Virus record (IMG/VR): IMGVR_UViG_3300037427_001902 | Span: 1-58,068 of that record | Reading direction: 5' to 3' (one strand) | Origin: a virus | Length of the DNA: 58,068 nucleotides | Shown: positions 1 through 58,068 of the stretch, one piece after another | How the letters are laid out: each line of letters opens with the position of its first letter | Position numbering within the stretch: the first letter of the stretch is position 1 | Position numbers and translations under genes: made by a program | The notes under the pieces: model-generated | What the model was told of the DNA's origin: nothing | Database searches by the model: none | Seen by the model: the letters and a program-made list of their open reading frames with translations, nothing else

Positions 1-164
1 ATAGGGTTAATACTTTGTCCTTTTACAATAACAGTCTTATCAGCATCAACAGTTTCAATCTCAGTAACTTCTGTTGTGCCTTTTACTTTTGCCATTTCAA
101 AGATACCTAAGCCATGTGTATGACGTAGAACATCTTTAAAAAAGTCTTTAATATAATTATTCAT
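1..164 (-). CDS. Conserved phage protein, N-terminal part (cut by window edge)
   Basis: The reading frame starts at an ATG at 164 and runs off the left end, so only about 54 residues are visible (start MNNYIKDFFKDVLRHTHGLG). The visible part is a short amphipathic helix followed by strand-like Val/Ile/Thr-rich sequence. I do not recognise the family. It is preceded by a good sigma-70 promoter (189-217) with a TTGACT box, 17 bp and TACAAT, so it probably heads its own early transcript. It lies downstream of the DNA polymerase, where T4-like phages often keep replication genes, but no clamp or recombinase motif is visible. Confidence 0.75.
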   Translation of the reverse strand, partial: MNNYIKDFFKDVLRHTHGLGIFEMAKVKGTTEVTEIETVDADKTVIVKGQSINP

Positions 165-188
165 AATTTCTCCGATAGAATTTTCTAT

Positions 189-217
189 ATTGTACTACTT
201 TTATTTAGGCAAGTCAA
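189..217 (-). promoter_or_regulatory. Sigma-70-type promoter for the leftmost gene
   Basis: On the minus strand TTGACT (217-212) and TACAAT (194-189) are separated by exactly 17 bp. The start codon of the leftmost gene is 25 bp beyond the -10 box. Same architecture as the other early-type promoters in the window. Confidence 0.7.
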
Positions 218-221
218 GTTA

Positions 222-527
222 TTATTCAACAACTTTCTCGCCTTTTATTTTGTTCAACATCTTGGTATGGTTGAACAGTTCTTTAATTGGATTGTCATCA
301 TCCAATTCTTTTATAACATTTAATAATGTTAATAAATCATTTACATCATCTTCTTTTAATACAACATTGCCAACAGTAATTGTAGGATCTGTGTAAATAG
401 AATCTAATGTTATTGTGTTTGAATTATCCAACGTAAACGTTGAATCGATTGTGTCTGTTGTAATAGTAATTGTGCCTGAACTATCTATAATGTCGCTGTA
501 GTCCATGCCGTAAGTTATGTCGTTCAT
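222..527 (-). CDS. Hypothetical acidic, Thr/Asp-rich protein
   Basis: 101-residue acidic protein, unrecognised. The first two thirds are short Thr/Ile/Asp beta-strand repeats (for example ITITTDTIDSTFTLDN); the last third is helical and charged and ends in a Lys-rich tail. I chose the ATG at 527 rather than the in-frame ATG at 536 because AAGGA sits about 8 bases before it. It follows the polymerase gene closely on the same strand and may be co-transcribed. The strand-repeat composition resembles small virion accessory proteins, but no function can be assigned. Confidence 0.7.
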   Translation of the reverse strand: MNDITYGMDYSDIIDSSGTITITTDTIDSTFTLDNSNTITLDSIYTDPTITVGNVVLKEDDVNDLLTLLNVIKELDDDNPIKELFNHTKMLNKIKGEKVVE

Positions 528-538
528 CTTAATCATCC

Positions 539-3229
539 TTAGAATTCAAAAAATTGTTGTAATGCTTGACTATCATTAGAACGTTTAAGGTCCCAACCCA
601 TAACGCCTAATACATTTTGTATCTTCTTATCTAATACTGCTTCTTCCATTGCTTCTTCATCAAACGGAAGTTCTTTAAACCAGTCTGGGATATGCATTTC
701 ATCTGTAGGATATGCAATACTGGTATAACCCATTGGGTTATTCTTTAATCTACAAACTACAACTTTACTACCATCCATAATTTGTAAACTGTAATTGTCG
801 CTGTTAGCAAATCTCATATCATTATAATTAATACTTGCTCTAACATGACCAGGAATCATTTTACTTTCGCCTTCTTCTTTTAGTGCTGTGAGTCTAAATA
901 AACTATCACCTGTAGGCATCTTGTTCTGCTTTTTAAGTTTAGCCGTGTACATTGTTAAGTTGTTTACACGTTTAGGCATACCTTTCTTCCAAGGCTCCAT
1001 AGCTCGGAACTCATCTTTAAAGTCTTTAATCAGTTGTATGGTTTCGTTTTCGCCCATTCCTTCTAAACAGTTGTCTAACATTTCTTCTAAGAAGTCTTGT
1101 ATAAATTCTGGAGTATCACTTCTTTTGATATCCATACCCATAACTTTTAGTTTACCGCCTTCAGGTTGATAGCCTTCGATGTCTAAACACTTAATGGCAT
1201 ATCTTTTCTTAGTAATAAACACACCGGACTTACCAACTACCTCTCTACCTGCTTTGATTACACTTCCCAGATGTAACGGACTATTAAAGTCTGTTTTCAT
1301 AAACTCGGGGAATGTATCTGAAACTTGGTCACTGATACGGTCATACAAGGCGATGGCACTATCCATATCAAGTGCCATATCATCAGGTATGGCAGGCATT
1401 GCCGTGAAGTACACAGAGTCTGTGTCTCCATAAATGATTGTTTCGCCTGTATGATCGTAACTTCCTGTGAGCAACTCATTCACTTTTGCTCCCATGTGGC
1501 GAGTGATTCGCCTACCAGTCAAAGTTGTACTCTGACCAATTCTTTTATCGAAGAACCTACAGCCTGGATTTAATATCGCTCCATATAAACTGTTTAGGTT
1601 AATCTTTTTAACTAATTGTCTTTTGTCATAGAATGCCTTTTCGGCATCTGTTGTTACAGACTTTTTCTTAGCCTGTAGTTCTTGTCTCTCTGAATACCAA
1701 CGTTCAAGTAAGCCTGGTACCACACCTTGTACGTCTGTTTTAAATATAGTTCCGTTACTACTTAGACACCAAGGTTGTCCACTTTCGAATATTAAGTTAT
1801 AAATGTCCGCACCAGTAACTTCTGTTTTGGAACCGTCCTCCATATCCAACACCATAGGTTTGTTTACATCTTTTTCCATAACAAGTTCATACTCATTACT
1901 ACCAAACTTACCTAACCAAGCATCAGCAAAAGATTTCTTATCTAACTTCTGAGCATTTAATACTTCTTCATCGGTATAGTCTGGTCTCAGTTGCCCTACA
2001 ATAGTTTCGGGAGCCATGTTCAATGCTCTAAACACACTAGGATATAGACTGTTAATATCCATACTGCCTATCCATTTGTGAAAGCCTTTTTGGGGGAATG
2101 CAACATAGGCACCAGCCGCCGCAGTATCTTTTTTACTGCCACCTCTTTTTCTATCAGGAACAACATAGCCACGTCTGTGTGCTTCATTAATGATTGCTTG
2201 TTCTGTTGTAGCCACAGCACCCATTGTTGTATAAAGTAATACAGTATTATCATGTGCAATAGTATTAGCAAGGTCAATAAACTGTAACTTAGTATCCATT
2301 TTTGCTAACAGCATAACGTCTTGAATATTATATTCTAAGAATCTACCAAAGTCATGATTGTAAAGTCTATCAAGCGAGCCATCATATACAACTTTCTTTT
2401 CACCTAATTCAACTTCACCTATAGCATCTAGCCTGTAACTGTGACGTTCTTCATAGTTATATTTTCTATACAGTTGCAAGTAATCTAAATGCACTCTACC
2501 TATTAAATCATAACTTTGTCTTTCACTACCAAAGGATTCGAACTTACGTTCTTTAGGCAGTTGACCAAACAAACACATACGTCTGGTTTCGCTCTTACCT
2601 AATATCTTTACAATCCTATTAATGGTATATGGTATATCATAACCTTCACTGTTCCAACCCGACAGTATGTCTGCATCTTCTATAAGTGTTAGAAATGTTT
2701 TAAGCATTTCTGCTTCATCTTTAAATAAAATAACTTCTTTGTATTGTCCGCTAATGTTTTGTGCCTGTTCCCAATCTAATGTTTTAGGCGGTACTGCTAA
2801 ACATACCATAGCATCCATCCAATCTAAGTATACACCAATAGCAGTAATAGGCATAAATGCATCTTCAGGAGAACTAAATCCTCTTACAGGATCAAAGTCT
2901 ACTTCAATATCAAAGAAACATGAATGTAATTTTGGGGGATCAATATTTAAATAATGTTTTTCTAATGTTTTGTTTACAGGCTTTACATCAGTTTCATATA
3001 ACTGACCACTTGCTCTGTTAATTGCTACGTTCTTTCTAAACTCTTTGAGTGACTTACATCTTACTTCAGTAACAGGATCACCGTAAACACTCTGTGCTTT
3101 ACCTCGAGGGTCAGCATAGTAAAAATTATACTCTGGTTGGAGTGTAATTATCTTACGTTCACCGTTTACTCTTTCAGATACTAGAATTTTATCTTTAGTG
3201 GTGTCGTGAAATGCATCAACATAACTCAT
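539..3229 (-). CDS. 43: DNA polymerase, family B (T4 gp43 type)
   Basis: 896 residues, the usual T4 gp43 length (T4: 898). It is the replicative DNA polymerase with 3'-5' proofreading. Exonuclease motifs: Exo I FFDIEVDF (Asp107, Glu109), Exo II GWNSEGYDIP (about 191-200), Exo III EYNIQDV (about 299-305). Polymerase motifs: A MDINSLYPS (390-398), B KKINLNSLYGA (541-551), C IYGDTDSVYF (599-608) with the two metal-binding aspartates 602 and 604. All catalytic residues are present and there is no intein or split, unlike some phage gp43 genes. It follows the dsDNA-binding protein gene by 19 bp and probably shares its promoter at 3560-3587. Confidence 0.98.
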   Translation of the reverse strand: MSYVDAFHDTTKDKILVSERVNGERKIITLQPEYNFYYADPRGKAQSVYGDPVTEVRCKSLKEFRKNVAINRASGQLYETDVKPVNKTLEKHYLNIDPPKLHSCFFDIEVDFDPVRGFSSPEDAFMPITAIGVYLDWMDAMVCLAVPPKTLDWEQAQNISGQYKEVILFKDEAEMLKTFLTLIEDADILSGWNSEGYDIPYTINRIVKILGKSETRRMCLFGQLPKERKFESFGSERQSYDLIGRVHLDYLQLYRKYNYEERHSYRLDAIGEVELGEKKVVYDGSLDRLYNHDFGRFLEYNIQDVMLLAKMDTKLQFIDLANTIAHDNTVLLYTTMGAVATTEQAIINEAHRRGYVVPDRKRGGSKKDTAAAGAYVAFPQKGFHKWIGSMDINSLYPSVFRALNMAPETIVGQLRPDYTDEEVLNAQKLDKKSFADAWLGKFGSNEYELVMEKDVNKPMVLDMEDGSKTEVTGADIYNLIFESGQPWCLSSNGTIFKTDVQGVVPGLLERWYSERQELQAKKKSVTTDAEKAFYDKRQLVKKINLNSLYGAILNPGCRFFDKRIGQSTTLTGRRITRHMGAKVNELLTGSYDHTGETIIYGDTDSVYFTAMPAIPDDMALDMDSAIALYDRISDQVSDTFPEFMKTDFNSPLHLGSVIKAGREVVGKSGVFITKKRYAIKCLDIEGYQPEGGKLKVMGMDIKRSDTPEFIQDFLEEMLDNCLEGMGENETIQLIKDFKDEFRAMEPWKKGMPKRVNNLTMYTAKLKKQNKMPTGDSLFRLTALKEEGESKMIPGHVRASINYNDMRFANSDNYSLQIMDGSKVVVCRLKNNPMGYTSIAYPTDEMHIPDWFKELPFDEEAMEEAVLDKKIQNVLGVMGWDLKRSNDSQALQQFFEF

Positions 3230-3248
3230 AGATTAATGTTCCTATGAA

Positions 3249-3512
3249 TTATAATGTTTTGCCGACAGTTTCCAGGATAGTTTCTAACTCATCAAACTTA
3301 TCCCTTTCATCTGTAAACTTAGCCTTATGAGCAACTTTTACTGCTTTCATAAGTACACTTGATTTAAGATCCATTTCCTCTGCGATTGCTTTCACAGTTT
3401 CTCTTAGACCTTCAGATAGGGCGTCAACTTCATATAGAACTTGGTCGCCTTCTTGGATTAGTTTTGTTAGTCTTGCTTTTTCTTCTTGATTGAATACTTT
3501 GTTAAATGCCAT
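3249..3512 (-). CDS. dsbA: Double-stranded DNA-binding protein, T4 DsbA-like
   Basis: 87 residues, highly charged and almost wholly helical (start MAFNKVFNQEEKARL; central KSSVLMKAVKVAHKAKF). Size and sequence fit the T4 DsbA family, a small dsDNA-binding protein that binds late promoter regions in T4; it is also kept by T4-like marine phages. Family assignment is from remembered sequence character. It heads the polymerase operon. Upstream are a sigma-70 promoter (3560-3587) and a T4-late-type octamer (3540-3547), so it may be expressed both early and late. Confidence 0.7.
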   Translation of the reverse strand: MAFNKVFNQEEKARLTKLIQEGDQVLYEVDALSEGLRETVKAIAEEMDLKSSVLMKAVKVAHKAKFTDERDKFDELETILETVGKTL

Positions 3513-3539
3513 TTTTACCTCTGTGTGTGAATAGAATAA

Positions 3540-3547
3540 TATTTATA
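3540..3547 (-). promoter_or_regulatory. T4-late-type octamer TATAAATA
   Basis: Minus-strand TATAAATA, identical to the T4 late promoter consensus, 28 bp before the dsbA-like start codon. Confidence 0.5.
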
Positions 3548-3559
3548 ACTCATGTTGCT

Positions 3560-3587
3560 ATTATACACTAAATCTTGGTGTTGTCAA
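3560..3587 (-). promoter_or_regulatory. Sigma-70-type promoter for dsbA-like and polymerase genes
   Basis: Minus-strand TTGACA (3587-3582) and TATAAT (3565-3560) separated by 16 bp, about 48 bp before the dsbA-like ATG. Both hexamers match the bacterial consensus perfectly. Confidence 0.75.
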
Positions 3588-3600
3588 GATTAAAGATTAT

Positions 3601-3608
3601 GATAAATA
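3601..3608 (+). promoter_or_regulatory. T4-late-type octamer GATAAATA
   Basis: Plus-strand GATAAATA, 41 bp before the ATG of the EF-hand membrane protein gene. It is the only promoter-like element seen for this plus-strand cluster and is divergent from the dsbA/polymerase promoter. Confidence 0.6.
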
Positions 3609-3648
3609 CATATAGATACAGTAACAGTAGTTTTGTAGGAGAAACGAC

Positions 3649-4074
3649 ATGACAGACGAAAAAGCAGAAGTAAGTATGAGTAGAGCAGAATACGATGCAC
3701 TTAAGGCAGGAGCCGCACCGGCACCTGTTGGCGGAGAAGCATATGATACTCGTGGCTTCAAAACAATAGAAGGAATGGAAGACATAGACATTAACGGAGA
3801 TGGACACATATCTCAGAGTGAAATGGATATGCATTTAGAGTTCAAAAGAAAAGAACTAGAAGATGCCGATGCGATGAGAGATGCTCAACGTAAAATGGCA
3901 TGGTTCTCATTATTTGGAATGCTACTATATCCTTTCGCAGTAGTTGTTGCCAGTTTGGCAGGACTAAGTGAGGCACAATCCACACTAGGCAGTATGGCAC
4001 CAACATACTTTGTAGCCGTAGCAGGTATTGTAGCCGCATTCTTTGGTGCTCAAGCATTTCAGAAAGGTAAGTAA
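3649..4074 (+). CDS. EF-hand membrane protein
   Basis: 141 residues. Residues 47-58 (DINGDGHISQSE) are a textbook EF-hand loop with Asp1, Asn3, Asp5, Ser9 and Glu12, so calcium binding is likely. A charged helix follows, then two hydrophobic segments (about 84-106 and 117-137) with a short LysGlyLys tail. No signal peptide is visible, so the EF-hand part should face the cytoplasm or the virion interior if both segments span the membrane. A GTAGGAG ribosome site precedes the ATG. It is first in a plus-strand cluster with an acidic protein and two oxygenase-like proteins. Its exact role is unknown; a late promoter suggests a virion, lysis or membrane-remodelling role. Confidence 0.85.
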   Translation: MTDEKAEVSMSRAEYDALKAGAAPAPVGGEAYDTRGFKTIEGMEDIDINGDGHISQSEMDMHLEFKRKELEDADAMRDAQRKMAWFSLFGMLLYPFAVVVASLAGLSEAQSTLGSMAPTYFVAVAGIVAAFFGAQAFQKGK

Positions 4075-4079
4075 TATCA

Positions 4080-4391
4080 ATGGCATTTATTAAACACTTT
4101 ACAAGAATGGTAGTCCGAGAGGAGTTACCAGACGAAGACGTTATCGAGTACTTCGATATCGTGCAAAGTGTTGTGGCTACTAAATTATTAACAGCCTATG
4201 ATGAAGAAAAAGAACAGGTAGGTATAGAAGTAATATCTTATACCGATGAAGATAAAGACGGTCCGTTATACATTTATGAAATAGTTCTCGATGAAGAAAT
4301 TAGCCCACAAGAGGGCGATGAAATATCAAAAGAATTATTTGATGAATTCCCGGACCAAGTCTTTTCCTTTGAAGCCAGCATAGAGATTTAA
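4080..4391 (+). CDS. Hypothetical acidic protein
   Basis: 103 residues, very acidic, no membrane segment or known motif. It starts 5 bp after the EF-hand protein gene and ends 1 bp before the next gene, so the three are surely one transcript. Alternating hydrophobic strands (GIEVISYTDE, GPLYIYEIVLDEEI) suggest a small alpha/beta fold. I do not recognise it. Confidence 0.8.
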   Translation: MAFIKHFTRMVVREELPDEDVIEYFDIVQSVVATKLLTAYDEEKEQVGIEVISYTDEDKDGPLYIYEIVLDEEISPQEGDEISKELFDEFPDQVFSFEASIEI

Positions 4392-4392
4392 A

Positions 4393-5184
4393 TTGGCAAG
4401 AACAAAGAACGGTATTCCGTTTCACCCTTCGGAATACGACCCAGACTATCCTAGAATAAAATGTAAGGTATGTGGACTAATGAATAGTTGCACACATATA
4501 CCTATGGATGCTGAACCTTGGTATCCAAGACTACCAATACTACTTGAAGGCGGCATGGTAGAACCAATAGGTGACATTCAGTTTCATTTATTCACCTTAC
4601 ATAGTCTAAAACAAATTAGTAACGCAAAGATATCACAGGGTAAATTAGTAATAGAAAACTTTATACACCCTAATTTATTAGAAAGACTTATAGAAGAATG
4701 GCCTGATAATATGTATGATATAGAAGTTAAAGGAAGAACACAACAAGATGTAGACTGTAACGATACATTTCAAGACCTATATGACCTAGTGTTCAATCAT
4801 GAATACGTTAGAATGGCTATTGCAGACAAGTTTGGTATATATGCAGAACATACTTGTGATTGTTGGCTATGGCAAGACACAAATAAATTTACAGTAAATG
4901 ATGTTCATGTTGATAGTGATTTATTTGATGTAACATTTGGATTGTATTTGCCAGGAAAAGAACAAGTTACAGAGTTTGGTACACAATTTTGGAAACCAAA
5001 TGAATTTGAAGATGACTTAACTAAAAGTTTAATTAGAGAGAACTGTCAACTAATCGACCAATTACCGTTTACAAATGGTACAGTATATTTTATACCAAGA
5101 AGTGCTAATGCTTGGCATAGTAGTCCGATAATTAATAAAGATATAGTGAGGAAACATGTATACGGTTATTACAAAACAAATTGA
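4393..5184 (+). CDS. 2OG-Fe(II) oxygenase-like protein, first copy
   Basis: 263 residues, read from a TTG at 4393 directly after the previous stop codon. The C-terminal half has the double-stranded beta-helix iron triad pattern: HVD (His172, Asp174), then a distal WHSSP (His242) and a following Arg253 that could bind 2-oxoglutarate. The segment FGLYLP after HVD is also typical. The N-terminal part carries a Cys/His group (CKVCGLMNSC..H, 24-35) that may bind zinc. Such oxygenases are common in T4-like marine phages; substrates are mostly unknown and include protein or nucleotide side chains. The next gene is a diverged relative. Confidence 0.7.
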   Translation: MARTKNGIPFHPSEYDPDYPRIKCKVCGLMNSCTHIPMDAEPWYPRLPILLEGGMVEPIGDIQFHLFTLHSLKQISNAKISQGKLVIENFIHPNLLERLIEEWPDNMYDIEVKGRTQQDVDCNDTFQDLYDLVFNHEYVRMAIADKFGIYAEHTCDCWLWQDTNKFTVNDVHVDSDLFDVTFGLYLPGKEQVTEFGTQFWKPNEFEDDLTKSLIRENCQLIDQLPFTNGTVYFIPRSANAWHSSPIINKDIVRKHVYGYYKTN

Positions 5185-5848
5185 CCATATGATAGACAGG
5201 ATAGAGAACTGTGAAGTTCTTACTGACCCATGGCATCATATGTTCATTCCTGAATGCATTCGACCTCATGACTATAGAGCATTTACAGAGTTTGAACAAG
5301 CAGAACAATTAATATATAATAGAGATGACCTATCAGAAAGAGATCAATATTCTTTAGGTGTTGATTCTGGAACACAGGCAGAAGTTCGTTTGTATAATAA
5401 ACAAATGAACAAGTTGTTTCATACTATTGCAGATAAGTTTGGACTTGCTAAAGTACAAGAAGAAGTATCGCCTACATTAAATTTTTGGGTAGATACAAAT
5501 AAATTACTAATAGATGATATTCATATTGATGAGTTTCATGATACTAAACTGTGTATAAGTGCTATGATATATTTGCCTAAGGACTTAGAGCAAAAGGATT
5601 ACGGTACATTGTTATACGAATATAATGGCACAGATTTAAATAGCCATGCTTTTAAAGATCCTGAGTGCGACTTTTATCATCAATCAAATCCAGAACACTT
5701 AGACAAATGGACACTTAAACGTCAGATACCTTTTATACCAAACAGTATGTTTATTACTGTAAACAATCCTAACTCTTGGCATCAAGCACCAACAAACATT
5801 AGGGAAGGAGATGTTAGAAAGAGTTGTATGATTAGGTGGAAGGTCTAA
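5156..5848 (+). CDS. 2OG-Fe(II) oxygenase-like protein, second copy
   Basis: 230 residues with the same layout as the preceding gene: DDIHIDEFHD (His123, Asp125), a YLP strand, and NSWHQAP (His209) followed by an Arg/Lys-rich end. The ATG at 5156 lies 29 bases inside the upstream gene; GAGGA just before it supports that start, with a second ATG at 5189 possible. It lacks the N-terminal Cys/His group of its neighbour. The stop codon overlaps the end of the convergent fibre gene by 4 bases, so no terminator fits between them. Confidence 0.7.
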   Translation: MYTVITKQIDHMIDRIENCEVLTDPWHHMFIPECIRPHDYRAFTEFEQAEQLIYNRDDLSERDQYSLGVDSGTQAEVRLYNKQMNKLFHTIADKFGLAKVQEEVSPTLNFWVDTNKLLIDDIHIDEFHDTKLCISAMIYLPKDLEQKDYGTLLYEYNGTDLNSHAFKDPECDFYHQSNPEHLDKWTLKRQIPFIPNSMFITVNNPNSWHQAPTNIREGDVRKSCMIRWKV

Positions 5849-6999
5849 CTAGCAACGGCTCTATCAGCCATTCTACGCCAATTAGTACCATCAAAGAATA
5901 CTACAGTTGCACCACCAGTTTCATTCGTACATAGTGCTAAGTCACCTGCACTAACACTACTAGGCAATGTAGTAACTAGATAACTAGGTAGTTGCGGTAG
6001 CCCAGAGTCTGTAAAAATATACCCTGTGTCGCTGAATGTAACGTTCGCTGTTGCTACGTTACCAAAGTCGCTTGTAAGTGTTGTACTTGAACTAACAGCA
6101 CCATAGTCTGTTAATTGTCCAAAGGACAATGCAGTAACTTTTTCTACATTGGTTGTAGAACTTGTTACACCACTCCATGTAAATATACCCGTAGAACTAT
6201 TGTATGATAGTTCGCCACTACCATTGTCTACAAGACTAATAGAGTTTCTTGCTCTTGCTCCTGTAAAATATAGATTGGTATTTTCTGTTAAATTTGCTGT
6301 TGTATGATTAGAAATACTAGATACTGTACCAGTTACATCACCAGTTACATCACCAGTTACATCACCAGTTAAGTTACCTGTAACATTACTTACTATGCCA
6401 TTACTGAATGTCTTAACACCTGCCATAGATTCAGTGCCAGTTGTATGCATAACGACAGAACTGTTTGCAATCTCAGTACCAATCATTTGGTCTATTCTAC
6501 CTGTTGTTGCTAGTTCACTGTCATCACTATTCCAAGTGTCGCCTTGAGCAACATAGGCTGTAGTCTTTAAATCTTCTACTTCTATTTGACCATCAATAGT
6601 TAATGTACCGCTTACATTAGGTAAACGTATTGTTCTATCTGCTGTAGGTTCTACAGTTGTTAATGTAATTTCGTGAGCATCTGCTGTGGCGCCTTCAAAT
6701 ACCATTGCATTCTGAACTTCAACTGTAGTAGAATTAACAGTTGTTTGAGTGCCTTGAACCGTTAGGTTACCTGTGATTGTTACATCACCATAGTTTTCCG
6801 TAAGGATTTGATTCCATGTAACTGATCCTCCATTTACATAAGCAATTTTGGTTTTATTATTTGATTTATCTAACCAAATATCACCTGTATTTACTTCTGC
6901 ATCTGTAGGAGTTGCTACTCCGCCAAAGATTTTTGCACCTCTTTTACCTATTTGATAATTGGTATTGGTGGTACCTTTGGCATTCATAAAGACTGCCAT
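5845..6999 (-). CDS. Tail-fibre-like virion protein with GDVTG repeats
   Basis: 384 residues, Thr/Ser/Gly/Val-rich, beta-strand repetitive. The N-terminal part contains QIGKRGAKIFGG followed by a domain with WLDKSNNKTKIAY; further on are strands such as NLTVQGTQTTVNSTTVEV seen again in the 1069-residue protein at 19387-22596. A run of GDVTG units is encoded by a 12-bp tandem repeat (6329-6373). This composition fits a trimeric fibre or fibre-associated virion protein. Late octamer at 7063-7070 and a leader hairpin at 7031-7046 precede it. Exact position in the virion is unknown. Confidence 0.8.
   Translation of the reverse strand: MAVFMNAKGTTNTNYQIGKRGAKIFGGVATPTDAEVNTGDIWLDKSNNKTKIAYVNGGSVTWNQILTENYGDVTITGNLTVQGTQTTVNSTTVEVQNAMVFEGATADAHEITLTTVEPTADRTIRLPNVSGTLTIDGQIEVEDLKTTAYVAQGDTWNSDDSELATTGRIDQMIGTEIANSSVVMHTTGTESMAGVKTFSNGIVSNVTGNLTGDVTGDVTGDVTGTVSSISNHTTANLTENTNLYFTGARARNSISLVDNGSGELSYNSSTGIFTWSGVTSSTTNVEKVTALSFGQLTDYGAVSSSTTLTSDFGNVATANVTFSDTGYIFTDSGLPQLPSYLVTTLPSSVSAGDLALCTNETGGATVVFFDGTNWRRMADRAVAS
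6329..6373 (-). repeat. 12-bp tandem repeat inside a fibre gene
   Basis: At least three near-perfect copies of the unit ACATCACCAGTT (plus strand), encoding repeated Gly-Asp-Val-Thr on the minus strand. The frame is kept because the unit is a multiple of three, so copy-number change would lengthen the fibre without frameshift. Confidence 0.8.
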
Positions 7000-7030
7000 A
7001 CTATTATACTCCGATCTGCTATTAAACAGT

Positions 7031-7046
7031 CTAGTCCTAAGACTAG
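7031..7046 (-). other. Leader stem-loop of fibre gene
   Basis: Minus-strand RNA forms CTAGTC-TTAG-GACTAG, a perfect 6-bp stem with a 4-base loop, between the late octamer and the fibre start codon at 6999. Confidence 0.6.
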
Positions 7047-7061
7047 TTCTAAGTTATAATA

Positions 7062-7766
7062 CTATTTATCTTCTATATGGATCTTAACCCTATTAACAAA
7101 GGTCTCTTTGCACTTAGAGTATTTAGATATTTCTTGGCTTTTTATATAGCCTGTAAATGTAATAGGATTACCAAGTTTGATGTCATTTTTAACATCTATA
7201 TCTTCGTTTCTGTAACAATCATAAAAGAACTTTACAATATTACCATTTTCAGTAAGAATAGCAAACAACATACTGTTGGTTCTATTCATAAATCTAGCCA
7301 TTTTTACAACGCCTGTGAACTCTTGTCGTGTTTTAAGTTCGCCCTCGAACTCAGATGTTTTACGCAGAGTACGTTCCTCATCAGCCCAAACGTCATGTTT
7401 AACATTATTTCTAAAAACATTAGGTAATGAACCTACAATAGGTAAACGGTCATCTTTACCTTGTAAGTTAAGGTCTTCTGCCTTAATAAGGTCTGTGATT
7501 TTCTTTTCGTATTCACTAAGGTCACGTTGCATAGCCTTAAATACTAATCCTTCAAAGTATTCGACTATGTTATCTGCTGTTGCATAGTCCTCTTCCGTAA
7601 TAGGGCCTACTACTGACGTCTTAGGGTCCTTTAATGAATGGATAAGGAGGCTAAAATTACCTTTGGTATTTTCTTTATTAGTCTCATGCGACTTAATATA
7701 TTTGTACCCTTGGTACCTATCAACTGCTACTGCATGAGCAATAACTTCTCTGCCTGTATAAGCCAT
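7062..7766 (-). CDS. Hypothetical protein with possible C-terminal OB-like domain
   Basis: 234 residues, preceded by a strong GGAGGT ribosome site 5 bases before the ATG. No recognised family. The N-terminal half is mixed and charged; the last 90 residues (from about 145) alternate basic and aromatic strands (EFTGVVKMARFM, NGNIVKFFYDC, NPITFTGYIKS), reminiscent of an OB fold that could bind single-stranded nucleic acid. That is inference from pattern only. It follows the HAD phosphatase gene by 10 bp in the same operon as several conserved phage proteins that start from the promoter at 9292-9320. Confidence 0.75.
   Translation of the reverse strand: MAYTGREVIAHAVAVDRYQGYKYIKSHETNKENTKGNFSLLIHSLKDPKTSVVGPITEEDYATADNIVEYFEGLVFKAMQRDLSEYEKKITDLIKAEDLNLQGKDDRLPIVGSLPNVFRNNVKHDVWADEERTLRKTSEFEGELKTRQEFTGVVKMARFMNRTNSMLFAILTENGNIVKFFYDCYRNEDIDVKNDIKLGNPITFTGYIKSQEISKYSKCKETFVNRVKIHIEDK
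7063..7070 (-). promoter_or_regulatory. T4-late-type octamer GATAAATA
   Basis: Minus-strand GATAAATA 63 bp before the fibre ATG at 6999, overlapping the last codons of the upstream gene. Confidence 0.6.
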
Positions 7767-7776
7767 CTAACACCTC

Positions 7777-8400
7777 CTACCGTGTATATTTAATTGGTTT
7801 ATTTCTAATCTCATCTGTGAGAAGCATGTAAATATCTTCCCAATTTTTAACTACAATAGCATCAACATCTGATTCCATGTTATGTCCATGCTCCATTAGT
7901 ATTGCTTTGAAACCTACATTAATTCCTGCCTGAGCATTTTCAGGCTTGTCTTCAATCCAATAACAATCTTTATATTTGGCATACCCTGCCAGTTCATCCA
8001 ACGCATCATCTTTATCGGCACCTGTATCTAAACAGATAACTCTTTCAAACGCATCGCCCATTAACTTTTTAAGGTTTCTTTCCCTTAGATATTTTGCATA
8101 CGGATCTAAAGATAAACTTGTTAGAGCAATAAACTTAAATTGATGTTTTTCATGCAGTAAGTTAATGTACCATTGTGCATCACGCAATGGAGGTAAAAAT
8201 CCTATTGCGGCACTTTCATTAAATTGTTTTACAAGTTTATGACCTTGGTTACGGCTAATACCATACCTATCACCAATGCTGTAAATAAACTGGAAGCCAT
8301 CGACTTTTTCGTGTCCGTGATGTTCCATCCAAACACTGAAACCTTCTTCCCAGTCTAAAACTACTCCATCGATGTCTGTAATGATATATTTTTTTGCCAT
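7777..8400 (-). CDS. HAD-superfamily phosphatase, 5'-nucleotidase-like
   Basis: 207 residues. HAD motif I is TDIDGVVLDW (nucleophile Asp9, acid/base Asp11); motif II is a hydrophobic strand ending in ALTS (about 93-96); motif IV is WIEDKPENAQAG with a DKP acidic site near residue 152. A helical cap lies between motifs I and II. Size and motif I resemble 5'(3')-deoxyribonucleotidase-like HAD proteins of phages, which dephosphorylate nucleoside monophosphates; the substrate is inferred. It is in an operon with 8402-8725 and 8727-9257, separated by one base from the former. Confidence 0.8.
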   Translation of the reverse strand: MAKKYIITDIDGVVLDWEEGFSVWMEHHGHEKVDGFQFIYSIGDRYGISRNQGHKLVKQFNESAAIGFLPPLRDAQWYINLLHEKHQFKFIALTSLSLDPYAKYLRERNLKKLMGDAFERVICLDTGADKDDALDELAGYAKYKDCYWIEDKPENAQAGINVGFKAILMEHGHNMESDVDAIVVKNWEDIYMLLTDEIRNKPIKYTR

Positions 8401-8401
8401 A

Positions 8402-8725
8402 TTAATCTAACCTTGATCCTGTGTAAAGTGGTGCTTCTGGAATATACTTTTTAACAGTAGACACATACGCATCAGCACCAGCCATTTTAGCACCAACATC
8501 TTGAGTGTAGTTACCACTTGGATTCCAAATTTGAAATCCTCCGTTATAACTTTTCTCAAAACCTTGTGCAATAAAACTTTTGCCTACTTTGGTGTTGCCT
8601 TTAACATTAGCAGTTACCCAAGCAAAGCCACAATTAAATGGATGCTCACCAACTGTATCTAAATAGTGTGCGGTTGCCTGTGCGGCATTTTGTACCGCTT
8701 CATTATGAATTTGTTCTGTCAACAT
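8402..8725 (-). CDS. Conserved small phage protein
   Basis: 107 residues, soluble, rich in Gly, Asn and aromatic residues, with a central WVTANVKGNTKVGKSF and YNGGFQIWNPSGNYTQ. It has the feel of a conserved marine T4-like phage protein, but I know no function. The stop is one base from the neighbouring start codon of the gene at 8727, showing translational coupling. Confidence 0.75.
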   Translation of the reverse strand: MLTEQIHNEAVQNAAQATAHYLDTVGEHPFNCGFAWVTANVKGNTKVGKSFIAQGFEKSYNGGFQIWNPSGNYTQDVGAKMAGADAYVSTVKKYIPEAPLYTGSRLD

Positions 8726-8726
8726 A

Positions 8727-9257
8727 TTATGCTACCTCTGTTTGAAATTGTTCTGTGAAGTTTTTAGCCTGCTCAGTTACATCTTTGAAACCCATTCCAG
8801 CAACAATGTGGAATGTACCGTTGTCTACATCTTGAACAATGTCGCCAACACTTAAAGAATGCATGTCACGGTAAGTAACAACTTCTCCGTCTTTGCGAGT
8901 AATTGTTTTCATTTTAAAACCACTTACATGATTATCAAACACAATATCTTCGTTGCTGTCTTCGTCAAAGTATCTGCCGTTAAGAACAGCAAATACATCT
9001 TCTAGGTTACGAACTAACCATTGCTCGCCATCACCATCAACAAGTCCACCGTCTTTCTTAACTTCACAAACTTTAGTGAAGTGTTGGAAATCTGTGTCTT
9101 TGAACTTAGCCGCATAGTCGTCACCACGTCCATGCATTAATCTCATATATGCTTCGTAGATTGGATACTTGGCTTCAGCACCTGTATGACCATGGTCATT
9201 AGAATTTACAAAGTCTGTAACTTCGTTGCTGAGTTTGATTTGGAAAATATTGTACAT
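8727..9257 (-). CDS. Conserved hypothetical phage protein
   Basis: 176 residues, acidic. It starts MYNIFQIKLSNEVTDF and contains a middle section of DG-rich turns (KKDGGLVDGDGEQW) and a C-terminal beta section (SVGDIVQDVDNGTFHIV) that resembles a small barrel. No catalytic motif is visible. It is first in its operon, 35 bp after a consensus sigma-70 promoter, so probably expressed early. Confidence 0.75.
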   Translation of the reverse strand: MYNIFQIKLSNEVTDFVNSNDHGHTGAEAKYPIYEAYMRLMHGRGDDYAAKFKDTDFQHFTKVCEVKKDGGLVDGDGEQWLVRNLEDVFAVLNGRYFDEDSNEDIVFDNHVSGFKMKTITRKDGEVVTYRDMHSLSVGDIVQDVDNGTFHIVAGMGFKDVTEQAKNFTEQFQTEVA

Positions 9258-9291
9258 AAAAGTCCTACTGCTTAATTGTTAATATGTATAT

Positions 9292-9320
9292 ATTATACCG
9301 GATTTTGGGGGTAGAGTCAA
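9292..9320 (-). promoter_or_regulatory. Sigma-70-type promoter
   Basis: Minus-strand TTGACT (9320-9315), 17 bp, TATAAT (9297-9292), 35 bp before the ATG at 9257. It serves the operon 9257 to 7062. Confidence 0.75.
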
Positions 9321-9373
9321 CCTTTTTCTACCACTTTTTTTGGTAAATTTGGAAGTGTAAGTGCTTGTTTTGG

Positions 9374-10042
9374 TTACGATTTTAAGTCGTTATTAGTACG
9401 AATTATGTGTTTTGCCATGTTTCTAGCACCAGTTCTCCAATTGGATTCCATATCTTCCAAGGTAATTTGCTTACATTGTATAACACGTTCAACTGTTCTG
9501 TAGCCTTGTTCATCATCATCAAAACATTCTAGAACTGCCAGTGCCGCATCTTCTAGTTGTATCATGTTTTCTGTGTTTTTCTGGTGTGAGGATTTTGTTA
9601 GTAAAGGTGTAGCAACATAACTAAAACTAAGATTATACATCTTACACTTTACAGTATCCTCATCTATGAAACTGTTACGAACTACAAAGTTTCTCTGAGT
9701 TTCTTTGCAAGTTAAGTATTGATCCTCAGGTAGTATGCCAGTCATGTATCCACTAATAGAACCAATATTAATTATAATCTTATCTTTGGATTTCCATTCC
9801 TCAAACAAGGCTTTGAGTATTTTGGTTTGGATTTCAGGATAGTATGCATTGTTGACTACAATATCAGGATCAAAGTCTATCAGTTCTTGTATAATCTTAT
9901 CGCCATCGCTGTCTGCAATATTCCAGCCATTACTTTTAGAGTAACCTCTAATTTCTGTACCATTACAAGTTAAGTCAGCAAGGTCTAAAACAGCGGCTCC
10001 AATTCCACTGCTATGTCCTGTGATAGCAATTTTTTTAATCAA
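9374..10042 (-). CDS. Short-chain dehydrogenase/reductase (SDR)
   Basis: 222 residues with all classical SDR signatures: nucleotide loop TGHSSGIG (8-15), NNAYY at 64-68, catalytic Ser in NIGSISG (about 92-98), and YLTCK giving Tyr109 and Lys113. It should be an NAD(P)-dependent oxidoreductase on a small alcohol or sugar; the substrate cannot be told. At 222 residues it is slightly short for the family. The start overlaps the end of 10035-10361 by 8 bases. Possible roles are nucleotide-sugar or cofactor chemistry alongside the other redox enzymes in this genome. Confidence 0.9.
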   Translation of the reverse strand: MIKKIAITGHSSGIGAAVLDLADLTCNGTEIRGYSKSNGWNIADSDGDKIIQELIDFDPDIVVNNAYYPEIQTKILKALFEEWKSKDKIIINIGSISGYMTGILPEDQYLTCKETQRNFVVRNSFIDEDTVKCKMYNLSFSYVATPLLTKSSHQKNTENMIQLEDAALAVLECFDDDEQGYRTVERVIQCKQITLEDMESNWRTGARNMAKHIIRTNNDLKS

Positions 10043-10361
10043 AGTGTTTATCCAGTACGTTTTTAACTTTTTTGTTTGTTAGTTTTTCTACATGGTTTAC
10101 ATCTACTACAATAGTAATCTGTCTCACATTAGAAAAGGTCTGGAGCATAGTGGCCCAAGTCTTATCAGGGGCAGTTGGTAATGGGTCCTTCAGGTCACTA
10201 TGGTCCAATTTTGCTTGAGTGCCGTCAACAAACTCTAATACTATTTGGTCAATCATGTCTAATGGAATAGACTCAGGAAAGACTTCCTTAAGTAATGACT
10301 CAAACTTTTTATTCTTACTATGTTTTGCAACCAATAATATCTTTATGTCGTGAGTTGACAC
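10035..10361 (-). CDS. Hypothetical protein
   Basis: 108 residues, start GTG at 10361 with GGAG 8 bases upstream. Lys-rich at both ends, with a middle IPLDMIDQIVLEFVDG and a strand QITIVVDVNH. No known motif or membrane segment. It overlaps the SDR gene, so the two are translationally coupled, but it gives no clue to the SDR substrate. Confidence 0.7.
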   Translation of the reverse strand: MSTHDIKILLVAKHSKNKKFESLLKEVFPESIPLDMIDQIVLEFVDGTQAKLDHSDLKDPLPTAPDKTWATMLQTFSNVRQITIVVDVNHVEKLTNKKVKNVLDKHFD

Positions 10362-10405
10362 TTTTTAATCTCCTACAATGTTAAGTTTGTTGCTAGTATT
10401 TAGTA

Positions 10406-11050
10406 CTAGGCTTCGGTCTTTGGTGGTCTACCAGGTCCTCTTTTTGGCTTTAATTCTGGAGCCATTTCATATGCTTGGGCCTTCTTAGCCGTCGCTTCAC
10501 TTAACAATGCCTGAGCATCTTCTTCCATTAATGTTGCTTGGTCAATCATAGATTGTGCAATTCCTTCGGAACTTGTTTCTGCTGATGCTTCTGCACTAGC
10601 AACACTTTGTCCGCCTTCAATTAAAGGTACACTACCTGCCGCCTGACTTTCTGCAACCAATGGATCAACTTCTGTTTTTAATGGTGGGTTACTACCTGCA
10701 TTAATATTATTCAATTGTTTATTGATTTCAGTAAGGTCTACTTGCTGATTAGGGAAAGGAGTTAATTTAACCATATCAACTGGAACTTTTTGTAACATTT
10801 TTCTTGAGTGTAATGCTTCAAGCATGTTCTCACCATCACTTAATCTTCTTCTAAAAAAGACTTCACTGATTTCGTTTGATTCTTGTCCTTCAGCACTATC
10901 TACAACTGACATTACGTCATCATGTAAATTACCTTCAAGGTTGCCACTTAAACAAATAAGTGCATTTTCTGGTTCGTCTGGAAGTTCTCTAAAAACTACC
11001 ACACAAGGTTTTTCACCGTAAACTCCAACGTGTTTCATCATATCTGCCAT
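10406..11050 (-). CDS. Conserved phage protein with C-terminal AT-hook
   Basis: 214 residues from the ATG at 11050, one base after the upstream gene's stop. An in-frame extension to 11131 exists but is basic, lacks a ribosome site and overlaps the upstream gene. The N-terminal 90 residues are well structured (start MADMMKHVGVYG, with VVVFRELPDEPENALI), followed by a Gln/Asn linker, an Ala/Glu coiled section (about 150-195) and the tail KPKRGPGRPPK, a canonical AT-hook that binds the DNA minor groove. A DNA-associated structural or regulatory role is likely, exact function unknown. Confidence 0.8.
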   Translation of the reverse strand: MADMMKHVGVYGEKPCVVVFRELPDEPENALICLSGNLEGNLHDDVMSVVDSAEGQESNEISEVFFRRRLSDGENMLEALHSRKMLQKVPVDMVKLTPFPNQQVDLTEINKQLNNINAGSNPPLKTEVDPLVAESQAAGSVPLIEGGQSVASAEASAETSSEGIAQSMIDQATLMEEDAQALLSEATAKKAQAYEMAPELKPKRGPGRPPKTEA

Positions 11051-11051
11051 G

Positions 11052-11354
11052 TTATTCTCCTGTTGGTGCTTCGACTTCTGGAGTCTCTTCACCTTCTGCT
11101 GAACCTGATGCTTCTTGAGCCGCTTGTACACTTGCTAAGAATTTAGTGAGTTTGTTATATAACGCACCAATAGGTTCTAATTCTTGACCTCTAAATGCAC
11201 CTCTACTTGATGCTAGGTCGATAATCTGTGCTAGGCTGTTTAAGTCAACAAGTGAAATACTTTCAACTTGACTTTCTTCAGTACCTGCTTCTGGTTGTGG
11301 TGCATCATCAACAATTTCTTGTGTTTCTGGTGCTACCTGTTCTGCTTTTGCCAT
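11052..11354 (-). CDS. Small acidic conserved phage protein
   Basis: 100 residues. Acidic, disordered N- and C-terminal tails flank a compact helical core (about 33-75: SLVDLNSLAQIIDLASSRG, then FRGQELEPIGALYNKLTKF). Similar small core proteins occur in marine T4-like phages, function unknown. It is followed one base later by the AT-hook protein, suggesting that the acidic and basic proteins work together. A late-like element (CAATAAATA) lies about 45 bp upstream. Confidence 0.75.
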   Translation of the reverse strand: MAKAEQVAPETQEIVDDAPQPEAGTEESQVESISLVDLNSLAQIIDLASSRGAFRGQELEPIGALYNKLTKFLASVQAAQEASGSAEGEETPEVEAPTGE

Positions 11355-11443
11355 TTTTACTGCTCCTTAATTTAGTAAATAATTTTATTACAGCAATATT
11401 TATTGTATGATAACAATAGTTAGGACAATTTTTGGTTAGTTTT

Positions 11444-11653
11444 TTATATGTTTCTGATAACAATTACACCATACAGGTCCATAGCAACGTTATCACAGCC
11501 AATTCTGTCAATAACATTGTATACCAAGTCAATCATCTTCTGACTATTACCGCATATAATTGTTAAAGGAATTTGCGACTGATTTACAAGTATAAAGTTT
11601 TCAACCATATGGTCAACTTCATGATGTCTTACGCCATGTAAATCAAGTCGCAT
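11444..11653 (-). CDS. Minimal Smr-domain protein
   Basis: 69 residues. The opening MRLDLHG and the later strand LTIICGNSQKM match the Smr domain (C-terminal domain of MutS2 and stand-alone Smr proteins), a small endonuclease or RNA-binding fold. The usual second glycine motif GxG is changed to CGNS, so activity is uncertain. The ATG at 11653 overlaps the phosphatase gene by 11 bases; a TTG two codons earlier is also possible. Stand-alone Smr domains are normally near 80 residues, so this is a minimal form. Confidence 0.75.
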   Translation of the reverse strand: MRLDLHGVRHHEVDHMVENFILVNQSQIPLTIICGNSQKMIDLVYNVIDRIGCDNVAMDLYGVIVIRNI

Positions 11654-12371
11654 CTGCAAATGAAACGCATTGCTCTATAACGCCATTGTCATCAAGAACA
11701 ACACCACTAACAAAACCTCCTTTACCAGAGCCAGTGTCAGTAAAAACTACTGTACCACCCTGTGGGTTTTCGCTAATTACAATGTTGTTAATGTTAGAGT
11801 CGAATGCAGGCTCCTCTTGAAAAGGACTTCGGTCATGTCCAACTATTACAGTTTTGCCTTTTGGTATAGCACCAGTCCAAGCATAAGACCTATGTGGATA
11901 CATCTGTCCAAATCTTTCTATGAAAGGTTTAGTTTTATCAGTCTCACCATACAAGTATGTTTTTTTAGTCTTCTTGCTATCAATAGCACCACTCCAATAT
12001 TCTGCACTAAATCCTGCATGAGTAATGTGAGTGTTACCAATAACAACATGCGATGTCATTTTCTCATAGAGTTGTTGCCATGCATCTGCTACTTCAGGGT
12101 CTTGTAATGCTTCTACCGTCTTATCCATTGTGTGAATAACTGAAACATCATTACCTAAAGAATATCTGTAAATTTTGTTATCGTGGTTGCCTTCGATAAA
12201 TTGTGCATTAGATAGAGAATTAGCAAGTAGAATAACCTCTGCTGGTGCAGGGCCATAGTCTACTAAGTCACCAACGAAAATTAATTGTAGGTCTTTGCCC
12301 ACAGCATAGTCCACCACTTTACGCATGTAATGGATTTCGTTGTGTATGTCTCCTACGACTAAATATCCCAC
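11643..12371 (-). CDS. Calcineurin-like metallophosphoesterase
   Basis: 242 residues with the metallophosphatase motifs in order: VGDIHNE (Asp8, His10), VGDLVDYGP (Asp35), EGNHD (Asn62, His63), then VVIGNTHITHAG and VIVGHD with the distal histidines. It resembles the PPP/ApaH-like group (protein Ser/Thr phosphatase or diadenosine tetraphosphatase) in motif spacing. Phage members dephosphorylate proteins or nucleotides; the substrate is not determinable here. A strong sigma-70 promoter (12398-12426) is 27 bp upstream. Confidence 0.9.
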   Translation of the reverse strand: MGYLVVGDIHNEIHYMRKVVDYAVGKDLQLIFVGDLVDYGPAPAEVILLANSLSNAQFIEGNHDNKIYRYSLGNDVSVIHTMDKTVEALQDPEVADAWQQLYEKMTSHVVIGNTHITHAGFSAEYWSGAIDSKKTKKTYLYGETDKTKPFIERFGQMYPHRSYAWTGAIPKGKTVIVGHDRSPFQEEPAFDSNINNIVISENPQGGTVVFTDTGSGKGGFVSGVVLDDNGVIEQCVSFADAT

Positions 12372-12397
12372 GTTTCTAACTCCTAACTAATACATAT

Positions 12398-12426
12398 ATT
12401 ATACTAAATCTTTGGTCTCAAGTCAA
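12398..12426 (-). promoter_or_regulatory. Sigma-70-type promoter
   Basis: Minus-strand TTGACT (12426-12421), 17 bp, TATAAT (12403-12398), just upstream of the metallophosphoesterase gene. A CATAAATA late-like octamer (12435-12428) abuts it, so the gene may have both early and late starts. Confidence 0.75.
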
Positions 12427-13007
12427 GTATTTATGACAAGATTAACTGCTTCTTGTATGCTTAGATGTTGATATTGTGGTATTTGATTAATGTAATTGTA
12501 CATACGTTTTGGCTGGTTTTTTTCGTCTTTATCCTTAATTTCTTGCAAGGTAATGTCGTATCCAGGATTAACTTCTTTCATCTCTGATATTATGCTATCA
12601 ACAAAATTTAAATGATTGTGATGTGCTATTATTTGTGCTACGTCTGATACCACAATATTAGTAGGAGTATCTTCCCAATCCTCTGCAATAGTTGTTTCCT
12701 GACTTGCAGATATTAAATCTAATATATGTTCTACTCTAGGTCTACTTAGATAATATACTTCAGCATGAGGGAGATTACTTTTTAGCCAGGTGTTACCTAA
12801 GTCATGTTTCCAGTCATAAGGTACTTGGATTTTTGCAATACAGTTATTAGATTTCCACTTATTGCAAAAGTCATTATAGTATTGTGTAGATGTAAGTGCA
12901 ACATTAAAGTCCTCATATAAATTATAATCTATATTATTAGCATCTTTTAAACGTTCACTTACATAAGTTGATCCAGACCTTAATGCAGATACAACTAAGA
13001 CATTCAT
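12423..13007 (-). CDS. Sulfotransferase-like P-loop protein
   Basis: 194 residues. The N-terminal VVSALRSGSTYVSERL matches the 5'-phosphosulfate-binding loop of PAPS-dependent sulfotransferases (R-S-G-S-T), and VYYLSRPRVEHI near residue 90 matches the 3'-phosphate loop. It is shorter than typical sulfotransferases (about 250 residues or more). Its start overlaps the amidinotransferase stop by 4 bases (ATGA type), so the two are coupled and may modify the same small molecule or glycan. Acceptor unknown. Confidence 0.65.
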   Translation of the reverse strand: MNVLVVSALRSGSTYVSERLKDANNIDYNLYEDFNVALTSTQYYNDFCNKWKSNNCIAKIQVPYDWKHDLGNTWLKSNLPHAEVYYLSRPRVEHILDLISASQETTIAEDWEDTPTNIVVSDVAQIIAHHNHLNFVDSIISEMKEVNPGYDITLQEIKDKDEKNQPKRMYNYINQIPQYQHLSIQEAVNLVINT

Positions 13008-14071
13008 CTATATGACTCTAAGGTACCTTCCCTAACTAAGTCTTGACTCACACAATGTGGACCGCCTGCTAGAGTTCTCATATGACGCATTTGGACAGGT
13101 ACAGGTGTTATGCCATTTTGTTCCATGGCTTTCATTAAATGTATTTCTTCACTTGGTACTAAAACAGTATTAGGGTCAATAGAAAGTACATTCATTCCTA
13201 TCCAATCACTTGCCGGAGCATAATCTTCTAAGCAAGGTTGCCCTACACACATCTCTTCCGAGTACCATATTTTGTCCCATGATTTAAATAACTTAGGTAC
13301 TTTATCTTTGTCTACCCTACTTGAATTTAACACTACAAGCCCAGGACGTAACGGCATAATTGTACTGTCTACATGAGCCCAACTATATAAATCGTGCATT
13401 GTGTGAACTTTAAATGCGTCTCCGAGGGTGTTTTGTAGCCATTTAGCACCTTGCTCATTGCCTGTATTTGATATTAAATAAAGGATATCATATCCACATC
13501 TAATTAAATTAGCAGGGTCTAATATAGGTTCATTATTGTTTACACTTGGATCTCTACCTGGCTGTATTTTATACAAGTCATCTTGTAACATAGGCTTTGG
13601 CATAGGTAACCACTTAGCACCTTGCATACTTTTTTCTTTAAACAATTTATTAAACAAGAATGTCTCATGATATCTTGCTCTTAAACTCATAGCACCTTCT
13701 ATAATAGTATCGCCTATTACAGTTATACTATCACGTGGACAGTATGCTTCGTATTGTTGTGACTCCCATAAGCCATTGGAAACAGTACTAGCGAAGTCTA
13801 TGACACTTGTATCGGGTCTGTGTACCTTTACATCTGCCTGTTCTAGTATGTGAACTAGTGCAGATAAGTCCTCTTCTGCTTCATGATATACATGCTCTGG
13901 GTATCTACCCTTAGGCATTTTTGCATACTCTTCAGCACTTAGATTGGCATAGTTGGTTGCATGATGACTTAAATCATGTTCAGGTATGTTGGCATTTTTT
14001 GCCGTTCCAATTATTATTTCTTTAAGGGGGTCCCACTCGTTACAGGACCAAAGATTGCTATTAGGTTTCAT
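13004..14071 (-). CDS. Glycine/inosamine-type amidinotransferase
   Basis: 355 residues, similar in length to bacterial amidinotransferases. The N-terminus (SNLWSCNEWDPLKEIIIGTA) is the typical 'NEWDPLEEVIVG' start of this family. The catalytic set is visible: a His/Asp strand (AHVDSTIMPLRPG) and the C-terminal nucleophile in AGGPHCVSQD (Cys340, 16 residues from the end as in human AGAT). The enzyme moves an amidino group from arginine to an amine, making guanidino compounds such as guanidinoacetate. It is paired with a sulfotransferase-like gene. Its role in infection is unknown; arginine redirection or guanidino decoration are options. Confidence 0.88.
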   Translation of the reverse strand: MKPNSNLWSCNEWDPLKEIIIGTAKNANIPEHDLSHHATNYANLSAEEYAKMPKGRYPEHVYHEAEEDLSALVHILEQADVKVHRPDTSVIDFASTVSNGLWESQQYEAYCPRDSITVIGDTIIEGAMSLRARYHETFLFNKLFKEKSMQGAKWLPMPKPMLQDDLYKIQPGRDPSVNNNEPILDPANLIRCGYDILYLISNTGNEQGAKWLQNTLGDAFKVHTMHDLYSWAHVDSTIMPLRPGLVVLNSSRVDKDKVPKLFKSWDKIWYSEEMCVGQPCLEDYAPASDWIGMNVLSIDPNTVLVPSEEIHLMKAMEQNGITPVPVQMRHMRTLAGGPHCVSQDLVREGTLESYR

Positions 14072-14348
14072 TAACGATATTTATCGAATGTATAGGCGGT
14101 GCGTCTTCCAGTTCTGGTTCGCAATATTGCCTAACACTCATAATATCATTTGCACTTTCTAAATATAATATCCAACCACCATTGTGTTTAACTACACAAA
14201 ATGTACCAGTTGCATTTTCATCTAACCATTCAACAAGTTCATAACTGTCTGTATAATACTTGTTGGTAATCATTTCAACCATTTTGTCTGTACCTTTTAA
14301 CAGTACAAATTCGTCTTCAGTTAAACGATTAAATTTTTTAATAAACAT
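14061..14348 (-). CDS. Hypothetical protein
   Basis: 95 residues, soluble, mixed alpha/beta, with ELVEWLDENATGTFCVVKHN and GGWILYLESANDI. No family recognised. It overlaps the small membrane protein gene upstream and the amidinotransferase downstream by 11 bases each, so it is read as part of one coupled operon beginning at the VWA protein gene. Confidence 0.7.
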   Translation of the reverse strand: MFIKKFNRLTEDEFVLLKGTDKMVEMITNKYYTDSYELVEWLDENATGTFCVVKHNGGWILYLESANDIMSVRQYCEPELEDAPPIHSINIVNET

Positions 14349-14490
14349 GATATATTATCCAATTACAAATTACTAAGAATGCTACAAATCCTAAACAGAT
14401 TACAGCAAACTTAAATATGTATTCTAATATAGTTGGTAAGAATTTAAATAATAAAAACGCCAACGCAATAAATCCAATTACTTCTAACAT
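14338..14490 (-). CDS. Small membrane protein (50 aa)
   Basis: 50 residues that are almost entirely hydrophobic: MLEVIGFIALAFLLF at the start, then FKFAVICLGFVAFLVIC near the end, so one or two membrane spans. The start codon overlaps the stop of the VWA protein gene by one base (TAATG), and its end overlaps the next start by 11 bases. The tight coupling on both sides is the main argument that it is real. No homologue recognised. Confidence 0.7.
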   Translation of the reverse strand: MLEVIGFIALAFLLFKFLPTILEYIFKFAVICLGFVAFLVICNWIIYHVY

Positions 14491-15821
14491 TAATCTTCCC
14501 TCTCATATGGTACAGTTATACCAAAAGGTGCAACAGGTGTTTGACCTCCAAAGCCTCCACCATGCACAATAAACAAAGTATCACAGTAAGATTCATCGCC
14601 CCAACTGTTCCAAGGGTAACCATCTGTGAACATAATAAACTTCTTAGGCACAATACCTTCTTCTTTAAACCAATCGTAACAACAATCAAAGTCAGTACCA
14701 CCACCGCCCATGATATCGTAGTCCATAAACTCTTCCATATTGTGTTCAGTAAACACTTGTGGATTATGAACTTCTGTATCAAAGCAGAATAAATGTATAC
14801 GGAAGTCGCTGTATTGTTCCATACAACCTTTTACTTCACTAAGAATATCACGACCCATTGCATCTGACATTGAACCTGACGTATCCATACCCATTGCAAT
14901 ATCAATTGTTTGCTCACGGTCCATACCAGGTAACCAAATACCACTATCCATTCCTTTACGTGAAGGAGTGTTAAAAGAGTAATCACTTCTCATTACTGAT
15001 TGAATTTGTTGTGGTAGCAATTCTCTCCAACTAAGTTGTGGATTAACTAAATCGTTAACTAGTCTTTTAATGCCACTAGGCAAGTTACCAGCACCAGCCG
15101 CCTTAGCCGCCTGGATAGTTGCATTCTTAAATGATTCTTTAATAGAACGTTTCTCTTCATCAGTGTATCTTACAGGACCTTTACTACCATCATTGTCACC
15201 ACCACCATCTTGATTACCTTCTGGTCCACCTGACTGTTCGTCATCACCGTCACCCATATCTAAATGTACATCAAGTGTAGACATGTCAATGACACGACCT
15301 TCTTCTTCAGCCTGCTTAAATAAGTCTTCGTAAACTTCTTCTGAAGACCACTTTTGATATTTGTAATCAAAACATATATCAACTAATGTAATCTTCTCAC
15401 CTACATTGGCTTCTACTAGATCCATATTTACCACATAGTCATTTGCTATGTTCCAAAGCATAGGATCTTTACTACCTCTACGACCAAAGTGGTCATAAAC
15501 ACAATGCTCAACTTCGTGACCCCAAAGGAAAACTAAGTTAGGTAATGATAACGCAGATATAAAATCCTTGTTGTAATAAAAATATTTGCCATCAGTTGCG
15601 GCAGTTGGACACCATTCACTAGCATCTTTAAATTCTAATCTACATGCAAGGTTGCCGTAGAAAGGACATTGCAGAAGCATATTAATACGAGTTGATATCA
15701 AACGATCCTCAACTTCTTTATCTGTTAGTTTGGATTCAGGAATGTTAGCAATAGCCTTATGAGCAGTATCTTTTGGATTGCTACTAATCTTTGGCTGTTT
15801 TGCTTCTAATATGTCTGTCAT
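14490..15821 (-). CDS. VWA-domain protein with metallopeptidase-like N-terminus
   Basis: 443 residues. The N-terminal part has HEVEH (102-106), a zinc metallopeptidase HExxH motif, in the context expected of the DUF2201-type domain. An acidic Gly/Asp/Gln linker (about 188-215) follows. The C-terminal part is a VWA-like domain with the MIDAS motif MDTSGSMSD (312-320) and a later TDG. Such proteins partner MoxR AAA+ ATPases, and the MoxR gene lies 0.9 kb upstream with a nearly identical promoter. The pair resembles chelatase-like CobS/CobT or MoxR-VWA complex-remodelling machines. Target unknown. Confidence 0.88.
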   Translation of the reverse strand: MTDILEAKQPKISSNPKDTAHKAIANIPESKLTDKEVEDRLISTRINMLLQCPFYGNLACRLEFKDASEWCPTAATDGKYFYYNKDFISALSLPNLVFLWGHEVEHCVYDHFGRRGSKDPMLWNIANDYVVNMDLVEANVGEKITLVDICFDYKYQKWSSEEVYEDLFKQAEEEGRVIDMSTLDVHLDMGDGDDEQSGGPEGNQDGGGDNDGSKGPVRYTDEEKRSIKESFKNATIQAAKAAGAGNLPSGIKRLVNDLVNPQLSWRELLPQQIQSVMRSDYSFNTPSRKGMDSGIWLPGMDREQTIDIAMGMDTSGSMSDAMGRDILSEVKGCMEQYSDFRIHLFCFDTEVHNPQVFTEHNMEEFMDYDIMGGGGTDFDCCYDWFKEEGIVPKKFIMFTDGYPWNSWGDESYCDTLFIVHGGGFGGQTPVAPFGITVPYERED

Positions 15822-15854
15822 AAAATGCTCCTACACACTTAACTTATATATACA

Positions 15855-15882
15855 ATTATACGCCTTTTTAAGTCAAAGTCAA
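15855..15882 (-). promoter_or_regulatory. Sigma-70-type promoter for VWA protein
   Basis: Minus-strand TTGACT (15882-15877), 16 bp, TATAAT (15860-15855). A second TTGACT lies just downstream (15876-15871). The spacer end AAAAAGGCG and the flanks are shared with the MoxR promoter at 17868-17895. Confidence 0.75.
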
Positions 15883-15906
15883 CCTTTTTTTACCATAAAT
15901 AATGGT

Positions 15907-16626
15907 ATGAAAGGACATTTAGGAGTAGTTGGAGACAGTTTTACATGCATATATGACCAGTGGAATTTAGATGACCACTTTTCATATCAACTTGGACAAC
16001 ATTTGGACATGCAGGTATCTTGCTTAGGTAGAGGAGGTGCAGATACTGTATATATTCACACCCAAATGAAATATGCTGTTGAAAAACTAGGTGTCACTCA
16101 CCTAGTTATATGGTGCACAACACCTGACAGATTTACGTTTCCAGTAAACACTAATCCAGCCGATGCAGAATCTTTAAATGGAGATTTGACTGCAAACAAA
16201 ATCATTAATCATACTAACCTAGATGAAGTTCCGTATGTATATGATGATTACGATCCTAAATTTGTTAGTGACCACTATACTTCTATAGATAATAGAATGG
16301 AAATGACTGAAGAATGGAAGTATGCTTACAGACAATACATGATTAAATTATACGATCCTGCTATTATGAAATACCATAAACAAGTTTACTTAGAAAATAT
16401 GTATTACTATTGTGAAAGAAATAAAATTAAAACGGTTATGGTAGATATGTATCCAGGAACAATTGAAGTTATGCCTTCGGAGTATGTTACATACTTGAAT
16501 GATATTCCTGTTGATTTACATCTACCGGGTCCAAAAGGTCAAATTGAGTCAGCCGGATCTCCTAATCATATGGATAAACCGGGTCACATCAATCTATCGA
16601 ACTTTTTAAAATCTTACTTTATTTAA
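15907..16626 (+). CDS. SGNH/GDSL-hydrolase-like protein
   Basis: 239 residues. GVVGDSFT (block I, Ser11 as nucleophile) opens the protein; a conserved Gly follows in LGRGGADTVY; block V is suggested by NHMDKPGHINLSNF near the end (Asp and His). This is the arrangement of SGNH esterases and acetyl-transferases acting on polysaccharides or lipids. The start is the ATG at 15907, only 5 bp after a CATAAATA element, so the message may be nearly leaderless. It is a single plus-strand gene placed between the divergent VWA and convergent MoxR operons. Confidence 0.7.
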   Translation: MKGHLGVVGDSFTCIYDQWNLDDHFSYQLGQHLDMQVSCLGRGGADTVYIHTQMKYAVEKLGVTHLVIWCTTPDRFTFPVNTNPADAESLNGDLTANKIINHTNLDEVPYVYDDYDPKFVSDHYTSIDNRMEMTEEWKYAYRQYMIKLYDPAIMKYHKQVYLENMYYYCERNKIKTVMVDMYPGTIEVMPSEYVTYLNDIPVDLHLPGPKGQIESAGSPNHMDKPGHINLSNFLKSYFI

Positions 16627-16629
16627 GCC

Positions 16630-16655
16630 AAAAAAAACCCTCTCCGAAGAGAGGG
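16630..16655 (-). terminator. Intrinsic terminator after MoxR gene
   Basis: Minus-strand RNA: CCCTCTC-TTCG-GAGAGGG followed by eight U. A perfect 7-bp GC-rich stem with a UUCG tetraloop. On the plus strand no U-run follows, so it serves the minus strand. Confidence 0.92.
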
Positions 16656-16728
16656 TAAAACTGTCACTGCTAGGTTGTAGGAGTAACGATGTAGGATACA
16701 GTAACAGTTTTGACTGGTTGGCTTGTTC

Positions 16729-17823
16729 CTATTGTCCTGGGAACAAGTACTTCCAATAACGTTCTTTGAACTCCTTCTTGCCTTGTAGTTTACGTGGCTT
16801 AATATCTATGTCATGGTCACTAAGAACCGTTTTAGCACTAAATATTACTAGCTCAGGTTCAAAGTTTTCCATAATAAAGTCAAAGAAGTAGTCAACGCCT
16901 TTATCAAACGCATCGTCATCGTCTTTGCTATATAGTTCTGCTAGTTCGTAGCATAGTCCAATAGCAAATGAATATTGTGCTGACTTCTCCTTGACATCAA
17001 GTTTCTTAACGTTACCGATAAGAACCTCTTCTGGGTTAGGCAATTTGCTAGATACTTTTCTGTGTTCACAGAATTTAATAGCCATGCCTTCACCAACTGC
17101 TCCGGCAATCTCTGCCTTCTGCTCAAAGTCAGAAGCAGTATCAAAGCCTTCAGTGTTTAAAATCTCGCTCACAAAGTTCCATGAACGAGGAGTAGCAAAT
17201 GATTGACTTGATGTTTTAGGATCAAAGTCAAACAAATCTGCTTTTGAATAAGTTAGGTAACCAATCACATCAGGGTTAACTTTGTTTGTTGTAGCCCAAA
17301 TGCTCCAATCTTCAAAGTTTACTTCCATATTAATATGACGGAACCTGTTAGCCAACGGTGCTGGCATTCTGTAAGTAACACCTCTGTCAGTCTCACGATT
17401 ACCTGCCGCTATAATTCTGACATTGCTAGGAAGTACATACTGTCCTATCTTGCCATTAAGAACTAATTGATATGCCGCCGCCTGCACACTTGGTGGTGCG
17501 GAGTTAAGTTCATCTAAGAACAATACAACATTATCAAATTGTGCCGCAAACTCTTCAGTTGGAAGGTCTACTGCAGGTGCCCACTCCATCTGATTAGTTT
17601 CTGGGTTACGGAACGGATAACCTCTAAGGTCAGTTGGTTCCATAAGTGCAAGTCGCATATCTATCATATGGGCATTTCCTAAATCCCCACTTAATACAAT
17701 ATCTTCGACTAGTTCTGATTTACCAATACCTGGTGCACCCCAGAGAAATATTGGTCTTCGAGCCTTCATGGCTCTTGTCACGATGCTTCGTGTCTCTTTT
17801 GGTCTTACTTGTAAAGTTTCCAT
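16729..17823 (-). CDS. MoxR-family AAA+ ATPase
   Basis: 364 residues. Walker A GAPGIGKS (29-36), Walker B LFLDELN (101-107), sensor 1 IIAAGNRETD and an arginine in ANRFRHI place it in the MoxR/CobS group. These ATPases remodel protein complexes or insert metals with a VWA partner; the VWA/metallopeptidase protein at 14490-15821 is the obvious partner. In marine T4-like phages related genes are often called cobS, but the sequence alone does not show cobalt chelation. It has its own promoter and terminator, so it is monocistronic. Confidence 0.92.
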   Translation of the reverse strand: METLQVRPKETRSIVTRAMKARRPIFLWGAPGIGKSELVEDIVLSGDLGNAHMIDMRLALMEPTDLRGYPFRNPETNQMEWAPAVDLPTEEFAAQFDNVVLFLDELNSAPPSVQAAAYQLVLNGKIGQYVLPSNVRIIAAGNRETDRGVTYRMPAPLANRFRHINMEVNFEDWSIWATTNKVNPDVIGYLTYSKADLFDFDPKTSSQSFATPRSWNFVSEILNTEGFDTASDFEQKAEIAGAVGEGMAIKFCEHRKVSSKLPNPEEVLIGNVKKLDVKEKSAQYSFAIGLCYELAELYSKDDDDAFDKGVDYFFDFIMENFEPELVIFSAKTVLSDHDIDIKPRKLQGKKEFKERYWKYLFPGQ

Positions 17824-17867
17824 ATAATTACTCCTACGTAATGTGTTATTCTCAACCTATGTATACT

Positions 17868-17895
17868 ATTATACGCCTTTTTGAAGCAAAGTCAA
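17868..17895 (-). promoter_or_regulatory. Sigma-70-type promoter for MoxR gene
   Basis: Minus-strand TTGACT (17895-17890), 16 bp, TATAAT (17873-17868). Nearly the same sequence from GGTTGACTTTG to GGCGTATAAT as the VWA promoter. Confidence 0.78.
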
Positions 17896-17899
17896 CCTT

Positions 17900-18232
17900 T
17901 TATTCGCAGTATTTTATAAAAAGTTGCTTCAAATCTGCTTCTAAGGCAGTTAATTTATGGGCATTCAGCTCTTGACTGTAGTCATGCATCTTTAATTCTA
18001 AATGTTTTGTTATATGAAAGCATTTTTCGTACAGCATATCAAGATGTTGCATTTTTTTGTGTAATTCTTCAGGAGTAAATGAATCAACTATCTCCATTTC
18101 TTCTATATTGAATTCGTTGATGTCATCTATGTTTTTTCCTGTAAATAATAATACTTTATCAGGATCTGGTGTTTTTCCAGGAAATCGAATCACGTTATCT
18201 TTTGATTCGTTATCGTCTTTATCTTTACTCAT
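17900..18232 (-). CDS. Hypothetical charged helical protein
   Basis: 110 residues. The first 30 are polar and probably disordered with NVIRFPGKTPDP; residues 50-105 are Leu/Lys/Glu heptad-like and may form a coiled coil (EELHKKMQHLDMLYEKC). No known family. It stands alone between the MoxR promoter and the glycosyltransferase-like gene, with a weak promoter upstream (18241-18267). Confidence 0.65.
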   Translation of the reverse strand: MSKDKDDNESKDNVIRFPGKTPDPDKVLLFTGKNIDDINEFNIEEMEIVDSFTPEELHKKMQHLDMLYEKCFHITKHLELKMHDYSQELNAHKLTALEADLKQLFIKYCE

Positions 18233-18240
18233 TAATACAG

Positions 18241-18267
18241 TTTATACTATATTTGAGTACTAGTCAA
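18241..18267 (-). promoter_or_regulatory. Possible sigma-70-type promoter
   Basis: Minus-strand TTGACT (18267-18262) and TATAAA (18246-18241) with a suboptimal 15-bp spacer, 8 bp before the ATG at 18232. Weaker than the other promoters listed. Confidence 0.4.
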
Positions 18268-19333
18268 GTTTTTTACGATTTTCTTTTAACCAGTCTATGG
18301 TTGATTGAGATAACATAGTGCCGTCATAAGGAATGTCTAGTATGTTTTCTAATATATGTTTAAACAGACTATCTTGTTCTTTACCCATCTGAATTAATAG
18401 ATTATAGTTTTCTTCTACTTTATCAATTGCTCCTAAGTACATATTATCTCTCCAATGCTCTACGTTTTCTAAAACAGCATCCATACGTTCTTTAGGATCG
18501 GGTATCAAGTCGTACGGTTTTACCAAGTACTCATCAAATGTGTGAAAGCCTAACTCGTTTAAATATTTGCATGTACCATATTGTCCAGCAATAATAAATG
18601 GTAGTTTATATCCTATGGTGTACCAAGTTTTTTCTGTTACAAGTTTATGCCTATGATTGTTTTGTTCATCGTAGTATCCAGTCTCTGATATTAGTCTAAA
18701 CAGTTTATGTTCTAATATATCTGTTTGCATTATGTGTGGATGCCAAGAGTTACAAGACCCTTCTACTTCATACCATGCTGAATTATCTGGATTTGAATTT
18801 AAATTTAAATTATTATAGTTCTGTTGGTCTTCTAGTTCTAAGTATTGTACACTATTTGCTAGATTGCTTTGTGTTAATTGTAAACTGTATTCGCAATGTT
18901 CAAGGAGATTACGTTTTGCCATTTCAACTATTAGTCTATATCTATTGTACTTGTTAGGTGCACCTGTCAAACATACAAATTTATCAGCATCACTATCCCA
19001 CTCAGTGACTGCTGGTAATGTCTTACATGTTTCCCATACCAATTGATTGAATACCAATGTAGGAATGTATTCATTCAGCATGTCAATATGTTTTTGTTCA
19101 GTATCTTCCATAACAAGTAATACTGCTTTGGCTTTGTTGGGTTTAGTTTTAAAGAACGCAATGTATTTGTCTATGTTAGAATCTTTAAATACATCTGGTT
19201 CAAAGCATGTTGTAAATACATGACTACCATTTAACCATAGTGGAGCCATAATATGACCAAATTGTTTCAGATAATTTAATTCCATGTATTCTAATTTGTG
19301 ATGGTGGTATAACATTGTATAATATTTAGCCAA
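18260..19333 (-). CDS. Putative glycosyltransferase-like protein
   Basis: 357 residues. The C-terminal half has HKLVTEKTWYTIGYKLPFII followed by GTCKYLNELGFHTFDEYL. The 'EKTW..i....PFI..G..g....L...GF.TF' pattern recurs in marine phage proteins related to fucosyltransferase-type glycosyltransferases, where the E/K pair binds the sugar nucleotide. N-terminal half unassigned. The longest start is a TTG at 19333 placed right at the upstream terminator, without a ribosome site; an ATG at 19315 is an alternative. Likely role: sugar transfer to virion, host surface or DNA, which is inferred. Confidence 0.6.
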   Translation of the reverse strand: MAKYYTMLYHHHKLEYMELNYLKQFGHIMAPLWLNGSHVFTTCFEPDVFKDSNIDKYIAFFKTKPNKAKAVLLVMEDTEQKHIDMLNEYIPTLVFNQLVWETCKTLPAVTEWDSDADKFVCLTGAPNKYNRYRLIVEMAKRNLLEHCEYSLQLTQSNLANSVQYLELEDQQNYNNLNLNSNPDNSAWYEVEGSCNSWHPHIMQTDILEHKLFRLISETGYYDEQNNHRHKLVTEKTWYTIGYKLPFIIAGQYGTCKYLNELGFHTFDEYLVKPYDLIPDPKERMDAVLENVEHWRDNMYLGAIDKVEENYNLLIQMGKEQDSLFKHILENILDIPYDGTMLSQSTIDWLKENRKKLD

Positions 19334-19334
19334 G

Positions 19335-19358
19335 AAAAAGGAGGCCGGAGCCTCCTTT
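19335..19358 (-). terminator. Intrinsic terminator after large fibre gene
   Basis: Minus-strand RNA AAAGGAGGC-TCCG-GCCTCCTTT followed by two more U, a 9-bp perfect stem with a 4-base loop, 29 bp after the stop of the 1069-residue virion protein gene. Confidence 0.88.
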
Positions 19359-19386
19359 TAGTTTGTTGTATACTATTGTTTAACTA

Positions 19387-22300
19387 TTAAGTTAAGAATT
19401 GATATTCAACGGTTGCCAAAACAACACCAGCCGTTGGAGTACTTGCAGTACTTCCGTCTGACTGTTTAAATGATGCTGTTACTGTTGCTCCGCCGGCTAT
19501 TGCTTCCGCACCTAAGTCAACAACGTAAAGACCTGTTACAGTTGGATCGTTTTGAGCCACTGCCATTAAGTCATTAGTTCCGTCATTTATAACTATACCA
19601 TCAACTGAACCACCACTAAATGCTGTTGAAACTTTTAATGTTAGTTTAGAACCTATGTAAGTTCTACCACTTGTGTTAGGCATTGTACCAATTGCAAATG
19701 AACTATCTGAACTGTTTGCTGTAAACGTTTGTCTCAGTACAGTATCATCAACTGCTGATACTTTCGTATCAACGTATGCTTTAACAGATTGTTGAGTAGG
19801 TACTAAAGAAGCACTATCTGAAGCCATGTTGTCTTCATCTACAAAACCTGTAATAGTTATTGCACCATCACTTAAACTTGCGTATGTGATAGTTCCTGCT
19901 TTCAAGTTAGCATCAGTTAATGTTAAATCACCTGAGCTAGATCCTGTTGCAGTTGTTGTTGCAAACTGGAATTGATCAGCACTTTCGTCCCAACCAAAGA
20001 ATGCGTTATCATCGTTTCCTCTTTCAATAACAATACCAGCATCGCCTGACGCCGCGCCAGTTGAACCAGTACCAAGTTCTAACAGTTTGTCAGAAATTGT
20101 TGTGTTAGTTGAAGAAACAGTAGTAGTTGTACCATTTACAGTTAAGTTACCTGCTAATGTTAAGTCAGTTGCTCCAATAGTTGTTACACCACTCAAAGCA
20201 CCTGCTGTCAATGTAGCAGTTCCGTCTGTTAATGATCCACCTTGAACTGCACCTGAGAATGTACCTGCAACCATACCACTTAATGTAGTATCCATGTTTA
20301 CAGTTAATGTATCAGTTGCACTTGCTACAGTAGTAATGTTAGTTCCACCTGCTATGTCAACTGTGTCTCCACCGTCAACAACTTGTGAACCTGAATCACC
20401 TGTTAGTGTCCAAGAAGTACTAATAGAAGCCGTTGAAGCCGCTGTTATACGACCTTGTGCGTCTACTGTTATAACTGGAATTGCTGTACTACTACCATAA
20501 CTTGCGGCTGATACCGCTGTGTTATCTAGGTTTACAGTTAATGTGTTACCACTACCTGCTGTAGTTAAGCCTGTTCCACCTGCTATATCTAATGTTTCAG
20601 TATCAAAATCAATTGATAAAGCACCACCGCCATCACCTTGGAAAGCCAAACTGTTACCAGTATTAACTGTAAGGATTTGGTCATCGACATATTTTTTAAC
20701 AGATTGTTGAGTTGGTACTAAAGTAGCACTATCTGAAGCCATATTGTCTTCATCAACAAAAGCAGTTACAGTAATTGTACCATCGCTTAATGATCCATAC
20801 TGAACTGTTCCAGAAGCAGTTACATCAACACCGGAAAAATCTCCGCCTGTTATTGTTGCTGTTCCGTCTGTTAAACTACCACCTTGTACTGCACCACTGA
20901 ATGTTGCCGCAACACCTGAACTAATAGTACCAGCATCATATGTAGCCGCACCGTCGTTAAATGCGCCTGCTGTTACTGTACCACTAAATGCACCTGTTGT
21001 TGCACCTGTTATAGCACCACTGGAAACACTAAATGCTCCGTCGGTAATTGTTCCAGCAGTTGTAAATCCACCTGCTGTCATTGTACCACTCACTGTAGGA
21101 GCACTTGCCAATCCTAATGTTATAGTATTGTCACTTACTGCTGTAGTTACTTGGTTAGTTGTTCCTGCAAAATCTAATGTTTGACCTGTTGTGAAAGTAT
21201 CATTAGATCCGGAATCTGCACTTAATGTGAATGAAGAATTAACATTTGAAATTTCGTTATCAACGTATGCTTTAATACTCTGTTGAGTAGCACCTGCTGT
21301 TGCAGAATCAGTTGCCATATTATCTTCATCTAAAAATGCTGTTATTGTTGCACCACTGGCACCAGTGAAAGAAGCGGCAGTAATTGCCCCTGTTCTTAAT
21401 GCACTTGCTGTACCTGTGAAAGTGTTTGAGCTTTCTGTAGCATCTGCTATGAAAACAAATTCACTTGCTGAATCATCGTAACCAAAGAAACCTTTCTTTG
21501 CCGCTGATCCATCATGCCAATTAAACATAATACCTCTATCCAAGTTGTCGTCACTTGAGATACTAGGATCACCTAGTTCAAAAGTTGGATCGTCTACTTG
21601 TACAGTTGTACTATTAGTAATTGTTCTTGTTCCATTAACTGTTAAGTTACCTGAAACAACTGCGTCACCAGTAATTGTAACTGTAGCCGATGTAATATCG
21701 TCTGAGTTAAGTGTACCGGAAACTGTTAAATCGTTACCAATGGTAACGTCATTTGGTAAACCAATTTGAATTTGGTTGTTTGAAACTGTTGTTTCTACTT
21801 CATTCGTCGTACCCGCAAAGGTTAAAGTATCGCCACCGCTAACTGTATCGTTTGAACCACTGTCAGCCGCTATATCAAAACTAGTTGAAATAGATGCTGT
21901 ACTAACTGCTGTGATTAAACCTTTTGCATTAACTGTTATAACTGGTACTGCTGTAGCCGAACCTGCTGTACCAACATCTGAATTAACAGTTGCTAGAGTT
22001 GAAGTTCCGGTTACATTGCCTGTACCATCAAAAGATGCTGATGTCCATGTTACATCACCAGTCATTCCAATAGTTCTGCCAGCCGCTAATGCTGTTGCCG
22101 TATCCGCGTTACCAGTCAATGCACCAGTAAAACCACTATTTGCTGTGATAGTTGTACCAGTAATTGCCGCCGCCGAGTTGGCTCCTATGACTGTTCCGTC
22201 AATAGCACCGCCGTCGATGTCTACTGAGTTTGAAGCCTGTGTTGCGATAGTCCCTAAACCTAATGCCGTTCTTGCCGCTGAAGCACTTGCACTACCTAAT

Positions 22301-22596
22301 AGTGAAATACCTGTTGCGGTTATGTCTGTAGTACCAAATGTATTTGCGCCTGTTGTGTAGATAATTTTATCTTGTGCTACGGACGAAAGTCCTGTACCAC
22401 CTTTAGTTACACCAATTTCTGTACCTGCCCACGTACCAGCAAGTACGGTTGCAAATTCGATGTCTTCTAAAGCACTACTTGAATCTTTAACTTGGAATTT
22501 GTTGTTGGATTTATCATAAACCATGAATCCACCACTTTTACCAAATTGAATATCTGCGGCTACACCTTTGATACCAAAGTTTTTAATGTTCGCCAT
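19387..22596 (-). CDS. Large repetitive virion protein, probable tail fibre
   Basis: 1069 residues, nearly free of Cys, Trp and Lys clusters, built of Thr/Ser/Gly/Ala/Val strands. The N-terminal motif NFGIKGVAADIQFGKSG is shared with the 874-residue protein at 41114. Internal repeats include three copies of a DEDNMA[T/S]DSA...TQQS[V/I]KAYVD unit (about 415, 645 and 980), several SLTDGTATITGG-type units and two NLTVNGT blocks. This is typical of long trimeric fibres or fibre-associated proteins. It has a late octamer (22663-22670), a leader hairpin and its own terminator, so it is transcribed alone and late. Confidence 0.85.
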   Translation of the reverse strand: MANIKNFGIKGVAADIQFGKSGGFMVYDKSNNKFQVKDSSSALEDIEFATVLAGTWAGTEIGVTKGGTGLSSVAQDKIIYTTGANTFGTTDITATGISLLGSASASAARTALGLGTIATQASNSVDIDGGAIDGTVIGANSAAAITGTTITANSGFTGALTGNADTATALAAGRTIGMTGDVTWTSASFDGTGNVTGTSTLATVNSDVGTAGSATAVPVITVNAKGLITAVSTASISTSFDIAADSGSNDTVSGGDTLTFAGTTNEVETTVSNNQIQIGLPNDVTIGNDLTVSGTLNSDDITSATVTITGDAVVSGNLTVNGTRTITNSTTVQVDDPTFELGDPSISSDDNLDRGIMFNWHDGSAAKKGFFGYDDSASEFVFIADATESSNTFTGTASALRTGAITAASFTGASGATITAFLDEDNMATDSATAGATQQSIKAYVDNEISNVNSSFTLSADSGSNDTFTTGQTLDFAGTTNQVTTAVSDNTITLGLASAPTVSGTMTAGGFTTAGTITDGAFSVSSGAITGATTGAFSGTVTAGAFNDGAATYDAGTISSGVAATFSGAVQGGSLTDGTATITGGDFSGVDVTASGTVQYGSLSDGTITVTAFVDEDNMASDSATLVPTQQSVKKYVDDQILTVNTGNSLAFQGDGGGALSIDFDTETLDIAGGTGLTTAGSGNTLTVNLDNTAVSAASYGSSTAIPVITVDAQGRITAASTASISTSWTLTGDSGSQVVDGGDTVDIAGGTNITTVASATDTLTVNMDTTLSGMVAGTFSGAVQGGSLTDGTATLTAGALSGVTTIGATDLTLAGNLTVNGTTTTVSSTNTTISDKLLELGTGSTGAASGDAGIVIERGNDDNAFFGWDESADQFQFATTTATGSSSGDLTLTDANLKAGTITYASLSDGAITITGFVDEDNMASDSASLVPTQQSVKAYVDTKVSAVDDTVLRQTFTANSSDSSFAIGTMPNTSGRTYIGSKLTLKVSTAFSGGSVDGIVINDGTNDLMAVAQNDPTVTGLYVVDLGAEAIAGGATVTASFKQSDGSTASTPTAGVVLATVEYQFLT

Positions 22597-22621
22597 TTTT
22601 GTTACTCCTTAAGGATTATAT

Positions 22622-22655
22622 TTCTTATATAAGAAGACTTACATCGTAGTAAGTC
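22622..22655 (-). other. Leader stem-loop plus 14-bp palindrome
   Basis: GACTTAC-(6)-GTAAGTC (22636-22655) is a perfect 7-bp stem in the leader RNA of the 1069-residue protein gene. Directly beyond it lies a perfect palindrome TTCTTATATAAGAA (22622-22635). Confidence 0.65.
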
Positions 22656-22662
22656 CTACTTG

Positions 22663-22670
22663 TATTTATC
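22663..22670 (-). promoter_or_regulatory. T4-late-type octamer GATAAATA
   Basis: Minus-strand GATAAATA, 66 bp before the fibre ATG at 22596 and directly followed by the leader hairpin. Confidence 0.65.
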
Positions 22671-22706
22671 GTAAAGGAGTGTAATTGTTAAGTTACTGTT
22701 TAAGTG

Positions 22707-24734
22707 TTAAACGTATGTAACTCTGATGCTGAATGCACCTGCTGTTGCACCTCTGTGGTATATTCTTGCTTTTAAACTGAGGTCATTTGTTTGAGTTGCT
22801 GGGTACAAGTAATTAGGATTAGCAGTATAATCTCCTGCTGTTTCTAAGTCACTTTCATCACCTGTTAAGAATTGGTCTAAGTCAGATGCTGTACCAACTT
22901 CTACTGTAGGAGCACTAGCACCAGTCCAGTTACTTAATCCTGTAGTAACGTCTATGCCTATATCAATTATTCTTGCTCCCGGTGATATGTTTGCTAAGTC
23001 TTGTGTCTCTACTCCACCAAAGCCACTACCTGGTGCTGTAAAGTCTAATGTAATTGTTTGAGCATCTGTTGCCGCACTATCCTGATTACCAACTTCGCTC
23101 CATGCAGATCCTGTATACACAAACAATGCCCACTCACCATCACCTGCATCAGTAACGTATGCCATGTCACCACCTTGTGATGTCAATCCATCTCTAGCAG
23201 ATATATTTGCAACAATAGTAATACCTCCACTTCTAACACCATGCTCGATGTATAGTCCTAGTGGATATTGCCCATTGTGTGCAGAATATATAGCAAAGTC
23301 TTGAGTAGGTGTTCCTGTTGTATCTTCTATATCAATTGGGCCACCGTCTGCTCTTGTAAGATGTAGGTATGAGCCTGTTGTTGCAGATGTACTTGCTGGT
23401 AGTCCTGATACACTACTAGCACCTGCAAACGGTGTACCGCCTGTATCGTTTGTAACATTAGTAATAGTTACAGCATTACCACTAGCCTCACTTAATTTTA
23501 ATTCTCCACTACCTAATACACTTACAGAGAAGTTAGGTATGCTTAATGCATCAATAGTACTTTTAATATCTGTGCCATTGGCAATACCTGCTCCGTATTG
23601 TGCATTACCACTTGGAGCAGTTGTAACATTAATAAGGTACGTTCCACTACCTGTTGTTATGTTAGCACTAAATGGTATATAACCACCTAACAAACCATAG
23701 TTATATGTGCCTGTATTACTTTGTACTGTTGTTGGTTCTGGTAACGATGATGCTGTTACCAATGTTGTAGTTGCATTATTAATGTCTGATATAATAGTAC
23801 TAGCATTACCGCCTGTTAATGTTACATTTACATTGTTAATTTCTATAACATCACCTGCTGTTGCTGTAATTGTTGCATCAGTAGATGTTACATTAGAAGG
23901 TAAACTGTCCTTAATTTTTAAGAATATAACTTTACCGGTATCAGTTGTTGTTAAGTCTCCGTCTGTGTCTGCATAGATATAACTACCTGCAGTACCTGGT
24001 AAAGCAGGATTAAAATCTATAATCCTATTTTGTGGCATAACTGCAAACTGATTAGGCCCAGGACCTACTACACTAACAACTCCAATAGTTCTCGACATTG
24101 TGCTGGCATTCGCCTTTTGATAGGTTCCGGATTGAGTGACAACAATTACATCGCCCCTTGCGAAACCATGAGCAGTTTTTTCCAATCTATAGTTTTCTGC
24201 AGGGTTAAAATATTCAAACCTACTTGTAACATTTGGATAAAAATCTGTACTAACAACACTTGCAGGCAAAGGATCTATAATCGGTTTACCTTTTTCGTTG
24301 AGTGTAAATAATAATGCAGTACCAGGTACACTAAAAATTGGTGATCCTGTACTACTTCTAAATGTATTGTATCTTAAAACATCTTCTACAATACATGTAA
24401 CGGATGTTGCACTCTTGGAACTAATACTGATAATTTGCATACATCTACCATCTTGAGATCCTGCAATCCAGTCACCAACAGTAATATCTAACCCGTTATA
24501 TTTTTTATGTTCTCTTGTTTTGTGTGATCCATGTGAATATTCTGTAACCGTCATTACCAGTTTATATTGATAAAACTTTGGACTAGAACTTGATGTCCAC
24601 CATGGGTCACCTTCTCCATCATTGTGAGGCCAATACTTTTCACCAGTCGCACTTTGTACACTAAGTTGTAATACTTTTGCTGGTTTGTATATATCTAGAA
24701 CTGATGTTGCATTCTTATTATAAACTTCGGCCAT
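22707..24734 (-). CDS. Virion structural protein with shared C-terminal module
   Basis: 675 residues from the ATG at 24734, 2 bp after the upstream gene's stop; the in-frame upstream start at 24764 would overlap that gene. The N-terminus (AEVYNKNATSVLDIYKPAKV) leads into a domain with EKYWPHNDGEGDPWW and mixed strands. Residues 150-450 are beta-rich. The last 100 residues (ISPGARIIDIGIDVTTG to the end) resemble the end of the 355-residue protein at 43738-44805. It lies in one late operon with the collagen-like protein upstream. A baseplate, neck or fibre role is probable. Confidence 0.82.
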   Translation of the reverse strand: MAEVYNKNATSVLDIYKPAKVLQLSVQSATGEKYWPHNDGEGDPWWTSSSSPKFYQYKLVMTVTEYSHGSHKTREHKKYNGLDITVGDWIAGSQDGRCMQIISISSKSATSVTCIVEDVLRYNTFRSSTGSPIFSVPGTALLFTLNEKGKPIIDPLPASVVSTDFYPNVTSRFEYFNPAENYRLEKTAHGFARGDVIVVTQSGTYQKANASTMSRTIGVVSVVGPGPNQFAVMPQNRIIDFNPALPGTAGSYIYADTDGDLTTTDTGKVIFLKIKDSLPSNVTSTDATITATAGDVIEINNVNVTLTGGNASTIISDINNATTTLVTASSLPEPTTVQSNTGTYNYGLLGGYIPFSANITTGSGTYLINVTTAPSGNAQYGAGIANGTDIKSTIDALSIPNFSVSVLGSGELKLSEASGNAVTITNVTNDTGGTPFAGASSVSGLPASTSATTGSYLHLTRADGGPIDIEDTTGTPTQDFAIYSAHNGQYPLGLYIEHGVRSGGITIVANISARDGLTSQGGDMAYVTDAGDGEWALFVYTGSAWSEVGNQDSAATDAQTITLDFTAPGSGFGGVETQDLANISPGARIIDIGIDVTTGLSNWTGASAPTVEVGTASDLDQFLTGDESDLETAGDYTANPNYLYPATQTNDLSLKARIYHRGATAGAFSIRVTYV

Positions 24735-24736
24735 TA

Positions 24737-27700
24737 TTAACTTCCCATCGTAAAGTAAATCCAAGCATGACTTGTCTGCCCGAATCCACTGCTTGAACCT
24801 GTTTCTGAACGTGTTAAACTCATTGTTATTTCACTTGTTCCAAAACTTCCATGTGGAGAACCACTACCGTCCATCTTCAATGTAGTATTAACAGTATTTT
24901 GTATCATGTTTTTAATATTGTATTCACTTGTCGATTGGGAATAACCGTATCCTATAATATTGAGTGGAGGATAATTATAGTTGCTACCAAAGTCTACTTT
25001 GATTTCGCAACTATTTGATGCCGCATTGTTTACTGTGACGTTTGACATATTTGTACTTTTATCACTAATGCCGCCTGTACCCTGTGTAGTGTCTATTGCT
25101 CCTGCAGATGTATAATGTAATTTAAAGTATTCAAATGATGTAGAACCACCACCTCCGCCGCCACTATTATTATCTGCCGCTGGTGCCCAACTACTACCAT
25201 TGTATTTTAATACTTGTCCACTAGTTACGCCTGATGTACTAACATCTGATAAGCCATCTAATGCACTTGCTCCACCACCTGCTGATTGGTCAACCCATGC
25301 TAGGACGCCTGATCCGTCTGTTTTTAATACTTGGTCGGCATCACCGTCTGTTGTTGGCAATGTCAAGGTATAAGTTGCCCCTGCACTATGTGGAGGTCCT
25401 TTAATTGTTACACCGTGTGAGTTATTCTCACAATTTAATTTAAATTGTCCTGCACCTCTAGTAGCATTACCTTTGAATACTACCTTACCTGAAGTATCAG
25501 GATCTAACTCTATGTCACTGCTAGAAGTACTAACAATATCAAATCCGTTAGTATCTAAGTGACCACCTAGTTGTGGTGATGTGTCTTGTACTAGAGTTGT
25601 AAATGTTTCTGATGTTAAGTATGAACTTAAATCTGCTGGTGCAAATGTTGTTACACCTGTACCATTATTGTAAGATAATGTTCCGCCGCCACTTGCACTT
25701 CCTGTAGTAACACTAAAGTCTGTAAGTTGTACACCATCTGCTCCATTACTACCTGCGGCTCCTGTGGCACCTGTAGCACCCTGTGGTCCTTCTATATTAC
25801 CTAAACTTTGTGTTGAAGTATTTGAGTAAGTAAATGTTAAATCATTACCACCTACTAGTGTTACACTGGTAACACCTACTCCAGCAGTACCCTGTGGACC
25901 AGTTGCACCCTGTGGACCAGTTGCACCTGTTGGACCTGCTACGGTACTATCAGCACCCTGTGGTCCAGTTGAACCTTGTGGTCCAGTTGCGCCTACATTA
26001 CCCTGTGGACCCTGTGGTCCAGTAGCACCTAAGCCTGTTAAGTCTAATGTAGTACCATCATATGTTAAGTCACTACCTGATAAACTTATTGTAGGTCTGC
26101 TACCTAAATCTGTAAATGAGCCACTTGTTGCAACTGCATGTAAGTCTGCTGAGTTGGCTTTAAGGGCTAAACTGTTCGTTGTTGTTGTAGCAAAGTTAGG
26201 ATCATCTCCTAACGCCGCCGCTAATTCATTTAATGTATCTAATGTTGCTGGCGCACTATCTGTGATTGCCGCTATAATATTTGTTTGTGTTGCATAGCCT
26301 TGAGCACCTAAGTATGTTGAAACATTACTATCACCATAGTCACTGGTTACACTTCCTAATAATGTAGTTAAATCAACATTACCTGATTGTCCAGTAAGAC
26401 TAATTACGTTACCACTTAGTGTGATGTCTTGTGCATCACCGTCTGTTACCCAAGCATAGTCACTTCCGTTCCAACCTAATACTTTACCTGCTGTTGCACT
26501 ACTTGTATTCAAGTGAAGACTTACATTAGAATCTCCGTAGTTACCGCCACCTGTTGCTATTGCAGTTGTTAAGTCAACACTACCACCGTTAACCAAACTA
26601 ATAACGTTTCCTGATATACTTAAATCCTGTGTATCAGCATTATCTAATAAAGAACTTAGGTCTACTGAATTGCCACTGCTAATACTTAATGTAGTTGTGC
26701 CTGCGTTCCAACTTAAACTTTGTGTTAAAGAACCTACGTCTGCTGGAGTAAATGTAAATACTCCTGTACCACTGTTATATGTTAAACTACCATTACCACT
26801 TGCTGAGTTACTTGTAACACTTAAATCTGTTAAGGCTATTCCGCCTCCACCACCGCCACCATCTGCCGCGGCTACAAATTTACTACTAGTACTATCCCAT
26901 TTTAAAATTTGTCCGTTTGATATACCACTTGCATTAACATCTGTAAGGTCAAATAAACTTAATGCTGTACCAATAGTAACAACGTCACCACTTGGATTAG
27001 CAGTAACATTAATACCTGTGCCGTTAGCAAAGTTTAGTACGTCTGTACTTGTTTCTGCTACGATTGTATTAGCACTATCATTATTTGCTCTTACTCTACT
27101 GAAGACATTTTGTGACTGTACGGTGCTTAAATCTATTCTTTTATTAGTAGTATCTAAGGCAACTGTTATACTTCCGTCTAATGAACGGACATCTATAGTA
27201 CCATTTTCTTGCACAAATTGAGTACTACCATCTGTTACTGTTACGTTTGAAAGTACATTTGAAATATCAGGAATGTTGATTCCTGCAATTAAACTATCTA
27301 TTTGAGTATTTGTATAAGAGTCTGCCGCCAATCTATAATTAGCCGCAGGTTGTGATCCTAAGTTAGTGGCATTGACTGCCAAGTCTGCTGTTCCTCTGAA
27401 GTATTGAGAGAACACTTGTGAATATCTATTTGTGTTGTTACCTAAATTGTAAGTAACATCTAATGCAGGAGCATGATTGGATACTGTTGTTATTGCTGAT
27501 GCCACATGAGCATTGAATAATGAACTATCTAATTTAGTAGCAATTGAAGTTTGGTTAACCCAACTTAGTGTTCCACTACCATCTGTTTTTAATACCTGAC
27601 CATTAGTTCCGTCTGCTGTAGGATAAGACAACCCACTTACAGTTAAGTTTGTTGTAACTAATCCAGCACTTGTAATTACACCGTTGTTAGTAGAAACATT

Positions 27701-28114
27701 TGCATTTGCTCCTACTATATTTAATGTAGAACCATCGTACGTTAAATTAGTTGAACTTTGAACTACATTACCTGTTGAATCGTATACAGGAATAATATTT
27801 GCTGTTGCAGATTGGACTGTTGCAGTTGATGAACCTATAAGTGCATCAATAGTAATTACATTATCGTTTAAAGATAATGTAACGTTTGAACCCGCATCTA
27901 ATTTATAAAACTCTAAATACTGCGAGTCATTCTGTTTGTATACACCAACGCCTGTCGATCCAACATTTCTTCCTAATCCAGTAACACTAGCATTAGCGGA
28001 TACCGCCTGTGTTTCGTTAACAAAGACGCCTTGCGCCGCGTCATATACTAATACTTGATTGTCTTGGATAGAAGTTAAGTTAAATTCTACGCCTTGATTT
28101 GATCCTATTGCCAT
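24737..28114 (-). CDS. Collagen-like tail-fibre protein
   Basis: 1125 residues. The central region (about residues 690-790) contains interrupted Gly-X-Y runs such as GPQGPQGNVGATGPQG and GPQGATGATGAAG, which form a collagen-like triple helix. On both sides are repeats of Thr/Ser/Asn-rich strands including QILKWDSTSSKFVAA and DGSGTLSWV 'label' units. The C-terminal 130 residues after a Gly-rich hinge (GGGGGG) look like a globular knob with aromatic residues (FEYFKLHYTS, HAWIYFTMGS). It is a likely trimeric fibre that carries receptor-binding function at the C-terminus. Late octamer and leader hairpin precede it. Confidence 0.85.
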   Translation of the reverse strand: MAIGSNQGVEFNLTSIQDNQVLVYDAAQGVFVNETQAVSANASVTGLGRNVGSTGVGVYKQNDSQYLEFYKLDAGSNVTLSLNDNVITIDALIGSSTATVQSATANIIPVYDSTGNVVQSSTNLTYDGSTLNIVGANANVSTNNGVITSAGLVTTNLTVSGLSYPTADGTNGQVLKTDGSGTLSWVNQTSIATKLDSSLFNAHVASAITTVSNHAPALDVTYNLGNNTNRYSQVFSQYFRGTADLAVNATNLGSQPAANYRLAADSYTNTQIDSLIAGINIPDISNVLSNVTVTDGSTQFVQENGTIDVRSLDGSITVALDTTNKRIDLSTVQSQNVFSRVRANNDSANTIVAETSTDVLNFANGTGINVTANPSGDVVTIGTALSLFDLTDVNASGISNGQILKWDSTSSKFVAAADGGGGGGGIALTDLSVTSNSASGNGSLTYNSGTGVFTFTPADVGSLTQSLSWNAGTTTLSISSGNSVDLSSLLDNADTQDLSISGNVISLVNGGSVDLTTAIATGGGNYGDSNVSLHLNTSSATAGKVLGWNGSDYAWVTDGDAQDITLSGNVISLTGQSGNVDLTTLLGSVTSDYGDSNVSTYLGAQGYATQTNIIAAITDSAPATLDTLNELAAALGDDPNFATTTTNSLALKANSADLHAVATSGSFTDLGSRPTISLSGSDLTYDGTTLDLTGLGATGPQGPQGNVGATGPQGSTGPQGADSTVAGPTGATGPQGATGPQGTAGVGVTSVTLVGGNDLTFTYSNTSTQSLGNIEGPQGATGATGAAGSNGADGVQLTDFSVTTGSASGGGTLSYNNGTGVTTFAPADLSSYLTSETFTTLVQDTSPQLGGHLDTNGFDIVSTSSSDIELDPDTSGKVVFKGNATRGAGQFKLNCENNSHGVTIKGPPHSAGATYTLTLPTTDGDADQVLKTDGSGVLAWVDQSAGGGASALDGLSDVSTSGVTSGQVLKYNGSSWAPAADNNSGGGGGGSTSFEYFKLHYTSAGAIDTTQGTGGISDKSTNMSNVTVNNAASNSCEIKVDFGSNYNYPPLNIIGYGYSQSTSEYNIKNMIQNTVNTTLKMDGSGSPHGSFGTSEITMSLTRSETGSSSGFGQTSHAWIYFTMGS

Positions 28115-28125
28115 ATGTAATAATC

Positions 28126-28138
28126 CTGCTTATAGCAG
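28126..28138 (-). other. Leader stem-loop of collagen-like fibre gene
   Basis: CTGC-TATAA-GCAG, a 4-bp stem immediately after the late octamer and 12 bp before the fibre ATG at 28114. Confidence 0.5.
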
Positions 28139-28146
28139 TATTTATC
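28139..28146 (-). promoter_or_regulatory. T4-late-type octamer GATAAATA
   Basis: Minus-strand GATAAATA 24 bp before the ATG at 28114, directly joined to the leader hairpin. Confidence 0.65.
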
Positions 28147-28174
28147 ACTTTAGTCATTTTTTTTGGATTTAGTT

Positions 28175-28588
28175 TTAAGCGGACATGCGGATACTATCTA
28201 CAGAGCCGTAATCAGCCTGATATGTAGTTCCGTCGCCTATATATGACCTATCTAGTTTTACTCTTAGCCAAGCAAAGTTTCCTTGTATGTTGTAGCCTTC
28301 TACACCAGTAAAACCGTCAGTACCTGTTTGAGGGAATTGCTTATAACCGCCAGCATTTATACTAATACCACCGGGTAGTTGTACATTAAACCAATCTGTT
28401 TCTGTAGGACTTAGTTCTAAAGTTGCTTGTACAAATACTCTGCCTTTAAATGCATTGTATTTAATTGCAAATGTGTGTAGACCATCACTATAACCATAGT
28501 AATTATCACCTTCAACTTTATTGGTAGTTACATTCATGTTAGAGCCTGTTGAGCTCTGAACTAATATTGATTTTCTATTAATTGCCAT
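28175..28588 (-). CDS. Small virion-type beta protein
   Basis: 137 residues, strand-rich, starting MAINRKSILVQSSTGSNMNV and containing FVQATLELSPTETDWFNVQL and FAWLRVKLDRSYIG. The pattern resembles small beta-sandwich virion or fibre-associated proteins that measure against a central structure. No enzyme motif. It lies directly before the large fibre genes in transcription order, supporting a structural role. A late octamer is only 5 bp from its ATG. Confidence 0.78.
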   Translation of the reverse strand: MAINRKSILVQSSTGSNMNVTTNKVEGDNYYGYSDGLHTFAIKYNAFKGRVFVQATLELSPTETDWFNVQLPGGISINAGGYKQFPQTGTDGFTGVEGYNIQGNFAWLRVKLDRSYIGDGTTYQADYGSVDSIRMSA

Positions 28589-28593
28589 ACAAC

Positions 28594-28601
28594 TATTTAT
28601 C
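28594..28601 (-). promoter_or_regulatory. Possible T4-late-type octamer GATAAATA
   Basis: Minus-strand GATAAATA ending 5 bp before the ATG at 28588. If it is used, the message would be nearly leaderless, so confidence is lower. Confidence 0.4.
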
Positions 28602-28604
28602 CAT

Positions 28605-29285
28605 TTACAACTTTTCTTCGACTAATGCTTTAGTGATAACTATAAATGCATCAGGATGTTTAAGTTTTACATAAAAATGGATATCTTCTGCATACTTGCT
28701 GTCGCAATATATAAAGTTCCATCTATGTTTTCTAGATTTATCAACCATATTTTCTATAGTTCGTATTGTATCTTGTCTAATTGTTCTAACTGCTTTAGAA
28801 TAATCGCTATTGATTATGCCCATAAAGTTATTATACTTTAGTTTGGTTCCTATCCATACTTTACAATCATATGTATTATGCCATTTAGTTTTTCTTATAA
28901 TAAGTTCTTCTCTAAAGTTTGGATTATGACGTTCTCCATTATGTTTACGTTCAAACAAGTATGCTATATGCTTATTAGATACAGGACCTTGAACTTTATC
29001 TATTTGGTCTGCAAACATATCTATAAAAAAATATAGTTTGTCTATGTCTTTAAAATATACATGCCTAGTGTGACCTGACTTAAACTTAGTATCTTCTCTG
29101 CCTACAGTTTCTAGCCAGTCATATATTTCTAATGCTCTACTAACATCATATCTAATTTGATTATCTATTAGTGCGGCTTTGTATGGATACTTGTTATAGT
29201 AAAATCTATCTGATCCTACTATTTCTGTATCAGGATACAACGTTCGGTCAATGTGTTGTATATTATTTAATGTTAATGTCGACAC
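28605..29285 (-). CDS. Hypothetical basic/aromatic protein
   Basis: 226 residues, rich in Lys, Arg, Tyr, Phe and His. I chose the GTG at 29285 because AGGAG lies 6 bases upstream; a GTG at 29306 is possible but has no site. Features include KSGHTRHVYFKDIDKLYFFI and RKHRWNFIYCDSKYAEDIHF. No known family; the basic-aromatic nature suggests nucleic-acid contact. It overlaps the end of the ClpA gene and is probably the last gene of the dnaJ-clpA transcript. Confidence 0.7.
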   Translation of the reverse strand: MSTLTLNNIQHIDRTLYPDTEIVGSDRFYYNKYPYKAALIDNQIRYDVSRALEIYDWLETVGREDTKFKSGHTRHVYFKDIDKLYFFIDMFADQIDKVQGPVSNKHIAYLFERKHNGERHNPNFREELIIRKTKWHNTYDCKVWIGTKLKYNNFMGIINSDYSKAVRTIRQDTIRTIENMVDKSRKHRWNFIYCDSKYAEDIHFYVKLKHPDAFIVITKALVEEKL

Positions 29286-31437
29286 CGTCTTCTCCTTTGG
29301 AAACACTTAATTCGACATCTTTTAATTCTTCAAACAATATACGTTTACTTAAAGGCTTTTTAAGTTTCTGTTCAAATAATCGTTTTAATGGTCTAGCACC
29401 CATAGACGGATCGTATCCATTTTCAACAAAATATTTTACAGCACTTGCATCTAATGTAATTATAATCTCTTTATCTTTTAATTGTAAATTAATTTCATCT
29501 TCTAAACGTTTTACAATTTTCTTAATAACAGGAGTTCCTAGTTTATTAAATTTAATTACAGCATCTAACCTATTTCTAAATTCTGGAGCAAAGAAACTTT
29601 TGATTGCTTTTATATCTGTATCCTTTTTCTTTTGGTCACCGAAACCAATCTTTAATGATTCAGCCGCCGATGCTCCTAAGTTACTTGTCATTAACATAAT
29701 AACATTAGTAAAATCTGTTGTTTTTCCTGTAGCACCTGTAAGCCTGCCATCGTCCATTACCTGTAACAATACTTGTAATACTTCTGGTGCGGCTTTTTCA
29801 ACTTCATCTAATAGTAATACACAATTAGGATTATCTTCTACAGTTGTAAGTAATTGTCCTTGACCCATCTTGCCTTCAGCATGTCCAACATATCCTGGAG
29901 GTGCACCAATTAATTTACTTACACTATGTCTTTCTTGATACTCTGACATATCAAAACGTATAAGTTTGGCTTCCATTTGGTCTGCTAATTGTTTTGCTGT
30001 TTCTGTTTTACCTGTACCAGTTGGGCCTACTAATAAGAAACTACCAACGGGTTTATTCTCTTCCCTAAGTCCTGCTTTAGCAACAAGTATCGCTTCTACT
30101 ATTTGATCTATGGCTTCGTCTTGCCCGTAAACTTTAGTCTTAATACGTTTGTCTAAACTTTTATATCCTTCTGTGCTGTCAACATCAATAACATCTTTAC
30201 CAATATTACTCATTTTACTAATAACATGAACAACATCTGATGTATTAACAATCTCCTCACCTCGTAATTTAACTGCGGCTCCGGCGGCGTCTACTACATC
30301 TACTGCTTTGTCTGGAAAGAATTTGTTTTTAATATATCTATCGGCTAAGTCGACACTCTTTGCAACTAGTTCGTCTGTGTATGTTACACCATGGAATTCT
30401 TCAAAGAAAGGTTTAAGTCCTTTCATTATTTCTATAGTAGTAGGAACATCTGTTGGTTCTATGTCAACACGTTGGAACCTACGCAATAATGCTTTATCTT
30501 TTTCAAAGTGTGTGCTATACTCATCGTTTGTTGTAGCACCCATAGTAAGTAGTTTACCTCTACCTAATAATGGTTTTAATAAGTTAGCAACATCAACGTT
30601 ACTACTTCCTGCACTACCGGCACCCATTATCATATGTATCTCATCTATAAACAAGATAACATTCTTATCTTCTTCTAAACTATCTAATACTGTTTTAATA
30701 CGTTCTTCAAAGTCTCCTCTGTACCTAGTACCAGCAAGTAAGGCACCAATGTCCAAACTGTATACTACTTTTTCTTTAAGAGCATTTGGCACTTGCCCTT
30801 CTACAATCTTTAATGCAAGTCCTTCTGCAATAGCAGTTTTACCTACACCAGGCTCACCAATTAATAGTGGATTGTTCTTTTTACGTCTAGCAAGGATATG
30901 TACTACATCACTGACTTCTTCTGCTCTACCAATTAAAGGATCTATCTCACTCTCACTGGCTTTTTTATTTAAATTAATTAGGAAGTCTTCTGCTTCTTTC
31001 ATGTTAGCAGTATTCATTGCTGTTAATACTTGTACTACAGCCAGTCTATCTATACCATTTAGTTCACAAAGATATTTGGCATGTGTATCATCTTCACTAA
31101 GAATACTAACAAATAAATCTATACTGCTTACTTGGTCTCTAGCACTAAAAATAACTTGAGCAAATGCTCTTTGCATTACACGTTCTACACTTGCAGTTTT
31201 CTTAGGCTTACCATCGTAAGGAACATCTCCTTTTAAACCGTTTGTAGAGTCATCGTCTAAATAGTTTTTTAAATCTTGTCGTGTAAGTTCTACATCACAT
31301 TCAAAATTATCTAGCAATTCTATAATTGCTTCTTCTTCCAAACAACATAACATTAAATGTTCTAATGTCACATATTCGTGATTTTTATCTGATGCATAAT
31401 TTACTGCACATGTTATTACATTATCTAATTGGCTCAT
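29263..31437 (-). CDS. clpA: ClpA-type AAA+ unfoldase
   Basis: 724 residues, near the length of bacterial ClpA (about 750). Order: N-domain with two Clp-N repeats (about 1-145), first AAA+ with Walker A GEPGVGKT (194-201) and FIDEIH (263-268), second AAA+ with GPTGTGKT (471-478) and LLLDEVEKA (541-549). There is no long middle (ClpB) coiled coil. The loop SLKIGFGDQ (594-602) sits where ClpA carries the ClpP-docking tripeptide; IGF is the form used by ClpX. With the ClpP at 48948-49535 it could make a complete phage protease. It follows the DnaJ gene by 8 bp. Confidence 0.93.
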   Translation of the reverse strand: MSQLDNVITCAVNYASDKNHEYVTLEHLMLCCLEEEAIIELLDNFECDVELTRQDLKNYLDDDSTNGLKGDVPYDGKPKKTASVERVMQRAFAQVIFSARDQVSSIDLFVSILSEDDTHAKYLCELNGIDRLAVVQVLTAMNTANMKEAEDFLINLNKKASESEIDPLIGRAEEVSDVVHILARRKKNNPLLIGEPGVGKTAIAEGLALKIVEGQVPNALKEKVVYSLDIGALLAGTRYRGDFEERIKTVLDSLEEDKNVILFIDEIHMIMGAGSAGSSNVDVANLLKPLLGRGKLLTMGATTNDEYSTHFEKDKALLRRFQRVDIEPTDVPTTIEIMKGLKPFFEEFHGVTYTDELVAKSVDLADRYIKNKFFPDKAVDVVDAAGAAVKLRGEEIVNTSDVVHVISKMSNIGKDVIDVDSTEGYKSLDKRIKTKVYGQDEAIDQIVEAILVAKAGLREENKPVGSFLLVGPTGTGKTETAKQLADQMEAKLIRFDMSEYQERHSVSKLIGAPPGYVGHAEGKMGQGQLLTTVEDNPNCVLLLDEVEKAAPEVLQVLLQVMDDGRLTGATGKTTDFTNVIMLMTSNLGASAAESLKIGFGDQKKKDTDIKAIKSFFAPEFRNRLDAVIKFNKLGTPVIKKIVKRLEDEINLQLKDKEIIITLDASAVKYFVENGYDPSMGARPLKRLFEQKLKKPLSKRILFEELKDVELSVSKGEDGVDINIK

Positions 31438-31445
31438 ACTAGTAT

Positions 31446-32243
31446 TTACATTTCCTTGTCTTTAAATTCTTTTATTTTTCGTATATCTTCATCACTTAGT
31501 TTGGGTGAAGTCACTCCAACTATTACATATAAATCACCTATACGCCCATTGGTAGGATTAGGCATTCCTTTACCAGGAAGTCTGAGTCTACTATTAGGTA
31601 AACTTCTACTTGGAATTTTTACTTCAAATTGTTTTCCATCTATATGTGGGAATCTTATCGAAGTGCCTATCATGGCTTCGAAGTAATCACATTCAACTTT
31701 AATAATTAAATCATCGTTATGTCTATCCCATTCTGGCAAATTAATTACATGTATTCTACAAATTAAATCGCCGGGAGGAAGTTGTGAATGCTGTTGTGGA
31801 CCTTTGCCATGCATAACAAATTTTGTTCCGTGATATGTACCTGCAGGAATAGTTAATTTATATTTTGCAAAGCCAACATCTATAGTTTTTTCACACCCTG
31901 TATAAACTTCTGCAATGTCTACATGTACGTCACATACTCCGTCTGGATTACGAGCAGGCTGGCGTCTTTGTCCAAAGCCTCCTCCAAATACTTCACTAAA
32001 TATATCTTGGAAGTTACCTTGACCAAATGGATTGCCTCCCATTTGAGCAAACGGATCTGGATTATCGTATTGTTGTTTCTTTTCGGGGTTACTTAATGTT
32101 TCGTATGCCTGTTGGATTTTCTTAAACTCTTCCTCATCACCACCTTTATCAGGGTGATGTTTAGAAGCAAGTTTCTTGTATGCTTTTTTAATTCCATCCG
32201 GTGTAGTTGTGTGATTCACACCTAATGTTTCGTAATAATCCAT
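31446..32243 (-). CDS. DnaJ/CbpA-type co-chaperone
   Basis: 265 residues. A J domain (1-65) with the HPD motif (30-32) that stimulates Hsp70, a Gly/Phe-rich linker (about 66-95: GGNPFGQGNFQDIF), and the two beta C-terminal substrate-binding domains (KTIDVGFAKYKLTIPAG and onward). There is no Cys-rich zinc finger, so it is of the CbpA (class B) type. It heads an operon with ClpA and has its own sigma-70 promoter, 7 bp from the ATG, which would give an almost leaderless mRNA. Likely role: passing substrates to host DnaK and to ClpA. Confidence 0.93.
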   Translation of the reverse strand: MDYYETLGVNHTTTPDGIKKAYKKLASKHHPDKGGDEEEFKKIQQAYETLSNPEKKQQYDNPDPFAQMGGNPFGQGNFQDIFSEVFGGGFGQRRQPARNPDGVCDVHVDIAEVYTGCEKTIDVGFAKYKLTIPAGTYHGTKFVMHGKGPQQHSQLPPGDLICRIHVINLPEWDRHNDDLIIKVECDYFEAMIGTSIRFPHIDGKQFEVKIPSRSLPNSRLRLPGKGMPNPTNGRIGDLYVIVGVTSPKLSDEDIRKIKEFKDKEM

Positions 32244-32249
32244 ATTGCT

Positions 32250-32278
32250 ATTATAAGTTATAGCAACAACAAAGTCAA
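32250..32278 (-). promoter_or_regulatory. Sigma-70-type promoter of the dnaJ-clpA operon
   Basis: Minus-strand TTGACT (32278-32273), 17 bp, TATAAT (32255-32250), ending 6 bp before the dnaJ-like ATG at 32243. Confidence 0.78.
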
Positions 32279-32291
32279 GTTAAAATTGTGT

Positions 32292-32522
32292 TTATATACG
32301 TTCGTCGATGTATGTGATAATGTCTTGTATTGTTTCAAAATTATCTACATCAGCGTCTTCGATAACAATATCAAATTCTTCTTCAGCATCTATAACAATT
32401 TCTACAGAATCTAAACTATCAAAGTTTAAATCTTCAAATAGTTTTGCTTCTGGAACAATTTTATCTTCGTCTATTCTTAGTTCGACAAATAATGGTTTAA
32501 GTCTATTAAATGTATCGCTCAT
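32292..32522 (-). CDS. acpP: Acyl carrier protein
   Basis: 76 residues, the usual ACP length, strongly acidic. NFDSLDSVEIV matches the DSLD/E phosphopantetheine site, with Ser36 as the attachment residue; a third helix EEEFDIVIEDAD and a final IQDIITYIDE complete the four-helix fold. It would need a host holo-ACP synthase. It carries acyl chains for fatty acid, lipid A or modification reactions. It follows the putative outer spanin gene by 7 bp, on the same transcript as lysis-type genes, and no ketosynthase or acyltransferase partner is seen in the window. Confidence 0.93.
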   Translation of the reverse strand: MSDTFNRLKPLFVELRIDEDKIVPEAKLFEDLNFDSLDSVEIVIDAEEEFDIVIEDADVDNFETIQDIITYIDERI

Positions 32523-32529
32523 GGTTCTT

Positions 32530-33228
32530 TTATTCCTTACCGCCTATATTCGGTAATAGTGATTTGATACTAAAGCCACCTTCTTCTTTAGGTGCTTCAG
32601 CAATTGGTTGTTCATTATCGGCCTCTGCGGCTTCAATGTCGTTTTCTTGTCTTTCTTTGTTCTCTTCTATCCAGCCTTCTTTGCCTTTAGGAGCAGTTGC
32701 TTCTCTATAGTAATAAATGATTTCTTTTTGTTGTGCTATGTATCTTTTTATCTCTTGTAAGTTAGTACTTAATGCTTGATATCCACTGGGTGTAACTGCA
32801 AATACAACAAATTCACCATCCAGTAATTTTTCTATTTCATATATTTTTTCTTTTAAATTACCGCATACCTGTTCACCTTCTATTACTGGCAAAGGTATAC
32901 GTTTATTATCAGCATCTCTTTTTAATCTAGTTTTAGTTTCGCCTTCTTCAGTTGTGTATTCTTCTTTTTCATATTTGTCGTATGTATATAAACCTGTTTT
33001 CTTATCTTTGCCTGTTGCTGGTCTGCAAGGATAGTTTGAAATAACTTTCCAATCAACATCTTGTAAATCAATTGCTGGTGGTAAAGGTGGAGCATATATT
33101 TCTACTTCAACTGTTTCGGTAATTACCTTTACAGGAGGTAAAGGTTGATATCCAGTGCCTGTACTAGCACATGCACCTAGGAGTAATGCTAGTCCAACTA
33201 CTGTTAAATTTCTAATCGTTTTGTTCAT
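32530..33228 (-). CDS. Outer-membrane lipoprotein, putative o-spanin
   Basis: 232 residues with a lipoprotein signal: basic NKTIRN, hydrophobic LTVVGLALLLG, then the lipobox LLLGAC, giving Cys20 as lipidation site. A Pro-rich stretch follows (YQPLPPVKV, YAPPLPPAI), then a long charged region with predicted helices. The start overlaps the stop of the inner-membrane coiled-coil gene upstream by 17 bases, as Rz/Rz1 spanin pairs do. It is longer than most o-spanins. Alternative: an unrelated phage lipoprotein. Confidence 0.7.
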   Translation of the reverse strand: MNKTIRNLTVVGLALLLGACASTGTGYQPLPPVKVITETVEVEIYAPPLPPAIDLQDVDWKVISNYPCRPATGKDKKTGLYTYDKYEKEEYTTEEGETKTRLKRDADNKRIPLPVIEGEQVCGNLKEKIYEIEKLLDGEFVVFAVTPSGYQALSTNLQEIKRYIAQQKEIIYYYREATAPKGKEGWIEENKERQENDIEAAEADNEQPIAEAPKEEGGFSIKSLLPNIGGKE

Positions 33229-33628
33229 TATCTTTACTTAACTCTTCTATGCCGTCAAACTCTAATTTTGTGGCTTTGTTTGCTCTAGGCTCCATAAGTC
33301 CAGGTTTGTTTTTGGCTAGTTTAGTTATGTCATGGTCATTAAATATTCTTAATGCTTCGTTTTTCTGTTCTACTGCAACATTTAAGTTATCAGTTAAACT
33401 TGTAATTTGTTCTCTTTGTTTTTTTGCACCTTCTTCTAAACTTCTAATTGTATTTTCATTTAAGTCGGCGGCTGTTTGTAATGCAACATTCTGTGCAACA
33501 TATTGTTCTACTTGCATTTGCAGTTTGTCTATTGAATCGTTTAAGTTGCCAACAATAAAACTATGGGCACCGTATGCCATTAGTAATGCTATGCCGACAA
33601 AAGGTAGGGATTTTAAAAATGCTAACAT
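33212..33628 (-). CDS. Inner-membrane coiled-coil protein, putative i-spanin
   Basis: 138 residues: an N-terminal membrane span (about 8-28: PFVGIALLMAYGAHSFIVG), then a periplasmic coiled coil (about 30-95, DKLQMQVEQYVAQ onward), then a conserved-looking tail LRIFNDHDITKLAKNKPG. This is the architecture of i-spanins (Rz), which with an outer lipoprotein fuse the membranes at lysis. The overlap with the lipoprotein gene supports that pairing. A holin and an endolysin are not obvious nearby. Confidence 0.72.
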   Translation of the reverse strand: MLAFLKSLPFVGIALLMAYGAHSFIVGNLNDSIDKLQMQVEQYVAQNVALQTAADLNENTIRSLEEGAKKQREQITSLTDNLNVAVEQKNEALRIFNDHDITKLAKNKPGLMEPRANKATKLEFDGIEELSKDNEQND

Positions 33629-34371
33629 GGTTTGACTACTAGAACTTGATCCGTTGCAGGATTATGCATCACTATGTTTCTGTTGATAGGTAATATATTT
33701 AAATCTCCTCTCAAACTTTCTAGTGTTTTGATAAGATGTCTATCAAAATCATAATCAATTGCTAGGTCACTAAGCCCTGCCTCTTCTAATGTGGGTTTAC
33801 CATCACCAAAAGAAACAAATTCTAACTTAACATTGTTCTTATAGTCAATTATATTGATAATATTGTCTGTAAGTGTGACTGTAGAAGCATTAGTATTATC
33901 TAAAACAAAATCTGTAATGTTGTTATCTTCTTCTTGTTTAATCATATCGTCATACTCTTCTCTTGTGATGTATTCTTCTGGCGTTGTTTTTACTAGTCCT
34001 TCTAGTTGAGGATCATCTAAATCAAAAGGTCTATCACTTAGTAATGGTTTACCTCTCCAATCCATTTTGCCTGCAATGTTTACAACATCTTTGGCAACTT
34101 CTTTAATCATGTCAACTATTCCAGGTTGTCTATCTACTTCAACAAATACCATATATAAATTATCTGGATTTGGATTTGGAGTTACTTCGACATCTCTGAA
34201 ATCAAAGGAACTTTTATCTAGAAAATTTGCTAAGTCGTCACCAACTGCTTTTTCAGTTACATAAAAACCAAATACAGCAACGTTTTCTTTCTCACCTGTT
34301 TTAGGTTCAAACTCATCGATACTTATTTCATCTTTAACGACTTCTTTTAAGTCATAATGTTCTAAACTCAT
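33622..34371 (-). CDS. Hypothetical acidic protein
   Basis: 249 residues, acidic, start overlapping the previous stop by one base. It begins MSLEHYDLKEVVKDEISIDE, has a hydrophobic-aromatic core region near NVAVFGFYVTEKAVGDDL and an Asn/Asp/Thr-rich section in the middle (NITDFVLDNTNASTVTLTDN). The second half again alternates strands. I do not recognise it; its place before the spanin-like genes in a late operon suggests a virion or morphogenesis role. Confidence 0.75.
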   Translation of the reverse strand: MSLEHYDLKEVVKDEISIDEFEPKTGEKENVAVFGFYVTEKAVGDDLANFLDKSSFDFRDVEVTPNPNPDNLYMVFVEVDRQPGIVDMIKEVAKDVVNIAGKMDWRGKPLLSDRPFDLDDPQLEGLVKTTPEEYITREEYDDMIKQEEDNNITDFVLDNTNASTVTLTDNIINIIDYKNNVKLEFVSFGDGKPTLEEAGLSDLAIDYDFDRHLIKTLESLRGDLNILPINRNIVMHNPATDQVLVVKPC

Positions 34372-34946
34372 TATAGACCAACTCCTGGTGTTGTTCCTGC
34401 CATAGGATCAACTGGTGGTGCCATAGGATCTGCATTGTTGATTGGGTTTTCTAAATTTTGGTCAACACCGCTTTGGATAGCCTCCATGTCTACGTAGGCA
34501 TCTTCTGCCGCTTCAATTTGTTCTGTGCTAAATTCATCTACAAAACGTCTTGGCATTTTTACTTCAACTATCCAGACATCATGTTGTTCTTTTTTAGCAA
34601 CACGCCTTGGAGCATTACCTCGTACTACTACTTCCGTGTCTTCAACACTTTTAATCTTCTTACTTTTAATTAACTGATCCTTGTACATTTTAACATCGCA
34701 ATCATTTGCTTTCAAACGAAGTAATGCTTCAGGATCTGGCATATCCTCATACGGATACATTAATGCTACCTCAATAAAGTATCTACCTAGTTTAGGTCCG
34801 TTTATAACTTCACCCTTTTTCCAGTTCTTGTAAGCATACATATCAAATGTATCTAACACTCCTTCGAACTCTAAAAGCATATCCAACAACGTATTAGTTT
34901 CGGATATTTTTCTTATGTTGTCATTAATAATTTTTAAGGTTTGCAT
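34371..34946 (-). CDS. Hypothetical conserved-type phage protein
   Basis: 191 residues. Helical N-terminus (LKIINDNIRKISETNTLLDM), a central mixed region with DVWIVEVKMPRRF, and a low-complexity Pro/Gly/Asp/Met tail from about 160 (NNADPMAPPVDPMAG). No family recognised. It is the first gene of an operon with a late octamer (34969-34976) 22 bp upstream, so it is expressed late, likely with assembly or lysis genes. Confidence 0.75.
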   Translation of the reverse strand: MQTLKIINDNIRKISETNTLLDMLLEFEGVLDTFDMYAYKNWKKGEVINGPKLGRYFIEVALMYPYEDMPDPEALLRLKANDCDVKMYKDQLIKSKKIKSVEDTEVVVRGNAPRRVAKKEQHDVWIVEVKMPRRFVDEFSTEQIEAAEDAYVDMEAIQSGVDQNLENPINNADPMAPPVDPMAGTTPGVGL

Positions 34947-34968
34947 GTATATATTCCTATTGTAAATG

Positions 34969-34976
34969 TATTTATC
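34969..34976 (-). promoter_or_regulatory. T4-late-type octamer GATAAATA
   Basis: Minus-strand GATAAATA 22 bp before the ATG at 34946; it would drive the operon down to the acyl carrier protein gene. Confidence 0.6.
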
Positions 34977-35145
34977 ATTTCATTAACTAATTAGTTATTC
35001 TAAAAGGACCGAAAGATAAGTAATATATGAGTATGTTAAATCAAACTAAACACAAACATATATCAAATCCCCCCAATAAGAGTCATCTTGCAGGAATTTA
35101 TTCTGCATTGTATTCGTTTGGGCGGCATTCAAGGAGTATAGTAAC

Positions 35146-35889
35146 ATGTCCAGAAAGAAACGTAAAGAACGTCAATTTAAAACACAAATTAGGGAGAACA
35201 GAAATTTGAAGATAATTCGAGGTGGTCAAGTAGAGACCATACAAAGACAGAAGACAGTCAACATAGTTCCAAGGAACTTTAAACAAGACGACTTATTAGA
35301 GTCGCTAACAAATCCCAACAATAACATAGTATTCACGACAGGACCTGCAGGGACGGGTAAAACTTTGATTAGTACATTATATGCTATCAAAGAATTTAGA
35401 AATAGTAACGTGGATAAAATAGTTATAACTAGACCGGCAGTTAGTGTAGATGAACAACATGGTTTTCTACCTGGCTCGTTAGTAGAAAAAATGGCGCCAT
35501 GGACTAGACCCATATTTGATATATTCGATGAGTATTATCATCCCAAAGAAATGGAATACTTAGTAGAAAACAATAAACTTGAAGTGGCACCTCTTGCCTA
35601 TATGAGAGGAAGAACTTTTAAAAATGCAATTATAATTGCAGACGAGATGCAAAATGCAACTCAAGAACAAATGAAGATGTTACTTACTAGAATAGGTGAC
35701 GGCAGTAAGTTGATTGTTACTGGTGACCTTAATCAACATGATAGAGGTTTTACTAGTAATGGACTTGCTGACTTTATTGATAGGTTAAAGCAATTTAGTT
35801 CTGACAGAATAAATTTAATTGAGTTTGACCACAGGCAAATTGAAAGACATCCAGCAGTTGCTGAAGTACTTAAGATTTACAAATCTTAG
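35146..35889 (+). CDS. phoH: PhoH-like ATPase
   Basis: 247 residues. A basic N-terminal tail, then the PhoH P-loop ATPase: Walker A TGPAGTGKT, the conserved ITRPAVSVDEQHGFLPG segment, ADEMQNAT as Walker B, and TGDLNQHD. All PhoH hallmarks are present. PhoH is very common in marine phages; its role may be RNA-related or linked to phosphate stress, and it is not proven. An AAGGAG site lies 9 bases before the ATG. The end overlaps the convergent small gene 35870-36082. Confidence 0.93.
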   Translation: MSRKKRKERQFKTQIRENRNLKIIRGGQVETIQRQKTVNIVPRNFKQDDLLESLTNPNNNIVFTTGPAGTGKTLISTLYAIKEFRNSNVDKIVITRPAVSVDEQHGFLPGSLVEKMAPWTRPIFDIFDEYYHPKEMEYLVENNKLEVAPLAYMRGRTFKNAIIIADEMQNATQEQMKMLLTRIGDGSKLIVTGDLNQHDRGFTSNGLADFIDRLKQFSSDRINLIEFDHRQIERHPAVAEVLKIYKS

Positions 35890-36082
35890 TAATTTCGTTA
35901 AGTAGTCTTTCACACAGTTTACCGAATTGGGAGTCTTCTATATCATGAAGTTCTCTCATTCGGTCTACTGTACTCTGTACTGCTCTTAAAGGTTCAGGGT
36001 TACCACCAGCAACGTGTTTATAAACAAATCCACCTTGTTTAAATTCTGGCTCTTGTAATATTTCTTTTACTAAATCTTCCAT
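35870..36082 (-). CDS. Hypothetical small helical protein
   Basis: 70 residues, mostly helical, beginning MEDLVKEILQEPEFKQGGFV and with VDRMRELHDIEDSQFGKLCERLL later. No known motif. Its start overlaps the methyltransferase stop by 13 bases and its end overlaps phoH on the other strand by 20 bases. The good overlap with an upstream gene makes it a plausible coupled gene. Confidence 0.6.
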   Translation of the reverse strand: MEDLVKEILQEPEFKQGGFVYKHVAGGNPEPLRAVQSTVDRMRELHDIEDSQFGKLCERLLNEITKICKS

Positions 36083-36708
36083 AAACTAAACGTCCACATG
36101 AACCTAGAACCTCTTTTTATAAAACTATTAGGATCTAATAAATGATGCTTTTCCATTAATGTTTTACTAAAAGGAATGTTCTTTTCAAATATAGGTCCGC
36201 CTTTGTCACCTACGGTCTCTTCTAGTTTTTTAATATCAGAAAAAGAAGATACGCAAATATACATCTCGCCTCCTTCATTTAGATATTTTGGTGCTTGTTC
36301 TATTGCTTTGCAAATTATGTTGTTACCTGTTTCATCTGCTATTGGTACGCCACTAGGAAACCAATCTGTAATTTCTGCTACTCGTCTATCTATGCCAGAT
36401 ACATCACAACATATTATATCATATGTATCAGAGATGTTTTCAAATAAATCTCCCTGAACTATACCAATGTCTACATTATGTTTTTGTGCATTGAGCCTAG
36501 CATACTTAATATGTTCTTCGTATATATCTGTTGCTGTTACCCAACTAGCACCATTCTTAGCAAAATAAACAGACAATGGACCTATACCACAACCCAGGTC
36601 TAAAACTTTTTTACCTTGTACAGGTATTCTTGGTGCAGTTAAATTACTTACAGTTGATGGGGTAAAACATTTTTCGCTGTACTCTAAATCGTAATCGTAA
36701 AATTTCAT
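36070..36708 (-). CDS. SAM-dependent methyltransferase (class I)
   Basis: 212 residues. Motif I VLDLGCGIGPLS binds S-adenosylmethionine; motif II VTATDIYEEHIKYARLNA, motif III VQGDLFENI and motif IV IICCDVSGID follow in the usual order. The sequence after residue 140 (EGGEMYICVSSFSD) resembles small-molecule or protein-type methyltransferases such as PrmA/PrmC. No DNA target motif (NPPY) is present; the substrate is unknown. It stands after another methyltransferase-like gene with 15 bp between. Confidence 0.85.
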   Translation of the reverse strand: MKFYDYDLEYSEKCFTPSTVSNLTAPRIPVQGKKVLDLGCGIGPLSVYFAKNGASWVTATDIYEEHIKYARLNAQKHNVDIGIVQGDLFENISDTYDIICCDVSGIDRRVAEITDWFPSGVPIADETGNNIICKAIEQAPKYLNEGGEMYICVSSFSDIKKLEETVGDKGGPIFEKNIPFSKTLMEKHHLLDPNSFIKRGSRFMWTFSLWKI

Positions 36709-36723
36709 ATTTTAGTGTCTTTG

Positions 36724-37302
36724 TTAGTTTTTTATTGCACACATATAGTATGCAGGATTAATGTCATCATCATTAGTTTGAATATAAGGCATATAAGGCT
36801 TGTCTAATGATTCTATTATTGTCTTAATGCTTTGGGTATTAAAGTCTACAGTTATAAGTATACCATCTTCATTAAGCATAAGCATCAAATTTTCAAATGC
36901 CATTTTTAATCTAGACTCAAATATATGCTGTTCAAATCCTGGTATCATATTAGGTAAAGAACAATATATAAAATCAAACTTTTGGTCAAGTGGTTTGCCT
37001 GCAAATGCATTGTAAGTTGTAACTTCTAAATCCTTATATTGTGTAGAATCGCCTTGAAATATAGTTTGTGTGAAATCTTCTAGAATTGATACCGTTCCCA
37101 TACTAGCATCAGAAATAAATGAAAATAAATTTCCGTTACCTCTCCCAAATTCAACCAATCCTGTTGTTTTCTTTTCAAAAGCATAGGCATTCAATATTGA
37201 AATAATGCTCTTGTCGTACCCGGAAACCTCGATTTCGTGTTCAAAATTAATATTTTCTAGTTCTATTAACATTTGGCGGTAGTTATCCTTAGTTTCATCC
37301 AA
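36724..37302 (-). CDS. Diverged methyltransferase-like protein
   Basis: 192 residues. VEFGRGNGNLFSFIS resembles a class I methyltransferase motif I (GxGxG altered to GRGNG), with IYCSLPNMIPG in the position of motif IV and EDGILITVDFN of motif V. The motif I changes make SAM binding uncertain, so it may be a pseudo-enzyme or act with the methyltransferase next door. The N-terminal 45 residues are helical. Confidence 0.6.
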   Translation of the reverse strand: MDETKDNYRQMLIELENINFEHEIEVSGYDKSIISILNAYAFEKKTTGLVEFGRGNGNLFSFISDASMGTVSILEDFTQTIFQGDSTQYKDLEVTTYNAFAGKPLDQKFDFIYCSLPNMIPGFEQHIFESRLKMAFENLMLMLNEDGILITVDFNTQSIKTIIESLDKPYMPYIQTNDDDINPAYYMCAIKN

Positions 37303-37351
37303 TTAAAGTACTTATTTAACTTATAGTAGTAGTTTACCTTTAGAATACAGG

Positions 37352-37359
37352 CGTAAATA
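37352..37359 (+). promoter_or_regulatory. T4-late-type octamer variant CGTAAATA
   Basis: Plus-strand CGTAAATA 36 bp before the ATG at 37396, followed at once by a hairpin. It differs from GATAAATA at two positions. Confidence 0.45.
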
Positions 37360-37361
37360 AT

Positions 37362-37382
37362 ATTGGTTTTATAATAACCAAT
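37362..37382 (+). other. Leader stem-loop before small membrane gene
   Basis: ATTGGTT-TTATAAT-AACCAAT, a perfect 7-bp inverted repeat between the late-type octamer and the GGGAG ribosome site at 37384-37388. Confidence 0.65.
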
Positions 37383-37395
37383 GGGAGAATATTAT

Positions 37396-37638
37396 ATGGA
37401 TATAATCAAGAAGGTGGGTGATTGGGCTCACGGTTTGACACAAACAGGATTATCACTTTTAGCACTTGGCATAGTTCTCGAAGTCTTATTCAACGGCACA
37501 GGAATTCCTTTCTGGCCCGAGGTAAGTGTAGTGGACAATGTTATGGGTATTCTTAAAGGCCTTTCCGCAGAAGGATTGCTAGGTCTTGTAGGTGCCTTTG
37601 TGTTATATCACTTATTTAAGAAAGACGGCAAAAAGTAG
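37396..37638 (+). CDS. Small membrane protein, holin-like
   Basis: 80 residues from the ATG at 37396 (GGGAG 7 bases upstream; an ATG at 37381 lies inside the leader hairpin). Two membrane segments: LTQTGLSLLALGIVLEVLF and LLGLVGAFVLYHLF, joined by a loop with NGTGIPFWPEVSV, and a basic tail KKDGKK. This matches the size and topology of class II holins, but sequence proof is lacking. It is followed by a good terminator that also precedes the next membrane gene. Confidence 0.72.
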   Translation: MDIIKKVGDWAHGLTQTGLSLLALGIVLEVLFNGTGIPFWPEVSVVDNVMGILKGLSAEGLLGLVGAFVLYHLFKKDGKK

Positions 37639-37658
37639 TTTTTCTAAGTGAAAGTTGG

Positions 37659-37687
37659 AAGGGAGGCTTCGGTCTCCTTTCTTTTTC
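37659..37687 (+). terminator. Intrinsic terminator
   Basis: AAGGGAGGC-TTCG-GTCTCCTTT (9 bp including G-U pairs, UUCG loop) followed by CTTTTTC. It lies between two plus-strand membrane genes, so the second may depend on read-through. Confidence 0.85.
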
Positions 37688-37701
37688 TAAGGAGTCAAAT
37701 A

Positions 37702-37905
37702 ATGGCAAAAGCAAAAAAGCGATATAGTTTTTATAAAACTTGTACTTGGAGAGTAGTAGCAAGTTTAGATACTTTCTTACTGAGTTGGTTAATTACAGGA
37801 AATATAGTTGCGGGTGTAAGTATAGCAAGTTTAGAAGTAATTACTAAAATGTTTTTATACTATGCTCATGAGAGACAATGGGAAAGGTTTATTAGAACGA
37901 GATAA
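37702..37905 (+). CDS. DUF2061 family membrane protein
   Basis: 67 residues from the ATG at 37702, with AAGGAG about 10 bases upstream. Two membrane segments surround TGNIVAGVSIASLEV, and the ending YYAHERQWERF matches the DUF2061 signature (K..LYY.HER.W). The family is a small bacterial membrane protein of unknown function. It overlaps the convergent alcohol dehydrogenase gene by 14 bases. Presence in a phage is unusual enough to note; a role at the host membrane is inferred. Confidence 0.85.
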   Translation: MAKAKKRYSFYKTCTWRVVASLDTFLLSWLITGNIVAGVSIASLEVITKMFLYYAHERQWERFIRTR

Positions 37906-38914
37906 TGTTGTCAAATATTTCTTGAAAGTCTTGTGCTTTAAAAGTTACAGGGTGACTAATATATGCAGAGTCCTGTACAGCCTGAGCAATAAATCTATCT
38001 TCATGCTCGTCGGTATACCTAGACATCAAATTCCATTCCACAATATAATGTTTATATATTGACAGAACTTTTTCAATGTCAATGTATTTGTATACATCAG
38101 GATCATACTCTAATGTTTTTGCAATTACAAATGGTGCAAACAAACAATTAAGTTCACCGTGAGATAAACTAGTATTGTTTGCAATAGCATAAGTTATTGT
38201 GTGTATATGTCCTAGTCCACAGTCCATTGCTTTGCTACCAAGTAATCCTGCAATAGCCATATCTATACGCCATTGCTTGTCTATAGTTTCTGTGGGTAAA
38301 TGTTGTGTTATTAGTTGTACTCCATACAGAGCACTACCGTCTGCTACAGGGTTCTTTAGACTGCTTGTCGCTCCTTCTAAGCAATGAGTTAAGGCATCGA
38401 GTGCCACAACAACACTAATTTTATGTGGTAAAGTGTGTGCTAAAATAGGATCAATTAGTATAACATTTGGCTGTACGGCTACGTCATACACACTTTTTTT
38501 AGTTAAGTCATCTCTAACAACCATAAAACCTTTGGTTAGTTCAGTTCCAGCATACGTTGTAGGACATGCTATAAAAATAACATGGTTTCCTATTTCTTCA
38601 TACATTATGCCTTTGGCTAAATCAATTACACTTCCACCACCTATTGCAATAATAGTATCGCATTGAGATTGTACAAAAATATTGTGTGCTTGTTGAATAC
38701 TATTTGTAGTTGGATCTACAAAACTATCTATTAAATATGCTACGTTCTCAAATCTACATTTATCAAGTTCTTGTTTTATTAAGTCCATATTAATACTGCT
38801 ACTTGCTATAACAAGTACTTTACGCATATTAAGGTCAGGTTTTAATTCTTTAAGCCATGGACCAAAGCCATGTTCTTCAATAATAATGTCTACGTTTTGT
38901 TCTTTAAATCTCAT
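37892..38914 (-). CDS. Iron-type alcohol/glycerol dehydrogenase family
   Basis: 340 residues from ATG 38914; a TTG at 38929 is an alternative. Signatures: nucleotide loop IAIGGGSVIDLAKG, CPTTYAGTELT, the iron ligand segment ALDALTHCLEGATS, and the SHGELNCLFAPFV histidine region. This is the type III (iron or zinc) alcohol dehydrogenase superfamily, which includes glycerol, lactaldehyde and phosphonate-linked dehydrogenases. Substrate is not determinable. It overlaps the preceding methyltransferase-like gene, so they are coupled. Confidence 0.9.
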   Translation of the reverse strand: MRFKEQNVDIIIEEHGFGPWLKELKPDLNMRKVLVIASSSINMDLIKQELDKCRFENVAYLIDSFVDPTTNSIQQAHNIFVQSQCDTIIAIGGGSVIDLAKGIMYEEIGNHVIFIACPTTYAGTELTKGFMVVRDDLTKKSVYDVAVQPNVILIDPILAHTLPHKISVVVALDALTHCLEGATSSLKNPVADGSALYGVQLITQHLPTETIDKQWRIDMAIAGLLGSKAMDCGLGHIHTITYAIANNTSLSHGELNCLFAPFVIAKTLEYDPDVYKYIDIEKVLSIYKHYIVEWNLMSRYTDEHEDRFIAQAVQDSAYISHPVTFKAQDFQEIFDNIISF

Positions 38915-39527
38915 CTTTTCTAAGTGCAATCATAAAATGGTCTTCGCCTAGTTCTGGTTGGTCCCAGTTAGTATCATAATATTTTTCATATTCGCATTGT
39001 TTACTTCTTACAAATAAATCTACTTGACGCCTTATAGCAATTTTATCATAGTCTGGTATAAGCATAATGCCGCCAGGCTCTATTCCAGACCACCATAACT
39101 TAATTGTTTCACCTACGACTAGGTCTACACTATTAGGACTCTGTGGCAATTTGTAAGGTAAGTTTACATACACTAAATCATATGGACCATCTGCTACAAT
39201 CTGAGGTTGGTCTACTTCTAAAGGAGTTGTACTATGGAAATGTATTTGGTCAAATAATATATTACCGGCTTGTTCTTTACGCAACTCTTGTAACGATTGT
39301 TGTAATCGTTCTTTATGTTCTTTGCCAGTTGGATGTAAGTCAAATACATCATGCAAATGAATATCAACATCTGTTTGGTTTCTTACACCAGTAATAGTGT
39401 CCAGTTTGGTTTGCATGAACTCATTAATTAATACTTGAGTTTCACTCTCTTGAGCATAATGGAATAAAACAGTGAAGTGGTCTTCAGCCAGACTCTTGTC
39501 TAACTCATGCTCGGCTTTTAGGTACAT
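38904..39527 (-). CDS. Hypothetical protein, possible methyltransferase C-terminal fold
   Basis: 207 residues. The C-terminal half (YDLVYVNLPYKLPQSPNS, SGIEPGGIMLIPDYDKIAI) resembles motifs IV and V of class I methyltransferases of the SAM_MT 24 sort, but the SAM-binding motif I is not visible. The N-terminal half contains a histidine-rich section (DVDIHLHDVFDLH). It overlaps the alcohol dehydrogenase gene downstream by 11 bases and abuts a small gene upstream. Confidence 0.6.
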   Translation of the reverse strand: MYLKAEHELDKSLAEDHFTVLFHYAQESETQVLINEFMQTKLDTITGVRNQTDVDIHLHDVFDLHPTGKEHKERLQQSLQELRKEQAGNILFDQIHFHSTTPLEVDQPQIVADGPYDLVYVNLPYKLPQSPNSVDLVVGETIKLWWSGIEPGGIMLIPDYDKIAIRRQVDLFVRSKQCEYEKYYDTNWDQPELGEDHFMIALRKDEI

Positions 39528-39844
39528 TAGTATATCTTGCGTAAATCATATCCTACAGGTTCAACAACTTTAATTTCATGTTTAATACCTAGTAGGTCTA
39601 CGAATATAATGTGTGTTTGTGTAAGTTTTTTGATTGCTTTCGCACGATACGTTTTAGGTGCATAACTGCTAACTCTCGAACTGTCTTCAAAAAATTTAGT
39701 TTCTGCTATAAAATATACAGTAAGTTCCCATTCTTCACGCCAAAGTGTTCTCCACCATTGCTTGAGTTTTGCTCGCCAGCCTACGTGAACAAACTCTACT
39801 TCTTGTTCCTGCTGTATTCTTTTTGTTTTTTCTAAGTCTACCAT
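39527..39844 (-). CDS. Hypothetical basic protein following clamp loader
   Basis: 105 residues, basic and Trp-rich near the N-terminus (VGWRAKLKQWWRTLWREEW), then an aromatic/basic middle and a hydrophobic strand HIIFVDLLGIKHEIKVV. In T4 this place next to gene 44 is taken by gene 62, the small clamp loader subunit, but no clear resemblance to gp62 is visible. It may be a diverged counterpart or unrelated. Starts 1 bp after the clamp loader gene. Confidence 0.65.
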   Translation of the reverse strand: MVDLEKTKRIQQEQEVEFVHVGWRAKLKQWWRTLWREEWELTVYFIAETKFFEDSSRVSSYAPKTYRAKAIKKLTQTHIIFVDLLGIKHEIKVVEPVGYDLRKIY

Positions 39845-39845
39845 A

Positions 39846-40769
39846 TTACATACTATTTAGTTGTAATTCAATTAAAGTAGCAGATAAGTTAATCTCTGGA
39901 TCTGCTACAGCAATACCCTTAGCAATACCATTCCTAATAATTATAATTGCTTGGTCTTGTTTTTGTTCAGTGTCTCCCCAAAGTTCTAAGTTTCTATACA
40001 TGAACTTGTATATGTCCTCATACTCTTCAGGTCTTGCTTGACTTACAATCATGTTCCTTGCTTCTTTGTATTTGCTGGCTTTAAATAATTCAACAGCACT
40101 AAGCATCCAATCGCTAGTATTACCGTCGCCTTCTTGTGGACGTTGCAATACATTGTCTACTACGTTCTGCTGTACTAAATTAATTGCCTTACGCAAATCT
40201 GGATATGTTGCTTGTACATAAGTGTCAAGTGTTTCTAAATCCATTGTAACACCTTCTTCAATACATATAGTTGCTATCCTGGCAGTAAACTCTGTAGTAT
40301 CAAGTTTATTAATATGGAATCCTTGACACCTACTGTGAAGTGCAGGAATAACTCTTTGTGGATAGTTGCAGGTTAATATAAAGCGACAAGACGTATGATA
40401 TGTTTCCATAACACCACGTAGAGCGGCTTGTCCATTAGGGGTAATATAATCAGCCTCATCCAGCAATACATACTTTAGGTCACCAAACGGCATGGTGCTA
40501 CTAAAATTTGTAATTTTGCTACGGATGGTATCGACACTATTTTCATTACTTGCATTTATTTCTAATATGTCCATGCTATCCACACTAAGTTCAGACAACA
40601 AAACTTTTGCTAATGTTGTTTTACCTGTTCCTGGTGCTCCGCTGAATAACAAATGTGGTAATGCTCCGTCTTTAATCCAACCTGCAACTTGTCCTTTCTG
40701 ATTTGTATCTCTGAATACATAGTCTGCTATAGTATTCGGACGATACTTTTCTACCCATAATTCTTTCAA
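39846..40769 (-). CDS. 44: Clamp loader large subunit (T4 gp44 type)
   Basis: 307 residues, RFC/gp44-type AAA+ ATPase. WVEKYRP (5-11) is the RFC box; Walker A GAPGTGKT (44-51); Walker B LLDEAD (102-107); sensor 1 ILTCN; SRC arginine finger (146-148). It loads the sliding clamp onto primer-template for the gp43 polymerase. C-terminal helical collar follows from about 215. Promoter and a small gene (40780-41013) are upstream. Confidence 0.96.
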   Translation of the reverse strand: MKELWVEKYRPNTIADYVFRDTNQKGQVAGWIKDGALPHLLFSGAPGTGKTTLAKVLLSELSVDSMDILEINASNENSVDTIRSKITNFSSTMPFGDLKYVLLDEADYITPNGQAALRGVMETYHTSCRFILTCNYPQRVIPALHSRCQGFHINKLDTTEFTARIATICIEEGVTMDLETLDTYVQATYPDLRKAINLVQQNVVDNVLQRPQEGDGNTSDWMLSAVELFKASKYKEARNMIVSQARPEEYEDIYKFMYRNLELWGDTEQKQDQAIIIIRNGIAKGIAVADPEINLSATLIELQLNSM

Positions 40770-40779
40770 CTCTTTCTCC

Positions 40780-41013
40780 TTAGATGTTGTTAGGTAATAT
40801 ACTTATTGTGGTGTGGTCGTTGTAATCACCATTTGTGGTAAAGATCCTTTCCACCGTAGTTTTTTTAACTCCATGTTCTAAGTTTTCGTATGTGATTAAT
40901 TCTTGTTTGATTAATCCATCACGTGGTTGTTCAAAATATAAATCATTAGCATAGTCACTAATAACTCTAGCCGATTTAGTAAATTGTGCTTTTACTTGTT
41001 TTTCTTTGTGCAT
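40780..41013 (-). CDS. Hypothetical small protein upstream of clamp loader
   Basis: 77 residues from the ATG at 41013 (an in-frame extension to 41031 lies between promoter and start). Basic N-terminus, then acidic/aromatic strands (KTTVERIFTTNGDYNDHTT). No motif recognised. It is the first gene of the clamp loader operon. The clamp gene gp45 normally lies nearby in T4-like phages, but this protein is far too short. Confidence 0.65.
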   Translation of the reverse strand: MHKEKQVKAQFTKSARVISDYANDLYFEQPRDGLIKQELITYENLEHGVKKTTVERIFTTNGDYNDHTTISILPNNI

Positions 41014-41040
41014 ATTAATTCTCCATTGCAATTTTAACTT

Positions 41041-41068
41041 ATTATAGCATATAAAAATTTAATGTCAA
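41041..41068 (-). promoter_or_regulatory. Sigma-70-type promoter of clamp loader operon
   Basis: Minus-strand TTGACA (41068-41063), 16 bp, TATAAT (41046-41041), 28 bp before the ATG at 41013. Confidence 0.78.
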
Positions 41069-41070
41069 GT

Positions 41071-41078
41071 GATAAATA
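41071..41078 (+). promoter_or_regulatory. T4-late-type octamer GATAAATA
   Basis: Plus-strand GATAAATA 36 bp before the TTG start at 41114, back to back with the early promoter of the clamp loader operon. A weak 5-bp stem ACAAT...ATTGT (41079-41096) follows. Confidence 0.62.
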
Positions 41079-41113
41079 ACAATAAGAAACCATTGTAGTG
41101 TAGGAGTTATAAA

Positions 41114-43738
41114 TTGGCAAACGAAAATAGATTTGGTCAAAAAGGTGTATCCACTGATCTTCAATTTGGTAAAAGAGGACCTAAGTTAGTAGCAAATGCA
41201 ACTACAAGTGCCATGCAAGTTATGGCGAACGACGGTACAACATTAGCAAATATGAGGATTGCCGACGGTGTGGTAAGTACGGATGCAGTAACAAAATCAC
41301 AATTAGATACAGCAGTTAGTAATGTAAGTACAAATGCTTACAATATTACATTGGGTACTGGAGGTGATGGTGACTTTGTTAGTCCGGGTAGTGTTACATC
41401 ACTAACAAGCTCAACTACAGTATCAGAGTCCATAGACAGATTAAACGAAACTATGGAAAACATAAGAAACAATACTTATGTTAAAAGTGTAGATGCAACA
41501 ACCAACGTTAGTTCAGGTGGTAATCCACTTACAGTTACATTAACTATATCTACAGTTGGTAATTCAAATCAGTATGACATAGATTGGGGCGATGGTTCCA
41601 ATACTAATGGCACATCAGACAGTACTCCAAGTCATACATATACAGACAATTCAAATTCACCATATGACGTTGTAATTGTAGCAAGAAATACAAGTGGTAG
41701 TGGTGAAGGTTCCAGTGCTACAGTAACAAAAACAAATTTCATTACATTATATACAGCAACTCCAGTAGCCAACTTTGGCATATTTACTGCTAGTTCTGGT
41801 GGTAGTGCATTAACTGGTAACAGTAGAGAAATTAATTCGGGTGAAACAATTTATTTAGAAAATACAACAACAAACTCAGGCTCAGCAACTTGTACTTATA
41901 CAGTCAATTGGGGTGATGGTAGTGCTACAGAAACAATTAGTAGTGGTACAGCAGGTGACGTAGGTCAAGCAAGAAAAAGTCATGCTTATGCTTCTGATAG
42001 TGGCTCCAGTATGAGAACAATTACTTTAGTACAAACTGCTCATAGTACAGCAGACCCAGGTGAATTAAACAGTACTGCAACAGATTCATTAAAAGTATAT
42101 GACGGCAGTATATCAGCACCAAGTGGATTAAGTAGTAAAACAATTACATTTGGTGAAAACAGTTCAGGTTCAAGTCCTAGAGCGGCACATGGCTTTACTG
42201 ATAACAGTACAGCGGATAGTGTTACTGTAGGACAATCAGTTACAAGAATTACAAATGCAAGTGCAGGCACAACAACAGAATCAACAGTTATGAGTAGTTT
42301 TGCTTATAATGGAGATGCTGGAACATTAACAGCAGTTATAGATGGTGCTACAGATGGTTCTATAACATTTAGTAATGCAGATGATAGTGGCAGTGATAAC
42401 GGACTTACTATTACACAAGAAAGTGATTATCAATTTTTAAGCAGTAGTGGTGGTTCATCATCATTTAGTAATTCAATTTATAGTCCAGGATTACATCAAG
42501 GATTTAAAGCAAAAGTATCTAAGTCCACAGCAGGACTGGCAGTTGGTTCGCACTCATACAAATTAAGTCATTCTGTTACAGGTGATACTAATACACTTTC
42601 TTTTGTAAAAGATGACGTAGTAGATACACCAACAGTAAGTATGTCAGGTGCAACACTTGTACAGGCAAGTGCAGGAACATTAAAATATATTTCAGGTGTT
42701 CCTTATTACACAAATGATGCAACATTAACATTAGGTGGCGTAACAGTTTACGATTGGATTGGTCAATGTTACTCACAAACTTCAAGTCCATTTGCTATAG
42801 CAAACGGTACTAATCAAGAATCAACAAGTGGTTCAACAGTTTCAACACAATATTCCACTTACGCAGAAATAGATGGCACTACAACATTTTTAGATAGTGG
42901 TGTACCAAAAGCAAATACAGGTGCCAATAGTGGCGCCGCATATTCATTAGGTGATGTTACTGTTAATGTTAATGGCGGTGGTATTGGTATAGAACAAATT
43001 AAAGCAAGAATGTTTAGTGTTAATGGCACAGGTTCCTATGCAGAACTAAGTGGCAAATATGTACAAGCATTTAATGGTAGTACAGGTATTGATGAAGAGA
43101 GCATATCAGTATCAAGTAGTTTAGGTGCTGGGTTTAATGATAACGGAAAACGTATTACAGGTTTGCCTAGTACAGATAATCCAAGTTTTAGTAATTCAAC
43201 TAACTACTATACAGGTAGTGCTTGGACTGGTGCACAAACTATTGCAGGTACAACTGAAGCAGTTACACGTTGGGGAGAAATAAAACATTTTGATACAGAT
43301 TTAAGTAGTACAGCATACCTACCCCAAGGACCAGATTTAAACACAGGCAGAAGTGGAGCACAATATTTTACTTTTGCATTTAGAAGAACTACAATGGCTA
43401 ACTTTACAATTACATTAAGTGGTAAGGTAAGTGGCTTTTTTGTAGCGGCTCCAGCCACAGGCATAGATAGTGCTAGTGGATTAAATGGTTGGATTGATGC
43501 AGGTGTAACGTACGGTGGTGCAGGAACTCCTGGTAGTGATACCAGTAATGGTGGAAACGGATCAAATGGTTGTGCATTTACATCAGGTGATAGAATTATA
43601 GATGGTACAACATATAGTAATGATAGTTTTACCTTAACATTAGGTGACCAAAATGCAACAAACAGTTTTGGTAATAATATATTAATTAGAATTAAACTAG
43701 AGTCCGGAGACGAACTCACAGCATTGAGTATAGCATAA
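41114..43738 (+). CDS. Virion/fibre-like protein with PKD-like domains
   Basis: 874 residues, starting from TTG at 41114 with TAGGAG 9 bases upstream. The N-terminal motif NRFGQKGVSTDLQFGKRG is shared with the large fibre protein at 19387. Two PKD-type units are visible: YDIDWGDGSNTNG..SHTYTDN (about 155-180) and YTVNWGDGSATETI..SHAYASD (about 262-297), with the WGDG hallmark. Later sections are Ser/Thr/Gly-rich strands and a Gly-rich region (GGAGTPGSDTSNGGNGSNG) near the end. PKD domains often bind glycans or serve as spacers. Late octamer upstream; a virion adhesion function is likely. Confidence 0.85.
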   Translation: MANENRFGQKGVSTDLQFGKRGPKLVANATTSAMQVMANDGTTLANMRIADGVVSTDAVTKSQLDTAVSNVSTNAYNITLGTGGDGDFVSPGSVTSLTSSTTVSESIDRLNETMENIRNNTYVKSVDATTNVSSGGNPLTVTLTISTVGNSNQYDIDWGDGSNTNGTSDSTPSHTYTDNSNSPYDVVIVARNTSGSGEGSSATVTKTNFITLYTATPVANFGIFTASSGGSALTGNSREINSGETIYLENTTTNSGSATCTYTVNWGDGSATETISSGTAGDVGQARKSHAYASDSGSSMRTITLVQTAHSTADPGELNSTATDSLKVYDGSISAPSGLSSKTITFGENSSGSSPRAAHGFTDNSTADSVTVGQSVTRITNASAGTTTESTVMSSFAYNGDAGTLTAVIDGATDGSITFSNADDSGSDNGLTITQESDYQFLSSSGGSSSFSNSIYSPGLHQGFKAKVSKSTAGLAVGSHSYKLSHSVTGDTNTLSFVKDDVVDTPTVSMSGATLVQASAGTLKYISGVPYYTNDATLTLGGVTVYDWIGQCYSQTSSPFAIANGTNQESTSGSTVSTQYSTYAEIDGTTTFLDSGVPKANTGANSGAAYSLGDVTVNVNGGGIGIEQIKARMFSVNGTGSYAELSGKYVQAFNGSTGIDEESISVSSSLGAGFNDNGKRITGLPSTDNPSFSNSTNYYTGSAWTGAQTIAGTTEAVTRWGEIKHFDTDLSSTAYLPQGPDLNTGRSGAQYFTFAFRRTTMANFTITLSGKVSGFFVAAPATGIDSASGLNGWIDAGVTYGGAGTPGSDTSNGGNGSNGCAFTSGDRIIDGTTYSNDSFTLTLGDQNATNSFGNNILIRIKLESGDELTALSIA

Positions 43739-44805
43739 TGGCAATATCAGATTCACAAAAAATTGATTTACTTTGGAAGAAGATTGGTTTTGGTAAAGCC
43801 AAAACTGATACTAATGATAACAAAAAAGCACCTAATGAACCTATAGCAAGTAGTTTAGTAATTAAAGATTCGGATATTTGGAATCAGTCAAGCAGTATTC
43901 CAAGTACAATACCAAGTGCTAATAGCAGTATTGTACACATTTACACAGATGCAGATGCAGATGCATTAGAAATAGTTGAGGACGGTAGTTCATCAGATAA
44001 TAGAACGTGGAAAACAAATGCAACAAATTGGATATCTCCAAGTTTTGGTGCAACATACCAATTAAAAGTTTATGCCGCTCCTACTAGTACAGCAGATGTA
44101 CAAACAAATGGTACACAATTATTTGAAACAGGTTCTGGTTCAAGTGACGAATGGTATTTTGATTACCAGTCAGGTGTATTAAACTTTATTGGTAGCAACC
44201 TTCCAAGTGCTATAGGCACGTCAAGTGGTAATGTAATTTATGTTGCTGGCGCAAGATATGTTGGTAACACTGGTGTTACATCAACTGGTAGTAGCATGGT
44301 TTATAGAACCTATGCAAACCTTACAGCCTTATTTGCCGCTAATGATGTAGAAGCAGGTGACTTTGTTAAAGTTGCTGATGGTGGTGATGGTGAATATAGA
44401 TTGTACATTGCCGACCAGGCTGATCCAGCCAATGCAGGACACTTAACACTTATTGGTACAGCCGATAGTGCAGTTACAGATTCAGGTACACTTACAACAA
44501 CTATTTTACACTCAACTGGTGCAAGTACTGTTATAGGCAATATCAGTAGTGGTAGTAAAGTACAAAGTGTTACAGTTGATGTTACAACTGCATTTGACGG
44601 TAGTGCTCCAACTCTTACAGTTGGTGATGCTAGTGATACTGATAGACTAATGACAGATGATTATTTGGATTTAACAGATACTGGAACATACGAAGTACAA
44701 CCTAATTTTGTTTACTCTAATGCAACTGATACTAGTGTGTTGGCTTATTTTGATGCTGATAGTAGTACCACTGGTACTGCTGTAATTACTATAAGTTACA
44801 GTTAA
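43738..44805 (+). CDS. Virion-type protein sharing a C-terminal module
   Basis: 355 residues. Its ATG overlaps the upstream stop by one base (TAATG), so it is translationally coupled to the PKD protein. The N-terminus is helical and basic (SDSQKIDLLWKKIGFGKAKT), followed by strands. The last 120 residues have DGGDGEYRLYIADQ, VQSVTVDVTTAFDGSAPTL and DTSVLAYFDADSST, which correspond in order to the end of the virion protein at 22707. It may be an assembly partner or adaptor for the upstream adhesin. Confidence 0.82.
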   Translation: MAISDSQKIDLLWKKIGFGKAKTDTNDNKKAPNEPIASSLVIKDSDIWNQSSSIPSTIPSANSSIVHIYTDADADALEIVEDGSSSDNRTWKTNATNWISPSFGATYQLKVYAAPTSTADVQTNGTQLFETGSGSSDEWYFDYQSGVLNFIGSNLPSAIGTSSGNVIYVAGARYVGNTGVTSTGSSMVYRTYANLTALFAANDVEAGDFVKVADGGDGEYRLYIADQADPANAGHLTLIGTADSAVTDSGTLTTTILHSTGASTVIGNISSGSKVQSVTVDVTTAFDGSAPTLTVGDASDTDRLMTDDYLDLTDTGTYEVQPNFVYSNATDTSVLAYFDADSSTTGTAVITISYS

Positions 44806-44975
44806 AACTCTTTACGTTGTCCTGATTCAAGTCCAACTCCTACTAGGATAAGAAATGCACTTGCAATTAACCACCAAGGGTTAAGAAAGTCGAATACAAC
44901 TCCTGCTAGTATAGTAATTCCTGATAATCCTACGGTGCTAAGACCTGTTCGTTGTGGTGCTTCTTGTAATTTCAT
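44802..44975 (-). CDS. Small membrane protein (57 aa)
   Basis: 57 residues starting MKLQEAPQRTGLSTVG. Two hydrophobic stretches, GLSGITILAGVVFDFL and WWLIASAFLILVGVGLE, indicate a hairpin of two membrane helices; the tail SGQRKEF is polar. The start is one base after the stop of the GroES-like gene, and it ends in a 4-base overlap with the convergent virion gene. The coupling supports it as a real gene. Function unknown. Confidence 0.7.
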   Translation of the reverse strand: MKLQEAPQRTGLSTVGLSGITILAGVVFDFLNPWWLIASAFLILVGVGLESGQRKEF

Positions 44976-44976
44976 A

Positions 44977-45339
44977 TTAAATATCGTCTGGCTTCATAGA
45001 GGATATGTTACCAATGTTTGTGTTGTTTGCAGTAGGATCTTCATCTGATATCATCATACATGCTTCAGGATCTACTTTCCATAGTTTTTGACCTACTTCA
45101 AGTCTATCGTCTTTTACAGCAAAACCTTCTGTCCATCTGCCATATTCAACATACAACCATTGACCTGGCTTAACCCAATCAATGTCCGGACCTACTTCAA
45201 ATGCTTTGAACCAACGTGGTGCAATACCTTCGTCTGAACCTATTGTGGATTTAATTATAATACCTGCTTCAGTAGTTTTGTCTCCAAAATCACCTTCAAT
45301 GCAAAGTATGTTATCTTTATATGCTCTAAGCCTTGTCAT
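44977..45339 (-). CDS. GroES/gp31-like co-chaperonin candidate
   Basis: 120 residues from ATG 45339; the frame extends to 45384 inside the upstream gene. The core MTRLRAYKDNILCIEGDFGDK, TTEAGIIIKS, FKAFEVGPDIDWVKPGQWLYVEYG has the order of GroES strands: 'vl.r......T.gGi..p...........V.avGpg......vk.Gd.v.y.'. The mobile loop region (STIGSDEGIAPRW) is present. T4 gp31 replaces GroES for folding the large capsid protein; this may be the counterpart. Evidence is by pattern; alternative is an unrelated beta barrel. Confidence 0.6.
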   Translation of the reverse strand: MTRLRAYKDNILCIEGDFGDKTTEAGIIIKSTIGSDEGIAPRWFKAFEVGPDIDWVKPGQWLYVEYGRWTEGFAVKDDRLEVGQKLWKVDPEACMMISDEDPTANNTNIGNISSMKPDDI

Positions 45340-45808
45340 CTTCAGTCCAATCATCTTCGTATACAGGAACCATTTCAATATCACCGTTAGGTAATTCTAC
45401 TTCTTTGTAACTTACTATTGTTCTTTCCTCATCTACCATAGTAACTTCTTCTTGAATTACATCTGGAGCAGGCACACTAGCAGGATCTACTTGATCCATT
45501 ACACTTTGGTTTGCTTCTGTTTTTTCTGCTTCAGCAGTTTTTAACTCTGGAGCCATATCTGATTGTACTTGTTCTGGAACGTCTGGCATTGCGCCTTTTA
45601 ACGATGACTGAGCAGTACTAGATTTAGGATTGGCTTCATAGTAGGCTTTAACACGGTCTTCTGCTTTTTGTATGACTTCGCCTTTGTCACCTAATACATC
45701 ACCTGCCGCATTAACTTTCATGTTACCAACTGCTAACTCATCACTATTCATTGATAGTAATGTTTCCATATCGATAATAACACCTTTATTACTTTTTCTT
45801 TGTACCAT
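45326..45808 (-). CDS. Conserved acidic phage protein
   Basis: 160 residues. Basic start MVQRKSNKGVIIDMETLLSM, a disordered Ala/Pro/Glu middle, and a strand-rich acidic C-terminus (TIVSYKEVELPNGDIEMVPV). The 'KSNKGVIIDME' opening is known to me from T4-like marine phages without function. It overlaps the GroES-like gene by 14 bases and lies 2 bp after the DnaE-like fragment gene. Confidence 0.72.
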   Translation of the reverse strand: MVQRKSNKGVIIDMETLLSMNSDELAVGNMKVNAAGDVLGDKGEVIQKAEDRVKAYYEANPKSSTAQSSLKGAMPDVPEQVQSDMAPELKTAEAEKTEANQSVMDQVDPASVPAPDVIQEEVTMVDEERTIVSYKEVELPNGDIEMVPVYEDDWTEDDKA

Positions 45809-45810
45809 TC

Positions 45811-46320
45811 TTACCTCTTTAGGAATTCCTTTATATCTAAATTGTATTTAACCGAATCTACTTTGTGGACTCCGATTAAATGGAGCAAATAACTTGCTAC
45901 ACTACTGCCTCTACCTACACCCCAAACTAAATTATGTTTTCTTAGAGTGTCTACAACATATATTAATACTTGTAGTATAGGATAAAGTCCTCTTTCCTTA
46001 TACATTGCTAGTTCCATCTCAACCCTTTGACTGGCCTCGGCGTTATCAGTGCCGTCCACTCCGTTTGGAACTAACTCTCTTATATATTCCTCAACATCTA
46101 AATCTTTATAGTGTTGTGGAATTATGTATGTATTTATCCTATCTAAATCATCTTCACCTAAAATTTGCAACGTTTTTATATCAAAATGCTCAGCATTTTC
46201 ATTGTACATTGCAATATCATCAGTGTTCTGAAACTCAGTAGTGTTAATATCTATATTACGATACAGCATTTCTACGCCTGTATTCTCGTCACTAAGATAT
46301 CTATTATGCTTGTCTAACAT
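45811..46320 (-). CDS. DnaE (Pol III alpha)-like fragment protein
   Basis: 169 residues. The second half (MELAMYKERGLYPILQVLIY onwards, then VWGVGRGSSVASYLLHLIG, VDSVKYNLDIKEFL) corresponds to the segment of bacterial DnaE between the PHP and palm domains, whose signature is G-P-G-R-G-S-A-A-G-S followed by D-P-x-x-Y-x-L-x-F-E-R-F-L. The PDIDID catalytic motif that follows in DnaE is absent because the gene ends there. So it is a complete small gene related to a DnaE fragment, not a polymerase. It has its own early promoter. Confidence 0.72.
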   Translation of the reverse strand: MLDKHNRYLSDENTGVEMLYRNIDINTTEFQNTDDIAMYNENAEHFDIKTLQILGEDDLDRINTYIIPQHYKDLDVEEYIRELVPNGVDGTDNAEASQRVEMELAMYKERGLYPILQVLIYVVDTLRKHNLVWGVGRGSSVASYLLHLIGVHKVDSVKYNLDIKEFLKR

Positions 46321-46326
46321 ATTGTT

Positions 46327-46355
46327 AGTATATAGTATTGTTTGTTATTAGTCAA
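46327..46355 (-). promoter_or_regulatory. Sigma-70-type promoter before DnaE-like gene
   Basis: Minus-strand TTGACT (46355-46350), 17 bp, TATACT (46332-46327), 7 bp before the start codon at 46320; another nearly leaderless early message. The -35 box overlaps the end of the upstream gene. Confidence 0.65.
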
Positions 46356-47088
46356 CCTTTTTAGGGTTGTTTGCTTTCTTAAAATCAAACTTAATTACCT
46401 TACCGTTTTCTTGATTAAAATTAGGATCGTTACTTAATTGTTTTATAACTTCATCTTCGATTATTTTCCAATCTTCGTGTTCAATCTCACCTTCTTCTAT
46501 TTGAAATTTAATATTATCTAATTCTTCTTGAGATTTGCAAGAATAGTCGTATGCACTTATGCTATCTCTCTCCCACCATGGTGTATCATATATAGAAAAC
46601 TCTCCGGGCCATTCTTTTGAATCTGGTAATATTTCTATTTCTGCATCAGGCTCATCTGTTCTATAAACATATGATAATCCTGTACTGTGGTCTAATATAG
46701 ACACGCCATCTACATATACATTTGGTTTGCATAGTGTGTTAAATTTTTTAAACAAGCAATTTCCTAAGTATGTTACATTAACTATAGGTGTTATTAATAA
46801 TAAATTTCTACATTGTGTTAAATGTTTATCTATCATATCTTGTCCGTTTACATCATACCACATTGCATGGTCGACATAATAACTTAAAAAATGATTTATT
46901 TTTTGATAACTTATATTTTGTGCTATGCTTAGTTCTTCAATTGATTCATTGTTATCTTGGCTAACAAACATAGTGTATGCTATTGTAAATCTAAATTGTT
47001 CTAAGGATTCTATATCACTTTCGTTAGGAACATTTAACATTCCTATTAAATGTATTTCTTTATCCGTCTTTAGGTGTATTGTCTTCAT
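46348..47088 (-). CDS. Hypothetical protein
   Basis: 246 residues from ATG 47088. Mixed alpha/beta with aromatic residues, for example FLSYYVDHAMWYDVNGQDMI and VYVDGVSILDHSTGLSYVY, and an acidic middle and a charged end (KFDFKKANNPKKVD). Not recognised. Overlaps the upstream gene by 29 bases; last gene of the SufE operon. Confidence 0.72.
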   Translation of the reverse strand: MKTIHLKTDKEIHLIGMLNVPNESDIESLEQFRFTIAYTMFVSQDNNESIEELSIAQNISYQKINHFLSYYVDHAMWYDVNGQDMIDKHLTQCRNLLLITPIVNVTYLGNCLFKKFNTLCKPNVYVDGVSILDHSTGLSYVYRTDEPDAEIEILPDSKEWPGEFSIYDTPWWERDSISAYDYSCKSQEELDNIKFQIEEGEIEHEDWKIIEDEVIKQLSNDPNFNQENGKVIKFDFKKANNPKKVD

Positions 47089-47395
47089 CTTTGCTTCTGT
47101 ATGTGTTAGCAACCTCTGTTACAAATTTAGTTTGATCATCAGGATCAAGTCCGTATTCTACAGATTCAATCTCTCCTATCTCTATAATTTTTGCGTGGTC
47201 GCCTTTTAGTTTATCTTTGTGTATTTGCAACTGCATACGTTCGCCGTATTCCATTTGCACTTGATCTCTTAATGCCAATATATGATTATACAAAGGATTT
47301 GTACCACTAATGTTATATAACTTTTTAGTGTACTCTTTGTTTAACTCTAACAACTCGTCTGTTGTCTTAGTGGTGTAATCTATTAATGGATTCAT
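47060..47395 (-). CDS. Hypothetical helical protein
   Basis: 111 residues, helical and charged with long Leu/Lys/Glu stretches (TDELLELNKEYTKKLYN, ILALRDQVQMEYGERMQ). No family known. ATGA overlap with the upstream gene and a 29-base overlap with the next show tight coupling within the SufE-ClpP-HesB operon. Confidence 0.7.
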   Translation of the reverse strand: MNPLIDYTTKTTDELLELNKEYTKKLYNISGTNPLYNHILALRDQVQMEYGERMQLQIHKDKLKGDHAKIIEIGEIESVEYGLDPDDQTKFVTEVANTYRSKDEDNTPKDG

Positions 47396-47715
47396 AATGT
47401 TAATCTAAATAGTAATGCAAAATCTTCATCAGCGAATCTTAATTCATCGCCTCTAATTTGATATTCCCAAAACTCTTTTAATTTGTGTTTCTTTGCAAAA
47501 GTTTTAACTTTTTTATCTGCAGACCCTTGTATATATCTAGCACTACCATAACTAGCCGCTTTGTGTAAATCTGCTGGTAATTTTATACTTGTATGTTTCC
47601 AACTATCCCAACGTTCTCTAAACATAGCAGTTCTATCTTCTATGTCTTCTGGCTTACTAGTATATGTTTTACCTAATAACTTGTATGGAAAAATGTTATC
47701 TAATATACTATTCAA
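47392..47715 (-). CDS. Hypothetical basic protein
   Basis: 107 residues, basic, Trp/Lys-rich (AMFRERWDSWKHTSIKLP, KVKTFAKKHKLKEFWEYQI). No motif recognised; may bind nucleic acid by charge alone. Its start overlaps the end of the VOC-like gene by 8 bases. Confidence 0.7.
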   Translation of the reverse strand: MNSILDNIFPYKLLGKTYTSKPEDIEDRTAMFRERWDSWKHTSIKLPADLHKAASYGSARYIQGSADKKVKTFAKKHKLKEFWEYQIRGDELRFADEDFALLFRLTL

Positions 47716-48595
47716 CTAACTGCCCCTCAAATTCGTGAACTTGAGAGTAGTAAAGTAATGTTTCTTCGTTTATTCCGTTGTGATTATGTCTCTCTTGCAC
47801 TACTATATTTAAGTTAGGCAATGCATTTTCGAACATTTTTTCGATAACATAACTTTTCTCTTTACCGCCTAAATTCAAATCCCAACCTGCAATAAAATGT
47901 GTTGGCGGAAATAATGCTTCTTCTTGTGTTGCATACTTTTCTTTTATCTCTAATTTTCTTACATCATTAAGTGGAGCACTATCAAATCCTCTACCAATGT
48001 ATTTTGAAACAACATCTGTTATATCGTCTGTAACAATAATTAATGTATCAAGCACATTATCTTCACTATGTAAATCCCAAAGTATATTAAATCTGTTTTG
48101 ACTACAAACACCTGTTATATAATTTTCTGTTGTTTTTACAATTCTTAATTTAAGTTGGTCTACTAAAGTATTTCTGATATTAGAACTGTTACATCTATAT
48201 ACAACACCACCAAAGAACTGTAATGCATCTTGTGTACCTGCTTGTCCTCTTAAATTAAAATGTTCGTCAAATACTTTTTTAAATCCTTCAACAGGGTAAG
48301 TATAGATGTTTAATCCGTTAGGGTCTTTGTATAGGTTAAGTCCTGTTGTTTCACAGTGAATACTGCCATCTGGTGCAATAGGTGTGTTTAGTCCTAATCC
48401 TGTTAGTCCTGTTTCAATTTTATCATTAATAGTTAGTAGTAATACGCAACCATTACAAGACCACATTGTAGCCTTTTCATTAATTGCATGGCTTATTTGT
48501 TGAAAGCCTAAACCACGTAAAGCGATAATAACATCGCCTGGATCGTATTCGTTTCTGTTTACAGAATATTCTATGAAGTTAAGTTCAGACATCAA
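47708..48595 (-). CDS. Possible VOC-fold (HPPD-like) protein
   Basis: 295 residues. The N-terminus (NFIEYSVNRNEYDPGDVIIA, LRGLGFQQISHAINEKATMW, CNGCVLLLT) resembles the first beta-alpha-beta-beta-beta repeat of 4-hydroxyphenylpyruvate dioxygenase and other vicinal-oxygen-chelate proteins. The metal ligands (two His and one Glu) cannot be assigned with confidence; HNHNGINEETLL at the end is a candidate. Low to moderate confidence for the family, high for the gene. It overlaps the HesB-like gene by 11 bases. Confidence 0.6.
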   Translation of the reverse strand: MMSELNFIEYSVNRNEYDPGDVIIALRGLGFQQISHAINEKATMWSCNGCVLLLTINDKIETGLTGLGLNTPIAPDGSIHCETTGLNLYKDPNGLNIYTYPVEGFKKVFDEHFNLRGQAGTQDALQFFGGVVYRCNSSNIRNTLVDQLKLRIVKTTENYITGVCSQNRFNILWDLHSEDNVLDTLIIVTDDITDVVSKYIGRGFDSAPLNDVRKLEIKEKYATQEEALFPPTHFIAGWDLNLGGKEKSYVIEKMFENALPNLNIVVQERHNHNGINEETLLYYSQVHEFEGQLVE

Positions 48596-48935
48596 ACGTC
48601 ACCGATTCCCCACAGCCACAACTTCCTAGTGCCTTAGGGGAGGTAACTGTTAGTGTCTTTCCTTTTATACCTTCGTCCTTCAAATCAATAATGCTACCAA
48701 CTAGAAAATCTGAACTCATATTGTCTACGAGTAATAACTTATCTCCTAATAGTAATTCAGTATAATCGTCTGGTACTTCATTAACGACTTCCCAGTCGTA
48801 TTCAAATCCTGCACAACCGTTTGGCATTAGTCCTAAACTAACACCTATAGAATCGCCAATCTGCTGAAGTAAGTGTGCTTTTGCACTTTCTGTAACTGAA
48901 ACAAGTTCTGTTGGGTTAAAAACATTTATAGTCAT
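48585..48935 (-). CDS. A-type Fe-S carrier (SufA/IscA/HesB-like)
   Basis: 116 residues. The three conserved cysteines of A-type carriers are all present: Cys41 in PNGCAGFEYDW and Cys106/Cys108 in LGSCGCGESV. The strand order in between fits (LLVDNMSSDFLVGSIIDLKD). Such proteins take [2Fe-2S] or [4Fe-4S] clusters from the scaffold and insert them into target proteins. It follows ClpP by 12 bp and is two genes from SufE, so it is part of a phage Fe-S set. Targets could include the radical SAM protein of this genome. Confidence 0.92.
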   Translation of the reverse strand: MTINVFNPTELVSVTESAKAHLLQQIGDSIGVSLGLMPNGCAGFEYDWEVVNEVPDDYTELLLGDKLLLVDNMSSDFLVGSIIDLKDEGIKGKTLTVTSPKALGSCGCGESVTFDV

Positions 48936-48947
48936 ACTATTACTTAT

Positions 48948-49535
48948 CTATCTCTTAGTAATAATTTCGTCTACCAGCCCAAAATCTAAGGCTTCTTTGG
49001 CAGTCATAAAATTATCTCTGTCCATAGCACTTTCAAAGTCTTGGAATGTTTTATCTTTAGTATTATGTCTTACATACACTTCAGTAAGTTCTTTCTTAAT
49101 TCTTACAATCTCTTTAGCACGGATTTCTATATCACTTGCTTGTCCACTTGCACCGCCTAATGGTTGGTGTATCATGTGTCTAGCACCTGGCAACATATAA
49201 CGTTTTCCAGCCGCACCCGACTGTGCTAATAAACTACCCATTGAAGCCGCTTGTCCCATTACAATAGTTGAAATATCTGGTTTAATGTATTGCATGGTAT
49301 CGTACATAGCCATACCACTTGTAACTACACCGCCTGGCGAGTTAATGTAAAAATTTATATCTGTATCTGGATCTTCTGCTTCTAAAAAAAGTAACTGAGC
49401 ACAAATACTATTACTTACAGTATCGTTTACTTCTCCGTTTAAAAACACAATACGTTCTTTTAATAATCTACTATAGATATCATAACTACGTTCGCCATTA
49501 CTTGTTTTTTCTATTACATATGGTACAAAATTCAT
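48948..49535 (-). CDS. clpP: ClpP protease subunit
   Basis: 195 residues, the normal mature ClpP length. Catalytic triad complete: Ser98 in [10 protein letters not shown], His123 in HMIHQPLGG, Asp172 in SAMDRDNFM. The N-terminal [15 protein letters not shown] and [13 protein letters not shown] are standard ClpP. This is a house-keeping-type ClpP, not a diverged prohead protease. It should form the tetradecameric chamber and could pair with the phage ClpA. It overlaps SufE by 4 bases (ATGA) and has GGAG in front. Confidence 0.97.
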
Positions 49536-49927
49536 TTAGTTTCTCCGTTAACAATTAATTTTAATTTACGCAAGAAACTTTCTATGCCTCTTACTCTTCC
49601 CCACGTTACTTTTTCAGGACAAATAAATGCAAAGTCGTCTACTTTAATTTTACCTATCTCTTCATCTGTCATGTGTACAACATGAGTCATCACTACATTT
49701 ATTAGACCTTGTACAAAAAATGCATTGCTCTCCCAGTACCAGTTATCGTCAATTCTATTGACCCATACTAGACTTTGACAACCGTATACACGATTATCAT
49801 CTATACATAATTCATCTAGTAGTTCCTTAGTTGGTACCGTATCGACTCCTTTTTCTACGATTAATTCGTACAAGTCGCTAGGCTCTAATTCATTAAGGAA
49901 GTCTAAATCTTCTTTGTCTAATTGCAT
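49532..49927 (-). CDS. sufE: SufE-type sulfur acceptor
   Basis: 131 residues. [14 protein letters not shown] with Cys50 is the SufE/CsdE active-site motif (V.GCQS.VW), followed by the expected strand [17 protein letters not shown]. SufE takes persulfide sulfur from a SufS-type cysteine desulfurase for Fe-S assembly; a SufS gene is not in the window, so the host enzyme would be needed. The ATG at 49927 lies at the predicted transcription start of the promoter 49934-49962, with no ribosome site, so the mRNA is probably leaderless. Confidence 0.9.
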
Positions 49928-49933
49928 GGTGTA

Positions 49934-49962
49934 ATTGTACTACCTTTTGTTCTCGTTGTCAA
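49934..49962 (-). promoter_or_regulatory. Sigma-70-type promoter of sufE-clpP-hesB operon
   Basis: Minus-strand TTGACA (49962-49957), 17 bp, TACAAT (49939-49934). The -10 box ends 6 bp before the sufE ATG, predicting a leaderless transcript. Confidence 0.78.
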
Positions 49963-49984
49963 TTAGTATTTAATTGTAATAGTA

Positions 49985-50054
49985 GTATTCTGGCCCTAGA
50001 ATTGGACCGTAGAAATATAGGGCTTGAACCTGCAGAGTTCTCCCCCTATAAAAA
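49985..50054 (-). other. Structured intergenic RNA elements upstream of sufE
   Basis: Minus-strand RNA has a strong stem TATAGGG...CCCTATA (7 bp) with an inner GAAC...GTTC stem, about 50019-50053. Further on it has two overlapping, mutually exclusive pairings, GGTCC/GGGCC and ATTCT/AGAAT, within about 49988-50009. It could end or process the message of the upstream gene 50062-50478, or act as a switch before the sufE promoter. Confidence 0.5.
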
Positions 50055-50061
50055 TAAATTT

Positions 50062-50478
50062 TTAAGCAACGTAATTGCTGTCTGTAAGTAGTGTGCTGAT
50101 TTCTGATGATTCAGTAACTTGTACTAAACTATCACTATTGCCGTTGTCTGCTTTAAAGTAGTCTGCATTTTCATCTACAAACCAAGTTCTATAATCAACG
50201 CCTGCATCTGCAATACTGTCATCAAAATGAATTGGAGTATAACCATCAAAGTCACTAGGTCCTTCGCCATTAGCAGTAGCATCGCCGATAGCAGTAAGTT
50301 CTGCAACTTTGGCATCTAATAAAGTATCTGCCGCCGCTTTATCAGAATCATTAGTTAAGTACCAAGCACTTACGCCATCTGCATTAGTACCTTGACTAAA
50401 GTATGCTTTATAGTCACCGTCTTCAATAATCAATTCCATGTGTGCTTTAATTTTTTGTTCTTCTGCAAAACTTGCCAT
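50062..50478 (-). CDS. Hypothetical acidic protein
   Basis: 138 residues, acidic, Asp/Ala/Ser-rich, with alternating short strands (MELIIEDGDYKAYFSQG, GVDYRTWFVDENADYF). No motif; composition resembles virion accessory proteins. It is 4 bp downstream of the small membrane gene 50483-50641 and under the late octamer at 50663-50670. It is followed by a strong hairpin. Confidence 0.72.
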   Translation of the reverse strand: MASFAEEQKIKAHMELIIEDGDYKAYFSQGTNADGVSAWYLTNDSDKAAADTLLDAKVAELTAIGDATANGEGPSDFDGYTPIHFDDSIADAGVDYRTWFVDENADYFKADNGNSDSLVQVTESSEISTLLTDSNYVA

Positions 50479-50482
50479 TTAA

Positions 50483-50641
50483 TTAGTCCTCTTCTTTCCA
50501 GATAGTCCATGCACCGTAGGCAATCATGCCGTATGCAATTAAATTAACAGGTGCAAGTATCATTACAATACCACCTGCAATTAGGATACTTCCATCCCAA
50601 CTAGTCCTTTCTTTTAATCTTGATTTTATATAATCTAACAT
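50483..50641 (-). CDS. Small membrane protein (52 aa)
   Basis: 52 residues: basic N-terminal MLDYIKSRLKERTSWDG, then two hydrophobic stretches separated by Pro (SILIAGGIVMILAPVNLI and AYGMIAYGAWTIW), ending in acidic KEED. A TAGGAG site lies 8 bases before the ATG and a late octamer 21 bp before it. Composition and position indicate a late-expressed inner-membrane protein; role unknown. Confidence 0.75.
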   Translation of the reverse strand: MLDYIKSRLKERTSWDGSILIAGGIVMILAPVNLIAYGMIAYGAWTIWKEED

Positions 50642-50661
50642 ATTAATCTCCTATGTTACTA

Positions 50662-51453
50662 CTATTTATCCAAGTCTGCAATGTTTCCTGCCTTCTCAAC
50701 ATAATTAGGCATGCCATGATCCGCTACAAAATCAAAGAATTTAAACTGCTTACATGCGGCCCAAAAACCTCTCCAACCATCTTTAATTCTTTGCCATATA
50801 GTCATATCTCTAATAAAACCATAACTGTTAATATAATGTAAATTGCCACCATGCACAAATCCAAATAACCAAGGTGGTACACTAGGCACTATATCGTTGT
50901 TATTTACATAACGTACATATCTTCCAATGTCACAACCTTCTAAATGTCTTCTAAATGCTCTGTTACCAACTCTTGGTTGACCAAATGTTCTTAGTTCCTT
51001 GATTGGTATACCTTCTGCTTGTAAGCCTTCAGCAACTAATACTGCCATTGCTCCACCTAATGAGTGACCAACAACAAAAACGTTCTCTTCTTTTTTACGC
51101 ATTTTTTTAACTTGCTCTAGAATTTCGTCAAATACTAAATCTGTATATTCTTTAAAACCTTTATGTACTCGACCCGCTCTAGGGTGACTTACTGGTATTG
51201 TTTTTAAGTCTGCTAGTATATCTCTAAACTCTGTAGGTTCAGTTCCTCTGCAACTTACGATAATAGCATCGTCACGAGTAATAAATACCCATGCTTCTGC
51301 ATCACCATCTTGTATAAATTTTGCTTTTGCCCTTTGCATCTTAAGAGTCTTCTCAGTGGCTTTTAATTCTTTTTCACTAAGATATGCTCTCCCTGCCATT
51401 TTAGCCAGGACACTGGCTCGTTCTGATTCAGAACAGTCGGCTAACCATCCCAT
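50662..51453 (-). CDS. Class 3 lipase-like alpha/beta hydrolase
   Basis: 263 residues from ATG 51453 with AGGAG 7 bases before. Oxyanion and nucleophile elbow: VSCRGTEPTEFRDILADL and VFVVGHSLGGAMAVL (Ser in GHSLGG), Asp in NNNDIVPSVPPW, and a likely His in FVHGGNLHY. The match to fungal-type lipase class 3 is strong. It has no signal peptide, so it would act in the cytoplasm or on the inner membrane, perhaps releasing fatty acids from host phospholipids or helping lysis. Late octamer upstream. Confidence 0.92.
   Translation of the reverse strand: MGWLADCSESERASVLAKMAGRAYLSEKELKATEKTLKMQRAKAKFIQDGDAEAWVFITRDDAIIVSCRGTEPTEFRDILADLKTIPVSHPRAGRVHKGFKEYTDLVFDEILEQVKKMRKKEENVFVVGHSLGGAMAVLVAEGLQAEGIPIKELRTFGQPRVGNRAFRRHLEGCDIGRYVRYVNNNDIVPSVPPWLFGFVHGGNLHYINSYGFIRDMTIWQRIKDGWRGFWAACKQFKFFDFVADHGMPNYVEKAGNIADLDK
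50663..50670 (-). promoter_or_regulatory. T4-late-type octamer GATAAATA
   Basis: Minus-strand GATAAATA 21 bp before the ATG at 50641, inside the last codons of the lipase gene. Confidence 0.6.
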
Positions 51454-51482
51454 AATGTTACTCCTAATTGGTATCCTACTAC

Positions 51483-51510
51483 CTTGTATTTGTGTGTAAA
51501 TAATTACAAG
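51483..51510 (-). other. Leader stem of lipase gene
   Basis: CTTGTA...TACAAG, 6 bp with a 16-base loop, directly after the CATAAATA octamer in the lipase mRNA leader. Confidence 0.5.
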
Positions 51511-51512
51511 TA

Positions 51513-51520
51513 TATTTATG
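51513..51520 (-). promoter_or_regulatory. T4-late-type octamer CATAAATA
   Basis: Minus-strand CATAAATA 59 bp before the lipase ATG, right after the terminator of the preceding transcript. Confidence 0.55.
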
Positions 51521-51532
51521 CAAAATTTACCC

Positions 51533-51558
51533 AAAAAAAACCCTGTATCTCTACAGGG
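51533..51558 (-). terminator. Intrinsic terminator
   Basis: Minus-strand CCCTGT-(6)-ACAGGG followed by eight U. It ends the transcript carrying the small gene 51635-51808 and the structured leader. Confidence 0.88.
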
Positions 51559-51634
51559 CCTAAAAATGGGAGAATGGATTGCTCCATTATGTTTTTTAAT
51601 TATTCGTCATTCGTTCAATTCAACAGTACAGGTT

Positions 51635-51808
51635 TTAAAATCTGATAATTGGCTCCATCGCAATGTACATAAACCAAATCATGAAACCTAATGTTCCAAA
51701 AGTTGCTATGTCATTACAAGTCTGTCCATTAGGGCAATATTTTGCTTTAAAGTTGGACCAACTACTTGTCATATTTTGAAAGAAGAACTTAGTATTATCT
51801 ACTATCAT
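51635..51808 (-). CDS. Small membrane protein (57 aa)
   Basis: 57 residues starting MIVDNTKFFFQNMTSSWSNF, with two cysteines in AKYCPNGQTCND and a C-terminal hydrophobic segment TFGTLGFMIWFMYIAMEP. A strong AAGGAG site lies 6 bases before the ATG. It probably has one membrane span; the two cysteines could form a disulfide or bind metal. Preceded by a 200-base structured, non-coding leader. No family recognised. Confidence 0.72.
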   Translation of the reverse strand: MIVDNTKFFFQNMTSSWSNFKAKYCPNGQTCNDIATFGTLGFMIWFMYIAMEPIIRF

Positions 51809-51818
51809 CTTACTCTCC

Positions 51819-52009
51819 TTGAGTCTAATATTTTAATTAGCACCCAAATTCACACTCCCTTACGGCAAGTGCTGAGGGGTTAAAGTTCCTAAACTTTTTA
51901 TGGAGTCATATGATGTATTCTCAAAACGGAACCTACAGTAAATACATATTACGTCAATGACCTCCAACAACCGTCCTCTTGTGGAAGGGGATTGCTAAAC
52001 TTCCAACCT
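51819..52009 (-). ncRNA. Candidate structured RNA or long leader
   Basis: About 190 bases with no open frame of note, between a late octamer and the 57-residue gene. On the minus strand it holds successive perfect stems: TGGAAG/CTTCCA (52005-51982), ATGTATT/AATACAT (51947-51913), AAAGTT/AACTTT (51897-51882), AGCAC/GTGCT (51873-51839) and CTAAT/ATTAG (51840-51825). The downstream gene has a strong ribosome site. It could be a cis-regulatory leader or a separate small RNA. Confidence 0.55.
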
Positions 52010-52017
52010 TATTTATC
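52010..52017 (-). promoter_or_regulatory. T4-late-type octamer GATAAATA
   Basis: Minus-strand GATAAATA 27 bp after the stop of the radical SAM gene and about 200 bp before the small membrane gene, so it would transcribe the structured region. Confidence 0.6.
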
Positions 52018-52043
52018 AAAAGTTATAACAGTTGTTAAGTTTT

Positions 52044-53924
52044 TTAAGTATTTTGACTGATTATGGATTTGCCCCAACCTTGTCTGCGTCTGAAGTATAA
52101 TCTATTAAAGTATTCTTCGCCTTTGACATGTTCGGCAATGTCGAATTGATAATTGTCTTTTGTACTTGTAAGTTCTTTATCTATACCGTTTATGTATTCG
52201 TAAAAGTTATATCCAGTGTTTGCCCAGTATGGATATACTGTATCTTCTGCTGTAGTATAATTATGTTGGAATTGTAATAGATGTTGATACATATGGTCAT
52301 CTAGGTTACAGTATTCTTGTGTAAGATGTTTCTTTACAAATTCTTTAATTGCTTTATCGTTTTTGTGGAAGTCTGTTTGTGCCTCCCACATTAAAGTATG
52401 ACCACTAAACCCTTGTAGTATGCCAGGACCATCGCTTCTACCTGTTTCTAAATAAAATGTAATTTGTTCTTTTGCTGTTCGTATTAGTTGACCAACTACA
52501 CCTTCGTCTTCTAAACATGCTTGGAAAAGCATATCGTATGTTTGCTCATACTCAATACCATTCTTCTCATATATTAATCTTGCTATTGCTTGGCTCCAAC
52601 CATAGTTATGAAAGTTATTAATAACCCATGCATATAACCAACTGTCAATAAACTTTGGCGTTGGCATATATTTTGTACCTGTAACTAAATTAACTTTTTC
52701 AAAGATATTATCTTCCTCTTCGAATCCACTAACATAGTTTTCTACAACAACTGTTGTAATACCATGCTTTTCAATTTCTGAAGGTAAGTTCATATGTGCG
52801 TTTTCTAACATTTGTGCTAACCAACTTTCTATAGCATTGTGTTGTCCTGCTTTAATTACTTCACACAATCCTGCTTTCCAACTTTCATATGTTTCCTTAG
52901 GTAAGCCTAATATAAGTTCTGTATAACTAGGTATGCCTTCCCTATTGCATTTTTCAAAAATCATTTTGAGGTCAGACATTTCCATATTACGTCTTTTAAT
53001 TTCTTCTAATACATCCATGTCCATACTTTGCACACTAAGAGTTAGTCCTCTATTGAAACCACTGCTAATAAACTTCTTAACAATTTCTAAAATCTCATCA
53101 CTACTATTCTTATACCAAGTAGCATCTACTACTTTAGGAAATCCATTTTTGTTTTGTAAGTCAACTAACCTTTCTGTAAACTCTAAGTCTCTATCTGTGA
53201 ATACGCCAAAGTTTGCATCAGCAATAGTAACATAGTCTATTTGTCGTTCTGACATCCATGTAAGTTCCTGTAATACTTTTGGTATAGGAAACTTTTTAAT
53301 CTTAGCATAGGTTAAACTACCCCAATCACAAAATGTACATGCAAAAGGACACCCTCTATTTGTTTCTATGGTTCCGTTCCATAGTTGGTCTTTAGGTGCT
53401 TCAGCCATTATCTTATCAAATACTCCTGTAAGATATGGGCTGGGTATGTCTAAATCCACTAGTCGCTCGCCTTCATAGACGTCTTTTAACGGCTTTTTGT
53501 GTAATATTGCGTCAAGAATGCTTACAAAAGACTCTTCGCCTTCTGTGAGACTAATGCTGTCGACGTATGGGTGATGTTTGAAGAATTCTTCTTCTTGTGG
53601 TCTAGTCGTGACTTGAGGACCACCAAATACGATTTTGATGTCCGGATTTTCAATCTTTAATTGTTCAGCGATATGCTTATTGTATTCCCAATTCCACATG
53701 TAATTGGAAAAGAATGCAACCTTGCAATTCTTAATACGTTGTATTAATTTGCTAGGTTGCTCACGTTTGTATATTAAGTCTTGAACTTCAAAATTGTCTG
53801 TTACCCAAGTATGCTTACTTGCATAACTCCAAAGACATCCAACAGAATAAGGTAGCCAGTAACCTGTAAAACTACCGCCGCCGATTTTGAAGTTGGGCTG
53901 AACTAAAACAATTTTTTCTTTCAT
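52044..53924 (-). CDS. Radical SAM protein with B12-binding-like N-terminus
   Basis: 626 residues. Residues 1-150 have the Rossmann-like cobalamin-binding fold of B12-radical SAM proteins (VFGGPQVTTRPQE, VDSISLTEGEESF), although the DxHxxG motif is not seen. The core motif RGCPFACTFCDWG gives Cys192, Cys196 and Cys199 for the [4Fe-4S] cluster; LILGLPKETYESW is the typical late segment. The long C-terminal region (400-626) is unassigned. Possible chemistry: methyl transfer or ring/thioether formation. Its cluster need fits the phage Fe-S genes at 48.6-49.9 kb. Confidence 0.88.
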   Translation of the reverse strand: MKEKIVLVQPNFKIGGGSFTGYWLPYSVGCLWSYASKHTWVTDNFEVQDLIYKREQPSKLIQRIKNCKVAFFSNYMWNWEYNKHIAEQLKIENPDIKIVFGGPQVTTRPQEEEFFKHHPYVDSISLTEGEESFVSILDAILHKKPLKDVYEGERLVDLDIPSPYLTGVFDKIMAEAPKDQLWNGTIETNRGCPFACTFCDWGSLTYAKIKKFPIPKVLQELTWMSERQIDYVTIADANFGVFTDRDLEFTERLVDLQNKNGFPKVVDATWYKNSSDEILEIVKKFISSGFNRGLTLSVQSMDMDVLEEIKRRNMEMSDLKMIFEKCNREGIPSYTELILGLPKETYESWKAGLCEVIKAGQHNAIESWLAQMLENAHMNLPSEIEKHGITTVVVENYVSGFEEEDNIFEKVNLVTGTKYMPTPKFIDSWLYAWVINNFHNYGWSQAIARLIYEKNGIEYEQTYDMLFQACLEDEGVVGQLIRTAKEQITFYLETGRSDGPGILQGFSGHTLMWEAQTDFHKNDKAIKEFVKKHLTQEYCNLDDHMYQHLLQFQHNYTTAEDTVYPYWANTGYNFYEYINGIDKELTSTKDNYQFDIAEHVKGEEYFNRLYFRRRQGWGKSIISQNT

Positions 53925-53943
53925 TAGCCTGCTTAGAAAACTA

Positions 53944-54225
53944 TTATGCTTTCTTAGATGCGGCTAATACTTCTGAAATTAGTTTGTCTTTTTTCTGTCT
54001 CTTATCAACTTCGATACCAAATTCTCTACCCTTTTCCTCAATTTGACTTTTAGTAAGTTTTGATAAACTTGCTTTGGTCACTTTAGGTTCAGCCTTTGCA
54101 ACTGCTTTCTTAGGTTCTGCTTTTTTAGGAGCAGGCTTTGAAACCGGTGCTGGTGCTGGAGCAGGTGTTGGTTCTACTGGTGATGGTGAACTAAAAAGAT
54201 TTTTTAACCAATTAAATATTCCCAT
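53944..54225 (-). CDS. SAP/Rho-N-like small DNA-binding protein
   Basis: 93 residues: a short hydrophobic start (MGIFNWLKNLF), a long Pro/Ala/Lys linker (PAPAPAPVSKPAPKK and alanine-lysine repeats), then LSKLTKSQIEEKGREFGIEV and DKRQKKDKLISEVL, the helix-extended-helix pattern of SAP/Rho-N domains that bind nucleic acid. The amphipathic start could tether it to membrane. Between NadE and radical SAM in the same operon. Role unknown. Confidence 0.72.
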   Translation of the reverse strand: MGIFNWLKNLFSSPSPVEPTPAPAPAPVSKPAPKKAEPKKAVAKAEPKVTKASLSKLTKSQIEEKGREFGIEVDKRQKKDKLISEVLAASKKA

Positions 54226-54226
54226 T

Positions 54227-55174
54227 TTATAAACTCCTGTCTAGTTTGTCTAATATAGCGAATCTGTCGCTAAATACAGGATGAACTAAGTTGAAAGGAT
54301 TTGCTCTTTTAAAAGCAGTACCTTTAACTCTATTAGCGACAAGCCATGCTTTATCTCTAATTTCATCGTCTTCTATAGTATTTATATGCTTTCTAAGGTT
54401 ATCTTCATTAATTTCAGGTAAACTTAGTAGTTCAAATAATAATATATCAAACTCTAAATAGTTCATTCCGAGTTGGTCCGCATCACTAGTACTTATGCCT
54501 AACCCGTCTGTAGGTAGTGCTGTAATAGTGTTTTTCGGTATATCTAGCATGTCTGCTAGTGCTGGTACCTCCCAACTTTTTGTTAGTGATTGTATAGGTG
54601 CAATGTCTCCCACATCACCATGTAATGTCCAAAACCCTGCGGCTAATTCACTAAAGTTATCTGTACTTGCTACACATCCGTTAAGTTTGTGTGCAAGATT
54701 ATATAGAGTAATCATTCTCAATCTTGCTCTAATATTTCCTTGCCTTTGTTGCCCTTTGTATGTATTTCCAGTTGTTCCTAAGAAATTTAACATACTGTCA
54801 AACTGTTCTGATAGGTCGTAATGGTGCTTTTCTAATTGTAAAGCATCAATGTTTTCAATACCTCTATTTGTTTCTTGTTCTATTTGATGAATAGGCATTG
54901 TTACACCATGTGTAATCCAACCTGCTTGTTTAAATAATGCGGCAGTTAAGGCACTATCAATGCCTCCACTTTGTCCTACTACTATATTTTCTATGCCATG
55001 TTTATGTTTATAATCTTTTAATCCTGCAACAATTTTTTCAACAATATTGCCTAGTGTTGCTCTTTTAGGATATATCCCTTTGTCTATTTGGTATGCTAAT
55101 TTATCAATGTACCATTCGTCTATTGCTTCTCCATCTCCTGGAGTTAGTTTTAAAATATCGTCAATTAACTTCAT
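54227..55174 (-). CDS. nadE: NAD+ synthetase (NadE, ammonia-type)
   Basis: 315 residues. PP-loop SGGIDSA (69-75) binds ATP; later TDNFSELAAGFWTLHGDVGDI and LPTDGLGIS.SDADQLG are NadE hallmarks. It converts nicotinic acid adenine dinucleotide to NAD+. There is no glutamine amidohydrolase domain, so it would use ammonia. The N-terminal 60 residues are somewhat unlike the short NadE. It overlaps the cupin gene by 14 bases and is followed 1 bp later by the SAP-like protein. Likely role: keeping NAD+ levels during infection. Confidence 0.93.
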   Translation of the reverse strand: MKLIDDILKLTPGDGEAIDEWYIDKLAYQIDKGIYPKRATLGNIVEKIVAGLKDYKHKHGIENIVVGQSGGIDSALTAALFKQAGWITHGVTMPIHQIEQETNRGIENIDALQLEKHHYDLSEQFDSMLNFLGTTGNTYKGQQRQGNIRARLRMITLYNLAHKLNGCVASTDNFSELAAGFWTLHGDVGDIAPIQSLTKSWEVPALADMLDIPKNTITALPTDGLGISTSDADQLGMNYLEFDILLFELLSLPEINEDNLRKHINTIEDDEIRDKAWLVANRVKGTAFKRANPFNLVHPVFSDRFAILDKLDRSL

Positions 55175-55679
55175 CTTTTTTAATGTCCTCTGGAGATTTA
55201 AGTTTAATCATCTCCGCTATTTTTTCTCTTGTTACACCTCTTCGTAACCAGAATTTTAAATCTTTTGTGGGTTTGCCTTTATCCATAAAAAACGAACCCA
55301 TTTTGCCATGTTGTCCTTTTACAAAAAATGTTACTGCATATCCTCCATCAGGGATTTCAACTCTATGGAAATCATTGTGACTACGCCAAGCAAACCAGCC
55401 TGGACCTCTCCACTTTCTTTCCTTACCTCTAACCTCATAGTATCCTCCCGACAGTATGAGTGTAAAGTAACCCCATGGATGATTATGCTCTGTGGGTAAA
55501 TCACTTCCTAATATTAAGTTTAAACAAACTCTACCACCATGGTAGTCACCTGCTATTCCTTTTCTATGAATTTGTCTACCCAAAAATACTCTGTGCATAT
55601 ATTCAAAGTCAGTATATATGTTCGTTAAGGTCTCTGTGCCTCTACGTTTTGCTAACCACCAAAATATTTTTTGCCACAT
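55161..55679 (-). CDS. Cupin-fold protein
   Basis: 172 residues. The double-stranded beta-helix is suggested by LPTEHNHPWGYFTLILSGGY with YEVRG and SHNDFHRVEIPDGGYAVTFF; His residues in HNH and H..FHRV could bind a metal. An Arg-rich, Trp-rich N-terminus and a basic C-terminus flank it. Candidate functions are a cysteine-dioxygenase- or isomerase-like enzyme; substrate unknown. First gene of the cupin-NadE-SAP-radical SAM operon, after the terminator at 55718-55748. Confidence 0.75.
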   Translation of the reverse strand: MWQKIFWWLAKRRGTETLTNIYTDFEYMHRVFLGRQIHRKGIAGDYHGGRVCLNLILGSDLPTEHNHPWGYFTLILSGGYYEVRGKERKWRGPGWFAWRSHNDFHRVEIPDGGYAVTFFVKGQHGKMGSFFMDKGKPTKDLKFWLRRGVTREKIAEMIKLKSPEDIKKDEVN

Positions 55680-55717
55680 ATTTTAACATAATCCTGTAAA
55701 GTACATATTTAGTAGTC

Positions 55718-55748
55718 AAAAAAAAGCCAAACTATAAAGTCTGGCTTT
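55718..55748 (-). terminator. Intrinsic terminator after nitroreductase gene
   Basis: Minus-strand AAAGCCA-(12)-TGGCTTT followed by five more U. It separates the nitroreductase from the cupin operon. Confidence 0.85.
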
Positions 55749-55762
55749 AATTTTGTACAAAA

Positions 55763-56395
55763 TTAACTAATGTATTCTGCTTTGATGTCTTTCCTTTTAG
55801 TAGGGAAAGTTAAGTTTGGATTTAAGTGGTGCTCTCTTCTTGGCTTACTGCCATCAGGAATACCAACTCCCATTAATAGTAATGGTTTTTCATCAATACC
55901 TAATATTCTTCGGATTGCATCTTTGTCACAACAACTACAACATCCTGTGCCATAGCCTAATAGTGCTGATGTCATGTTACAGTATCCTGCCGCTACACCA
56001 AGTGCTTGGTGCATGTCATATTCCATAACTTCTTCGTCCCAACTAATATCAGTTTTATTTTTTGCATCTTTGCTATCCCAATCTTTAACAAAAACAATTA
56101 GTAACTGTGCTAAAGTTTGAGGGTTAGTTGTTAACCTGTCTCCCTTTAATGCTTTACCGCCTTGCTTTCCGTCTTCAATCATGAATCCCAAAGTGTTTCT
56201 GTGTATTGCTTCAATCTTTTTTCTATCTGTGATAAAATAAGGCTTAAAGAACTTGATGTTCTGTTTACTAGGTGCACCAATCACTGACTCTGCAATGATA
56301 TCTATATCTTCTTGTGGAATTTCTTGTGATAGGTCCCAGTTTCTCTGAACATGCTGGCTCTTGTGAATTGCCTTTTTAAGCATATTTCTAAACAT
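55763..56395 (-). CDS. Nitroreductase-family flavoprotein
   Basis: 210 residues. GAPSKQN near residue 41 is the FMN-binding start of the family, with the conserved central helix QALGVAAGYCNMTSALLGYG and C-terminal GIPDGSKPRREH. A group of Cys (GTGCCSCCDKD, about 151-161) is unusual and might bind a metal or Fe-S cluster. These enzymes use NAD(P)H and FMN to reduce nitro groups or quinones, or act in cofactor breakdown. The only gene between the late octamer (56472) and its terminator, so it is its own late transcript. Confidence 0.85.
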   Translation of the reverse strand: MFRNMLKKAIHKSQHVQRNWDLSQEIPQEDIDIIAESVIGAPSKQNIKFFKPYFITDRKKIEAIHRNTLGFMIEDGKQGGKALKGDRLTTNPQTLAQLLIVFVKDWDSKDAKNKTDISWDEEVMEYDMHQALGVAAGYCNMTSALLGYGTGCCSCCDKDAIRRILGIDEKPLLLMGVGIPDGSKPRREHHLNPNLTFPTKRKDIKAEYIS

Positions 56396-56431
56396 ATTAT
56401 TTCTCCGTCTAGGGTGTCTAAACCCATTTAT

Positions 56432-56461
56432 TACGCATTGTATCTAGTTTCGTCTTGCGTA
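56432..56461 (-). other. Leader stem-loop of nitroreductase gene
   Basis: TACGCA...TGCGTA, a perfect 6-bp stem with an 18-base loop right after the late octamer; a second stem GGGT...ACCC (56412-56425) follows before the ATG. Confidence 0.55.
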
Positions 56462-56471
56462 TAGACAATAG

Positions 56472-56479
56472 TATTTATC
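56472..56479 (-). promoter_or_regulatory. T4-late-type octamer GATAAATA
   Basis: Minus-strand GATAAATA directly after the UDP-sugar dehydrogenase stop, 76 bp before the nitroreductase ATG. Confidence 0.6.
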
Positions 56480-57265
56480 TTAATCTCGGAGTTTTTTGTT
56501 GGTCTGTACTGCTTTACGCAATACACTCATCTTGATATTTTTGTTATTTGCATAGTGTAGTAATGCTTCTGTGTCTTTAGGGAAACAATGTCCTCCAAAT
56601 CCAGGCTCTCCATCCGGGCCAGGTACTTTCATATGGCTATTGCCTATACGGTCATCTCTACTTAACATGTCTGTAAATTGTTCCCAACTTACCATACTAC
56701 TTCCTAGTTCATGTAGTTGTTTTAATTCGTTAAAGAATGTTACTTTAGTTGCTAACCAACTGTTAATTGTGTATTTTAAAAGACTTGCTGTGGTTAAGTC
56801 TACTTTAAATGTAGGTACAATTCTAACTGAACTGTGTCTAAGATATGCTTTTTCAACAACTTCACAATCTCTCCACTTGCCTCCAAATACTTGGAAGGGA
56901 GGATTTTTAAAGTCTTCATTTGCATTTGATTCTGTAAGAAACTCTGGATTGTAAACTATTTTTAAATCAAACTCTTTTTTAAATTCATGTAAGTAATCTG
57001 GTATAATTGTACTTTTTACAACTACAACACCCTTGTAATCTCGCATAGATAATTCTATTAAAACATCATGAACTATGTCTACATTTATACTGCCATCTTC
57101 GTTAGGTGGTGTTGGTACACAAACAAATACTAATTTACAATCTAATACATCTGTTATTTCATTATCGGTATATTTAGGATCTACTATAACTTGTTCACAG
57201 TCTTTGTCAAAGCCATGTGCTACTGCTGAGCCTACAAATCCTTTACCAATAATACCTAATTTCAT
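56480..57265 (-). CDS. UDP-glucose/GDP-mannose dehydrogenase, short form
   Basis: 261 residues. N-terminal Rossmann motif GKGFVGSA (7-14), VFVCVPTPPNEDG, KSTIIPD, the helix YTINSWLATKVTFFNE and the catalytic cysteine loop GFGGHCFPKD (Cys227). It ends just after the central domain; the C-terminal UDP-sugar-binding domain (another 130-180 residues in ordinary enzymes) is missing. So it may be a minimal enzyme, or use another substrate. The stop is clean and there is no remnant behind it. Suggests nucleotide-sugar oxidation for virion or host glycans. Confidence 0.9.
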   Translation of the reverse strand: MKLGIIGKGFVGSAVAHGFDKDCEQVIVDPKYTDNEITDVLDCKLVFVCVPTPPNEDGSINVDIVHDVLIELSMRDYKGVVVVKSTIIPDYLHEFKKEFDLKIVYNPEFLTESNANEDFKNPPFQVFGGKWRDCEVVEKAYLRHSSVRIVPTFKVDLTTASLLKYTINSWLATKVTFFNELKQLHELGSSMVSWEQFTDMLSRDDRIGNSHMKVPGPDGEPGFGGHCFPKDTEALLHYANNKNIKMSVLRKAVQTNKKLRD

Positions 57266-57537
57266 ACTTTACCTTTTAGTCTTTCTATCAAGTATATATC
57301 TTCATAAGGAGGATCATTTGTATATTCTGGAGCATTTATTAATGCTTTATCTACTGCCATTTTTATATCCCATAATCTTTTTTTCATATCTGAACCAGTC
57401 CAACCATCATTGCGGGGATTAGACATTTCATGTTTTAATTCCCATATGATATGTTCTGCTTTTTTACTATCTGGTATAATCATGCCTGTCTTACTACTGT
57501 AGTATTGTCTTTCATTATGTTCATCACCAGACTTCAA
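57262..57537 (-). CDS. Hypothetical protein
   Basis: 91 residues, likely from the TTG at 57537 with GGAG 9 bases upstream. Polar and charged (KKAEHIIWELKHEMSNPRND), basic end RLKGKV. Not recognised. Overlaps neighbours by 4 and 14 bases; part of the operon leading to the UDP-sugar dehydrogenase. Confidence 0.65.
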   Translation of the reverse strand: MKSGDEHNERQYYSSKTGMIIPDSKKAEHIIWELKHEMSNPRNDGWTGSDMKKRLWDIKMAVDKALINAPEYTNDPPYEDIYLIERLKGKV

Positions 57538-57733
57538 CGGCTTTAACTCCTGTCGGTACTCCGTCTATTGAATCTATCAAGTCCTGCTCGAACTCTTCTG
57601 GAGTATTTGCCTCACCTATAAATGTTGCCCAACCGTCATTAACTATTAATGTTAGGTCAGAAAGAATAGATGTTTGCCCCATTGCTTTTAAACTGTCTCC
57701 ATGTGGCATTGGTACTGTTATACTGTATTTCAT
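57524..57733 (-). CDS. Hypothetical small protein
   Basis: 69 residues from ATG 57733 (AGGA 5 bases upstream; the frame extends to 57754). It begins MKYSITVPMPHGDSLKAMGQ and has a strand DLTLIVNDGWATFIGEA and an acidic helix. Unrecognised. Coupled to the genes on both sides by short overlaps. Confidence 0.62.
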   Translation of the reverse strand: MKYSITVPMPHGDSLKAMGQTSILSDLTLIVNDGWATFIGEANTPEEFEQDLIDSIDGVPTGVKAVEVW

Positions 57734-58068
57734 TTTATTCCTATCTCCCCGCATATTTGTTTTATATGCAAATGTGCATCTATCGGCATATTAAAAAATT
57801 CCTTATAATTTATTGCTAAACCTGAATTTTCAGGCCCATATTCTTCTGCATGTTTCCAATCGTTTGGTGCTTTACCATTATTAATACTACACAATACACT
57901 AGGATCTTCTAAAAAATCTTCCATATAAAATTCGTGTATTGCTTTCCAAGGTAAAGTTTTTAAGTGTTCGTAGTGTTCATTTTGTACTTTATATAATTCT
58001 GCTAATCCAATTGGTAATGCTAATGAGTTGAAATGATTTACTTTTTCAAAATCTTTATCTGGATCTTG
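57730..58068 (-). CDS. Hypothetical protein, C-terminal part (cut by window edge)
   Basis: The frame is open to the right edge of the window, so the 112 visible residues are the C-terminal part; the internal ATG at 57924 is not the true start. The sequence is acidic and aromatic (HFNSLALPIGLAELYKVQN, LKTLPWKAIHEFY, EYGPENSGLAINYKEFF) with HLHIKQICGEIGIK at the end. No family recognised. It is followed by coupled small genes and the UDP-sugar dehydrogenase. Confidence 0.78.
   Translation of the reverse strand, partial: QDPDKDFEKVNHFNSLALPIGLAELYKVQNEHYEHLKTLPWKAIHEFYMEDFLEDPSVLCSINNGKAPNDWKHAEEYGPENSGLAINYKEFFNMPIDAHLHIKQICGEIGIK

Follow-up and report, generated by a model that had tools for sequence, protein, structure and literature searches.

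Does a phage that encodes DnaJ and ClpA in one operon, and ClpP farther along the same strand, possess a protease of its own? The question is raised by the 58,068-nucleotide stretch analyzed here (positions 1 to 58,068 of IMG/VR record IMGVR_UViG_3300037427_001902), hereafter the window. The window is a fragment of the genome of a jumbo T4-like phage, distant kin of Atu_ph07, Phosso and the Rak2/GAP32 group. By polymerase, its nearest cultured phages are Phosso and Atu_ph07, followed by those of the Vibrio 2.275.O/XaC1/GAP32 type, all at less than 50% identity. As judged from its genes and their conservation in relatives, the window likely encodes a ClpAP protease that is dedicated to the phage and fed by DnaJ. 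The chaperone operon comprises the following features:

29263–31437, minus strand: ClpA, 724 residues (Pfam Clp_N, AAA, AAA_2 and ClpB_D2-small)
29641–29649, minus strand: codons of the IGF docking tripeptide (ClpA residues 597–599), from a gap-free alignment to E. coli ClpA
31446–32243, minus strand: DnaJ, a J-domain protein without a zinc finger, 265 residues (Pfam DnaJ and DnaJ_C)
32250–32278, minus strand: sigma-70-like promoter TTGACT-17-TATAAT (11/12 matches), with the -10 box 6 nt before the DnaJ ATG

The ClpA of the window contains a Clp_N domain, both AAA+ modules (D1 and D2), both Walker A/B pairs (Walker A at residues 194 and 471, with two Walker B motifs) and the pore loops. It has no ClpB-type middle domain, and this architecture is that of a class I Clp/Hsp100 unfoldase. 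A phmmer search of the PDB matched it to E. coli ClpA structures at 627 bits, with an N-domain match and a continuous D1–D2 alignment over residues 147–707, and a PHROG search returned phrog_4871 at 805 bits. TIGR02639, the bacterial ClpA equivalog model, scores highest among all models, yet its 840.6 bits fall below the cut-off of 993.15; by this rule, therefore, the protein is a divergent phage ClpA and not a bacterial equivalog. Residues E23, T26, E28 and T81 of the N-domain, which we take to be ClpS contacts, are near-invariant in phage ClpAs. They were set aside as proof of ClpS binding because TxEH is a fold motif common to all Clp_N domains.

DnaJ lies immediately upstream of ClpA on the same strand, with 8 bp between the two genes. 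It carries HPD at residue 30 and a DnaJ_C domain but no CxxC zinc motifs, the features of a type II (CbpA-like) J-domain protein; it is not CbpA proper, scoring 109.8 bits against the NF007618 cut-off of 403. The preliminary description of this DNA, made from its letters alone, had proposed that a full-length ClpA and a CbpA-like DnaJ form one operon, and the 8-bp gap, shared strand and upstream promoter agree with that proposal. The pairing extends well beyond the window. Of 80 viral loci, 70 have a DnaJ ORF ahead of ClpA in the same orientation; of the other 10, 7 have less than 0.9 kb of upstream DNA. Bacterial ClpA, in contrast, adjoins ClpS in 75 of 80 loci and DnaJ in 5, and the phage and bacterial proteins form separate clades. 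The gap between DnaJ and ClpA exceeds 150 bp in 38 of the 80 viral loci, and in each of the 25 inspected among these 38 it holds a peptide deformylase ORF with GIGLAAxQ, EGCLSxP and HExDHL-type motifs. No peptide deformylase was found in the window. The DnaJ–ClpA pairing is conserved among phages, and a peptide deformylase often separates the two genes.

Docking on ClpP was examined through the loop SLKIGFGDQ, whose IGF the preliminary description had assigned to the ClpP-docking position. Alignment, run as a check on whether IGF falls outside the docking loop, puts it inside: IGF 597–599 falls without gaps on IGL 617–619 of E. coli ClpA, with KIGFGDQ on SIGLIHQ, so that D2 carries a docking loop of the [I/V/L]G[F/L] form. 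Across 81 phage ClpAs, those of the window and of 80 IMG/VR loci, IGF occurs 70 times and VGF 11 times, every protein carrying [IV]GF. The mean entropy of the triplet columns is 0.19 bits, versus 2.10 bits for the neighboring loop columns; near-invariance inside an otherwise variable loop indicates strong constraint on the triplet. Such constraint would be needless if DnaJ and ClpA acted mainly as chaperones in virion assembly, protein remodeling or replication, without proteolysis. P1 RepA, which can be remodeled by DnaJ/DnaK or by ClpA, offers a precedent for activity of that kind, and the operon sits among virion structural genes, in an order (PhoH, structural genes, DnaJ, ClpA, structural genes) shared with PA5oct. 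Assembly roles were also proposed by the authors who described Atu_ph07 (PMC6102473) and in a jumbo-phage survey (PMC7824862). Given the invariant triplet in a drifting loop and the co-occurrence of ClpP described below, we consider a purely chaperone function quite improbable and favor a ClpAP protease.

The form of the triplet is ordinary. Among 80 bacterial loci plus E. coli there are 38 IGF, 20 VGF and 14 LGF triplets; because bacteria mostly carry xGF, and IGF is their commonest form, IGF was rejected as a special feature. In GAP32, 121Q, CBB and Kaldavass, ClpA carries LGM, IGM or MGM at this site, and the pocket of the co-encoded ClpP is altered too. This co-change, seen in one lineage only, fits a ClpA that would dock on its own ClpP, although Vibrio 2.275.O and SCTP-2 have other variants (IGV and IGY).

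The candidate peptidase is encoded 17.5 kb from ClpA, within a second operon:

48585–48935, minus strand: SufA/IscA-like gene immediately following ClpP (ErpA/SufA models of NCBIfam match, each scoring under its curated cut-off)
48948–49535, minus strand: ClpP, 195 residues (NF001368; intact Ser-His-Asp triad and most residues of the docking pocket)
49532–49927, minus strand: SufE-like gene, first of the ClpP operon and overlapping the ClpP start (PF02657, 45.7 bits)
49934–49962, minus strand: sigma-70-like promoter TTGACA-17-TACAAT, with the -10 box 6 nt before the SufE-like ATG

A catalytically complete ClpP 17 kb from ClpA had been claimed, and one is indeed present. The protein is full length with an intact Ser-His-Asp triad, and it scores 308 bits with NF001368 (cut-off 249) and 292.7 bits with TIGR00493, just below 308.6; solved bacterial ClpPs are close relatives. 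Its hydrophobic docking pocket retains Y62, I90, M92, L114 and R192 (E. coli mature numbering), with conservative substitutions F82Y, F112Y, L189I and V28I; Y60N differs. Triad and pocket are also retained in the ClpPs of the window clade, defined here by ClpA identity of about 58% or more. In domains, catalytic residues and docking loop, the phage proteins resemble E. coli ClpAPS, and there is good support for a complete ClpA–ClpP pair encoded by the phage, its docking tripeptide intact. The neighbors of ClpP recur as well: a SufE-like gene adjoins it in relatives G001, G003 and G013, and a SufA/IscA-like gene in G006. This context bears on whether the protein might instead serve in head maturation, as a prohead protease with no relation to ClpA, as is suggested by PHROG matches named head maturation protease and by the same annotation on the GAP32 copy; in the Rak2-like phages, the ClpP-family protein is divergent and annotated in this way. 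Yet the window ClpP scores 103.8 bits with the model for ClpP-like head maturation proteases (NF045542), below its cut-off of 120, against 308 bits and over the cut-off with NF001368. It also keeps ClpP length, pocket and C-terminal Arg, and it is encoded with SufE/SufA-like genes. A head protease is thus a very remote prospect, and ClpP is the preferred identity.

The two operons have promoters of the same type. A near-consensus sigma-70 site ends 5–8 nt ahead of the DnaJ start codon, both in the window and in every locus from L002 to L015 that retains the true start (L009 has no DnaJ gene start), and similar sites stand ahead of the SufE-like/ClpP operon in G001, G003, G013 and G014. The window holds 11 sigma-70 sites with at least 11 of 12 matches, versus about 3 expected under a Markov model. 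The early promoter of the preliminary description corresponds to the conserved site upstream of DnaJ; its class is established, and early timing would be in keeping with it. The matching promoter type suggests that the operons are under joint control. The T4-type late promoter TATAAATA was dropped as an indicator; it is uninformative here because only 2 copies were found in the window versus 10 expected.

The preliminary description held that phages rarely carry the unfoldase and the peptidase together and named related phages as the place to look; the comparison found both proteins, and the supposed rarity did not hold for this group. A full-length ClpP-family protein (PF00574) is encoded by all 10 complete or near-complete ClpA-positive jumbo phages (PA5oct, Phosso, Atu_ph07, SCTP-2, Vibrio 2.275.O, GAP32, 121Q, XaC1, Kaldavass and CBB). 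Each of these also has a ClpS match at E<0.001, which is over the cut-off in 9 of the 10 and just below it in XaC1. Ten jumbo phages without ClpA include one with full-length ClpP (phage G) and none with ClpS (Fisher p about 1e-4, ignoring relatedness). Both ClpA and ClpP are present in 4 of 4 IMG/VR records of at least 90 kb that were sampled by DNA polymerase, independently of ClpA. Within the window clade, 11 records extend more than 12 kb upstream of ClpA, some of them near-copies (G009/G010/G011 and G003/G062), and all 11 encode ClpP on the ClpA strand, at a distance of 10.7–17.5 kb on the upstream side. The only clade records missing ClpP, 12 in number, all have at most 11.3 kb upstream of ClpA. 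Co-occurrence and synteny are therefore conserved; the phage probably has a functional ClpAP fed by DnaJ, and such a set is not rare within its own group.

Phage ClpA might, however, mainly hijack host ClpP or form mixed complexes with it, leaving phage ClpP a supplementary or separate role. E. coli ClpP and phage ClpP share about 60% identity and most of the pocket. In addition, ClpP was undetected in the large ClpA-positive records G045 (330 kb), G047 (188 kb) and G021 (139 kb), so that phages of the wider group need not encode a ClpP of their own, and some such records still keep IGF or VGF. Against this stand the invariable presence of ClpP in the window clade wherever sequence reaches and the correlation of ClpA with ClpP distances (Mantel r 0.71, 0 of 2000 permutations), as expected under long co-inheritance. 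We regard reliance on host ClpP as unlikely and docking of phage ClpA on phage ClpP as the better account.

The history of ClpA agrees with a long residence in phages. Maximum-likelihood analysis places 23 bacterial ClpAs in a single fully supported clade. All phage ClpAs fall outside it, joined by three MAG contigs with a phage neighborhood. These three, L239, L240 and L247, are labeled bacterial but have DnaJ, and not ClpS, beside ClpA, and they look like phage contigs binned into MAGs. Because phage and bacterial ClpAs branch apart, recent capture from a host was ruled out. Matches to Acinetobacter phage MD-2021a were discarded as phage evidence, since clpS adjoins clpA on that contig, which also carries argC and aroF and is bacterial.

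ClpS and DnaK bear on how clients would reach the protease. No ClpS was found in the 58-kb fragment, which stops 8.5 kb beyond ClpP. In the close relatives G001, G003, G006 and G062, ClpS lies 18–28 kb beyond ClpP, a position that would fall off the window end; these proteins keep the N/D/H pocket, that is, N34, D35 and H66 of E. coli ClpS, which we take to be the N-degron pocket residues. No phage HSP70/DnaK scored over the cut-off in 35 records, for which reason host DnaK is the presumed partner of DnaJ. The roles of ClpAP, DnaJ/DnaK and ClpS are established, with ClpS adding N-degron clients, and they allow a mechanism to be proposed. Both operons would be switched on from host sigma-70-type promoters. 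DnaJ would recruit host DnaK, keeping clients soluble or unfolded, and ClpA hexamers would take these clients via the N-domain, unfold them and thread them, probably helped at client intake in close relatives by a phage ClpS encoded elsewhere. The IGF loops of ClpA would dock in the hydrophobic pockets of a phage ClpP 14-mer, and phage ClpP would degrade the client. Of the earlier suggestion of a complete phage protease aimed at host or defence proteins, the pair itself, with intact catalytic and docking residues, stands; nothing was found that supports host or defence targets.

The individual parts are already known, piecemeal, from single genomes such as Atu_ph07 and from a jumbo-phage survey. 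In Agrobacterium phage Atu_ph07, as in the window, DnaJ (gp293) is directly upstream of ClpA (gp292) on the same strand, and the authors listed ClpA, ClpP, ClpS, ClpB, ClpX and DnaJ and proposed roles in aggregate clearance, replication or assembly (PMC6102473). Its ClpP (gp676) and ClpS (gp708) lie elsewhere in the genome, unlike the nearby ClpP of the window clade, and ClpB and ClpX are present in addition; identity to the window is 42% for ClpA and 63% for ClpP. Pseudomonas phage PA5oct (45% and 51%, respectively) has ClpP and ClpS clustered elsewhere with ClpX and FtsH. Phosso, a Sinorhizobium phage, has ClpP, ClpS and DnaJ upstream of ClpA, but an annotated peptide deformylase lies between the latter two. 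In Sinorhizobium phage AP-J-162, the deformylase (gp154) and DnaJ (gp155) bear consecutive numbers (PMC11242549). Iyer et al. (2021) treated phage ClpP, ClpS, ClpA and DnaJ as separate, patchily distributed genes, with phage ClpS feeding host ClpAP (PMC7824862). In moraphages ClpA is a core gene, and DnaJ and DnaK also occur (PMC12619734). The same paper cites Perrody 2012 for a J-domain protein of RB43 that works together with host DnaK; the citing passage states no ClpA link. No description of the DnaJ-(deformylase)-ClpA order or of joint ClpS/ClpA/ClpP retention was found in the literature searched, most subscription papers lying outside its coverage. The old age of the gene pair as a phage arrangement, the ClpS of relatives and the deformylase of homologous operons also lay beyond the view of the preliminary description.

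These observations unite parts formerly recorded mostly as scattered annotations. A deep set of jumbo phages retains them jointly, in a gene order peculiar to phages (DnaJ first, ClpA last, in some cases with a deformylase between); the docking residues are conserved and the promoters match. A bolder reading, which we offer tentatively and think rather doubtful as a whole, is that a large group of jumbo phages maintains a self-contained, host-independent ClpS–ClpA–ClpP pathway, DnaJ-fed and often deformylase-coupled, of old lineage and with its own docking specificity, that would rewrite the host proteome early via N-terminal signals. The conserved arrangement makes it testable whether an N-degron/ClpAP protease of the phages' own operates during infection, and which proteins would be its clients.

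A ClpS adaptor encoded by the phage itself was found together with ClpA and ClpP (G001, G003, G006 and G062, virus records closely related to the window; W01-W09). The N-degron pocket residues (N34/D35/H66, E. coli ClpS numbering) are retained in the window's relatives, whereas they are lost in GAP32-like phages.

ClpS genes in close relatives of the window
G001 58677-58910
G003 82629-82859
G006 65463-65693
G062 135058-135288

The jumbo phage PA5oct (MK797984.1 169742-181020; L234) encodes ClpX, bS21, a heat-shock protein, ClpS, an FtsH-interacting protein, FtsH and ClpP within 12 kb, and its ClpP is flagged ESI-MS/MS in the record.

Many viral loci carry a DnaJ-PDF-ClpA operon, in which a peptide deformylase (PDF) gene is placed between DnaJ and ClpA. 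The gap is roomy enough for PDF in 38 viral loci, 25 of which were read.

PDF between DnaJ and ClpA
viral ClpA loci in the range L027-L081, among them L028 9486-9980 and L057 9197-9763
PV764938.1 124937-125455

Three loci on MAG contigs labelled Rickettsiales, Pelagibacter and Neomarinimicrobiota (L239, L240, L247) have a DnaJ-ClpA arrangement of the phage type and cluster with phages; they are likely misbinned phage DNA.

In the window, ClpP is flanked by a SufE-like gene on one side and a SufA/IscA-like gene on the other, which gives its operon the additional appearance of a small set of genes for Fe-S assembly. The window also has several metabolic genes, and an acyl carrier protein gene lies directly upstream of DnaJ.

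Further genes of the window
13004-14071, arginine deiminase/amidinotransferase-like
32292-32522 (-), acyl carrier protein, DSL phosphopantetheine motif
37892-38929, Fe-type alcohol dehydrogenase-like
48585-49927 (-), ClpP with its SufE-like and SufA/IscA-like neighbours
52044-53924, B12-binding radical SAM enzyme
54227-55174, NAD synthase
55161-55679, cysteine dioxygenase-like
56480-57265, UDP-glucose dehydrogenase

Near-consensus sigma-70 promoters occur at 11 sites in the window, approximately 4 times the expected number (for example, 3587-3560, 12426-12398, 32278-32250 and 49962-49934). Several of these sites end 2-8 nt before an ATG, which suggests early mRNAs that lack a leader.
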